Shown: piece after piece, positions 1-46,112 of the stretch
How positions within the stretch are numbered: position 1 is the stretch's first letter
Layout: each line of letters opens with the position of its first letter
DNA from: Deltaproteobacteria bacterium
GTDB lineage: Bacteria; Myxococcota; UBA727; VGSZ01
DNA length: 46,112 nucleotides
Assembly (NCBI GenBank): GCA_016874845.1
Contig: VGSZ01000012.1
Span: forward strand, 1-46,112
Direction of reading: 5' to 3'
Made by a program: the position numbers and the translations under genes
Notes under the pieces: generated by a model
What the model was told of the DNA's origin: nothing
The model's input: only the letters and a program-made list of their open reading frames with translations
Database searches by the model: none

Positions 1-2806
1 GCGACGTAGGCGGTGGCGACGTCGGTGCGCAGCGTCAGCGCCCGCTGCAGCGCGAGCAGGCGTGCCTCGGCGTCCCAGCCGGCGCGCTGCACGAGCGGGA
101 GCCGCGGCGCCACCAGGGCGTCGTCCGCCGCGGTCACGGGGTCGAGCACGAGCGCGCGCAGCTCCATGACAGCTTCGCCGGGGTGGTCGACGACCGCGGG
201 GTCCGCCCGCAGCGCCGCGCGCGCCTCGGCCAGAGCGCCGGCGGCGACGAGGTTGGCGGCGTCGACGGGGCGCCCGCCGCCGGCGCCGAGCGGCCAGGCG
301 TGGCGGCCTCGGCGGGCACGCACGGCGTCCCAGTCGAGGTCGCCGCCGCTGGTCGTCATCGCGTCGGTGCGCAGGCGGAGCGACAGCACATCAAGCCCGA
401 CGAGCGCCGAGGCCTCGGCGCTGCCCGCCGACCGCGCGAACGCGAACTCGAGCAGCGGCAGGTCGTCGGAGTTCAGGCCACCCTGCCAGTCGGCGGCGAG
501 CGCGTCGGCGAGGCCATCGCCGCCGATCAGCAACGTCGCGAGGTCCTCGGGACCCGCGAACCAGTACGCGCGCCCGAAAGCGGTGCGGTAGGGCTCTTCG
601 GTCAGGCGTCGCCGCGTGCGCTCGACGTCGAAGTCGATCGGCGCGCTGCCGGCGAGCAGCAACAGGTCCGACGACGACGTCCGCCAGATGGTGACGTGCG
701 CGAACACCGAGCGCATCGTCGCCACCGCGGTCTGGATCGTCGCCGCGTCGACGTCGTAGCCCTGAATCCACTGCGCGAACAAGCCGTCGGCGGTGAGGCG
801 GTCGCGGGCCGCCGTGTAGAAGTCCACCGAGTAGAAGCCCGCCACGCCGGCGCGGTAGGGATTGCTCGGCTCGGACATGATCACGTCGAAGTGGTCCGCC
901 GTCGTCTGCAGCACCTCGCGACCGTCGCCGACGACGAGGCGCACCCGGGGCGAACGCAGCGCCCCCTGGTTGGTGTCGGCGCAGGCAGCGGCGAATTCGA
1001 CGACGCGCTGCTCCATCTCGACAACGACGACGCGCTCGACGGTCGGCACCGAGGCGAGCCAGCCGGCGCTCTGGCCGCTGCCGAGGCCGACGACGAAGCC
1101 GCGCCGCGGCGACGGGTGTAACAGCGCCGGCAGCAATACGGCGCCGAGAGTCGTCTGCGCGTCGGCGATCGTGTTGCCGTCGGACTTGCCGTTGACGAGC
1201 AGCGACAGGCCGTCGGCGTTCTGGACGACGACGGCGCTCTCGACGCCGTCGGCGGCGCTCGCTTCGACGGCGGAGAAGGCGGCGACGAGGGCCGCCCGCT
1301 CGTTGGGCGACGACGCCGAGAGTGGCGCCCGACCAGCGCCCACCGACGTGCCGCGCCAGATCGGGCCGGGGCCGGGGCGCGTCGCGAGGGCGGCGAGGAC
1401 GACGACGGTGGCGATGGCGACGACCGGTCGCCGCGTCGACAGGAGCACGGCGACGGCGCCGAGCGCGAGCAGGCCGGCAGCGGCAATGGCGGCGTGCCAT
1501 GCGCCAAGCGTCGGCAGGATCACGAAGCCGGTGAGCAGGCTGCCGGCGATGGAGCCGGCGGTGTTGGCGGCGTAGACGCCGCCGCTGTCGACGGCGACGC
1601 CCTCGCGGCCCCGGCCGGCCAGCGCGATGAGCAGCGGAAACTGGAAGCCCGACACCAACGCGGCGGGCAGCACGACGACGCTGAGGATTGCGCACCAGCC
1701 AAGGACGACGGCGCCGAAGGACGCCTGCGCCCACTGCCGCAGCGCGTAGGCGACGAAGGGAAGCTCGTCGCCCACGGCGAGCGGCGCGAGCAGCAGGACC
1801 GCCTCCAGCCCGAGGGTCGCGCCAAACAGTGTCCACGTCGGCACGCGCACGCGGGCGCCGTAGGCGAGACCGCCTGCGCCGATGCCGGCGAGCGCCATCG
1901 CGAGCACGACGTTGAAGCTGTACGACGACCCACCGAGCAACGACGACAGCAGCCGGTACCAGACGAGCTCGAACAGCAGGAACACGAAGCCGCAGACGAA
2001 GGCGGCCGCGAGCACCGGCAGCGGCGCGCGCGCGCGCAGCGTGGTCGCCGGCGCGGTGGTGGCTGTCGTGTCGACCGGCGTCGTGTCGACCGGCGTCGTG
2101 TCGACCAGCGTCGTGTCGCCCAGCGTCGTGTCGACCGGCGGCGTGTCGACCGGCGGCGCGCCGCGCCCGAGCGCTCGCGCGACGATGCCGACGATGGCGT
2201 TCAGGCCGGCGGCGCACCACAGCGTCGCGCGCAGGCCGAGAGCCTCGAACAGGAAGAACGTCGTCGCCAACGTGCCGAGCACGGCGCCCACGGTGTTGGC
2301 CCCGTACACGAGCGCAAGCCCGCGCCGACCGACGTCGTCGACGGCGGTGATCGCCCGCGCCATTGCCGGCAGCGTCCCGCCCATCAGCACCGTCGGGCCG
2401 CCAAGGACCACCGCCGCCAGCGCGAGCTGGACCGGCAGCGCCCAGGCGCCGAGCCCCTGACGCCCGCCGGCGCCGAGGTACACGCGATGGACGACGTCGA
2501 GCAGGAGCGGGCTCGCCGCGGCCAGCGCCGCCGTACCGATCTCGAGCCAGCCATACGTCGCCAACGGTCGCGCAGCCCGCTCGATGCGCGGGCCGAGCAC
2601 CCAGGCGCCGAGCCCGAGCCCACCGAGGAACAAGGCGAGCACCGCCGACGTCGACGCCGTGCTGGCGCCGAAGATGACGCGCAGCTCGCGGAGCCAGACG
2701 GTCTGGTAGACGAGCCCAAGGCCGCCGCTGGCGCACAGGAGCGCCGCGCCGAGGAAGCGTTGCCTGACGTCGTCCGCTACCGCCGGAGCCCCGCGCCTTC
2801 CGTCGC

Positions 2807-2828
<22 letters not shown>
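1..2828 (-). CDS. Fused MFS-type membrane protein / spermidine-synthase-like protein (C-terminus cut by window edge)
   Basis: The visible 942 residues read without a stop and run off the left edge. Residues ~20-510 are mostly hydrophobic helices of an MFS-like transporter. Residues ~560-720 form a Rossmann SAM-binding domain of spermidine-synthase type: GLGSGQSAG near 576, a DGREVL segment, then SEPSNP near 650. True aminopropyltransferases carry a D-S-x-D motif where this has SEPSNP, so polyamine synthesis is doubtful; this replacement is common in fused members of the family. The remaining C-terminal part is helical and Leu/Ala-rich, possibly TPR-like. The ATG at 2826-2828 overlaps the stop of the upstream lipoprotein gene by 22 bp, which suggests co-transcription. 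A TTG at 2808-2810 is the alternative start. A (VDTTP)n linker at residues ~224-254 separates two membrane blocks. The family call is firm; substrate and reaction are unknown. Confidence 0.88.
2065..2154. repeat. 15-bp in-frame tandem repeat, 6 copies
   Basis: Six consecutive 15-bp units of the form GTCGTGTCGACCGGC, with 1-2 substitutions in some copies, lie inside the MFS/spermidine-synthase-like gene. On the coding strand they encode repeated Val-Asp-Thr-Thr/Pro-Pro pentapeptides, a hydrophilic linker between two membrane-helix blocks. The unit is a multiple of three, so copy-number change would alter linker length without a frameshift. Confidence 0.95.
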
Positions 2829-7129
<4,301 letters not shown>

Positions 7130-7480
7130 GGGCAAGAGTCTAGCCGAGGGCAGCACGCCCGTCTTGCGGCGTCGACGGGCACCGCCGGTCCTGAGGGGAT
7201 GGCAAGCGCCTGGTCTGCCGGGCTGCCGGCGGCCGCGCGTGACGTCGAGGACGCGGAGGCGTCCAGGCAGCAGACGCCAGGGTCTGCTCGTCCTCCGTCG
7301 TCTCTGGCGCATCCCTGGCGGCCGACGCAGGGGGTGGCCGCCGCCGCCGGTGCCGCTACACTCGACGCCGGCACCCGGATGGCCGGGGCGGATCGAAGGC
7401 TGGGCAGACGGGCTCGACCGGAATCCTCCGGCGGGCACCTCCTCGCTCGAGGGCCAGCGCGCGGTCCGGAAAGCGTCTGT
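7130..7480. promoter_or_regulatory. Divergent intergenic region between the large lipoprotein gene and panB
   Basis: This 351-bp stretch has no convincing gene; the open frames through it are Arg/Ala/Pro-rich shadows. It must hold promoters for both flanking genes. Weak -10-like hexamers are visible: TAGACT on the minus strand (7137-7142), only 8 bp from the lipoprotein ATG, and TACACT on the plus strand (7357-7362), about 120 bp before panB. No matching -35 boxes were found, so these are only candidates. Confidence 0.4.
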
Positions 7481-8395
7481 ATGTCATCGCACGCGCCGAT
7501 CACGCCCGCGGGTGCTGGCCGCAAGCCGGTCACCCTGCGCACCCTCGCGCAGATGAAGAAGGATGGTCAGCGCATCACGATGCTGACCGGCTACGACGCG
7601 ACCTTCGCCCGGCTGCTCGATGCGGCTGGCGTCGACATGATCCTCGTCGGCGACTCGCTCGGGATGGTCGTCAAGGGCGAGGCCAACACGCTGAACGTCA
7701 GCGTCGAGCAGATGGCCTACCACACCGCCGCCGTCGCCCGCGGCGTCGCCCGCGCCCACGTCGTCGGCGACATGCCCTTCATGAGCTACCAGACGAGCCC
7801 CGAGGAGGCGCTGAAGAACGCCGCCCGCCTGCTGCAGTCCGGGGCGTCGTCGGTGAAGCTCGAGGGCGGGCGGCAGCTGGCGCCGACAGTGGCGCGCCTC
7901 GTCGAGGCCGGCATCCCGGTGATGGGCCACGTCGGCTTGATGCCGCAGAGCGTGCACGCCATGGGTGGCTTCGTCGTGCAGGGCAAGGACCCCGAGAGCC
8001 GCCAGCGCGTCCTCGACGACGCCGTCGCCCTCGAGGCGGCGGGCGCCTACGCGGTGGTGCTCGAGGGCATCCCCATCGACCTCGCCACCGAGATCACCGA
8101 GACCCTTGCCATCCCGACCATCGGGATCGGCGCGGGAGCGGGCTGCGACGGTCAGGTGCTGGTGCTGTACGACCTGCTCGGCCTGAACCCCGACTTCACC
8201 CCGAAATTCGTGAAGAAGTACGTCGACGGCGCCGCGGTGGTCGGCGACGCGGTCCGCGCCTACGTCGACGAGGTCAAGCGCGGGGTGTTCCCCGACGACG
8301 ACCACGCCTTCCACGCGCCGCGACCGAAGGCGGCGGCGACGGCGACGAAGGAGTCGCTGACGCTGGTGCACGGCCGCGTCGTCGGCCATCACTGA
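7481..8395 (+). CDS. panB: 3-methyl-2-oxobutanoate hydroxymethyltransferase (ketopantoate hydroxymethyltransferase)
   Basis: PanB transfers a hydroxymethyl group from 5,10-methylene-tetrahydrofolate to alpha-ketoisovalerate, giving ketopantoate, the first committed step of pantothenate and CoA synthesis. The 304-residue product covers the whole TIM-barrel family and shows its landmarks in order: [15 protein letters not shown] (magnesium-binding Asp), [23 protein letters not shown] and PTIGIGAG. The ATG at 7481 is chosen because the MSSHAP start gives the normal length; the frame is open upstream to 6923 but that part is Arg/Ala-rich and lies over the intergenic region. A Lys/Ala/Thr-rich tail of about 25 residues follows the conserved end. 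panC and panD are not in the window. Confidence 0.97.
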
Positions 8396-8615
8396 AGCGC
8401 CGACAGGAAGCCGGCTGCGACCTTGTTGTCGGCCGTCGTCGCTTGTGCACGCGCGCCTCGTCCTCGACGCACGGTGCGCGCTGCGCTCCTTGACCGGCAT
8501 CTCGCCTCGCTCGATCGCTCGCCAGACTCTGCCGGTCGGGCCCCCTGGCACGCGCGACCGGCGGCGTCTTCCGCCGGCGTGTGACAGCGCGTCGTCGACG
8601 GCGTACAGAGCACGC

Positions 8616-9089
8616 ATGCCGCCGAAGAAGGACGCCAAGGATGACGGGCGCATCGCCGAGAACCGGCGGGCTCGTTACGACTACGAGATCGGCGAGACGT
8701 TCGAGTGCGGGATCGAGCTGAAGGGCGCCGAGGTGAAGAGCCTGCGGTCGAAGAATGTGTCGTTCGCCGACGCCTTCGCGATGCTCGATGGCGGCGAACT
8801 GTGGCTGCACAGCCTCAAGATCGACCGCTACCGGCAGCAGTCCACGATCGAAGAGCTCGACCCGAGCCGCAAACGTCGCCTGCTGGTGAACAAGGGCGAG
8901 CTCGAGAAGATACGCAAGCTGACCGAGGAGCGCGGGTACACGCTGGTGCCGCTCAAGCTGTACTTCAAGGGACCATGGGCGAAGGTCCTGGTCGGCGTGG
9001 CCAAGGGCAAGACCAAGGAGGACAAGCGCGACAGCATCCGCGCGCGCGAGGCCTCCCGCGACGTCGCCCGCGCCTTGCGGCGGGGCTGA
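8616..9089 (+). CDS. smpB: SsrA-binding protein SmpB
   Basis: SmpB binds the tRNA-like part of tmRNA and brings it to stalled ribosomes for trans-translation. The 157-residue product has normal length. It begins with MPPKKD, then shows the family core: NRRARYDYEIGETFECGI, LKGAEVKSLR, a GELWLHSLKI segment, and a Lys/Arg-rich C-terminal tail that enters the decoding site in known homologues. The ATG at 8616 fits the family N-terminus; the 57-codon upstream extension to 8445 is low-complexity and was rejected. The 220 bp between panB and smpB show no other gene. No tmRNA gene was recognised next to it, although ssrA is often nearby in other genomes. Confidence 0.97.
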   Translation: MPPKKDAKDDGRIAENRRARYDYEIGETFECGIELKGAEVKSLRSKNVSFADAFAMLDGGELWLHSLKIDRYRQQSTIEELDPSRKRRLLVNKGELEKIRKLTEERGYTLVPLKLYFKGPWAKVLVGVAKGKTKEDKRDSIRAREASRDVARALRRG

Positions 9090-9359
9090 CGGCCCGCTGG
9101 ATGATCGGCCTCCCGTGGGGCCAGCCGACTCGTCGACGAACGGGGCGCGAAGCCGCTCTCCGCCGCTCTCCGCCGGTGTCCCTGGCGTCCTAGCGCCTTG
9201 CGTCAGAGGGCGAGCATCGACGGGCAGAGGGCCCGCGAAGGAAGAACCTGCTCGATCTTGCGAGCGATCCATCGCCGTTGGCCGCGTCGCGTCCTCGGTG
9301 CGTGGCGACGGCCACGCCCCTGCGGCTCTCCTTGTCAGGCGCCCCTCGCTCGCGATTCG

Positions 9360-11135
9360 TCAATCAACTGATTCATTCGAGGGCCCTTCCGGTGGGGCAG
9401 GCTCCGCGCGCTGCGCGTCGGGCGCGGACTCGTCGCCGGGCGTAGGGTCGGGAAACGCGCCGCGTGGTCCCCGGAAATCGGGGGCAGCGGGGAGCAACGC
9501 GGCCTCGTCACGGAGCCTCGCCATCGCCACGTCGTCGCCGACGGCTTCGCGCGCGTGGGCAAGCGCCAGCAGGGTGCGGCGTGAGCGATCGAGCGCAACT
9601 GCTCGCTCGAGATGCCCGACCGCAACGCCCCACTGGCCCGCCGCGAGCGCCATCTCGCCGAGGTGGACCCGGGTGAGGATGTCGTCGGCGTCGTAGGCAA
9701 ACGCGCGCTCGAAGGCGGCGCGTGCGCCGGCGCGATCGCCCCGGCGCAGGAGCACCTGCCCCACAAAGTCGGCGGTGCCCGCGTTCGGGCGGACCCGCTC
9801 GGCCGCGAGGGCGGCGCCGAGAGCAAGGTCGAGCTCGCCCCGTCCCGCCGCCGCCTGCGCAAAGACGCGGAGCAGGTCGCCGTCGTCGGGCTGGACCGCG
9901 AGGGAATGCTGCACCAGCGACTCCGACGAAGCCCAGACCGGCACGAGCCGGGTCGTGAGTCCGGCCCAGAGCGCGAGCGTTGCGAGGCCGAGACCCGCCC
10001 GAACACGATGGTCAGGGACGACGGCGTCCACGGCGAAGACCGCCAGAGCGATCAGGCCGAGCGACGGCAGATAGGTGTAGCGGTCAGCGTAGAGCGCGCT
10101 GCCGATGCTGACGATGCCGAGCGTGGGGAAGAGCAGTCCCACGAACCACAGCCAGGCCACCCCGAGCGCCGGCCGCCGCGGCAGCAGGACCACGGCGGCG
10201 AGCACGAGGGCTCCCACGACGACCACCGTGAGCACGGCGACGGCCGGAGGGGGCCGCAGATCGATCCGCGGATGGCTGAACGAAAGCGCGACCGGGACGA
10301 TGAATTCGGCGATGTAGCAGCACACCGCCCACGCGGCGTCGCCGACGCGCTCGGCGAAGGGGCCCGGGACCGGAAGCATCCGCTCCTGGGCCCAGAGTGT
10401 CAGGCTCGATCCACACCCGGCCACGATGAGCAGCTCGAGCTTCTCGCGCAGGCGGCCAGCGAGGGCTCTCGCCGTCCAGGAAACGCCGCCTGGCCAGATG
10501 TCGAGGAGGAGCAGCGCGAAGGGCAGGGTGACCGCCATCGGCTTGGCCATCGTCGCCGCCAGCGCCGCTCCGAGGCGCAGCAGCCGCAGGCCGGCCCGCC
10601 GCCGGGCCGGCCGTGCTTCGGCAGCGCGCAAGGCGAGGTGGGTCGACACCGCCGCGAGGAAGAAGAGCGTGCAGAGAATGTCCTTCCGCTCGGAGAGCCA
10701 GACGACGGACTCGACCCGCTGCGGATGCAGCGCGAACGCAAGGGCGACGAACACCGCGACGCCCGGCCGCGCCCCCAACTGTCGGGCGATGGTGAGGACG
10801 ACGACGGCTGCCGCGGCGTGCAGCGCCACCGAGACGAGGTGGTGCGCACCGGCGTCGACCCCGAAGAGCTCCACGTCGAGCAGGTGTGACCACCAGGTGA
10901 GCGGGTGCCAGTTCCAGACGTCGCGGCTGGTGAGCGCGTAGCGCGCCGTCTCGGCGGTCAGGCCAAGCCGGACCCACGGGTTCTGGGTCAGGTAGTAGGG
11001 GTCGTCGACGTGGATGAACCCGTTGTGGCGTGCGTCGACGAAGACAAGGACGGTCGCTGCCGCGACGAGGGCACCGACGAACCCCGCGGGCAAGCTGCGA
11101 TGCGATCCGTCCGACACGACGGCCAAGAACGTCAC
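9360..11135 (-). CDS. TMTC-like polytopic glycosyltransferase (GT-C fold) with C-terminal TPRs
   Basis: The product has 591 residues. Multiple membrane helices cover residues ~15-400, followed by TPR-like helical repeats from ~410 to 550 and a disordered acidic/Pro tail. Motifs match the bacterial TMTC-like family: an acidic pair in the first external loop (HVDDPYYLTQNPW near 42), SERKDILCTLFF near 150, AKPMAVTLPFALLLLD near 200, and ADRYTYLPSLGL near 350. GT-C enzymes of this type use lipid-linked sugars to modify exported proteins, so protein O-glycosylation at the inner membrane is the likely role; donor and targets are unknown. The GTG at 11135 is the chosen start, with no good ribosome site. 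The gene is convergent with smpB and divergent from the VWA gene. Confidence 0.88.
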   Translation of the reverse strand: MTFLAVVSDGSHRSLPAGFVGALVAAATVLVFVDARHNGFIHVDDPYYLTQNPWVRLGLTAETARYALTSRDVWNWHPLTWWSHLLDVELFGVDAGAHHLVSVALHAAAAVVVLTIARQLGARPGVAVFVALAFALHPQRVESVVWLSERKDILCTLFFLAAVSTHLALRAAEARPARRRAGLRLLRLGAALAATMAKPMAVTLPFALLLLDIWPGGVSWTARALAGRLREKLELLIVAGCGSSLTLWAQERMLPVPGPFAERVGDAAWAVCCYIAEFIVPVALSFSHPRIDLRPPPAVAVLTVVVVGALVLAAVVLLPRRPALGVAWLWFVGLLFPTLGIVSIGSALYADRYTYLPSLGLIALAVFAVDAVVPDHRVRAGLGLATLALWAGLTTRLVPVWASSESLVQHSLAVQPDDGDLLRVFAQAAAGRGELDLALGAALAAERVRPNAGTADFVGQVLLRRGDRAGARAAFERAFAYDADDILTRVHLGEMALAAGQWGVAVGHLERAVALDRSRRTLLALAHAREAVGDDVAMARLRDEAALLPAAPDFRGPRGAFPDPTPGDESAPDAQRAEPAPPEGPSNESVD

Positions 11136-11394
11136 ACGGGCTCACGACTGCCGCAACGCGCGCGGCGGGATGGCCCGATCTCTCGAGCTCCGGCGGGACG
11201 GTCGACCGGGGCATCCCGTGGTGCGCCGCACCGCCGATGGTCGTCGCCCCGGATCCAGTCCGCAGATCGCGGCGCGCCCCCGTTCGTTCATACTCCGGAA
11301 GAAACCGGGCGCCGCGCGCGGTTGTCCGAACCGTCGTCGCGCTGGCGGCTCCCCAGAGAGCTGGCTGGCGAAGGCGCCCGAAGGGAGTTCCCCG

Positions 11395-12807
11395 ATGCAG
11401 CGTCACGTCGTTGTCTACGGACTCGCGCTCTCCACTCTGGCCGGCGCGTTCCTGCTTGTTCCCCGGCTGGCCGCGCCGCCGTCGCCCCCGGTAGAGCACC
11501 CGGCGCCGCCGTCGGACGCCCCGGTGTCGCGCCTCGTGTACGGCGACGGCGTGCTCGAGGTGACGGCCACCCTCGACCGCGCGTGGTTGCAGACCGGCGC
11601 CACCGAGCCGCTGTGGCTCGATGTCGCGGTCAAGGCGTCGGGGGTGCAGACCCGCGCGCCGCTGGCCGCCGTGCTCGTCGTCGATCGCTCGGGCAGCATG
11701 GCCGGCGACAAGATCGACGCCGCGCGCGCCGCCGCCGAGCGGTTCGTGCAGGGCATGGCCGATGGCGACCTGCTCGCCATCGTCACCTACGGCTCCGACG
11801 TCACCGTCGAACTCGCGCTCACCGAGTTGACGTCGTCGGCGCGGCGGCAGGCCCTGGACATCGTCCGCCGCATCGAGGAGGGCGGCGGCACGAACATCGA
11901 CGGCGGGCTGATGGCCGCCCGCACGCAGCTGCAGCAGCGCACCCTCGGCGGCCGAGTGGGCCGCGTCGTGCTCGTGTCCGATGGCCGCCCCACCGAAGGC
12001 GATCGCAGCACGGTGACCCTGACCGGCCACGCGGCGGCGCTGCGCGGGCTCGGCGCGACGACGACCACGCTGGGCCTCGGGCTCGACTACAACGAGGACC
12101 TGATGGAGGCCCTCGCCGTCGACGGCGGCGGCCGCTACCACTATCTGCGCACGGGCGATCAGCTGGCCCGCGTCCTCGACGATGAGCTGCAGCACGGCCG
12201 CAACGTCATCGCCGCGGGTGTGAAGCTGCACCTGCCGCGCGCCCTCGCGCCCGGCCTGCGCGCGGTCGGCGCCCCCGGCCAGAAGGACGTCGGCAACGCC
12301 GACAAGCTCGTCGTCGACATCGGCGACCTCGCCGCCGGCGAGGAGCGCCACGTGCTCGTCAAGGTCGACGTCGCCCACGCGAGCGACGTCGGCTTCGCCG
12401 CGCCCGAGCTCGTCTACCGCCGGCCGGGCGCCGCCGCCGAGTCGCTCGTCGCCCAGCGCGCCGACGCGTTCCGCGTCAAGCCCACCGCCGACATCGCCCT
12501 GCTGAACGGCAGCCGCGCCGACGACGTCCGCGTCCGCGTGCTGCAGGTCGAGGCGTCGCTCGCGCTGACGGCGTCGATGAGCGCGTGGTCGGCGGGTGAC
12601 GCGGCGGTGGCGCGCACCAACCTGCAGAAGGCGAAGGCCGACCTGTCGGCGGCGGCGACGCGCACTGGCAACGCGGTCCTGCTGCGCGAGGCCGAGAACG
12701 TCGATCGCGTGCTCGAGTCGGTGTCGGCGGCGTCGGCCCCGTCGTCGGAGGCGGGCATGGACATCGTGAAGGCCCAGAAGGCCCGCGCGTTCGGCCTGCG
12801 CCGCTGA
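11395..12807 (+). CDS. VWA domain-containing membrane-anchored or exported protein
   Basis: The product has 470 residues. An N-terminal hydrophobic segment (residues ~7-27) is a signal or anchor, followed by a Pro-rich linker. Residues ~78-250 are a von Willebrand factor A domain with an intact MIDAS motif (VVDRSGSM near 95) and VLVSDGRP near 200. Residues 250-390 are beta-rich with a GEERHVLVKVDV segment, as in VWA proteins of the inter-alpha-inhibitor/YfbK type, and the C-terminus is helical. The ATG at 11395 has a GGGAG ribosome site about 8 bp upstream. The protein probably acts in the periplasm or at the outer surface and binds a partner through a divalent metal. It heads a plus-strand run of four genes. 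Function is otherwise unknown. Confidence 0.9.
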   Translation: MQRHVVVYGLALSTLAGAFLLVPRLAAPPSPPVEHPAPPSDAPVSRLVYGDGVLEVTATLDRAWLQTGATEPLWLDVAVKASGVQTRAPLAAVLVVDRSGSMAGDKIDAARAAAERFVQGMADGDLLAIVTYGSDVTVELALTELTSSARRQALDIVRRIEEGGGTNIDGGLMAARTQLQQRTLGGRVGRVVLVSDGRPTEGDRSTVTLTGHAAALRGLGATTTTLGLGLDYNEDLMEALAVDGGGRYHYLRTGDQLARVLDDELQHGRNVIAAGVKLHLPRALAPGLRAVGAPGQKDVGNADKLVVDIGDLAAGEERHVLVKVDVAHASDVGFAAPELVYRRPGAAAESLVAQRADAFRVKPTADIALLNGSRADDVRVRVLQVEASLALTASMSAWSAGDAAVARTNLQKAKADLSAAATRTGNAVLLREAENVDRVLESVSAASAPSSEAGMDIVKAQKARAFGLRR

Positions 12808-12937
12808 GGGTCCGACGGAGCATCGGCGGCGACGGCGTCGCGGACCCTCGTCGCCCGCTCCCGTCCGTCGAGAACGCGGGCTCCTTGCCGGTCTCTTCCT
12901 TCTGCATCCACCTGTTGTGCGTCGCCCCGGAGCCACC

Positions 12938-14203
12938 GTGACCGTCGTCTTCCGCGACCCAGCTGCGTTCTTTCGCGAGACCCTCGCCGTGACCGTCGGC
13001 GCCGCCGCCACCGGCGCCGTGGCGGGGCTCGCCGGGGTGAGCGCGCCGTTGCTCGCCGCGGCGGGGGCCTCGGCGCTCCTCGGTGGTGCCCTCGGAGCGG
13101 CGGTGACGCGCGCGCCGCCAGCGGGCGGTGGGCCGGGGTGGGCGGTGCGCAGCGTCGTGGGCTCCGTCGGTGGCGTCGTCGCCGGGATGGGCTTCGCGGC
13201 GTTGTCGTGGCGTCTGGGGCTTGGCGTGTCCGGAGCCGTCGCCGGCGGAGCCCTCGGCGGTGCTGCCCTCGGTGCGCTGCTGGTCGTGGACGACGCTGCC
13301 CGTGGTGGCGCCCGCGCCGTCGGTGTGCTCGCGGCGGCGCTGGCCGGGGGCGTTGGCGCCGCGGCTCTCGACAATGCCGCGCGCTTCGCGGCGTCGGAGG
13401 CGGCGCCGACGGCGCTGTCGACGGCGACGCTGGCGGGCATCTTCGGGCTGTGGATCGCCGCGGGCGCCGGGGCGCGGCGACTGCAGCCGGCGCCGGATCC
13501 ACTCGCGGCGAAGGCCGACGACGTCATGGACGGCCTCGCCGCGCCCGTTCGGGCCAAGATCGCCGAGGGGCTGTCGACCTGGCACGAGATCGGCGTCGCG
13601 CTAGCCCGCGATCCGGCGATGGACGAAGCTACGAAGGCCGAGGCGACGAAGCAGACCCGCGGGCTCGTCGACGGCCTGCTCGAGACGGCGCGCACCTGGG
13701 GGCAGATCCACGACGATCTGCACAGCCCGAAGGTCAAGGCCGTCGACGACAAGCTTGCCGACCTCGAGCAGCGGCTTGCCGCCACCAGCGATGACGTCAT
13801 CCGTGGGCACCTCGGTCGCGCGCTCGCCGCGTTGCAGGCGCAGCGCGCCGCCATCGACGGGCTCAAGCTCGGCATGGGGCGCGCCGAGGCGGCCGTCGAT
13901 GCGCAGCTGGCGCTGCTCGAGCGGCTGCGCCTGGCCGTCGCGCAGCACCGCGTCAGCGATCGCGAGCGGTTCCACGTCGAGCTGACCGCCGTCGCCGAGC
14001 AGGCGGGCCGCCTGTCCGACGATCTCGACGCCCTCGCCTCTGCCGTGGCCGAGGCCGAGGCGCTCGCCGATCGTCGCGCCCTCGCCGACGTCGAGCGCGG
14101 GGCGCGCCGGGCCCTCGCCGTCGGCGGCGTCAGCGTGGCCGAGGACGCGGTCGCCGCGCACGAGGAGCCCGCGCTCGCCGTGCGCGGCGCGGCGAAGGGC
14201 TGA
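12938..14203 (+). CDS. Unknown membrane protein with Gly/Ala-rich helices and a C-terminal coiled coil
   Basis: I do not recognise this 421-residue protein. Residues ~10-185 are a run of Gly/Ala/Val-rich hydrophobic segments, probably six or so membrane helices with glycine-zipper character. Residues ~195-390 are strongly helical with heptad-like Leu/Ala spacing and many charged residues, probably a cytoplasmic coiled coil. GTG at 12938 is preferred because CGGAG lies 7 bp upstream; another in-frame GTG at 12917 has no ribosome site. It lies 130 bp after the VWA gene and 8 bp before the DUF192 gene, so it is likely co-transcribed with the latter. No catalytic motif is visible. A structural or mechanosensing membrane role is possible but speculative. 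Confidence 0.8.
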   Translation: MTVVFRDPAAFFRETLAVTVGAAATGAVAGLAGVSAPLLAAAGASALLGGALGAAVTRAPPAGGGPGWAVRSVVGSVGGVVAGMGFAALSWRLGLGVSGAVAGGALGGAALGALLVVDDAARGGARAVGVLAAALAGGVGAAALDNAARFAASEAAPTALSTATLAGIFGLWIAAGAGARRLQPAPDPLAAKADDVMDGLAAPVRAKIAEGLSTWHEIGVALARDPAMDEATKAEATKQTRGLVDGLLETARTWGQIHDDLHSPKVKAVDDKLADLEQRLAATSDDVIRGHLGRALAALQAQRAAIDGLKLGMGRAEAAVDAQLALLERLRLAVAQHRVSDRERFHVELTAVAEQAGRLSDDLDALASAVAEAEALADRRALADVERGARRALAVGGVSVAEDAVAAHEEPALAVRGAAKG

Positions 14204-14211
14204 CAAGCGGC

Positions 14212-14832
14212 GTGTCATCGGCTACGCGACGCGGCATGCGGACCGCCGCCCTCGCCGCCGTCGTCGTGGCCCTCGGGGGCTGTCCGACCACGGCCATCCC
14301 CGAGGGCCCGGCCGCGCGCGAAGACGCCGTTGCCGGCCAGCACGCGTCGCCGTCGCGGGCGGGCGCGCCGCGGGGCGCGGCAAAGACGTCCGAACGCAGG
14401 CCACAGTCCGGCCTCGCCACGGGCGTCGTCATCGTCGAAGGCGCGGGGGGGCCGCAGCGCTTCCGCGCGCAGCTGGCGGTGACCCCCGAAGCGCGCGAGA
14501 AGGGCTTGATGTTCGTCGAGCACCTCGACGACGACGCCGGGATGATCTTCTTCTTCGAGCGGCAGCAGCAGTTGTCGTTCTGGATGAAGAACACGTACAT
14601 CCCGCTCGATATGCTCTTCATCGACGAGGACCTCGTCGTGAAGGGCATCGTCGAGAACGCCGAGCCACTGACGACGACGTCGCGGCGCATCGAGGGGCCC
14701 ACGCGCTTCGTGCTCGAGCTGAGGGGTGGCACCGCCCGAAGGCTCGGTCTCGCTGCCGGCGACCGCGTCCGGTTCGAAGGCGTCCCCGCGGCGCTGTGGC
14801 AGAAGACGACGCCGGTGCAGGAACTCCGATGA
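14212..14832 (+). CDS. DUF192 family lipoprotein
   Basis: The product has 206 residues. The first 24 form a lipoprotein signal (Arg-rich start, hydrophobic core, ALGGC). A disordered linker follows to ~65, then a DUF192 domain with its typical features: VTPEAREKGLMFVEHLDDDAG, FWMKNTYIPLDMLFID, and a C-terminal VLELRGG..LGLAAGDRV segment. DUF192 is a small beta-fold found in exported or membrane-attached proteins; its biochemical role is not established. GTG at 14212 and ATG at 14236 are both possible starts and both keep the lipobox. Its stop shares an ATGA overlap with the start of the next gene, so the two are translationally coupled. Confidence 0.9.
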   Translation: MSSATRRGMRTAALAAVVVALGGCPTTAIPEGPAAREDAVAGQHASPSRAGAPRGAAKTSERRPQSGLATGVVIVEGAGGPQRFRAQLAVTPEAREKGLMFVEHLDDDAGMIFFFERQQQLSFWMKNTYIPLDMLFIDEDLVVKGIVENAEPLTTTSRRIEGPTRFVLELRGGTARRLGLAAGDRVRFEGVPAALWQKTTPVQELR

Positions 14833-15359
14833 TTCACGCGCTCGATGGTCACTCCCCGACGATCCACCCCGACGCGTTCGTCCACCCTGACGCCACCGTG
14901 ATCGGGCAGGCGACGGTGGGCGCGCGCGCGTCGATCTGGCCAGGCACCGTGCTGCGTGCCGACATGGGGCGCATCGCGATCGGCGAAGACACGTCGATCC
15001 AGGACGGCACCATCGTCCACCTTACCGAGGGCTGGAGCGAGACCGTCGTCGGCGCCCGCGTCACTGTCGGGCACCGCGTCATCCTGCACGGCTGTCACGT
15101 CGGCGACGACTGCCTGATCGGCATGGGCGCGATCCTGCTCGACAACGTCAAGGTCGGCGCCGGCTCGCTCGTGGCGGCGGGCTCGCTGGTGCCGGTGGGC
15201 ATGGAGATCCCGCCCGGATCCTTCGTGCGCGGATCGCCGGCCGTCGTCGCTGGCCCGGTAAAGGACCACCACAAGGCGATGATCGACGGGGGCTGGCGCA
15301 CCTACGTCGACTACGCGCGCCGCTACCGCGATCAGCTGCTGGCCAAGCCCTCGCCCTGA
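14829..15359 (+). CDS. Gamma-carbonic anhydrase family hexapeptide-repeat protein
   Basis: The 176-residue product is a left-handed beta-helix protein built from hexapeptide repeats, with a short C-terminal helix. Metal-ligand histidines of the gamma-class family are in place: one in TIVHL near residue 65, and two in TVGHRVILHGC near 80-86. The Arg-Asp pair in LRADMGRI also fits. Homologues are active zinc or iron carbonic anhydrases or inactive relatives; activity cannot be decided here, since the acidic loop of the Methanosarcina enzyme is absent, as in most bacterial members. The ATG at 14829 forms an ATGA overlap with the stop of the DUF192 gene. The open frame extends upstream to 14796 but that part is inside the previous gene and lacks the family pattern. 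Confidence 0.93.
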   Translation: MIHALDGHSPTIHPDAFVHPDATVIGQATVGARASIWPGTVLRADMGRIAIGEDTSIQDGTIVHLTEGWSETVVGARVTVGHRVILHGCHVGDDCLIGMGAILLDNVKVGAGSLVAAGSLVPVGMEIPPGSFVRGSPAVVAGPVKDHHKAMIDGGWRTYVDYARRYRDQLLAKPSP

Positions 15360-15409
15360 CGGTCGTCGTCGCACCGGCGTCGCTGTGGGGTGCCGGCCAT
15401 CGACGCCCG

Positions 15410-16783
15410 TCAGAAGCGCTCGATCTTGAATTCTTCGAGGGGCGAGGTGGTCGGCGCGGCGCCGCCCTGGGGCTGCATGGGCGGCCGTCCGACCGCGCCG
15501 GCGGCCGGTGCAAAGGGGGCGGCTGGGGCGAACGGCCCGGGCGCAGGCGCGAACGGGCCGGAGCTTCCCGGCGGGCGCGGGGCGCTGCCTGGCGGAGCAA
15601 GCCCGGGGCCTGCAAGCGGTAAGGCGACCGCGGGGATCGAGCCGAGCTGCGCCGCTGACGCGCCGGGACGCCCGCCGGTGCCGTCGAAGCCGTCCCATGA
15701 AGCATCCGACGTGCCGCCGATCCCCGACACGCGCAGCGCGAAGTCGTCGGGGTTCGTCGCCTGTCGCATCGCCTCTTCGTAGGTGATCAGGCGGCTGGTC
15801 AGCAGGTACATCAGGCTCTGGTCGAAGGTCTGCATGCCATACGACGTCGTGCCCTGGGCGATGGCGTCGTGGAGCTCCTTCGTCCGGTCTTTGTCCTCGA
15901 TGAGCTCGCGCGTGCGCGCCGTCGAGCGCAGGATCTCGATGGCGGCGACGCGGCCCCGCCCGTCGGCGCGGGGCACGAGGCGCTGCGAGATGACGGCCTT
16001 CAGGATCCCCGACAGCTGAAGGCGCACCTGACGCTGCTGGTAGGGGGGGAACGCGGCGACGACGCGCGTGATCGTCTCGGGCGCGTCCAGCGTGTGCAGC
16101 GTCGACATCACGAGGTGGCCGGTCTCGGCGGCGGTCATCGCGATCTCGATGGTCTCGAGGTCTCGCATCTCGCCGACCAGGATGACGTCGGGGTCTTCGC
16201 GCAGCGCCGAGCGCAGCGCGCGCGCGAAACTTTTGGTGTCGACGCCCACCTCGCGCTGGTTCACGACGCTGCGCTTGTCGCGGATCAGGAACTCGATGGG
16301 GTCTTCGACAGTGAGGATGTGGACGGTGTTGTTGGTGTTGATGTGGTCGATGAGCGCTGCCAGCGTCGTCGACTTACCCGAGCCGGTGGTCCCGGTGACG
16401 AGGATCAGGCCGCGCTCTTCGGCGGCGATCTTCTCGAGCACGCGCGGCAGGTTCAGCTGCTCGATGGTGAGGACCTTGAACGGAATGACGCGGAACACGA
16501 CCCCGATGGTGCCGCGCTGCATGAAGACGTTGACGCGGAAACGCCCGAGCCCCGGCACTCCGTAGGCGAGATCGAGCTCGTTCTCTTCCTTGAACTTCTC
16601 CTTCTGGAAGTTGTTCATGATGCTCGCGACCATCCGACCGGTGTCCTCGGGCGACATGCGCTGAGCATCCTTCAGCGGCACCAGCGAGCCGTCGATGCGG
16701 AACATCGGTGGCAGGCCGGCCTTCAGGTGGATGTCCGAGGCGCCGACCTTGATCGCGACGGCGAGGATGTCGTTCAGCTCCAT
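15410..16783 (-). CDS. pilT: Type IV pilus retraction ATPase PilT with a Pro/Ala-rich C-terminal extension
   Basis: PilT is the hexameric cytoplasmic ATPase that drives pilus retraction in twitching motility. The 457-residue product has the N-terminal PAS-like domain (starting MELNDILAVAIKVGASDIHL), Walker A (GTTGSGKSTT) near 131-140, an Asp box, Walker B (ILVGEMRD) near 200, the His box (TGHLVMSTLHT), and QRLVPRADGRGR. The conserved part ends near residue 350, the usual PilT length. A tail of about 105 residues follows, rich in Pro, Ala and Gly with repeated PFAPA units, and ends in a charged EEFKIERF. The ATG at 16783 matches the family N-terminus; the 124 upstream codons of open frame are shadow. 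No other pil genes lie in the window. Confidence 0.96.
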   Translation of the reverse strand: MELNDILAVAIKVGASDIHLKAGLPPMFRIDGSLVPLKDAQRMSPEDTGRMVASIMNNFQKEKFKEENELDLAYGVPGLGRFRVNVFMQRGTIGVVFRVIPFKVLTIEQLNLPRVLEKIAAEERGLILVTGTTGSGKSTTLAALIDHINTNNTVHILTVEDPIEFLIRDKRSVVNQREVGVDTKSFARALRSALREDPDVILVGEMRDLETIEIAMTAAETGHLVMSTLHTLDAPETITRVVAAFPPYQQRQVRLQLSGILKAVISQRLVPRADGRGRVAAIEILRSTARTRELIEDKDRTKELHDAIAQGTTSYGMQTFDQSLMYLLTSRLITYEEAMRQATNPDDFALRVSGIGGTSDASWDGFDGTGGRPGASAAQLGSIPAVALPLAGPGLAPPGSAPRPPGSSGPFAPAPGPFAPAAPFAPAAGAVGRPPMQPQGGAAPTTSPLEEFKIERF

Positions 16784-16912
16784 GGCGACGACGGTACACG
16801 AAAACCGCCGACCGCCGGTCGCGTCGGCCTGGCCTGCTCTGGGCCGGACAGCCCTCCCTGCCTGTCGAGGAGCCGACGCACCGCTAAAGTGACCACCGAC
16901 CGCGGAGCGCCC

Positions 16913-17317
16913 ATGACCGACACCCCGCCCACCCTGTTCTTTGACGGCGTCTGCAACTTCTGCGCGGCCAGCGTGGGCTTCGTCCTTGAACGCGAGCGTG
17001 AGCCCACGCTTCGCTTCGCATCGCTGCAGTCGGCCTACGCGGCCGGGGCGCTGCCCCCGCTGGGCGTCGACCCGGCGCGCCTCGACAGCCTCGTGCTCGT
17101 CGAGAATGGACGCGCCTACGTCCGCTCCGACGCGGCGCTGCGGGCGGCCTGTCACCTGCGCGCACCGTGGTCATTGATGGGCGTGGGGCTGCTCGTGCCG
17201 CGCGTGCTGCGCGACGCGGTCTACGACGTCGTCGCGCGGCGCCGCTATGCGTGGTTTGGCCGCAAGGACGAGTGCATGATCCCCTCGCCGGCGTTGCGCG
17301 CCCGCTTCGTCGACTGA
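16913..17317 (+). CDS. DCC-family thiol-disulfide oxidoreductase-like protein (DUF393)
   Basis: The 134-residue product begins with the family hallmark DGVCNFC (residues ~11-17), a DxxCxxC motif that suggests thiol-disulfide chemistry in a thioredoxin-like fold. It also has FASLQS, a LVLVENGRAYVRSDAALRA segment and a C-terminal YAWFGRKDEC, all typical of DUF393. Length is normal. The ATG at 16913 has GCGGAGC about 7 bp upstream, and a TAAAGT hexamer at 16885-16890 could serve as a -10 box. It is divergent from pilT and stands alone. The family's physiological substrate is not established. Confidence 0.92.
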   Translation: MTDTPPTLFFDGVCNFCAASVGFVLEREREPTLRFASLQSAYAAGALPPLGVDPARLDSLVLVENGRAYVRSDAALRAACHLRAPWSLMGVGLLVPRVLRDAVYDVVARRRYAWFGRKDECMIPSPALRARFVD

Positions 17318-17319
17318 GG

Positions 17320-17349
17320 CTCTGGCAAGACGCACGGACAGCGCCAGAG
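17320..17349. terminator. Candidate bidirectional terminator between convergent genes
   Basis: A 7-bp perfect inverted repeat, CTCTGGC (17320-17326) and GCCAGAG (17343-17349), with a 16-base loop, lies in the 63-bp gap between the converging DCC-family and DUF4340 genes. No T-run follows on either side, so factor-independent termination is uncertain. Confidence 0.35.
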
Positions 17350-17380
17350 GTCGCGTGCGCGCGGCAGCGTCGCGGCCCTT

Positions 17381-18436
17381 CTACGGCGCAAAGACGGCGT
17401 CGACGTCGTCGAGCAGCTCCTTTGCCGGCGTCGTCGACAGTTCCCAGGTCCACGGCTGCACCCGCGCCAGGTGCCCGCCGCCGTCGCCGCGTTCGACGAT
17501 CTCGACGAGGAAGGGCTCGGACGCCTCGACGGCAAACGCAGCGACGACGCTGCCGGCGGCGTCGGCCACGGCGGCGTCCGCGAGCTTCGTGCCCCGCAGG
17601 TTGCGCAGCGTGCCGAACAGCTTCGTCGCCGCCTCGTCCTTTGCGCTGGTGTCGTCGCGGCGCGCGAAGTGCCGCTTGCTCGGCTGCTCCCGCGCGACGT
17701 GTACGAAGGTCGCCGCGCGGTCCCCGGCCCTCAGCGCGTAGCCGCGCACCTGCTCGAGCTCGGCGCTCAGGGGCTGCTTATCGACCAGGGCATCGACGCC
17801 GCCCTCGAAACCGGCGACCACGGCGGCGTCGATGAGATGCACCACCGGTTCGCCAGCGACGCGGGCGTAGCGCCCCTGCGACCCGAAGGAGGCGTCGCCA
17901 AGCTCGAGTACGAGCGAGCGCCCCGACCGCGTCGTCACCGCCAGCGTGCGCGCCGGCTTTGCCAGGCCCATCGCCGTGAGGCGCGCGTCGTCGACGACAC
18001 CGAGCGTCCGCTTCGAGCGCAGGGGCTCGAGGGCCTTCACCGCGTTGCCCACCGGCTTGCCGCCGGGAAAGCGCTGCTGCTCGCGGGTCGGCGCCGGTGC
18101 GGCGGCCGCCTCGACCGCGGCCGTCGCACCGGCGTCGGCGTTCGCCTCGGCGCCCTTCGACGCATCGCCGTTGTCGGCCTTCTTGTCGCCCTTGCCCGCG
18201 GGCCCGGGCGGCAGCTCGCGGTCGACGCTGACGACGAGCGTCGCGCCGTCACGCTGAACGCGCGTCGTGCCCTTGTCCCAGGTGTAGTCGACGCTGGCGA
18301 CGTCGCCGGCCTCTGCGGCCAGCAGCGTCGTCGACGATGGCCCGGTGCGCTCGCGTACCGTGTGCGCTGCGCGCCAGGCCAGCGCCATCGCCATGGCGCA
18401 GAGGCCAAGGTGGATCCACATGCTTGCGCGGGTCAC
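17381..18436 (-). CDS. DUF4340 domain-containing protein of a Gld-type ABC operon
   Basis: The product has 351 residues: one N-terminal membrane helix (residues ~5-22), then a DUF4340-type periplasmic beta-rich region. That region includes LLAAEAGDVASVDYTWD, an Ala/Lys/Asp-rich disordered insert around 65-110, LGVVDDARLTAMGL, and a repeat of the same fold towards the C-terminus. The GTG at 18436 overlaps the stop of the GldG-like gene as GTGA; the ATG at 18421 is an alternative. It is the last gene of the four-gene minus operon 22090 to 17381. DUF4340 proteins commonly accompany GldG-like proteins next to ABC-2 permeases, so it is probably a periplasmic accessory of that complex. What the complex moves is unknown. 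Confidence 0.88.
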   Translation of the reverse strand: MTRASMWIHLGLCAMAMALAWRAAHTVRERTGPSSTTLLAAEAGDVASVDYTWDKGTTRVQRDGATLVVSVDRELPPGPAGKGDKKADNGDASKGAEANADAGATAAVEAAAAPAPTREQQRFPGGKPVGNAVKALEPLRSKRTLGVVDDARLTAMGLAKPARTLAVTTRSGRSLVLELGDASFGSQGRYARVAGEPVVHLIDAAVVAGFEGGVDALVDKQPLSAELEQVRGYALRAGDRAATFVHVAREQPSKRHFARRDDTSAKDEAATKLFGTLRNLRGTKLADAAVADAAGSVVAAFAVEASEPFLVEIVERGDGGGHLARVQPWTWELSTTPAKELLDDVDAVFAP

Positions 18437-20403
18437 GCCGCACCTCCTGCTGCGGGAGCATCCGTGCGTCGACGGCGCCGCCGGTTCACACTGGCGAGCC
18501 CACCGAGCACGAGGACCGCCGGTCCGCCCAGAACGGTGCCGTAGAAAATCGCGGTGTCCTCGTCGCGCGTGTGCCGTACCGGCACATCCTCGTCCACGGT
18601 GACCGCGCCGGCCGGGGCGTCGTCGTCGCGCAGCAGCCACAGCAGCGACTCCCAGGCGAAGACCGCGTTAGCCTCGTTGGTCATCAGCACGTCGCCGACT
18701 ACGTCGGCGTCGCCGACGACCAGCGCGCGGGCCTCTTTGTCGCCTACCTTCTTCTCGACGACGCCGGCGAAGTCGAACACGCCGCGCTGCTCGCCGACGG
18801 CGTCGAAGCGGCGATCGGCGGTGGTGTCTTCCCACGTCGCTGCCGCCGAACGGGCGATCATCGACACCTTCGGTCCGCCGTCGCCGCGATCGCCCTCGGG
18901 GCGCGTGACCTTCTGCGCCTGCTGGAAGAGCAGCGCGGCCCGCCCGCGGTAGCCCGACAGCGTCTTCACTGCCTTGTGGGCGCCGAAGCTCGTCGAAAAG
19001 AGGAAGACGTGGTCGGCGGCGGTGCCCGACTGCTTGACGTACTCCTTGTCATTGACGAGCTCGGCGCCGCCGACGCCGAGCCCGAGGGCCGTCCAGAGCG
19101 GCTGCAGCGACGCCGTCGCCGCGGCGGCGGCGGTCCGCGGGTCGTCGCCAGTCGCCGTCGCCGCCGTGCCGGGAGCGGGCGGGTCGACGAACACCGCCAT
19201 CGCGCCGCCGCCGTCGACGTAGGCGGCGAGCGCCCGCGCCTCCTCGGGCAGGAAGGGCTGCGTCGGCCCGAGCAGCACGACCAGGGCGGCGTCGTCGGGC
19301 ACGCGCTCGCTGAGGCCGTCCGCGACGCCGAGCTTCTGCGCCTTGCCGTTGCGGCTCTCGACGAGGCGCTTGAGCGCCTTGCCTGCCGCGCGGCCGGCCT
19401 TGTCGTTCTCGCCGAACGACCGCTCGCCGTGACCGACGGTGAAATAGACCGTCACCGCGTCACGGGTGACCTTGCCGAGGCGGGTGCGCACCTCGCCATC
19501 GAGCTTGGGCAGCTTCTTCTGCGCTTCGTCGCGATCGACGCCCAGCGTGTACGCCTCGCTGCGGACGCCGCAGCGCACGGCGATGGTGCCGTTCTTCGTG
19601 ACCTTCAGCTCCCTGGCGAGGGCCGGGTCGAGCGCCTGATCGAGGGTCGCCAGGCGCGCGCCCTTCTGCGCCAATTGGGCAAAGTAGTCGTCGATCTCGG
19701 CCAGCGCGCCGCTGCCGCGCTCGAAGAACAGGAAGACCTCGGGCGGCGCCTTGTCGTCGCCGCACGCCGCCGTGTCGAGCAGCGCGAGGGTCGCGCCTGA
19801 CGGCGACGACGGCGCGGCGTAGGCCAGATCGAAGCGCACGTCGGCCTTGTGCGCCGCGTAGACCGCGCCGATGAGCAAACCCGTCGCCGACCACAGCGTC
19901 ACCGCCGTGCGCACCGCGCGCTCGACGCGGGCGCGCTCGACGAACCCCGACGGCCGCGCCTGCGCCATCAGCAGCTCGAGCACGAACACGAGCGCCGCGC
20001 CGCCCGCGGTCAGGAACAGGCCGAGGCTCAAGAGGACGTTGTGGACGTCCTCGGACAACACCTCGCCGACGACGCGGGCGAGCAGAAGGCCGCCGCCGGC
20101 GGCGAGGGCGCCGTGGGCCAGGGTCGCCTGTCGCAGCAGCGCGCGCACGCCGTGGTCGTCGCCGCGCGGACGTCGCCCGGAGGCGCCGATGAGCGCGAGG
20201 GCGATGCCGGCGACGAACAGCGGCGGGGCCGGCTCAGCGAGCAGTCGGCCGCCGGCGAAGACGAGCGCGAGCGCGAGCGCGGCGAGCACGGTCGGCCAGC
20301 GGGGCAGGGGGGCGCGCGGCGCGGAAGACGACAACGTGGACGACGGCGTGGACGACGGCGTGGACGACGGCGTGGACGATGGGGGGACGGGGGTGGTCGT
20401 CAC
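18433..20403 (-). CDS. GldG-like ABC transporter auxiliary protein
   Basis: The product has 656 residues. After a Ser/Thr/Pro repeat at the N-terminus (residues ~8-24), membrane helices span ~35-200. A long extracytoplasmic part of ABC-type_uncharacterised/GldG kind follows, including LARELKVTKNGTIAV, VTVYFTVGHGERSF, LVVLLGPTQPFLPEEARAL and VDGGGAMAVFVDP, and a single C-terminal helix ends the protein before a basic tail. Known GldG proteins pair with GldA/GldF in Bacteroidetes gliding; outside that phylum their cargo is unknown. The GTG at 20403 sits 2 bp after the permease stop and has GGAGGG upstream. The stop overlaps the DUF4340 start. The gene symbol is withheld because function outside Bacteroidetes is unproven. 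Confidence 0.88.
   Translation of the reverse strand: MTTTPVPPSSTPSSTPSSTPSSTLSSSAPRAPLPRWPTVLAALALALVFAGGRLLAEPAPPLFVAGIALALIGASGRRPRGDDHGVRALLRQATLAHGALAAGGGLLLARVVGEVLSEDVHNVLLSLGLFLTAGGAALVFVLELLMAQARPSGFVERARVERAVRTAVTLWSATGLLIGAVYAAHKADVRFDLAYAAPSSPSGATLALLDTAACGDDKAPPEVFLFFERGSGALAEIDDYFAQLAQKGARLATLDQALDPALARELKVTKNGTIAVRCGVRSEAYTLGVDRDEAQKKLPKLDGEVRTRLGKVTRDAVTVYFTVGHGERSFGENDKAGRAAGKALKRLVESRNGKAQKLGVADGLSERVPDDAALVVLLGPTQPFLPEEARALAAYVDGGGAMAVFVDPPAPGTAATATGDDPRTAAAAATASLQPLWTALGLGVGGAELVNDKEYVKQSGTAADHVFLFSTSFGAHKAVKTLSGYRGRAALLFQQAQKVTRPEGDRGDGGPKVSMIARSAAATWEDTTADRRFDAVGEQRGVFDFAGVVEKKVGDKEARALVVGDADVVGDVLMTNEANAVFAWESLLWLLRDDDAPAGAVTVDEDVPVRHTRDEDTAIFYGTVLGGPAVLVLGGLASVNRRRRRRTDAPAAGGAA
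20336..20383. repeat. 12-bp in-frame tandem repeat, 4 copies
   Basis: Four consecutive units of GTGGACGACGGC, the last with two changes, lie near the 5' end of the GldG-like gene. On the coding strand they give Ser-Ser-Thr-Pro repeats ahead of the first membrane helix. Confidence 0.93.
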
Positions 20404-20405
20404 GG

Positions 20406-21131
20406 TCAGGCCCTCCACCGGCGCGCCGCCAGCACCGCCGTGGTCGAAAGCAGCGCGCCGTAGGTGAGCGCGGCGTAATAGGCGACGCTGCCAAGCTTCA
20501 CGGTGCCGCGCGAGAACGTGCGGTAGTGCTGGTCGAAGAGATCGAGGAAGCCGACGACGTCGCCCACCGGTCCTTCGATCTTGCGTGCCAGCGTCCACGA
20601 CAGGAGCAGCGCGACGATGATCGCGCCGGCAAGCACCGCCGCGAGGATCTGGTTCTTCGCCAGCGATGACGCGAACGCGCCGATCCCGATGCAGGCGGCG
20701 CCAAGCAGCGCGAGGCCGAGGTAGCCGGCGAGGACGTGCCCGACGGTGACCTTGCCGTTCACGACCACGAGGGCCGGCAGGTACCCCGACAGCAGCAGCA
20801 GCAGCAGCAGGAACGACCAGGCGCCAAGGAACTTGCCGAGCACGACGATATGCTCGGGCACCGGGGCGCTCTCGAGCAGCACCATCGTGCCCTGCTGGCG
20901 CTCTTCGGCGAACAGCCGCATCGCGATGAACACCGAGGCCACCATCGTCGTGCCCGACGAGAAGTAGAAGAACAGCTGCAGGACGTCGAAGGACTTCTTC
21001 TCGCCGGCCAGCGCGAGGCCGTTGAACAGCAGGCCGTCAGCGAGCAGCACGAGCGCGAGGATCAGCCAGCCGGTCATCGACGCGAGGTATCCGTGCAGCT
21101 CGCGGCGGGCGATGTACAGGGCAGCGATCAT
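20406..21131 (-). CDS. ABC-2 type permease subunit (GldF-like)
   Basis: The 241-residue product has six predicted membrane helices and typical ABC-2 features: MIAALYIARRELHGYL at the start, an FFYFSSGTT loop, and MRLFAEERQQGTMVLLESAPV, the charged coupling segment of GldF/NosY-like permeases. It ends close to RRWRA. The ATG at 21131 overlaps the stop of the ATPase gene as ATGA, and the next gene starts 2 bp after its stop, so the four genes are one transcript. It should form the membrane channel driven by the upstream ATPase. Confidence 0.93.
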   Translation of the reverse strand: MIAALYIARRELHGYLASMTGWLILALVLLADGLLFNGLALAGEKKSFDVLQLFFYFSSGTTMVASVFIAMRLFAEERQQGTMVLLESAPVPEHIVVLGKFLGAWSFLLLLLLLSGYLPALVVVNGKVTVGHVLAGYLGLALLGAACIGIGAFASSLAKNQILAAVLAGAIIVALLLSWTLARKIEGPVGDVVGFLDLFDQHYRTFSRGTVKLGSVAYYAALTYGALLSTTAVLAARRWRA

Positions 21132-22090
21132 GCGGCGACTCCGGGGGCGCTGGCGGCGGCGGACGCCTCGCCGGCGGTGAGCTGCAGGAACAGGGCTTCG
21201 AGACCGCTCTCGAGGGGCACGACGCTGCGCACCCCGAAGCCGGCCACCACGAGCGCACGCACCAGCCCTTCGCGGGCAGCGTCGTCGGCGACGCGGGCCC
21301 GCAGGCGAACCAACCCGCCGTCGACCGCGATGGTCTCGACGTCGGTGACGCCAGCGACGGCGAGGGGTGAGGGCTCCTTGAGCGCGGCGAGGGCGCCACG
21401 GGCGACGACCTCCACGCGGACAGCGCCGCCGCGGACGAGGTCGGCCTCGCTGCCCTGGGCGACGATCCGACCGCCGTGCAGCACGAGGATTCGGTCGCAG
21501 GTCTCGGAGACCTCGCCGAGGATGTGGCTCGACATCAGCACGGTGTGGCGGTCCTTGAGGCCGCGGATGACCGCGCGCATCTCGACGATCTGCGCCGGGT
21601 CGAGCCCCGAGATGGGCTCGTCCAGCACGACCAGACGTGGGGCATGCACGATGGCCGTCGCGATGCCGGCGCGCTGGCGGAACCCGTGCGACAGCGTGTC
21701 GACCAGGTCGCTCGCCACCCGCGAGAGCCCGGTGAGCGCGATGACCTCGTCGACGCGGCGGTCGAGCTCGCGGTGGGCCACGCCGTGCAGTCGGCCGGCG
21801 TAGCGCAGCATGTCCTGCACGGTCATGTCGCCATAAAGCGGCGGGCGATCGGGCAGGAAGCCGATCGAGCGGCGCAGCGCGAGGGGGTCGTCGACGGCGT
21901 CGACGCCGTTCACGAGCACGCGGCCCCCCGACGGCAGCAGCAGCCCGCACAGGATCCGCAGCATTGTCGTCTTGCCCGCGCCGTTCAGCCCGAGAAAGCC
22001 GACGACCTCGCCGCGCTCGATGCGAAAGCTGACGTCGTCGAGAGCGACCTTGCCGCCGTAGAGCTTGCGCACTCCCTCTGCTTCGATCAC
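21128..22090 (-). CDS. ABC transporter ATP-binding protein (GldA-like)
   Basis: The product has 320 residues. Walker A (GLNGAGKTT) lies at ~34-42, followed by a Q-loop region, the family-typical signature LSHGFRQRAG, Walker B with catalytic Glu (VVLDEPISGLDP), the H-loop (MSSHILGEV), and a C-terminal domain of about 100 residues as in GldA/NosF ATPases. LSxGxRQR instead of LSGGQ is normal for this subgroup. GTG at 22090 is chosen because GGAGGTG lies about 5 bp upstream. It is the first gene of the ATPase-permease-GldG-DUF4340 operon and is divergent from manA across 115 bp. Confidence 0.95.
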   Translation of the reverse strand: MIEAEGVRKLYGGKVALDDVSFRIERGEVVGFLGLNGAGKTTMLRILCGLLLPSGGRVLVNGVDAVDDPLALRRSIGFLPDRPPLYGDMTVQDMLRYAGRLHGVAHRELDRRVDEVIALTGLSRVASDLVDTLSHGFRQRAGIATAIVHAPRLVVLDEPISGLDPAQIVEMRAVIRGLKDRHTVLMSSHILGEVSETCDRILVLHGGRIVAQGSEADLVRGGAVRVEVVARGALAALKEPSPLAVAGVTDVETIAVDGGLVRLRARVADDAAREGLVRALVVAGFGVRSVVPLESGLEALFLQLTAGEASAAASAPGVAA

Positions 22091-22205
22091 GACCACCTCC
22101 ACTGACGATGCCCGCGCAATCGACCGAACGCGGGAACCCGACCCTGCGCACGCAACACAAACGCCGCGCTTCTCGCAAGGGGCTCGTCGCGGTATTTGCG
22201 CCCCG

Positions 22206-23201
22206 ATGGTTCGCCTACCGCCGCTGCCGATGCGACCGGTCTTCGTGGAGAAGCTTTGGGGGGGCTCGCGGCTCTCGCGGCTGCCGGCCAAGCAGCGCCC
22301 AGGACATCGCCCGCCCGTAGCCGTCGCCGTCGGTGAGTCGTGGGAGGTCGCCGACCTGCCCGAAGGCCAGTCCACCGTCGACGATCACCCCGTCTGCGCG
22401 GCCTTCGCCGGCGCCACCCTAGGCTCCCTCGTGCGCGCCCACGGCCACGACCTCGTCGGCACGGCGCGCCCGCCGGAGCGGTTCCCGATCCTCGTGAAGC
22501 TCATCGACGCCGCCGAGGACCTGAGCGTGCAGGTGCATCCCGGCGACGACTACGCGGCGACGCACCCGGGGACGGCCTCGAAGGACGAGGCGTGGCTCGT
22601 CGTCGACACCGCCGACGGCGCCCGGCTGCTGCACGGCTTCGTCGATGGCGTCTCGCGTGCGCTGTTCGCCGCCGCGGTGAAGATGGGCCTGCCGCACGAG
22701 CTGATGCGCTCGGTCCCCGCGCGCCGCGGCGACGTGCTGCACGTCAGCCCGGGGATCGTGCACGCCATCGGCGCCGGCGTGATGGTGCTCGAAGTTCAGG
22801 AGCCGTCGGACACCACGTTCCGCGTCTGGGACTTCGATCGCGTCGACGTCACCGGCAAGAAGCGCGCGCTGCACATCGAGCAGGCCCTCGCGGTCGCCCG
22901 CTTCGACGACCAGCCGCCGACGCTGGCGCCGCGCCGTCGCTCGGGCGGGTTTGACGTCCTCTGTGACACGCGCTCGTTCGCGATGCGCGCCGTGCGCGTG
23001 CACGGCCCAGCGCCGGTGACCTTGTCGGTGGAGCCCGACGCGGCGCTCGTGCTGCACGCCGACGACGCCGCGGTCACCTTTGTCTGGGGCGACCACGTCG
23101 TCGCGCTCCCTCACGGCGCGAGCTGCGTGTTGCCGGCGTCGTGCGGCGCGGTGGTGTTTCCGGCCGGCGTGTCGCCGACCGACGTGATCGTGATGTCGTG
23201 A
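22206..23201 (+). CDS. manA: Mannose-6-phosphate isomerase, class I
   Basis: The enzyme interconverts mannose-6-phosphate and fructose-6-phosphate, supplying GDP-mannose for glycans. The 331-residue product shows the type I cupin landmarks: EKLWGG, SWEVAD, FPILVKLIDAAEDLSVQVHPGDD (zinc-ligand Gln and His), KDEAW (zinc Glu), and SPGIVHAIGAG (zinc His). It is the short bacterial form lacking the long helical insert of eukaryotic enzymes. The ATG at 22206 gives the usual MRPVFVEKLWGG context. It starts a plus-strand run with aat 13 bp downstream. A link to the TMTC-like glycosyltransferase (mannose supply) is only a speculation. Confidence 0.95.
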   Translation: MVRLPPLPMRPVFVEKLWGGSRLSRLPAKQRPGHRPPVAVAVGESWEVADLPEGQSTVDDHPVCAAFAGATLGSLVRAHGHDLVGTARPPERFPILVKLIDAAEDLSVQVHPGDDYAATHPGTASKDEAWLVVDTADGARLLHGFVDGVSRALFAAAVKMGLPHELMRSVPARRGDVLHVSPGIVHAIGAGVMVLEVQEPSDTTFRVWDFDRVDVTGKKRALHIEQALAVARFDDQPPTLAPRRRSGGFDVLCDTRSFAMRAVRVHGPAPVTLSVEPDAALVLHADDAAVTFVWGDHVVALPHGASCVLPASCGAVVFPAGVSPTDVIVMS

Positions 23202-23214
23202 CCGGGGAGGGGCC

Positions 23215-23946
23215 GTGGCGTCGCGCGAATACTTTCCCGATCCCGAAGAGGCCGACGAAGACGGCGTCGTCTGCGTGGGCGCCAGGCCGCTGCCGCCGCT
23301 GTTGAAGGAGGCGTACCGCCACGGGATCTTCCCGTGGCCCCACCGCGGGCAGCCGCTGTTGTGGTTCTCGCCGGACCCGCGGTTCGTGCTGCCGACGGCG
23401 CGCGCGCACCTGCACCGGTCCCTGAAGAAATCCCTGCGGCGCACGACGCTGACCGTCACCGCCGACCGCGCGTTTCGCGACGTGATCGAGGCCTGTGGCA
23501 AGACGTCCCGTCGTGGGCAGTCCGGCACGTGGATCACCGCCGACATGGTGGCCGGCTACGTCGCCCTGCATGACGAGGGCTACGCGCACTCCATTGAAGC
23601 CTGGGACGGCGAGACCCTCGTCGGCGGTCTGTACGGCGTGTCGTTCGGCGCGGTGTTCTTCGGCGAGAGCATGTTCGCCCGAGCGCACGACGCCTCGAAG
23701 GTCGCGTTCGCGACGCTGCTCGCGCAGCTGGTGCGCTGGCGGTTCCCCCTCGTCGACTGCCAGAGCTACACCGACCACCTCGCCCGCTTCGGCGCCGAGC
23801 ACTGGCCGCGTCGGCGCTTCCTCGACACGATCGCCGAATGCCAGCGCGCCCCCGATCGCAAGGGGCCCTGGTCCCTCGAGATCAAGCCCGTCGACGCTGT
23901 CGACATCCTGGTCGCGGCCGGCGACGACGACGGGCCGACCGGGTGA
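23215..23946 (+). CDS. aat: Leucyl/phenylalanyl-tRNA--protein transferase
   Basis: Aat adds Leu or Phe from aminoacyl-tRNA to proteins with N-terminal Lys or Arg, marking them for ClpS/ClpAP degradation (N-end rule). The 243-residue product has the family motifs GIFPWP, LLWFSPDPRFVLP, SGTWIT, GVSFGAVFFGESMFA and LVDCQSYTDHLARFGA. GTG at 23215 has GGGGAGGGG about 5 bp upstream. It is 13 bp after manA. clpS and clpA are not in the window. Confidence 0.97.
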   Translation: MASREYFPDPEEADEDGVVCVGARPLPPLLKEAYRHGIFPWPHRGQPLLWFSPDPRFVLPTARAHLHRSLKKSLRRTTLTVTADRAFRDVIEACGKTSRRGQSGTWITADMVAGYVALHDEGYAHSIEAWDGETLVGGLYGVSFGAVFFGESMFARAHDASKVAFATLLAQLVRWRFPLVDCQSYTDHLARFGAEHWPRRRFLDTIAECQRAPDRKGPWSLEIKPVDAVDILVAAGDDDGPTG

Positions 23947-23998
23947 TCCGCGCCCGCCGGTTGCCGCCCGCGCCGCCCGTGGCGACAACATCGCGGTG

Positions 23999-25213
23999 AT
24001 GAATCGTGACGAACGCCCCCCGCGCGCGCGCGTCGCCGACGGCGTCGCGTCGCTGCCGCGGCCAGCCTGGGATGCCCTCGTCGCCGACGTCGACAATCCC
24101 TTCGTCGAGCATGCGTTCCTGGCCCTGCTCGAGACGGCGGGCGCGGTGGGCGGCAAGACGGGCTGGAGTCCGCGGATCGTCGTCGTCGAAGACGACGCGG
24201 GCCGGCTGCTCGGCGCTGTCCCGGCGTACCGGCGGACCGACAGCTTCGGTGAGTTCGTCTTCGACCACGCGATCGCCGATGCGAGCCACCGGCTGCGCCG
24301 CCCCTATTACCCGAAGCTGACCGTTGCCGTGCCGTTCACGCCCGCCACCGGACCGCGCCTGCTGCGCCGGGACGAGGACGCCGAGCGCGTCGACCCGGTG
24401 TTGCACGCTGCGCTGGCGCAGCTGCAGGCCGACGAAGGCGCCTCGTCGACCCACGTGCTGTTCTGCACCGACGCCGAGGCGGAGCGCCTCGCCGGGCAAG
24501 GCTTTCGTCGCCGGGCCGGGCTGCAGTTCCACTGGCGCAACGACGGCTACGCCTCGTTCGACGACTTTCTGGCGCGCCTGCGCAGCGAGGACCGCAAGCA
24601 GATCCGGCGCGAGCGCCGCCGCGTCGTCGAGTCTGGTCTCGTCGTCGAGGTATGCGCCGGGAGCGACGTCCCGCCCTCGTGGTGGCCGCGGGTCTACGCG
24701 CTGTACGCGGGCATCTACGACCGGAAGTGGGGCCGCCCCTACCTGCCGCCGGCGTTCTTCGATGGCATCGCGAGCACGCTCGGCGACCGCGCCGTCGTCG
24801 CCGTCGCGCGCGACCCCGGTCGCCCGACCGACGACGATGTGGTGGCGATGACGTTGTCGTTCGAGAGGGGCCGCGCGCTGTACGGCCGCTCCTGGGGCAG
24901 CGACGTCGACGTGCCCGGTCTGCACTTCGAGCTCTGCTATTACGCGTTGCTCGAGCGGGCGATCGCGCGCGGCCAGACCCTCGTCGAGGCCGGCGCGCAA
25001 GGCGAGCACAAGCTCAAGCGCGGCTATCTTCCGTGCCTGACCCACAGCGTCCACCGCTTCGACGACGAGCGGCTCGACCACGCCGTCGCCCGCTTCTTCG
25101 CCGAGGAGCAATTGGCGCTGGCCGCCGAGCGTGCGGCGCTCGCCGCCCACGGGCCCTTCCGCAACGGCGCAGCGCCGACCTTGCCGCTCGTCGCCGGGCT
25201 GCCCCGAGGCTGA
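23999..25213 (+). CDS. FemAB-like GNAT-fold acyltransferase (peptidogalycan biosynthesis protein family)
   Basis: The 404-residue product matches the FemAB_like family (formerly DUF482; double GNAT fold). Visible landmarks are WDAL..NPFVEHAFLALLE near the start, YYPKLTVAVPFTPATG near 105, QFHWRNDGYASFDDFLARL and RKQIRRERRRV near 180-210, YDRKWGRPYL, LYGRSWG, and EAGAQGEHKLKRGYLP near 325-340. The family name suggests a cell-envelope role, but acceptor and donor are not proven. ATG 23999 or the adjacent GTG 23996 can start it. It lies 52 bp after aat. Confidence 0.9.
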   Translation: MNRDERPPRARVADGVASLPRPAWDALVADVDNPFVEHAFLALLETAGAVGGKTGWSPRIVVVEDDAGRLLGAVPAYRRTDSFGEFVFDHAIADASHRLRRPYYPKLTVAVPFTPATGPRLLRRDEDAERVDPVLHAALAQLQADEGASSTHVLFCTDAEAERLAGQGFRRRAGLQFHWRNDGYASFDDFLARLRSEDRKQIRRERRRVVESGLVVEVCAGSDVPPSWWPRVYALYAGIYDRKWGRPYLPPAFFDGIASTLGDRAVVAVARDPGRPTDDDVVAMTLSFERGRALYGRSWGSDVDVPGLHFELCYYALLERAIARGQTLVEAGAQGEHKLKRGYLPCLTHSVHRFDDERLDHAVARFFAEEQLALAAERAALAAHGPFRNGAAPTLPLVAGLPRG

Positions 25214-25282
25214 GGTTCGGGCGTCGACCCGCGCGACGGGCGAAGCTTGCGGCGAGGCTCGCGACTTGGCACGTTCGCGACC

Positions 25283-25480
25283 ATGCCTCTTCCGCCGCGG
25301 GTCATCGACGAGCTGCTACAAAAGCGCGCCCGCCGCGATGGAGAGGACCGCGCGCGGTTGGAGCGCATCGAGCTGTCGCAATTCGCCACCGCGGAGCGCG
25401 CCGACGAGAGCGCCCTGGCGGCCACCAACATCGTCGTCGCGCACATCTCGCCGGTGCTCGGCGGCGGGATCGCCCCGTAG
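25283..25480 (+). CDS. Small hypothetical protein (65 aa)
   Basis: This 65-residue frame has codon use like its neighbours, with strong GC at third positions. It sits on the coding strand between the FemAB-like gene (69 bp upstream) and the Smr-like gene (16 bp downstream). The product is a charged helix (LLQKRARRDGEDRARLERIELSQ split by position) followed by a hydrophobic C-terminus ending near GGGIAP. I do not recognise a family. The GTG/ATG choice is uncertain: ATG 25283 is preferred over the frame opening at 25247 because that extension overlaps no conserved feature. Confidence 0.55.
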   Translation: MPLPPRVIDELLQKRARRDGEDRARLERIELSQFATAERADESALAATNIVVAHISPVLGGGIAP

Positions 25481-25496
25481 CCGCCGCAGGATGACG

Positions 25497-26264
25497 ATGG
25501 GCACGCTCGAGGACCAGCTGAAGAAGTGGCGGCAGCAGCGGCCCGCGCCGGGCAAGGCGGGGGCCGCGTCCTCGTCGTCAGCGTCCTCGTCGTCAGCGTC
25601 CTCGTCGTCAGCGTCCTCGTCGTCAGCGTCCTCGTCGTCAGCGTCCTCGTCGTCAGCGTCCTCGTCGTCGGCCGGTGATGCCACGCGCAAGCGGCCGACG
25701 AAGAAGGACCCGTATCCGGCCTTCACCCTGCGGCGCGACGAGCCGGCGCCGAAGGCGGCGCCCCAGACGCAGACACCCGCGCCGCCGCCGCCCACCGACG
25801 CCGAGCTTTTCGCGCGCGCGCTGGACTCCGTCGAGCGCGACGTCGTGCTGCAGAAATTCGACGCTGGCGCAGCAGCGCCGTTGGCGCGCGGACGTTCGGC
25901 GCCGGTGACGGTGCCACCGAGTGACGAGGAGCTGTTCCGATCGTTCGTCGGCGACGCGCGTCCGACGCGCCCGACGGCGGCGAAGGCGCCGGCGGCGAAG
26001 GCGAAGGCGACGGCGCCGGGCGACGGCGCTGCCCTGCCGCGGCTGTCGGTGCGCGGGGCTGCGGTCGACATCGCGGCCCGTCGCCTGCGGGCGTTCCTCG
26101 ACGACGCTGTCCGTGGCGGGGCGAGCGCGGTGGTCGTCGAGGTCGACGCCGCCAGCGAAGCCGCGCTCGACGTCGCGCGGGGGCACGCCGCGGTGGCCGC
26201 GGTGCACGACGCCTCGCCGGCGCAGGGCGGCAAGGGTGCGCGCGTGCTGCGTCTGCGCGGCTGA
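25497..26264 (+). CDS. Smr-like domain protein with degenerate motifs and a Ser-rich repeat linker
   Basis: The product has 255 residues. A short charged N-terminus (LEDQLKKWRQQ) is followed by a Ser-Ser-Ser-Ser-Ala repeat linker (residues ~24-58), a basic stretch, two ELF segments (DAELFARAL and DEELFRSF) like those before Smr domains in small MutS-related proteins, and a C-terminal 75-residue module from LSVRG to VLRLRG. That module follows the Smr fold pattern, but the usual LDLHG reads LSVRG and the HGxG loop is missing, so nuclease activity is unlikely. ATG 25497 is preferred because AGGA precedes it by 5 bp; ATG 25491 is also possible. The Smr assignment is by pattern only. Confidence 0.7.
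   Translation: MGTLEDQLKKWRQQRPAPGKAGAASSSSASSSSASSSSASSSSASSSSASSSSASSSSAGDATRKRPTKKDPYPAFTLRRDEPAPKAAPQTQTPAPPPPTDAELFARALDSVERDVVLQKFDAGAAAPLARGRSAPVTVPPSDEELFRSFVGDARPTRPTAAKAPAAKAKATAPGDGAALPRLSVRGAAVDIAARRLRAFLDDAVRGGASAVVVEVDAASEAALDVARGHAAVAAVHDASPAQGGKGARVLRLRG
25566..25670. repeat. 15-bp tandem repeat, 7 copies
   Basis: Seven head-to-tail copies of GCGTCCTCGTCGTCA, identical except for the last base of the final copy, lie inside the Smr-like gene. Each unit encodes Ala-Ser-Ser-Ser-Ser. Near-perfect identity implies recent expansion or ongoing slippage. Confidence 0.98.
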
Positions 26265-26376
26265 GCGTCGACGGAGCGCTCCGTCCGCCGCCCCCCCCGC
26301 TCTCGCGCACGACGCGGGCACCCGAGCGGTCGCCGCCCGAGACGGAGCCTGCTAAGCGCCGCGGCGGAGGTCACCC

Positions 26377-27177
26377 GTGAACACCGACGCTCTCCCTCTG
26401 GTCACCGTCACCGAACACGACGTCGACGGCGCGCTGGCCCTCGTCCTGACGCTGGACCGCCCCGACGCAATGAACGCGCTGTCGCGGGCGTTGCTCGAGG
26501 CGTTGTGGGTCGAGGTCGAGAAGGCCGCCGTGCGGCGCGAGGTGCGCGCGTTGATCCTCGCCGGCAACGCGAAGGCCTTCTGCGCCGGCGCCGATCTGAA
26601 GGAGCGGGCGGGCATGAGCCCCGTCGAGGTGCGGGCGTTCCTGCGCCGCATCCGCGGGATCATGGATCTCGTCGAGCGCGTGCCGATGCCGACCATCGCC
26701 GCCATCGACGGGGTCGCCTTCGGCGGCGGCTGCGAGCTGGCGCTGGCCTGCGACCTGCGGGTGCTCGGCCGCGACGCGAAGATCGGGCTCACCGAGTGCG
26801 CGCTGGGGATCATCCCCGGCGCCGGGGGCACCCAGCGTCTGCCGCGCTTGATCGGCCCGGCGAAGGCGAAGGAGCTCATCTTCACCGCCCGCCGCCTCGA
26901 CGCCGCCACCGCCTTCGACGCAGGCCTCGCGAACCACGTCGTCGACGCTGGGCGCGCGCTCGACAAGGCCCTGTCGCTGGCGGCCGAGATCGGCAAGACG
27001 GCGCCGCTGGCGGTCGAGGCGGCGAAGGCGGCCATCGACGGCGGCTTGTCGACGGGGATCAGCGAAGGTCTGCTGCTCGAGGCGCGCGCCTACGAGGTCA
27101 CGCTGTACACCGAGGACCGCAAGGAGGCGCTGGCGGCGTTCGCCGCGAAGCGTCCGCCGCAGTTCGTGGGGCGCTGA
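26377..27177 (+). CDS. Enoyl-CoA hydratase family protein (both catalytic Glu present)
   Basis: The 266-residue crotonase-fold protein has the oxyanion-hole segment AFCAGADL (~68-74), GGGCELALACDLR with the first catalytic Glu at 120, and TECALGIIPGAGGTQRLPRL with the second Glu at 140. Length is normal. It resembles AUH/methylglutaconyl-CoA hydratase-like members, so hydration of an enoyl-CoA is expected; the acyl substrate is inferred only. GTG at 26377 follows a strong GGAGGT site. It is convergent with the minus catabolic operon, 41 bp from the DUF3105 gene, and may feed the same pathway. Confidence 0.93.
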   Translation: MNTDALPLVTVTEHDVDGALALVLTLDRPDAMNALSRALLEALWVEVEKAAVRREVRALILAGNAKAFCAGADLKERAGMSPVEVRAFLRRIRGIMDLVERVPMPTIAAIDGVAFGGGCELALACDLRVLGRDAKIGLTECALGIIPGAGGTQRLPRLIGPAKAKELIFTARRLDAATAFDAGLANHVVDAGRALDKALSLAAEIGKTAPLAVEAAKAAIDGGLSTGISEGLLLEARAYEVTLYTEDRKEALAAFAAKRPPQFVGR

Positions 27178-27218
27178 GGCCGCGGCGGCGCGGGCCGGGC
27201 GCGCGTCGAGGCCTGTGG

Positions 27219-27776
27219 TCAGGGGCAGACGTTCTCGGGGGCGCGGTTGCGGCACGCCGTCGCGAACGCGAGCGTACGGTCGCGCGCGAGGACCCCGCCG
27301 TCGAGCGCGCCGGGCACCAGCACGACGTCGGCGGCGACGACAGCGACGGGATCGTCGAGCAGCGGGTCGCGGGTGAGCAGCGCGCGCGGGTGGCCGCACT
27401 CGGGGTCGTCGGGCAGGGCGTCGAACGCGGCGCGCAGCTCGTCCTTCGCGGTGGCCGAGGCGTCGTCGCCGACCAGAAAGACGACGCCGCCGTGCTCGAG
27501 GTTGTGCACCCACTGTCCGCGCTCGACGACGTCGTCGTGGACGCCCCAGCTCGCCCACACCGGGTAGTGCGGCCCCGACGACGGCGGGTTGGCTTCGTAG
27601 ACGTGGGCGCCGGGATCGTTCTCGTGCTTCCAGCTCTCGTTGTCCTGGAACACCGCGCCGTCGGGGGCGTCGCAGCTGCCCTCGAGCGGCTCGCCCTTGC
27701 AGGCGCCGCCACCGACGACGAGCGCCGCGGCGAAGGCGACCCGGCGCGACGCACCCGCGTTCACGGCGGCGCTCAC
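27219..27776 (-). CDS. DUF3105 family exported (lipo)protein
   Basis: The product has 185 residues. The N-terminus has Arg-Arg then a hydrophobic run ending GGGAC, probably a lipoprotein signal with a weak lipobox. The rest matches DUF3105: ANPPSSGPHY near 75, and WVHNLEHGGVVFL near 100, with conserved His residues that could bind metal. GTG at 27776 overlaps the stop of the upstream cleavage-enzyme gene as GTGA, so translation is coupled. A later GTG (MNAG-like start) is possible. The family's role is unknown; presence of a secreted protein at the end of an acyl-CoA operon is unusual. Confidence 0.85.
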   Translation of the reverse strand: MSAAVNAGASRRVAFAAALVVGGGACKGEPLEGSCDAPDGAVFQDNESWKHENDPGAHVYEANPPSSGPHYPVWASWGVHDDVVERGQWVHNLEHGGVVFLVGDDASATAKDELRAAFDALPDDPECGHPRALLTRDPLLDDPVAVVAADVVLVPGALDGGVLARDRTLAFATACRNRAPENVCP

Positions 27777-28639
27777 GACGGCTCGGGCGACAGCGACAGC
27801 AGCCGCCGCGCCTCGGCGATGTCGGCGACCTCGCGGCCGCACAGCCGCACGAGCTGCGCCGCCTGCTCGACGAGGGCGCCGTTGCTGGGCGCCATCGAGC
27901 CGTCGGGCAGGTAGAAGTTGTCCTCGAGGCCGACGCGGATGTTGCCGCCGAGGACGAGCGCCGAGGCGACCAGCCGCCACTGCTCCTTGCCGATCCCGAT
28001 CACCTCCCACGTCGCGTCGGCGGGGATGGTCTGCTTTTGCAGCTGCAGCGCCTCGATGGACGTCGGCAGGCCGCCCAGCACGCCCATGATGAAGCTGAAC
28101 TGCGTGGGCTTCTTCAGCTTGCCCATATCGTACAGCGGCCAGATCGAGTTGGTGTGGCCAGCGTCGAAGCACTCGAGCTCCGGCTTGACCCCGGCCTCGT
28201 TCATGACGTCGAGGAAGCGCTCGATCTTGCCGAAGGTGTTCGGAAAGACCACGTCGAACACGAACGACTTCCGCTTCGGCGAGTACTTCGCGTAGTTCAT
28301 CGTGCCCATGTTCAAGGCCGCGATCTCGGGGCGCAGCTCGCGGATGATCGCTGCCTGCATCGCGATGTCGTCGTCCATCGTCCCCGTCGAGAAATTAAGG
28401 ATGATGGGGCAGCGCTTGCGCACCTCCTCCTTGATCTGCCGGAACGTCTCGAGCTCCCACGTCGGCGCGCCGCCGTCGGTGCGGCCGTGGATGTGCACGA
28501 CGGTGGCGCCGGCGTCGTAGGCGCGCTTCGCTTCGTCGGCGATCTCGACCGGCGTGTAGGGGATGCCGGGGCACTGGTCGCGGTTCGCGAGCACGCCCGT
28601 CAGCGCCGCGGTGATGATCACCTTGTCCTGCAGTCCCAT
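27773..28639 (-). CDS. Beta-keto acid cleavage enzyme (BKACE/DUF849 family)
   Basis: BKACE enzymes condense a beta-keto acid with acetyl-CoA and cleave it to acetoacetate plus a new acyl-CoA. The 288-residue TIM barrel shows ITAALTG at the start, zinc-ligand histidines 49 and 51 (VVHIHGR), NFSTGT near 82-87, ELECFDAGH near 154-162, and IRVGLEDN with Arg235, Glu239 and Asp240. Where the characterised 3-keto-5-aminohexanoate enzyme has its amine-contacting Glu (residue 14 there, from memory), this one has Leu17, suggesting a substrate without that amine. The ATG at 28639 has AGGAG upstream. It lies 70 bp after the carboxylase gene. Confidence 0.93.
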
Positions 28640-28709
28640 GAGGGCTCCTGTCGTCGTAGTGTTCGTCGTCGTCGTAGTCGTGGTGTCGTCGTCGCGGCGT
28701 CGTCGCTGG
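28640..28709. repeat. GTC-triplet-rich spacer
   Basis: The 70-bp gap between the carboxylase and cleavage-enzyme genes is dominated by GTC/GTA/GTG triplets on the plus strand (ACG/GAC on the transcribed strand). It looks like a slippage-prone simple sequence rather than a gene. The AGGAG ribosome site of the downstream gene lies at its low-coordinate end. Confidence 0.6.
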
Positions 28710-30278
28710 TCAGACCGGCATGATCGCGTGCTTGCGTGGGGGCAGGTGGCGCCTCCGGCGCACCGCCGTGGACAGCGCGTCGATCAGCACGCGGCGCGTG
28801 TCGCGCGGGTCGATGACATCGTCGACGTGCGTGCGCGCCGCCGGGATGTAGGGATTGATCTGTTCGCGGAACGCCTCGACGAGACCGGCGCGGACATCGT
28901 CGGGGTTGTCGCTCGCCTCGATCTGCTTGCGGAACGCGATGTTCACCGCGCCCTCGGGGCCCATCACCGAGATCTCGGCGCACGGCCACGCCACGATCAG
29001 GTCGGGCTGGTAACCCTTGCCACACATCACGTAATAGCCGGCGCCGTAGCCCTTGCGCACGACGACGGTGAGCTTCGGCACCGTCGCCCGCGACACCGCG
29101 AACAGCATCTTGGCGCCGTGGCGGATGATGCCCTCCTTCTCGGTCTTCACGCCCACCATGAAGCCGGGGACGTCCTGCAGGAAGAGCAGCGGGATGCCGA
29201 AGGCGTCGCAGGTCTCGATGAACTTCGCCGCCTTGTCGGCGGGGTCGTTGGTCAGCACGCCCCCCAGGTGCTTGCTGTTGCTGGCGACGACACCCACGGG
29301 ACGGCCGTCGAGGCGGATGAGCACGCAGTGGATCGCCTGCCCCCACTTTGGCTTCACCTCGAGCAGCGGCCCGTCTTGATCGCGCAGCCGCTCGATGAGC
29401 CCGAGCATGTCCATCGGCGCGCGCGTGTTGTCGGGCACGAGGCCCGTGGCGTCGTCGATGCGGCGCGTGGGCGAATCCGTCGTCGCGTACCGCGGCGGCG
29501 CGTCGTCGCACGATGTCGGGTGGTACGACAGCCACGTCTTGATCGTGGCGATCATCTCTACGTCGTCCTTGACCTCGAGGTCGCCGACGCCGCTCTCGCG
29601 GCAGTGCACCTTGCTACCGCCGAGCTCTTCGGCGGTGACGTCGGCGCCCGTCGCGGCCTTCACCAGCGGCGGCCCGGCCAGCGCCATCGACGACGTGCCC
29701 TTCACCATCGGCACGAAGTCGGCGAGGCCGGGGACGTAGGCGGTGCCGGCGGCGCAGGGGCCCATCATCGCCGCCACCTGCGGGATGACGCCGGACATCA
29801 TCACCTGGTCGAAGAACATCTGGCCCGAGCCGGCGAACATCGCCGTCGCCGCCTCCTGCACGCGGGCGCCCGCCGAGTCGAGCAGCCAGACACACGGGAT
29901 GCGCCGCTCGAGGGCGAGCTCCCGCAGGCGGCCGCACTTGCGCTCGGTGTTCTCGCCGATGGTGCCGGCCATCACCGTGAAGTCGAACGCGATCACCGCC
30001 ACCGGCCGCCCGTCGACGAGGCCGGTGCCGCAGACGACGCCGTCGGCTGGCGTGTCACGGCCCGACATCATCGGCGACTCCGACGTGTGGTGGGCGTGGG
30101 CCATCAGCTCGACGAACGTGCTGACGCCGTCGCGCTTGTCGAAGAGCAGGTCGACGCGCTCGCGGCAGGTGAGCTTGCCGGCGGCGTGCTGCTTGGCGAC
30201 GGCAGCCTCGCCACCCATCTGCTGGATCTTTACGCGGCGGGCTTCGAGGTCGGTGATCTTGTCGTCCAGAGCGGTCAT
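28710..30278 (-). CDS. Acyl-CoA carboxylase beta (carboxyltransferase) subunit
   Basis: The product has 522 residues and two crotonase-like carboxyltransferase halves. N-domain landmarks are LTCRERVDLLFD, VCGTGLVDGRPV, DFTVMAGTIG, WLLDSAGARVQE and GPCAAGTAYVPGLADF. C-domain landmarks are NSKHLGGVL, LLFLQDVPGFMVG, RKGYGAGYYVMCG and VMGPEGAVNIAFR. It should carry CO2 from biotin to an acyl-CoA such as methylcrotonyl-, propionyl- or geranyl-CoA. The biotin carboxylase/carrier subunit it needs is absent from the operon and window. The ATG at 30278 has AGGA upstream. Neighbours suggest a branched-chain acyl-CoA, but the substrate cannot be read from the sequence. Confidence 0.95.
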   Translation of the reverse strand: MTALDDKITDLEARRVKIQQMGGEAAVAKQHAAGKLTCRERVDLLFDKRDGVSTFVELMAHAHHTSESPMMSGRDTPADGVVCGTGLVDGRPVAVIAFDFTVMAGTIGENTERKCGRLRELALERRIPCVWLLDSAGARVQEAATAMFAGSGQMFFDQVMMSGVIPQVAAMMGPCAAGTAYVPGLADFVPMVKGTSSMALAGPPLVKAATGADVTAEELGGSKVHCRESGVGDLEVKDDVEMIATIKTWLSYHPTSCDDAPPRYATTDSPTRRIDDATGLVPDNTRAPMDMLGLIERLRDQDGPLLEVKPKWGQAIHCVLIRLDGRPVGVVASNSKHLGGVLTNDPADKAAKFIETCDAFGIPLLFLQDVPGFMVGVKTEKEGIIRHGAKMLFAVSRATVPKLTVVVRKGYGAGYYVMCGKGYQPDLIVAWPCAEISVMGPEGAVNIAFRKQIEASDNPDDVRAGLVEAFREQINPYIPAARTHVDDVIDPRDTRRVLIDALSTAVRRRRHLPPRKHAIMPV

Positions 30279-30336
30279 CGGTGCGGTCCTGGGGCGAAGA
30301 GGCAGGTAGCGACGTCGTCGTCGCCGGCGCAGAAGG

Positions 30337-31122
30337 TCAGCGGCCCTTCCACTGCGGGTCGCGCTTCTCGAGGAAGGCGGTGACGCCCTCGGCGGCGTCC
30401 TCGAGCTGCAGGTTCAGCGTCAGCTGATCGCGCAGAAAGGCGAGCTTCTGCTCGAAGGGCATCTCGCGCTGCTGCACAACCGCGCGCTTGCCCAGGGCAA
30501 GCACCGCTGGCGACGAAGACGCCAGGCGCTTCGCTAGCGCGCGGGCCTCCTGCCGCACGTCGGCGCGCGGGACGACGCGGTTCACGACACCGAGCTCGAC
30601 GGCGCGCGCGCCCTGAACCTCGCTGCCGAGCAGCATCAGCTCCATCGCCGCCTTCTTCGGCAGCACCTCGTCGATGAGCGCGGCGATCATCATCGGGAAC
30701 AGCCCGCGCTTGACCTCGGGCGTGCCCATACGCGCGTCGTCAGCGGCGACGGCAAGATCGCAGACGAGCACGAGGCCGAAGCCGCCGCCGAGCGCGAGGC
30801 CGTTGACGGCGGCGACGGTGGGCTTCTTCAGGCGGCGCAGCGCCAGCAGCAGGTCGGCGAAGGCGCCGCGGGCCAGATGCTGCTCGAAGAAGCCGTCGCC
30901 AACGAGGCCGCCGCCCAGGTCGCCGCCGGCGCAGAACGCCTGCTTGTCGCCGTCGCCGGCGCCGGTCAGCACGACGACGCGGACGGCCTTGTCGTCGTCG
31001 GCGGCGCGCAGCGCGGCGAGCAGGGCGTCGACCAGCTCGGGCGACAACGCGTTGCGCCGCTCGGGACGGTTCAGGGTCAGCGTGCGGACGCCGTCGTCGT
31101 CGTTGGTGAGAAGGATGCTCAT
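30337..31122 (-). CDS. Enoyl-CoA hydratase/isomerase family protein lacking the first catalytic Glu
   Basis: The 261-residue crotonase-fold protein has AFCAGGDL (~62-69) for the oxyanion hole. In the active-site helix the motif reads GGGFGLVLVCD, with Gly116 where hydratases have Glu; the second position keeps Glu136 (TPEVKRGLFP). One Glu alone is typical of enoyl-CoA isomerases or other crotonase chemistries, so simple hydration is questionable. The ATG at 31122 has GAGGA 8 bp upstream. It lies 30 bp after the stop of one acyl-CoA dehydrogenase gene and 58 bp before the carboxylase gene. Confidence 0.93.
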   Translation of the reverse strand: MSILLTNDDDGVRTLTLNRPERRNALSPELVDALLAALRAADDDKAVRVVVLTGAGDGDKQAFCAGGDLGGGLVGDGFFEQHLARGAFADLLLALRRLKKPTVAAVNGLALGGGFGLVLVCDLAVAADDARMGTPEVKRGLFPMMIAALIDEVLPKKAAMELMLLGSEVQGARAVELGVVNRVVPRADVRQEARALAKRLASSSPAVLALGKRAVVQQREMPFEQKLAFLRDQLTLNLQLEDAAEGVTAFLEKRDPQWKGR

Positions 31123-31152
31123 GCCGTTGTCCTCGTGGCGGGTGTCCCGCGC

Positions 31153-32295
31153 TCAGCCGTCGAGCAGGGCGCGGGCGATCAGCTCGCGCTGGATCTCGCT
31201 GGTGCCTTCGCCGATTGGGCCAAGCCGCGCGTCGCGGAACAGGCGCTCGACGACGAAGTCGTCGGTGTAGCCCCAGCCGCCGTGGATCTGCACCGCCATG
31301 TCGGTGACGCGCACGGCCATCTCGGTGGCGTAGGTCTTCGCCACCGAGGGCAGCACACCGAGGTCTTCGCCCTGCGCGAGGCGCCACGCCACCTGCCGCG
31401 CCATCAGCCGCGCGCCGTCGATCTCGACCTTCATGTCGGCAATCTTGAAGTGCACTGCCTGCAGCCGGCCGATGGGCTTGCCGAACGCGCGGCGCTCCAT
31501 CGCGTACCTCTTCGACGCCTCGTAGGCGGCGTCGGCGATCCCGAGCGCGAAGTGGCACATTCCCACGCGCCCGAGCTCTAGCGTCTGCATCGCCTGGAGG
31601 AACCCCTGGCCGACCTCGCCGACGACGTCATCGTCGGACAGCCGGACGTCGTCGAACGTCAGGCCGCCGGTGGCCGAGCCGCGCAGGCCCATCTTCTTGT
31701 AAGGCCTGCTGCGCGACACGCCGCGCAGCGACAGGTCGACGACGAACATCGTCACGCCGCCGACGCCGGCGTCCTTGTCGGTGACGGCGAAGACGACGGC
31801 GACATCGGCGACGGGCGCGTTGGTGATCAAGGCCTTGTCGCCGCCGAGGACCCACCCGCCAGCGACCTTCCGCGCCTGACACTGGATCGACGCTGCGTCG
31901 GTGCCGGCGCCCGGCTCGGTCAGGGCGAAGCAGCCGACCTTGTCGCCGTCGATGATTGGCTTCAGCCAGCGCTGCTTCTGCGCGGCGGTGCCGAAGCGGG
32001 CCAGCGGCGCGCCGCACAAGCCGATCGAGGCGCCCGTCGACAGGAACGTCGCCGCGCAGGCCTTCGCCAGCGACTCCTGCATCATCGCCCGCACGACCCA
32101 CGGTACCGTGAGCCCGCCGTCGGCCTCGGCGTGGTGGACCTTGAAGAAGCCCATGTCGGCGAGCTCGCGCCACGATTCCGGCGGGATCACGCCGGTGTGA
32201 TCCACGGCGTGGGCGCGCGGCGCGATCTTCTCCTGACAGAAGCGGTCGAAGGCCGCGGCGGCGGCTGTGTCTTCGGCGGGGATCGAGAGGTCCAT
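31153..32295 (-). CDS. Acyl-CoA dehydrogenase (canonical catalytic Glu)
   Basis: The 380-residue flavoprotein oxidises an acyl-CoA to a trans-2-enoyl-CoA and passes electrons to ETF. It has FALTEPGAGTDA (FAD/substrate), a KALITNAPVAD segment, MGLRGSATGGLTFDDV, RRAFGKPIGRLQAV and QIHGGWGYTDDF, and ends with GEGTSEIQRELIARALL, where Glu363 is the canonical catalytic base of short/medium-chain members. The ATG at 32295 has AAGGA upstream. It follows the first dehydrogenase gene by 44 bp. Confidence 0.95.
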   Translation of the reverse strand: MDLSIPAEDTAAAAAFDRFCQEKIAPRAHAVDHTGVIPPESWRELADMGFFKVHHAEADGGLTVPWVVRAMMQESLAKACAATFLSTGASIGLCGAPLARFGTAAQKQRWLKPIIDGDKVGCFALTEPGAGTDAASIQCQARKVAGGWVLGGDKALITNAPVADVAVVFAVTDKDAGVGGVTMFVVDLSLRGVSRSRPYKKMGLRGSATGGLTFDDVRLSDDDVVGEVGQGFLQAMQTLELGRVGMCHFALGIADAAYEASKRYAMERRAFGKPIGRLQAVHFKIADMKVEIDGARLMARQVAWRLAQGEDLGVLPSVAKTYATEMAVRVTDMAVQIHGGWGYTDDFVVERLFRDARLGPIGEGTSEIQRELIARALLDG

Positions 32296-32339
32296 GGTGA
32301 GGTCCTTGAATGGGGCGGCGACGACATCGGGGCCGTCGC

Positions 32340-33512
32340 TCAGAAGCCGATCTCGAGCTCGCTGCGCGCGATGATTCCGCGCTGGATCTCGCTGCTGCCG
32401 GCGCCGATGGTGGTGAGAATCGCGTCGCGAAGACTGCGTTCTACATGATATTCTTTTGTATAGCCGACGCCGCCGAGGACCTGGATGGCGTCGCGCGCCG
32501 TCTTCTGCGCCGCCTCGGACACCTGCACCTTGGCCACCGCGGCATCGACGAGCGGGGGATCGTCACCGCCGTCGTTCATGGAGTCGAGCTGGTACGCGAC
32601 GCGGTGGATGAGGTTCCGCCCGATCTCGTAGCGGATCTGCATGTCGGCGATCATGTGGCGCACCGCCTGAAACTTCGCGATGGGCCGGTTGAACTGCACG
32701 CGCTCGTTGGCGTAGCGGCAGACCGTGTCGATGTTGGCGCGCTGGCCACCCAGGGCGCCGGCGAGCATCGTGCTGCGCTCCCAGCCGAGGATGAGCTTGG
32801 CGGTGCCGACGAAGCCGCTGTTCAGGTCGCCGAGCAGGTTCTCCTCGGGGACCTCGCAGTCTTCGAACAGGATCTCGGCGGTCTTCGAGGTGTTCATGCC
32901 CATCTTCTCGATGCGCTGCCCCACCTTGAAGCCCGGGGAGTCGGCGTCGACGAGGAACGTCGAGATGCCGAACGCCTTCGCCTCGGGCTCGGTCACCGCG
33001 GTGACGACGAAGTGGTGCGCGATGGGTCCGTTGGTGATCCACATCTTGCTGCCATTCAGGATGTACTTTTCGCCCTGCTTCACCGCGCGGGTCTTCATCG
33101 CCGCCGCGTCGCTGCCCGAGCCCGCCTCGCTCAGGCAGAAGGCGCCCAACCACTCGCCGCTGCACATCTTCGGCAGGTAGCGCTGCTTCTGCGCCTCGGT
33201 GCCGAGCTTCCAGATCGGCACGCCGCACAGGATGGTTGACGCGCCCCACGCCATCGCGAGGCCGCCGTCGTGGCCGCCGTGGACGAAGCCCTCCTGCGCC
33301 AGACACGTCTCGAGGGCCGACAGGCCGGTGCCGCCGTACACCTCGGGGAAGGGGGCGCCGACGAGTCCCGCTGCGGCCATCTTCTTCCACAGCGCGTCGT
33401 CCCAGCGCTCATGCTTGTCGCGTTCGAGCACCGTCGGGAACACCTCGCGCGCGCCGAACTCCCGCGCGGCGTCGTAGACGGCTTGTTGGTCCTTCGTGAT
33501 TGCGAAGTGCAT
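32340..33512 (-). CDS. Acyl-CoA dehydrogenase, isovaleryl/long-chain-type catalytic base
   Basis: The 390-residue product has FCLSEAGSGSDAAAM, KMWITNGPIAHHF, MGMNTSKTAEILFEDCEVP, ANERVQFNRPIAKFQAV and QVLGGVGYTKEY. Near the C-terminus it reads IGAGSSEIQRG, with Ala371 where most family members have the catalytic Glu. An alternative Glu245 (LGWERSTMLAG) sits where isovaleryl-CoA and long-chain dehydrogenases place their base. This supports a branched-chain or long-chain substrate. The ATG at 33512 has GGAG upstream. It is the first enzyme gene after tetR, 126 bp from it. Confidence 0.95.
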   Translation of the reverse strand: MHFAITKDQQAVYDAAREFGAREVFPTVLERDKHERWDDALWKKMAAAGLVGAPFPEVYGGTGLSALETCLAQEGFVHGGHDGGLAMAWGASTILCGVPIWKLGTEAQKQRYLPKMCSGEWLGAFCLSEAGSGSDAAAMKTRAVKQGEKYILNGSKMWITNGPIAHHFVVTAVTEPEAKAFGISTFLVDADSPGFKVGQRIEKMGMNTSKTAEILFEDCEVPEENLLGDLNSGFVGTAKLILGWERSTMLAGALGGQRANIDTVCRYANERVQFNRPIAKFQAVRHMIADMQIRYEIGRNLIHRVAYQLDSMNDGGDDPPLVDAAVAKVQVSEAAQKTARDAIQVLGGVGYTKEYHVERSLRDAILTTIGAGSSEIQRGIIARSELEIGF

Positions 33513-33638
33513 CGGGGCTCCGGGGACGTCGTCACGGGTCGGCGGGATCAGGACGTGACAAGTGGGAAGTGGAACAACTCGAAGCGAAAGGAAAGAGCGT
33601 CGCCACGGTCGTTCGTCGGAGCCGGCGGCGCGAGGTCT

Positions 33639-34382
33639 TCAGCTGGTCGGGCGGTTGTGCGGGCCGTCGCGCTCGGCCCGCTGCAAGTTGCCGAGCAAGG
33701 CGCGCTGCACCATCGCGAGCAGCGTGTGCTTCATCTGTTCGAGGGTGATGCCCACCTGCACCTTGCTGCGCGCGCCCTGGTTCGTCAGCACAAACGAGAC
33801 GAATGCCGTCTCGAGCGTGCCGAGGAAGATGACGCTCATCGCCAGCGGGTCGAGACCCTCGTACAGCTCGCCGCTCTTGCGGCCGTCCTGAAAGATGCGC
33901 GCGACAGAGCGGAACACGCCCGTCACGGCGGGGTTGTCGAGGGCCTCGCCGAGCCGTGCGTTGCGGCCGAACTCGAGCACGAGCACCTTGACGGCGAGCG
34001 GAAACATCTCGAAGGCCTGAAACGCGAGCTCGACGATCTGCCGGAGCTTCTCATACATGCCGATGCCCGGGGTCTCGGCGACGTCAGCGACGGCCTTCGC
34101 GAAGACGCCCCAGTTGGTGTCGAAGACGCTCGCGAGCAGCCCGTCCTTGTTGCCGTAGTAGTGGTAGACGAGCCCGTAGGCGACGCCGGCCTCCTCGGCG
34201 ACGTCGGAGATGCGGCAGCCGTGGTAGCCCTTCTCGGCGAAGACCTTCACCGCCGCCCTGAGGATCTCTTTGCGCCGGTCGTCACGCGGGCCGTCCGACC
34301 GTGCCGCGGGCGACCGCGGTCGCTTGCTGGCCCGCGGGGGCGCCTCGTCGGGGGTCGCGACTCGTCCGCTCCGGGGGGGCAT
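33639..34382 (-). CDS. TetR family transcriptional regulator
   Basis: The product has 247 residues. A basic, Pro-rich N-terminal tail of about 35 residues precedes the TetR helix-turn-helix (RRKEILRAAVKVFAEKGYHG, ISDVAEEAGVAYGLVYHYYGNKDGLL by position ~37-85). The C-terminal ligand domain is helical, with a TLETAFVSFVL stretch. ATG 34382 is preferred to ATG 34412 because CGGAG lies 8 bp upstream of it. It probably represses the acyl-CoA operon starting at 33512 and perhaps itself; a palindrome at 34448-34465 is the best candidate site. The ligand is probably an acyl-CoA, by context only. Confidence 0.93.
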   Translation of the reverse strand: MPPRSGRVATPDEAPPRASKRPRSPAARSDGPRDDRRKEILRAAVKVFAEKGYHGCRISDVAEEAGVAYGLVYHYYGNKDGLLASVFDTNWGVFAKAVADVAETPGIGMYEKLRQIVELAFQAFEMFPLAVKVLVLEFGRNARLGEALDNPAVTGVFRSVARIFQDGRKSGELYEGLDPLAMSVIFLGTLETAFVSFVLTNQGARSKVQVGITLEQMKHTLLAMVQRALLGNLQRAERDGPHNRPTS

Positions 34383-34447
34383 GTGGACACTCCGGTCGAC
34401 GGGTGGGAACATCGACGAGGAAACGGCAGGGCGCCGGCGCGCTGTCG

Positions 34448-34465
34448 ATTGACTTGGATGTCAAT
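34448..34465. promoter_or_regulatory. Candidate TetR operator: palindrome ATTGAC-N6-GTCAAT
   Basis: A perfect inverted repeat with 6-bp arms and a 6-bp spacer lies 66 bp upstream of the tetR start and over the annotated start of the divergent HEAT-repeat gene. Each arm also contains a -35-like hexamer: TTGACA on the minus strand and TTGACT on the plus strand. Size and location suit a TetR dimer. Binding is inferred. Confidence 0.5.
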
Positions 34466-35318
34466 GCAGATGGCAACCCCGCCCGTCGAAGTCAAGCCGC
34501 CCTCGTATCGACGACCCGGGCCGCGCCGTCGCGCTCGGTGGCTCCCGGCCCGCCGCGCGTCGGGCGTGCTTCGCGCTGCCGTCACTGTCGCGCTCGTCCT
34601 GGGGCTCTGCGCTGCGGCCATGGCGGCGATCCCGCGGCCGGTGCGCGAGGCCCTGCAGAGCCGCAGCGCCAAGGTGCGGATCCTCGGCATCACCGGCGTG
34701 GCCAAGAGCCGCGACGCCGAGGCGCCGCGGTTGCTGCGCGCGCTGCTCGCCGACCCCGAGCCGGCGGTGCGGGCCGCCGCCGTCGACGCCTTCGCGACGC
34801 TCAAGGACCCGGCGGCGCTCTCCAGCGTGCAGGCCCTCGGCCAGGACGCCGACCCGACGGTGCGCGCCGCCGTCGCCCGCGCCACCGCCGCCCTCGAGAA
34901 GCTCGTGCTCGCCATCGACGTCGGCGACGTCGAAGACCTGAGCGACAAAAGCGTTCCGGGGCTCCTGCCGGTGCTGCAGGACGGCGTCGAGCAGGCGCTG
35001 CGCGCTGAGCTCGGCAAGGCGGCGACGACCCGCCGTGGCGGCGTGGCGACGGGATACGGGGCAGTGCTGCGCCTGCGGTCGCTGCGCCGCCTCGACAACA
35101 ACGGCGACGGCGTGAAGTGCGACGTCACGCTGCTCGAGCTGCCGGGCAGGATCTTGCGCTTCACCTCGTCGGCGACCGCCGCTGCCGGCGTCGTCGGTCC
35201 GCTGAAGAAGTCGATGGAGCGCGAACTCGCTCTCGACGGCATCGGCGCCTGCGCGCCGTCGCTGGCCCGCGACATCGCCGAGTACGTCCGCCTTCGTGCG
35301 CCCCGCAGCCCGCGGTAG
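34458..35318 (+). CDS. Exported HEAT-repeat protein
   Basis: The product has 286 residues. An Arg/Pro-rich start (~1-36) leads to a hydrophobic signal segment (VLRAAVTVALVLGLCAAAMA, ~37-56). Two HEAT-like repeats follow (RILGITGVAKSRDAEAP, AVRAAAVDAFATLKDP, TVRAAVARATAALEKL) at ~70-150. The C-terminal half is alpha/beta without a known motif. The start is uncertain: ATG 34458, 34464 or 34470, or GTG 34566 directly before the signal segment, are all in frame. The operator-like palindrome overlaps the first ATG, which makes a later start plausible. The product is probably periplasmic; partner unknown. Confidence 0.82.
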   Translation: MSMQMATPPVEVKPPSYRRPGPRRRARWLPARRASGVLRAAVTVALVLGLCAAAMAAIPRPVREALQSRSAKVRILGITGVAKSRDAEAPRLLRALLADPEPAVRAAAVDAFATLKDPAALSSVQALGQDADPTVRAAVARATAALEKLVLAIDVGDVEDLSDKSVPGLLPVLQDGVEQALRAELGKAATTRRGGVATGYGAVLRLRSLRRLDNNGDGVKCDVTLLELPGRILRFTSSATAAAGVVGPLKKSMERELALDGIGACAPSLARDIAEYVRLRAPRSPR

Positions 35319-35334
35319 GCGCGCCCCAGCGGCG

Positions 35335-35772
35335 CTACCGGACGCCCAGCACGACGGGGACGAACTCGGCGCTGACGCAGGTAGCGCAGCAGCTCTGCCC
35401 GAGCCGCGCCGCCGAGCGCGCCACCACGTGCGTCTCCTGCGCCACGGTCCGCACCACGATCTCGTAGACGCCGGTGGTGAACCCGAAGCCGCACTGGTTG
35501 CCGGTGCGCACGCCCTCGTCACAGGCCGACGTGTCAACCAGTGCGCCGTCGAGCGCGGCCTCGACGCTCCAGCCCTGGGCGAGGGCCGCTCCGTCGGCGT
35601 CGACCACCGCCAGTGTGATGGCGTCGCTGCAGACACCGCAGCCGCAAGACGAGTCGGCGACGCAGCCGCCGCCGATGCCAAGGCTGACGCCGACGAGGCT
35701 GCCGACCACCGCCGCCGTCAGCATCGCCGCTCGGGTTGTGAACCACTCCAGCCTGCCCACCGCCTTCGTCAT
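35335..35772 (-). CDS. Small Cys-rich lipoprotein
   Basis: The product has 145 residues. A lipoprotein signal is visible: basic start, hydrophobic core, then GIGGGC near residue 37. The mature part has ten or so Cys in pairs (SCGCGVC, CDEG, NQCGF, SCCATC) and beta-rich segments such as ITLAVVDADGAAL and YEIVVRTVA, suggesting a small disulfide-stabilised beta-sandwich. ATG 35772 is preferred over GTG 35808. It is convergent with the HEAT gene (16 bp) and divergent from the ABC exporter. No family was recognised. Confidence 0.75.
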   Translation of the reverse strand: MTKAVGRLEWFTTRAAMLTAAVVGSLVGVSLGIGGGCVADSSCGCGVCSDAITLAVVDADGAALAQGWSVEAALDGALVDTSACDEGVRTGNQCGFGFTTGVYEIVVRTVAQETHVVARSAARLGQSCCATCVSAEFVPVVLGVR

Positions 35773-35860
35773 GCCTTCACGATGCCAGAGCCCACGGGCA
35801 ACGGCCACCGCCGCGCTGGCACCTGTAGTCCGCCGCCACCAAGGTGCTAGGCACGGCGCG

Positions 35861-37756
35861 ATGTCCGCACCCGCGCGTCCCGAGACCGTTCACCGCGCAC
35901 CCGATCCGATCACGGTGCTCGGCGAGCCGCCGTCGACGGGGACGCGCACGCTCGCGCAGCTCTTTGCGCCGCACGCCGGCGCGATGGGCCGCGGCTTCGC
36001 GCTGCTGCTCGTGACCAATGCGTGCGCGCTGGCCGTGCCGCGCCTGGTGAATGTCGGCGTCAACCTCATCGAGGGGCGCGCCGTGCAGCCCTTCCTTGGC
36101 ATCACGCCGAGCGTCGCGCGCGTCGTGGGCGCCATCGCCGTCCTCGCGGCGCTCGGTGCCGTTGTGCGTACGTTGTCGCGCATCGTGCTCTTCAACGCCG
36201 GCCGCGACGTCGAGCGGGGGTTGCGCCGCGACGCGTTCGCGCACCTCGCGACGTTGTCGCCGGGGTACTTCGCGCGGGCCTCGGTCGGCGACCTGATGAG
36301 CAGGATCACGAACGACCTCACGAACATCCGGCTGCTCACCGGCTTCGCGATGCTCAACACCTTGAACGCGGCGATCGTCGTGGTCGTCACCGTGCCCGTC
36401 TGCTTGCTCCTGGATTGGCGGGTGGCGCTGTGGTCGCTGCTGCCGTTTCCGCTCGTGATCGTCGCTGCCCTGCTCGTGTCGCGCACGATGTTTCGCCGCA
36501 CGAAGGAGCTTCAGGAGGCGACGGGAGCGCTGTCGTCGGTGGTGCAGGAGTCCCTCGCCGGGCAGATGGTCGTGCGCGCGTTCTCGCAGGAGTCCGCCGT
36601 TGAGCGGCGCTTCGGCGGGGTCAACGACCGCGTCTACGACGCGGCGATGCGTCTGGCGCGCGTCCGGCTGCTGATGGGCCCGCTGATGGGCTTGATGGGC
36701 TCCTTCGCCATTGCCATGGCTCTCGCCCAGGGCGGCGTCGTTGTCGTGCAGGGCCGCATGAGCGTCGGTGACGTCGTCGAGCTGAACGCGCGCCTGCTGC
36801 AACTCACCTGGCCCATGATCGCGCTCGGCTTCGTCGTGTCGGTCTGGCAGCGCGGCAAGGCGAGCCTCGCCCGCGTGAACGAGGTCCTCGCCGTCCGGCC
36901 TGACGTCATCGACGGCGCCGTGCGGCGGCCGGCCGGGGCCCTGCGTGGCGACGTCGCGCTCCACAACCTGTGCGTCGACGTCGAGCGCGCCGATGGCGGC
37001 GCCCGGCGCGTCGTTGACGACATGAGCGCGACCATCCCCGCGGGTGCGTTCGTGGGCGTCGTCGGGCGCAACGGCGCCGGCAAGTCGATGGTGTTGAAGG
37101 CCATCGCGCGCCAGCTGCCGGTGGCGCGCGGCCAGGTCCAGATCGACGCTGTCGATGCCGTCGATTGGCACCTCGCGGCGCTGCGGCAGGCGCCCGGCGG
37201 CATCGCCGTCGTACCCGAGGACGGCTTCCTCTTCTCGGCGTCGCTGCGCGACAACCTCGCCTTCGGCGCCACCGCGGTCACCGACGCCGACGTCGAGGCG
37301 GTGGTTGACCTCGTCGACCTCCGCCGCGACGTCGCGCGCTTCCCCGATGGGCTCGCGACGCTGGTCGGCGAGCGCGGCGTCACGCTGTCGGGCGGCCAGC
37401 GGCAGCGGGTCGCCCTCGGCCGCGCGCTGCTCGCCCGCCCGGCGGTCCTGCTGCTCGACGATTGCCTGTCCGCGGTCGACGTCGAGACCGAGAGCAACAT
37501 CCTCGCCGCGCTGCAGCGTGGGTTCGTCGGCGCCGGCGGCATCGTCGTGCGCCCGACCATCGTGATGGTCAGCCATCGGCTGAGCGCGCTGCGCACCGCC
37601 GACGAGATCCTGGGCCTCGCCGATGGTCGCGTCGTCGAGCGCGGGACGCACGACGCGCTGATGCGCGCGGGCGGCCTGTACGCCACCTTGTGGGGCGAGG
37701 TGCAGCGGCGCGCGGCGCTGGCGAAGCGGCTGCAGGCCGAAGGAGCCCAGGTATGA
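35861..37756 (+). CDS. ABC exporter half-transporter with degenerate ATP site (MdlA/TM287-like)
   Basis: The product has 631 residues. Six membrane helices (~45-330) form an ABC-type-1 exporter domain, followed by the nucleotide-binding domain. Walker A reads GRNGAGKSM (~401-409) with Met after Ser; the Q-loop reads VPEDGFLF with Glu instead of Gln; the signature is canonical (LSGGQRQR); Walker B reads LLLDDCLSAVD, with Asp replacing the catalytic Glu; the H-loop His remains. This is the degenerate-site half of a heterodimeric exporter. The stop overlaps the start of the second half as ATGA. Cargo is unknown (lipid or drug export in relatives). Confidence 0.95.
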   Translation: MSAPARPETVHRAPDPITVLGEPPSTGTRTLAQLFAPHAGAMGRGFALLLVTNACALAVPRLVNVGVNLIEGRAVQPFLGITPSVARVVGAIAVLAALGAVVRTLSRIVLFNAGRDVERGLRRDAFAHLATLSPGYFARASVGDLMSRITNDLTNIRLLTGFAMLNTLNAAIVVVVTVPVCLLLDWRVALWSLLPFPLVIVAALLVSRTMFRRTKELQEATGALSSVVQESLAGQMVVRAFSQESAVERRFGGVNDRVYDAAMRLARVRLLMGPLMGLMGSFAIAMALAQGGVVVVQGRMSVGDVVELNARLLQLTWPMIALGFVVSVWQRGKASLARVNEVLAVRPDVIDGAVRRPAGALRGDVALHNLCVDVERADGGARRVVDDMSATIPAGAFVGVVGRNGAGKSMVLKAIARQLPVARGQVQIDAVDAVDWHLAALRQAPGGIAVVPEDGFLFSASLRDNLAFGATAVTDADVEAVVDLVDLRRDVARFPDGLATLVGERGVTLSGGQRQRVALGRALLARPAVLLLDDCLSAVDVETESNILAALQRGFVGAGGIVVRPTIVMVSHRLSALRTADEILGLADGRVVERGTHDALMRAGGLYATLWGEVQRRAALAKRLQAEGAQV

Positions 37757-39531
37757 CGACGTCATCGACCGCGAGCCCGGCGAGGCGTCGGAGCGACGGC
37801 GAGCTGCTGCGGCGCCTGGTGCGCGACGTTGCGCCGGAGCGCGGTCTGTTCGTGCTCGCGGTGCTGCTCTACGCGCCGCTGACCCTGCTGTCGGTGGTGC
37901 AGCCCGTGGTTATCGGACACGCCGTCGACGACGGCTTCCGCGCTGGCGACACCGCCGCGGTCTGGCGCTGGGCCGGCGTGTTCGTCGTTGTCGTCGCCGG
38001 GCGGGCGCTGGTCGAGGCGGCGCAGGGGCTGTGGATGCAGCAACTCGGCCAGGGGGCCGTGACGCGGATGCGCGTGCGCCTGTTCGCCAAGCTGCAGCGG
38101 CTCCCGCTGGCCTTCTTCGAGCGCCAGCCGCTCGGTCGGATCATGACGCGGGTGACCAACGACACCGAGAGCGTCGCCGAGCTCTTCTCGTCGGGCGCGG
38201 TCAGCCTCGTGGGCGACCTGCTGTTCCTGGTGGGGACCATCGTGATGCTCTTCGTGGTCGACGTACAGCTGTCGTTCGCCGCGCTCGTGACAATCCCGCC
38301 GCTCGTGGTCGGTGTGCAGTGGTTTCGTCGGCGGGCGCGCGACGTCTTCGGGCGGGTGCGTGCGGCGCAGTCGGTGCTGAACGGCACGCTGCAGGAGCTG
38401 TTGAGCGGCATGGCCATCGTCCAGTTGTTCGCGCGGGTCGAGGTCGTCGGCGATCGCCTCGATCAAGAGAGCGTCGCCTACACCGAGGCCAACAAGGACG
38501 CCATCTTCCTCGACGCTGGCGTCTACTCCTTCGTCGACGCCGTCAGCGTGATCGCCGTCGCGATCACGCTGGCCGCGGCGAGCCAGCTCGGGGTGCGCGG
38601 GGTCGCGCCCGACGGCGCGCTCTCGCTCGGTGTCCTCGTCGCCTTCGTCGACGCGCTCGGCCGGTTCTTCCTGCCGGTGCGGGAGCTGTCGAACAAGACC
38701 ACGATCATCCAGTCGGCGCTCGTCGCTGCCGACCGCATCGCCGATCTCGACGCCGAGCCCGAGACGATCACCGCGCCGTCCTCACCGAGGCCGGCGCGCT
38801 TCGAACGCGAGCTGCGTCTGCGCGACGTGCACTTCGCCTACGGTGACGGCCCACCCGTCCTTCGGGGGCTCTCGTTCGTCGCGCAGAAGGGCGAGCGCAT
38901 CGGGATCGTCGGGCACACCGGCGCCGGCAAGTCGACCCTGGTGAAGCTGGTGCCGCGCCTGTACGACGTCACGGGCGGCGCGATCCTGCTCGACGACGTC
39001 GACGTCCGCGACCTCGACCCGAAGGCGCTGCGGCGGCTGACGACGGCGGTGCCGCAGGAGACCTTCCTGTTCAAGGGCACCATCGCCGAGAACCTGCGCT
39101 TCGGCGCGCCCGACGCGACGGACGCGCGCCTGCTCGACGCGGCCCGCGCCTGCTGCGCCGACGACGTCGTCGAGCGTCATGGCGGCCTGCGCGGCGCCGT
39201 CACCGAGCGCGGACACAACCTGTCGCTGGGCGAGCGACAGCTGCTCGCGCTGACCCGCGCGCTGGTCTGCGATCCTCCGTTGGTGATCCTCGACGAGGCC
39301 ACCGCGTCGGTCGACCGAGAGACCGAGCGTCGGCTGCAGCTGGCGCAGGAGCGCCTGATCGCCGGCCGCACCGCCCTGATCGTCGCCCACCGACTCACCA
39401 CCATCGAGCGCTGCGACCGAATCCTCGTCGTACACGAGGGTCGCGTCGATGAACAGGGCGCCCACGCTGAGCTGCTGGCCCGCGGCGGCCGCTACGCCGC
39501 GCTCGTGGAGCTGCAACAGGCGCAGGGCTGA
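37753..39531 (+). CDS. ABC exporter half-transporter with canonical ATP site (MdlB/TM288-like)
   Basis: The product has 592 residues: six membrane helices (~30-320), then a nucleotide-binding domain with canonical Walker A (GHTGAGKST, ~385), Q-loop VPQETFLF, Walker B with Glu (VILDEATASVD, ~510) and H-loop (VAHRL). Its own signature is divergent (LSLGERQ, ~489), as in other MdlB-type subunits. It complements its partner: the working ATP site pairs this Walker A/B with the partner's LSGGQ. AAGGAG lies upstream of the ATG at 37753. Confidence 0.95.
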   Translation: MTTSSTASPARRRSDGELLRRLVRDVAPERGLFVLAVLLYAPLTLLSVVQPVVIGHAVDDGFRAGDTAAVWRWAGVFVVVVAGRALVEAAQGLWMQQLGQGAVTRMRVRLFAKLQRLPLAFFERQPLGRIMTRVTNDTESVAELFSSGAVSLVGDLLFLVGTIVMLFVVDVQLSFAALVTIPPLVVGVQWFRRRARDVFGRVRAAQSVLNGTLQELLSGMAIVQLFARVEVVGDRLDQESVAYTEANKDAIFLDAGVYSFVDAVSVIAVAITLAAASQLGVRGVAPDGALSLGVLVAFVDALGRFFLPVRELSNKTTIIQSALVAADRIADLDAEPETITAPSSPRPARFERELRLRDVHFAYGDGPPVLRGLSFVAQKGERIGIVGHTGAGKSTLVKLVPRLYDVTGGAILLDDVDVRDLDPKALRRLTTAVPQETFLFKGTIAENLRFGAPDATDARLLDAARACCADDVVERHGGLRGAVTERGHNLSLGERQLLALTRALVCDPPLVILDEATASVDRETERRLQLAQERLIAGRTALIVAHRLTTIERCDRILVVHEGRVDEQGAHAELLARGGRYAALVELQQAQG

Positions 39532-39554
39532 ATGACGTAACGCCGGCCGAAGGC

Positions 39555-39589
39555 CCCTCAGGCTCTGAGGGCTCCCTGTGTGGGGGAGC
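39555..39589. terminator. Twin hairpin after the ABC exporter operon
   Basis: Two adjacent inverted repeats begin 24 bp after the exporter stop: CCCTCAG (39555-39561), a 3-base loop, CTGAGGG (39565-39571); then GCTCCC (39571-39576), a 7-base loop, GGGAGC (39584-39589). They share one base and could be alternative folds. No T-run follows, so this may be a Rho-assisted terminator or mRNA-stabilising element. Confidence 0.45.
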
Positions 39590-39710
39590 GCAGCCTGGCC
39601 GACGACGGACGTTAGCAGCGGTCGCCAGGGCCGCCGCGCCTCGATGTGACACGCAGCGCCACTCGCTCTGCGGCGAAGTCGGGCTTGGCGTAGCGTCGAC
39701 TGGGAACATC

Positions 39711-40931
39711 ATGATGAACATCGACCTTGCCACCGTCCTCATGCTCGAGCTGGCCAGCTCGTTGACCGCGCTCCTGATCCTCGCTGCGGCCAGCCAGCGG
39801 CTGCCGTCGTCGGGCCTGAACGACGCGCGCGGCGCGATGCTGGCGCTGGTGCCGGCGTTCGCGCTTCAGCTCGAGATCGTGGCTGGCTTCGTGCCCGAGG
39901 CGTTGGCCGTGACGGCCTCGAACGTGTTCTTCTGGACGAGCGCCGCCTTGATCTTCACCAGCTACGCGCGCTTCGCTGGCGCGACACCGCCGCCACGCTG
40001 GCCGGCCGCCTTCGTCGCCGGGGCGACCGTCGTGTTCACCGCGCTGTTCCACTTCGGGGCCTCGCACGTCGCACGGGCGTCCTTCGCCTCGCTGACCATC
40101 GCGGTGCTGTTGACGGCGTCGTTGGTGCCGCTGGCGCGTGAGGGGGGCTTTCGCAAGGAGCCGTCACGGCGGGTGTCGTTCCTGCTGATCCTGCTGGTCG
40201 CGCTGCCCTTGTGGGCGCGCTTCTTCCTGCTGGTGACCAGGCTCCGCGACGACATCGCCCCGCTGATCCCGACGTTGGAGACAGCGCTCGGCTTTGTCCC
40301 CGCGGTGCTGTTGGTGCAGGGCTACGCGCTCGCCTTCCTGACCATGCAGCGCGAGCGCGGCGAGGCGCTCGCCGAGGAGCGCGCCATCGTCGACGAACTG
40401 ACTTCGTGCTTGAACCGCAGGGCGCTCGAGGAGCGCGTGCGGAGCGAGCTCGCCTACCAGGCGCGCTTGCACCGACCGTTCGCCGTTCTCGTCGTTGATC
40501 TCGATCAGCTGCAGCAGATCAATGACGAGCATGGTCGCGCCGCCGGGGACGCCGTGTTGATCGCGGTCGCCGCCGCCCTGCGGATGCTGCTCCGGCCCAG
40601 CGATGTCGTTGCCCGATCTGGCGCCGGCGAGTTCTGCCTGCTCCTGCGCGACTCCGATGTCGACACGGCCTCTGCCGTCGCAGAGCGCGTGTGCGCGACG
40701 ATGCGTGCGACGCCCGTGGCCTTCGCGCGCAAGAGCATCTCTCTGACGGTGAGCGTGGGCGTCGCGGGCGCTGCCGAGGGCGAAGACTGGCAGACGCTGT
40801 TTCGCCGCCTCGAGGCCGCCGTGCGTCGCGCGAAGCAGGAGGGGCGCAACCGCTGCGTCGCCGCCGTGCCGCCGTCGACTTCGCCGCCACCGCCGACGGC
40901 GCCCCCGGGCGATGGCGCGCCGACGGCGTGA
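39711..40931 (+). CDS. Membrane-bound GGDEF-domain protein with degenerate signature (GAGEF)
   Basis: The product has 406 residues. About seven membrane helices (1-212) resemble a sensory 7TM module, followed by a short linker and a GGDEF fold (~225-385). The first metal-binding Asp is kept (VVDLDQLQQIND, ~262), as is the downstream GD, but the signature reads GAGEF at 304-308 instead of GGDEF or GGEEF, so diguanylate cyclase activity is doubtful; it may be a c-di-GMP or GTP receptor. A Pro/Thr tail closes it. ATG 39711 or 39714 can start; GGGA lies upstream. It sits 179 bp after the exporter. A decayed copy of its 5' end follows. Confidence 0.9.
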   Translation: MMNIDLATVLMLELASSLTALLILAAASQRLPSSGLNDARGAMLALVPAFALQLEIVAGFVPEALAVTASNVFFWTSAALIFTSYARFAGATPPPRWPAAFVAGATVVFTALFHFGASHVARASFASLTIAVLLTASLVPLAREGGFRKEPSRRVSFLLILLVALPLWARFFLLVTRLRDDIAPLIPTLETALGFVPAVLLVQGYALAFLTMQRERGEALAEERAIVDELTSCLNRRALEERVRSELAYQARLHRPFAVLVVDLDQLQQINDEHGRAAGDAVLIAVAAALRMLLRPSDVVARSGAGEFCLLLRDSDVDTASAVAERVCATMRATPVAFARKSISLTVSVGVAGAAEGEDWQTLFRRLEAAVRRAKQEGRNRCVAAVPPSTSPPPPTAPPGDGAPTA

Positions 40932-40939
40932 GCGCACCC

Positions 40940-41100
40940 GTGCCCATCGACATCCCGATCATCCTGTTCCTCGAGCACTCGACGTCGCCGAGCGCGTCGC
41001 TGATCCTCGCGACCGCCACCCCGAGCGCGCAACCCTAGGGGTTGAACGCGGCGCGCGCCGCGATGCTGGCCCTCGTGCCCGGCCTCCTCCCTGCAGGTCG
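40940..41100 (+). pseudogene. Decayed duplicate of the 5' end of the GGDEF membrane-protein gene
   Basis: Translation from GTG 40940 aligns without gaps to residues 2-50 of the neighbouring GGDEF protein. Shared stretches include ID, a LE pair, SLIL/LLIL, and then GLN-A-AR-AMLALVP. About half of the positions are identical. An in-frame TAG (41036-41038) interrupts it where the intact gene has Ser, and the match continues past the stop in the same frame. Near 41080 a one-base shift is needed to keep LQ in register. The rest of the gene is missing: the next gene's stop is at 41133. It is a truncated tandem duplication remnant, starting 9 bp after the intact gene. Confidence 0.75.
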
Positions 41101-41132
41101 CGCGCGGTCATGCCCGGGCCGCCGTCGGCCCG

Positions 41133-44100
41133 TCAGGCGCCCACGAGGCGCACCGCCAGCCCCTTCGCCAGGTAGATGCGCAGACCATCCACCCACAGCG
41201 CGCCGTCGGCGGTGACGACGACGCCGCGGTCGTCGCGGCGCACGCCGACGACGTCGACCTCGACCTGGATGAGCCGGTTCTTCGGCACGACCTGACCGCG
41301 GTACTTCCAGGTGAGCGGCGCTCCGGTGGCGAGGCTCTCGAAGCGCGCGTCCCGCAGGCCGTGACGCCCGGCGAGGTCATCGGCGACGCAGGCCCACTGC
41401 AGCGCCTGGATCATGGCCTCGATGCCCAGCGAGCCGGGCTGCACCGGGTCCTGGAAGAAGTGCGCCTTGAAGAACCAGTCGTGCAGCACGACGTCCTTGG
41501 CGGTGCGCACGCGCAGGGAGCCCCGCTCGTTGCGCCACGCGCCCTCGACGCGGTCGAGCATCAGCAGGGTGGGCGCGCCCACCGGCGGCGGCAGCCGTGG
41601 GGACGACGCGAAGAAGCGCGCCGGCGCGTCGCCGAGGGCGAACGGGAACTGCACGTCGGCGAGTGGCTCGGCGGGCAGACGCAGCCGCGCCTTGTCGTCA
41701 TCGGTGGAGCCGACACCGACCTGGCGGATCAGGGCCTCTTCAGGGAAGAAGCCGAAGACCGTGGTGCCCGAGAAGATCGGGCGGCCGTCGACGGCTCGGG
41801 TGTCGAACGTGAATTCCTGGATGATCATGCCGCCCGACGACGACGACTTCGTCAGCTCTGCGGTGGTCAACAGCGCCCCGACGTCGCGCGGCACCTCGGC
41901 GTGCTGCGTCGCCTTGCCGTCGAGGTTGCGGTACTTGAGCGGCTTGTCCGACGTGCGCGTGCTGCCGACGTAGCTCGACAGCCAGCCGCAGGGCTGCAGC
42001 GACACCTCGAGCAGCACGGCGAACGGCATGTGCGCGCCCTGCGAGCCCTGCGCCTCATCGAAGTACCAGGCGTCGTCGGGGACGTCGTAGCGGACGACGG
42101 CACGCGTGCCCGCGGGGTTTTGGCCCTTGTGCAGGGAGCCCAGCGGCGGCCCGCGCAAATCGTCGACGTGGGACATGAAGTGGTAGGGAGGCCCGGGCAT
42201 ACGGGCCACCGGGCTGCCGTCGTCGTAGACGTCGTACAGGCCCGGGAAGGCGAGCCCCGGGCGACCGATGCCAGTGGCCAGCACCGACGCAAAGCCCGTC
42301 AGCGGCACGTCGCGGTCGGTGGCTGTGACCGAGCGGGGCGCGATGGCGTCCTTGCCGTCGCCCTTCGGCACGAGGCCAAGCAGGTCGGGCCGCGACGTCA
42401 CGGGGCCGTCGGCGACGAGCGCGAGCACGACGTCCTTGCAGTGCAGGGACTTCAGGCCGTCGACGGTGACGAGGATGTCGCAGCGCAGCGTGGGGCTCGC
42501 GCCGCCGGTGACGCTCTTGACGAAGAGCTCGTAGATCATCGAGCGCGACGCCGGCGTCGCCTGTCCGCGACAGCGCAGTGGCATCTCGGCACCGCGGCCG
42601 GGCTCGAAGCGGAAGCCATCGCGGGCGATGGTGTAGCCGCTGGCGGCGAGGAACGTCGAGGCGACCTGCAGGCATCCCTGGAACATGATCGTGCCGGGCA
42701 TGCACGGATCGTCCTTGAAGTGGCCGTCGTAAAACCACTTGTCGTCGTGCAGGTCGAGCTCGCCGCGAAGCTGCCCGCGGCCCCACGGCCCGCCGTCGAA
42801 TGACAGCGACGTCACGCGGTCGATGAGCAGCATGTCGATGAAGCGGCCGTCGGGGTTGCCTATCGGGTCGTTGGTCTCGCGCGGTGGATCGATGCGTGGC
42901 GTGCGCACGTGGGTCTGGCACAGCTCGAAGCCCGCGCCGAAGCAGGCAAAGGCGTCGCCGCGGCTGAAGGCGAGCAGCTCGTCCCGCGACAGCGCCGTCT
43001 TCGTCGTCGGCGCCACCGCTCCGTCGTGGGGCAGGGCGCGGATGGCGGCGGCGTCTTCGTCGGCGGGCTTCCACAGGATGCCGCCCGAGTGGGCGAGCTC
43101 GTCGCCGGTGAAGAAGCCGGCCTGACCGTTCTTCACGCGCAGCACCACCGGCCCGTCCAGGGAGCCGAGCCGCGTCTCGGAGTGGAAGAAGAAGATGCGC
43201 GCCTCGCTCGTCGCCGAGATGGCGGCGGTGGCGAAGCCGTCGATGACGATGTCGTGCACGAGCACATCGCCAATCTTCGGCAGCTGCTCGGTGTAGGTCA
43301 GGTCGCAGCCGAGCAGCCGGTAGACGCGCTCGCCGCGGTTCTCGAAGTCGACGCCCATCAGCGAGATGAGCAGCAGATCGGCCTGGCCCGTCTCGATGAG
43401 CACGCCAGCGGGCACGCGGCCCTCGTGCAGGTACCAGGCGTCGGGGCGAACGTCGGTGGCGGTGACGATCTGCTTGCCCTTCTCGAGCTTGCCCGGCGTC
43501 GCCGTCGTCGACAGCACCCGGTCGCATAAGAGCAGCGGCGGCTCAGGCATGCGCACCTGACGATAGAAGCCGTCCTGTCGCGAGAACAGCGGGCCGAGCA
43601 CCGTCGAGAGCTTCTCCGACGCCAGCGACACCAGCTGGGCGCGGTCGTAGAGCGTGGTTGTCGTCGCGGCCGGCACCGGCGCGGTCGGCGTCTTCGTCGA
43701 CGTCGTCGCCGGCGCGGTGGGCTCCGGCATGGTGGTCGGGATCGCACGCGGGGCGGCGGGGGGCACCGTCATGGCGGGCCGTACCGTGACCGGTGCGACG
43801 GCAGCTGCGGGCGGGGCGGGCGCGCGCGAGGCGAGCGAGAACAAAGCTGTCGTCGTCGTCGCGCTCGCCTGCGACGAGGCGTGGACGGCACCCACCAGCG
43901 CGCCAACGGCACGGTGGCGGCTCTGCAGGAACGCCTCGTGCGCGCGCTGCGCCGACGCGAGGAACCCTTGGTGCGCCTGCAGCATCGCAACGCGCTGGGC
44001 CTGCAGCGCGGTGAGCACGGCGGCGTTGTCGGCGCTCGGCACGGCAAGCGCGCCGGCAGAGGCCCTCTGGTGCTCCGCGTACGCGTGGCGAGACGCGGCG

Positions 44101-46112
44101 CCATTCGTGGCGCCGTGTGCGGGGCCATTCGCGACGCCGTTCGCGGCGCCACTCGCGACGCCGTTCACGCGAGCGTGGGCCGCGAGGGGCGAGATGGTCG
44201 CCGCCGGCGCGGAGGGCCGCGCCGGCGCCGGGCGCGCGACGACAGCGTCCTGGATGAGGTCGGCGGGGACGACGCGCGGCCGCCGCGGCGGCACGGGCAT
44301 GACCTCGACACCGCCCTTCGCGGCCACCGGGGCGGGCCACGGCTTCGGCGGGCGGTGGGCCGCGACCCGCAGCGCGCGCGCCGGCGCCGTGGCCTTCGCC
44401 GTGAACCGCGCGAGCAGCGCCGGGTCACCGAGCCCAAGCTCGGCGAAGCGGGCGGCCACCGCGGCGGGGTCGCCGTCGACGGCGACGACCGCGGCGTCGG
44501 GCAGCGTCGCCTGCGCCCACTGCGCCACCAGGCCGCGCGGCGAGACGTCGACGAGCGTTCGCACGCCGCGGGCGTACAGCTTGCGCAGCATCAGCGGCAC
44601 GTCGACGACACGCAGCGCCTGCTGCACGATGGCGTCGGCGCAGGCGTCGCTGTCGGTGCGCTCGAGAGGGCCGCCGTCCTCGCCGACGCCCGTCGACCAC
44701 ACCAGCGCGCGGGCCGGCCCGACGGGGCGGTGATTCAGCTGCCGGTAGCGGTCAGCGACGAAGGCCACGGCGGGCACGTGCACCGCCGGCGCGTCCTGCA
44801 CGACGATGGGCGTGATGCCGAGCGCCGCGCTGATCGCGGCGACGCCCTCGGGGGCGCCGGCGAGCACGACCTCGTCGTCGTGGTGCCACACGGTGGCGAA
44901 GACGTCGTCGCGACGGGCGAGCTCGGCCTCGACCCGCGCCCGCGGCGCGCGGGCACAGACGGTGGCCCACGCGTTGCCCAACTCGGGCCGTCCGCGCGAG
45001 CGCCACAGCGCCATGACGGCGTTGTTCTGGCCGCCAAGCTCGTTGGTGAACAGGCGCATGGCGACAGTGTCGGCGAGCACCGGCAGCGGGTCGGGCCAGA
45101 TGCCGGCGGCGACGAGCGCGTTGCTCTCGCCGAGCGAGACGCCGAGGTAGTGCCGCGCGTCCAGCCCGAGCACGTCGCGCGCGAAGGCGAAGCGCGCCTG
45201 AGTCGACACTGACGACAGGAATAAGTCGCGCTCGCTGCCCATTGAGCCGCGCTCGCCGCGCAAGAGCGGCAGCGCCTCGTCGCGAAAGGTCGCGTCCAGC
45301 GTGCGCCGCACAGCGGGGAACGCAAGCCATGGCTGGGCCAGGCTGCGCGTGGGCATCACTGGCCCGAACAGGAAAGCGACGTCTTCGCGCTGCCGCAGCG
45401 CCTGCTCCGGCGCGTGCACGCGCAGCCGGCGGGGCGCGACCTCGACTCCCAGGCGGGCGCCGGTGTCGCTCTGCACGACAACGTCGCCGCCGGCCAGCAG
45501 GGCGGTGCCCACGGCGAGCAGGCCGGTGGCGGCGTGGGCGGCGCCGAGGCCGCCCTCGACGTCGGCGTTGGTCCAGGTGACCCGGGCCCCGTCGTTGGCG
45601 TCCTCGGCGTCATCGACGACGCCTATCACCGGCAGGCCGAGCGCGGCGGCGCGCTCGGGCGCCATCACGACGAAGACGACGGCGGCGTCGGCGGCGGCTA
45701 CGCCTTCGACGCAGGCCTGGTGGCGTGCGTCGGCGGCGGCGTCGACGGCGCCGACGAGCGCGGCGTCGAGCTCGCCGGCGCCGATCAAGGCGCGCGCGAC
45801 GTCGAGGGCGTCAAGGCCCGACCGCTCCTCGGCGCTCACCGTGAAGCCGGGGCCGCGCAGGTCGAGCTGCACGTTCAGCCGGTTGGCAGGGATGTTGGGC
45901 ATCGTGCCGAGCACACCGGTGGCGCCCATCGGCGGCATCGCCAGGTCGCGCAGCGCCGCCAGCGACGCGGCGTCGACGTGCGCGGTGCCAAGGCGCTTGT
46001 CCGCGAGGTGCTCGGCGCGCCAGCGCAGCCCCGGTGTCGTCACCGCGACGTCGGCGCCCATGCCGATGAACACGCCGGTGCGCTCGCGGGGCAGGGCTCC
46101 GTCGGGCAGGCC
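41133..46112 (-). CDS. Polyunsaturated fatty acid synthase subunit (PfaC/Pfa3-like), N-terminus beyond window
   Basis: 1659 residues are visible; the frame is open through the right edge. From the edge: (1) a ketosynthase-fold domain to ~205 whose active-site motif reads TVSAEERSG (~93) instead of DTACSSS, so it is a Cys-less chain-length factor; (2) an acyltransferase-fold domain (~235-560) with GVSLGES near 324 and a later AVHVPAV near 445; (3) an Ala/Pro/Thr linker with Asn-Gly-Ala repeats and a Gln/His-rich helix (~640-820); (4) four hotdog units forming two FabA-like dehydratases, with WYLHEG near 893, WFYDGHFKDDPCMPG near 1126, MPFAVLLEVSLQPCG near 1360 and WFFKAHFFQDPVQPG near 1543. 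It ends right after the last hotdog, without the AGPAT domain known on some myxobacterial homologues. It works with PfaA-type KS-MAT-ACP and ER subunits, presumably upstream, beyond the edge. Confidence 0.92.
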   Translation of the reverse strand, partial: GLPDGALPRERTGVFIGMGADVAVTTPGLRWRAEHLADKRLGTAHVDAASLAALRDLAMPPMGATGVLGTMPNIPANRLNVQLDLRGPGFTVSAEERSGLDALDVARALIGAGELDAALVGAVDAAADARHQACVEGVAAADAAVVFVVMAPERAAALGLPVIGVVDDAEDANDGARVTWTNADVEGGLGAAHAATGLLAVGTALLAGGDVVVQSDTGARLGVEVAPRRLRVHAPEQALRQREDVAFLFGPVMPTRSLAQPWLAFPAVRRTLDATFRDEALPLLRGERGSMGSERDLFLSSVSTQARFAFARDVLGLDARHYLGVSLGESNALVAAGIWPDPLPVLADTVAMRLFTNELGGQNNAVMALWRSRGRPELGNAWATVCARAPRARVEAELARRDDVFATVWHHDDEVVLAGAPEGVAAISAALGITPIVVQDAPAVHVPAVAFVADRYRQLNHRPVGPARALVWSTGVGEDGGPLERTDSDACADAIVQQALRVVDVPLMLRKLYARGVRTLVDVSPRGLVAQWAQATLPDAAVVAVDGDPAAVAARFAELGLGDPALLARFTAKATAPARALRVAAHRPPKPWPAPVAAKGGVEVMPVPPRRPRVVPADLIQDAVVARPAPARPSAPAATISPLAAHARVNGVASGAANGVANGPAHGATNGAASRHAYAEHQRASAGALAVPSADNAAVLTALQAQRVAMLQAHQGFLASAQRAHEAFLQSRHRAVGALVGAVHASSQASATTTTALFSLASRAPAPPAAAVAPVTVRPAMTVPPAAPRAIPTTMPEPTAPATTSTKTPTAPVPAATTTTLYDRAQLVSLASEKLSTVLGPLFSRQDGFYRQVRMPEPPLLLCDRVLSTTATPGKLEKGKQIVTATDVRPDAWYLHEGRVPAGVLIETGQADLLLISLMGVDFENRGERVYRLLGCDLTYTEQLPKIGDVLVHDIVIDGFATAAISATSEARIFFFHSETRLGSLDGPVVLRVKNGQAGFFTGDELAHSGGILWKPADEDAAAIRALPHDGAVAPTTKTALSRDELLAFSRGDAFACFGAGFELCQTHVRTPRIDPPRETNDPIGNPDGRFIDMLLIDRVTSLSFDGGPWGRGQLRGELDLHDDKWFYDGHFKDDPCMPGTIMFQGCLQVASTFLAASGYTIARDGFRFEPGRGAEMPLRCRGQATPASRSMIYELFVKSVTGGASPTLRCDILVTVDGLKSLHCKDVVLALVADGPVTSRPDLLGLVPKGDGKDAIAPRSVTATDRDVPLTGFASVLATGIGRPGLAFPGLYDVYDDGSPVARMPGPPYHFMSHVDDLRGPPLGSLHKGQNPAGTRAVVRYDVPDDAWYFDEAQGSQGAHMPFAVLLEVSLQPCGWLSSYVGSTRTSDKPLKYRNLDGKATQHAEVPRDVGALLTTAELTKSSSSGGMIIQEFTFDTRAVDGRPIFSGTTVFGFFPEEALIRQVGVGSTDDDKARLRLPAEPLADVQFPFALGDAPARFFASSPRLPPPVGAPTLLMLDRVEGAWRNERGSLRVRTAKDVVLHDWFFKAHFFQDPVQPGSLGIEAMIQALQWACVADDLAGRHGLRDARFESLATGAPLTWKYRGQVVPKNRLIQVEVDVVGVRRDDRGVVVTADGALWVDGLRIYLAKGLAVRLVGA

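Follow-up and report, generated by a model that had tools for sequence, protein, structure and literature searches.

The window, a stretch of 46,112 nucleotides from a Myxococcota genome assembly, carries an operon on the minus strand that encodes a TetR-family regulator, two acyl-CoA dehydrogenases (ACD1 and ACD2), a crotonase, a carboxyltransferase (CT), a beta-keto acid cleavage enzyme (BKACE) and a DUF3105 protein. The initial annotation had described six consecutive minus-strand genes between positions 27219 and 33512, and all six are present there, separated from ACD1 through ACD2, crotonase, CT and BKACE to DUF3105 by 44, 30, 58, 70 and -4 bases. The unit is not confined to these six, as the co-directional TetR gene upstream also belongs to it. 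Profile searches gave Pfam scores well above the cut-off for these six proteins. Terminator-like sites were not found within any gap between the operon genes, and a sigma-70 promoter scan, which is uninformative in a GC-rich genome, gave no match.

The FadR-like TetR regulator (33639..34412, minus strand; Pfam TetR_N) is probably encoded by the first gene of the operon, and is included in the unit because its counterpart is the first operon gene in the related locus L006 and because a TetR-type palindrome lies upstream. Its best NCBIfam match is FadR of Bacillus (82 bits, under the cut-off), and it is adjacent and co-directional in L006 (69% identity), L007 (76%) and L075 (47%). The palindrome, TTGACATCCAAGTCAA (minus strand; 34449..34464), is located 37 bases upstream of the TetR open reading frame and is a putative operator that matches TTGAC-N6-GTCAA exactly. 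This pattern occurs seven times in 501 kb of related loci versus zero times in shuffled sequence, and six of the seven palindromes are directly upstream of a TetR gene (one in the window, two each in L006 and L075, and one in L152), the seventh, in L078, being placed elsewhere. A TetR repressor is the probable controller of the operon.

At the other end, the DUF3105 gene (27219..27776, minus strand; Pfam DUF3105, 62.5 bits) has a 4-base overlap with the BKACE stop and encodes a secreted protein. A role as a conserved part of the operon was considered, but among the related loci it is common only to the window and L007, where it also follows BKACE; its absence from L006 and L075 rules out this role and leaves a lineage-specific accessory. 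Outside the operon, the convergent plus-strand gene ECH2 (26377..27177) encodes a two-Glu member of the crotonase family with 49% identity to the crotonase of an HMG-CoA lyase-crotonase-CT operon in genome G020. ECH2 occupies the same place in L007, and is possibly the hydratase of a separate leucine-type route.

The pairing of one isovaleryl-type and one canonical dehydrogenase was confirmed by Pfam and by motifs. ACD1 (32340..33512, minus strand) has the WER (helix G) and IGAGSSEI motifs and, although it is only 37% identical to the isovaleryl-CoA dehydrogenase (IVD) of a liu operon, shows the helix-G catalytic Glu pattern of that enzyme, and ACD2 (31153..32295, minus strand) has the canonical catalytic Glu in IGEGTSEI. 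The crotonase (30337..31122, minus strand) is, as previously noted, a one-Glu enzyme, in which GGGFGL replaces GGxxE and leaves a single catalytic Glu. Glu144 is missing, Glu164 is kept and there is a one-residue deletion as in LiuC, with which the crotonase shares an equal residue pattern at about 30% identity, and it is probably a 3-alkylglutaconyl-CoA hydratase. In genome G028, the crotonase found with CT and BKACE shares 88% identity with the one from the methylcrotonyl-CoA carboxylase (MCC)/HMG-CoA-lyase operon present in the same genome.

The BKACE (27773..28639, minus strand), which is proposed to occupy the HMG-CoA-lyase position and to cleave the C-C bond, matches PF05853 with 316 bits (cut-off 24.8) and reaches 266 bits with the NCBIfam model of Kce (3-keto-5-aminohexanoate cleavage enzyme), below its cut-off of 382. 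Glu14 of Kce binds the substrate amino group; the corresponding position is Leu17 in the window BKACE and Leu, Ala, Val or Ile in 75/75 sequences of its clade. The Zn ligands H49, H51 and E239 and the catalytic residues E156, R235 and D240 are likewise conserved in 75/75, and the latter include the counterpart of E171, the proven base of BKACE15 (PMC11961710). An N-Y-x-K signature at positions 115-118 is present in all gamma-carboxylase-linked BKACEs examined except that of L156 (TYAK) and in none of ten control sequences or three aligned PDB chains, with Tyr116 biased among the module loci, since these were collected with peptides including NMGTMNYA.

The neighborhood comparison proposed in the initial annotation was carried out, and a CT-crotonase-BKACE module recurs in Myxococcota, Chloroflexota, Bacillota, Thermodesulfobacteriota and Actinomycetota. 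Of 74 BKACE loci, 56 have a crotonase gene within 1.5 kb and 40 a CT gene within 3.5 kb, and every other genome of the same genus or family that was compared has a BKACE orthologue. The culturable Polyangium fumosum DSM 14668 is among the carriers of CT and BKACE. The order TetR-ACD1-ACD2-crotonase-CT-BKACE is kept in L006, L007 and L075, some gene calls in the GC-rich loci being doubtful (e.g. L007:7349-8965). Biotin carboxylase adjoins the module in Chloroflexota, Bacillota and Desulfovibrio, and CT and BKACE form an in-frame fusion of 824 amino acids in L074. Planctomycetota and Calescibacterium loci have BKACE without CT or crotonase. One family, f8, has an operon of ACD1, ACD2, crotonase and BKACE with its own biotin carboxylase and an MCC-lineage CT (56-58% identity to MCC), from which it follows that module-type and MCC-type CTs replace each other.

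The CT (28710..30278, minus strand; Pfam Carboxyl_trans, 506 bits) has a gamma-carboxylase-like active site and an open acyl pocket. The Phe191 column separates MCC (Phe) from geranyl-CoA carboxylase (GCC; Gly) (PMC4673880). None of the MCC beta features in the form of Phe191, a 3-residue insertion and an N-terminal helix is present in the window CT, which has a short N terminus; like GCC it has no insertion, but the GCC helix of about 30 N-terminal residues is missing and Ser stands in place of Gly. The column holds Ser or Thr in 44/44 module CTs, Gly in the BKACE-linked CTs of f8, lineage B, Haematobacter and haloarchaea, and Phe or Ala in CTs linked to HMG-CoA lyase or mevalonate genes. Thus, all CTs that adjoin BKACE, from four lineages, have Gly, Ser or Thr there, a correlation that amounts to about four CT lineages versus two.

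Overall profile scores place the CT nearest to propionyl-CoA/methylmalonyl-CoA enzymes, which first suggested that it might be a relative of propionyl-CoA carboxylase (PCC) that acts as an alpha-carboxylase or a decarboxylase, with a different acid degraded via beta-oxidation and the beta-keto acid of the BKACE unrelated to the CT product. The lack of the N-terminal helix of MCC and GCC, common to the module CTs, is consistent with this, as are the trees, in which the module CTs group with PCC rather than MCC (sister to PCC with support of 84/50 in one tree and 100/99 in the other), although they form their own clade (99/97 and 98/96) outside that of PCC. However, the PCC motifs GFLPG..QE, CAGG(A)VYSP and YGGAY..M are not matched by the window CT, which has the gamma-carboxylase active-site motifs GFMVG, AGTAYVPG (within CAAGTAYVP) and GAGYYVMCG (YGAGYYVM). 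The PCC-type reading is weakened by these motifs and by the true MCC-lineage CT that takes the place of this CT in f8, is also at odds with the CT-BKACE fusion, and is considered unlikely.

The operon could be the organism's leucine/isovalerate pathway, with the CT as 3-methylcrotonyl-CoA carboxylase and BKACE substituting for HMG-CoA lyase (R = methyl), as the gene-by-gene parallel to liu operons and the isovaleryl-type ACD1 would suggest. The initial annotation had listed a biotin carboxylase subunit and HMG-CoA lyase as missing, which holds for the operon and fails for the genome, where family searches found each encoded once elsewhere. The search for separate liu/mcc genes also detected a second, leucine-type CT on contig C121, with 65% identity to the CT of the HMG-CoA-lyase operon in G020 and with orthologues in mevalonate or HMG-CoA-lyase clusters; a canonical MCC beta subunit was not found in the window genome, which favors the leucine assignment. 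HMG-CoA lyase was not found in f8 genomes (98, 90, 100 and 70% complete) or in nine of the 31 other module genomes, including Chloroflexota, two Bacillota and the genome that has the CT-BKACE fusion; this, too, favors the leucine assignment, although absences in metagenome assemblies may be gaps. Against the leucine assignment are the HMG-CoA lyase and C121 CT of the window genome, the complete MCC/HMG-CoA-lyase operon that G028 carries in addition to the module, and the pocket Ser in place of Phe, and it is judged improbable. A leucine pathway with missing parts was dropped as the main reading once the HMG-CoA lyase and separate CT had been found, and their presence indicates that the operon is a parallel second route. 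The core of the earlier interpretation, a leucine-like acyl-CoA pathway for another branched acid with BKACE in the lyase position and acetoacetate as a likely product, stands, and its argument from missing parts does not.

The operon is best explained, at somewhat better than even likelihood, as a variant of leucine/acyclic-terpene type degradation in which an acyl-CoA bulkier than 3-methylcrotonyl-CoA is gamma-carboxylated and hydrated and BKACE acts in the lyase position. This pathway class is well supported. What is observed directly is the set of genes and their order, their conservation, the catalytic and pocket residues, the CT-BKACE fusion and the lack of known lyases in relatives; the substrate, the exact BKACE reaction and each chemical step are inferred. 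ACD1 and/or ACD2 would oxidize a beta-branched acyl-CoA to the enoyl-CoA, the CT, together with a biotin carboxylase and a carrier whose genes lie outside the operon, would carboxylate the gamma (methyl) carbon, and the one-Glu crotonase would hydrate the product to 3-hydroxy-3-R-glutaryl-CoA, with R larger than methyl. BKACE would then stand in for HMG-CoA lyase. The expected cleavage would yield acetyl-CoA and R-CO-CH2-COOH, the exact substrate pair of BKACE, whose canonical chemistry would convert them to acetoacetate and R-CO-CoA.

BKACE may perform the retro-aldol step by itself or, where HMG-CoA lyase is present as in the window genome, the acetoacetate-forming step only; because of that lyase, BKACE need not be one there. 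The second option, in which HMG-CoA lyase or another lyase carries out the retro-aldol, is compatible with the pathway proposed for the window genome and has a little less than an even chance of being correct. It agrees with the intact set of canonical BKACE catalytic residues and with the presence of HMG-CoA lyase in 22 of 31 module genomes (f8 apart), including the window's, but is opposed by the genomes listed above that miss this enzyme. In f8 genomes of 98, 90 and 100% completeness, neither AtuA nor a credible full-length CitE-type lyase was found, and AtuA (PF07287) was not found in 16 of 17 genomes, including the window genome. More tentatively, and rather doubtful at present, the N-Y-x-K BKACEs could be bifunctional, a single active site catalyzing the retro-aldol on 3-hydroxy-3-alkylglutaryl-CoA and then the BKACE transfer to give acetoacetate and a shortened acyl-CoA. 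BKACEs are not known to catalyze retro-aldol cleavage, and such an enzyme would be a previously undescribed lyase and would give bacteria, aerobes and anaerobes alike, a widespread route for removing beta-methyl branches, e.g. from isoprenoid acids.

Ordinary beta-oxidation is stopped by beta-methyl branches, a frequent feature of acids derived from terpenoids and lipids. Since distantly related microbes share this gene arrangement, it probably represents an undescribed way of breaking down larger branched acids. No report of a BKACE linked to a gamma-carboxylase was found in the portions of the open-access literature searched, and within that scope the module would represent a new route in several phyla. 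It would also give a function to a large, so far unassigned BKACE clade, offer a substitute for HMG-CoA lyase, and be traceable by a sequence marker, an N-Y-x-K BKACE with an open-pocket CT.

Among known systems, the liu operon (L095, L096) encodes IVD, MCC beta, LiuC hydratase, MCC alpha and HMG-CoA lyase, and resembles the window operon in its TetR regulator, isovaleryl-type dehydrogenase, CT, one-Glu hydratase (a probable one in the window), terminal lyase position and expected acetoacetate. The window operon differs in having BKACE for HMG-CoA lyase, no biotin carboxylase, an extra canonical dehydrogenase, and a CT from a separate clade with Ser for Phe in the acyl pocket. With the atu/geranyl-CoA carboxylase system (PMC4673880, PMC4847356) it shares the gamma-carboxylation, proposed here, of a beta-methyl-branched enoyl-CoA with hydration next, and a CT with a small acyl-pocket residue and no insertion, but AtuA, the GCC N-terminal helix and citronellol/citronellal dehydrogenase genes are missing and BKACE is present. 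The lysine-fermentation enzyme Kce and BKACE15 (PDB 2y7d, 8rio, 9hnf; PMC11961710) have the same family profile, Zn ligands and catalytic Glu, Arg and Asp, whereas the window BKACE is hydrophobic at the Kce Glu14 position, has an N-Y-x-K-Y motif and an inserted loop, and is linked genomically to gamma-carboxylases. Rv2498c, a CitE-like (R)-HMG-CoA lyase (PMC6689899), belongs to the HpcH/HpaI (CitE-like) family, unrelated to BKACE, and provides a precedent for a non-homologous enzyme at the HMG-CoA lyase step.

All six minus-strand genes described in the initial annotation were found in the window, encoding two acyl-CoA dehydrogenases, ACD1 (32340-33512) and ACD2 (31153-32295), a crotonase (30337-31122), a carboxyltransferase (CT, 28710-30278), a beta-keto acid cleavage enzyme (BKACE, 27773-28639) and a DUF3105 protein (27219-27776), and a seventh co-directional gene, TetR (33639-34412), belongs to the set. 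The intergenic distances from TetR through DUF3105 are 126, 44, 30, 58, 70 and -4 bases, and a scan of the window detected no terminator-like site in any of these gaps. The palindrome TTGACATCCAAGTCAA (34449-34464) lies directly upstream of TetR. The pattern TTGAC-N6-GTCAA has seven matches in 501 kb of related loci and none in shuffled sequence, and six of the seven are directly before a TetR gene, the exception being locus L078. Elsewhere in the window, overlapping open frames (25131-26264 and 25316-26374) contain repeats of SSSSA on the plus strand or DADDE on the minus strand, and either strand is possibly coding.

Three related loci (L006, L007 and L075) keep the gene order TetR-ACD1-ACD2-crotonase-CT-BKACE, and BKACE occurs at 84-90 % identity in all other same-genus and same-family genomes compared; DUF3105 is confined to the window and L007. 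A named-genome scan gave 74 relatives, several on contigs too short to judge, with a crotonase within 1.5 kb in 56 and a CT within 3.5 kb in 40. The CT-crotonase-BKACE module is preceded by a biotin carboxylase in Chloroflexota, Bacillota and one Desulfovibrio assembly, and followed by an acyl-CoA synthetase in Bacillota and Desulfovibrio. In L074 a single open frame of 824 residues comprises CT and BKACE. In L007 (7293-9000) the two are 1.7 kb apart, with an unassigned open frame of 538 codons between them.

Biotin carboxylase and HMG-CoA lyase had been reported as absent, which holds for the operon but not for the genome. The latter (94.8 % complete) encodes three CTs and a single copy each of BKACE, biotin carboxylase and HMG-CoA lyase, and the last two are therefore unlinked to the operon rather than missing. 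A second CT, on contig C121 (L087:1572-3146, minus strand), is 65 % identical to that of an HMG-CoA lyase-crotonase-CT operon in genome G020, and ECH2, the convergent neighbour of the window operon (26377-27177, plus strand) and a two-Glu crotonase, is 49 % identical to the crotonase of the same G020 operon and may be an enzyme of a separate leucine-type route. Six other module genomes encode an orthologue of the C121 CT, at 66-89 % identity, and those of G001 and G003 (L118:6849-8384 and L119:6615-8144) are located within mevalonate-pathway clusters with HMG-CoA reductase, mevalonate kinase and decarboxylase genes, the G001 cluster also holding a small biotin carrier protein. This location suggests that isoprenoid synthesis is fed by leucine-derived HMG-CoA in these bacteria. 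We infer that the C121-type enzyme is the 3-methylcrotonyl-CoA carboxylase (MCC) supplying HMG-CoA, the window operon forming a second route that runs parallel to the leucine-type one. Genome G028 carries both the BKACE module and a full MCC/HMG-CoA-lyase operon, and the crotonases of the two are 88 % identical. The window crotonase has Glu164, lacks Glu144 and shares a one-residue deletion with LiuC of canonical leucine/isovalerate utilisation (liu) operons; these residues and the G028 identity support a predicted role as 3-alkylglutaconyl-CoA hydratase.

The module CTs form a separate clade (support 99/97 in one tree and 98/96 in another), which is not within the MCC clade and has propionyl-CoA carboxylases (PCC) as its sister. 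They are without the N-terminal helix that distinguishes MCC and geranyl-CoA carboxylase (GCC) from PCC (PMC4673880), and their GFMVG, AGTAYxPG and YGAGYYxM motifs agree with MCC and the C121 type and differ from PCC. The strongest argument on CT function is a replacement in family f8 (L163, L166 and L168), where the operon reads ACD1-ACD2-CT-biotin carboxylase-carrier-crotonase-BKACE and the CT shares 56-58 % identity with true MCC; the CT slot can therefore be occupied by a gamma-carboxylase of that lineage.

Structure and mutagenesis have shown that Phe191 of MCC, which is Gly in GCC, governs the fit of bulky acyl groups (PMC4673880). This column holds Phe in all four MCCs linked to HMG-CoA lyase, Ala in all four C121-type CTs, Ser or Thr in all 44 BKACE-linked CTs of the module clade, and Gly in 3/3 f8 CTs, in 3/3 CTs of a further BKACE-linked lineage B (L165, L169 and L170), in the CT of cultured Haematobacter massiliensis (L183) and in a haloarchaeal CT of the C121 lineage that adjoins a BKACE (L070). 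In this small, consistent sample of about four BKACE-linked CT lineages and two others, the residues point to a CT substrate larger than 3-methylcrotonyl-CoA. The H. massiliensis set, on plasmid pOT1-4 (L183:8385-16882), comprises CT, biotin carboxylase, two crotonases, an acyl-CoA dehydrogenase and a BKACE with N-Y-x-K, and adjoins thiolase, AMP-binding and branched-chain-type ABC transporter genes.

The Zn ligands and the catalytic Glu, Arg and Asp are invariant in 75 of 75 module BKACEs, the Glu corresponding to E171 of BKACE15, whose role was established by mutation (PMC11961710). The position of Glu14 in the lysine-fermentation enzyme Kce is Leu, Ala, Val or Ile, and identity with Kce is thereby ruled out. 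Module and lineage B BKACEs carry an N-Y-x-K motif after the active-site strand (single variant TYAK, in L156), whereas two Kce, five plasmid BKACEs, three second-copy BKACEs of Chloroflexota and the aligned PDB chains all lack it. The Tyr of the motif is biased in the module set, which was retrieved with a peptide holding part of the motif, and free of that bias in lineage B, which was retrieved by whole-protein search. A distant second BKACE paralogue (about 36 % identity) lies near the module in Chloroflexota (L046:5719-6669, L053:13745-14671 and L047:7070-8020), and those of L046 and L053, the two aligned, are without the motif.

Of 31 module genomes, 22, that of the window among them, gave an HMG-CoA lyase match above the cut-off; the other nine (the L074 fusion genome, four Chloroflexota, two Bacillota and two haloarchaea) did not. 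The lyase was not found in any of four f8 genomes (98, 90, 100 and 70 % complete), nor was AtuA found in 16 of 17 genomes checked, three f8 genomes among them. A search of f8 for the CitE-like family, to which the (R)-HMG-CoA lyase Rv2498c belongs (PMC6689899), gave weak matches only, which are likely of pyruvate-kinase type. BKACE is the sole remaining lyase candidate in the f8 operon; in the window genome this work could be shared with HMG-CoA lyase.

From the observed genes we infer a route in which an acyl-CoA would be oxidized to an enoyl-CoA, gamma-carboxylated and hydrated to 3-hydroxy-3-R-glutaryl-CoA, and a cleavage of HMG-CoA-lyase type would then yield acetyl-CoA and R-CO-CH2-COOH, the substrate pair that BKACE would convert to acetoacetate and R-CO-CoA. 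The BKACE reaction is degenerate where R is methyl, and the enzyme would therefore be dispensable for leucine degradation and needed for a bulkier acid. No description of a BKACE paired with a gamma-carboxylase was found in the open-access literature searched. The liu and acyclic terpene utilisation (atu) pathways resemble the window operon in their mode of working, but the operon differs from liu in having no HMG-CoA lyase, Phe191 or N-terminal helix, and from atu in having no AtuA and a CT without that helix. On these features it falls outside both.
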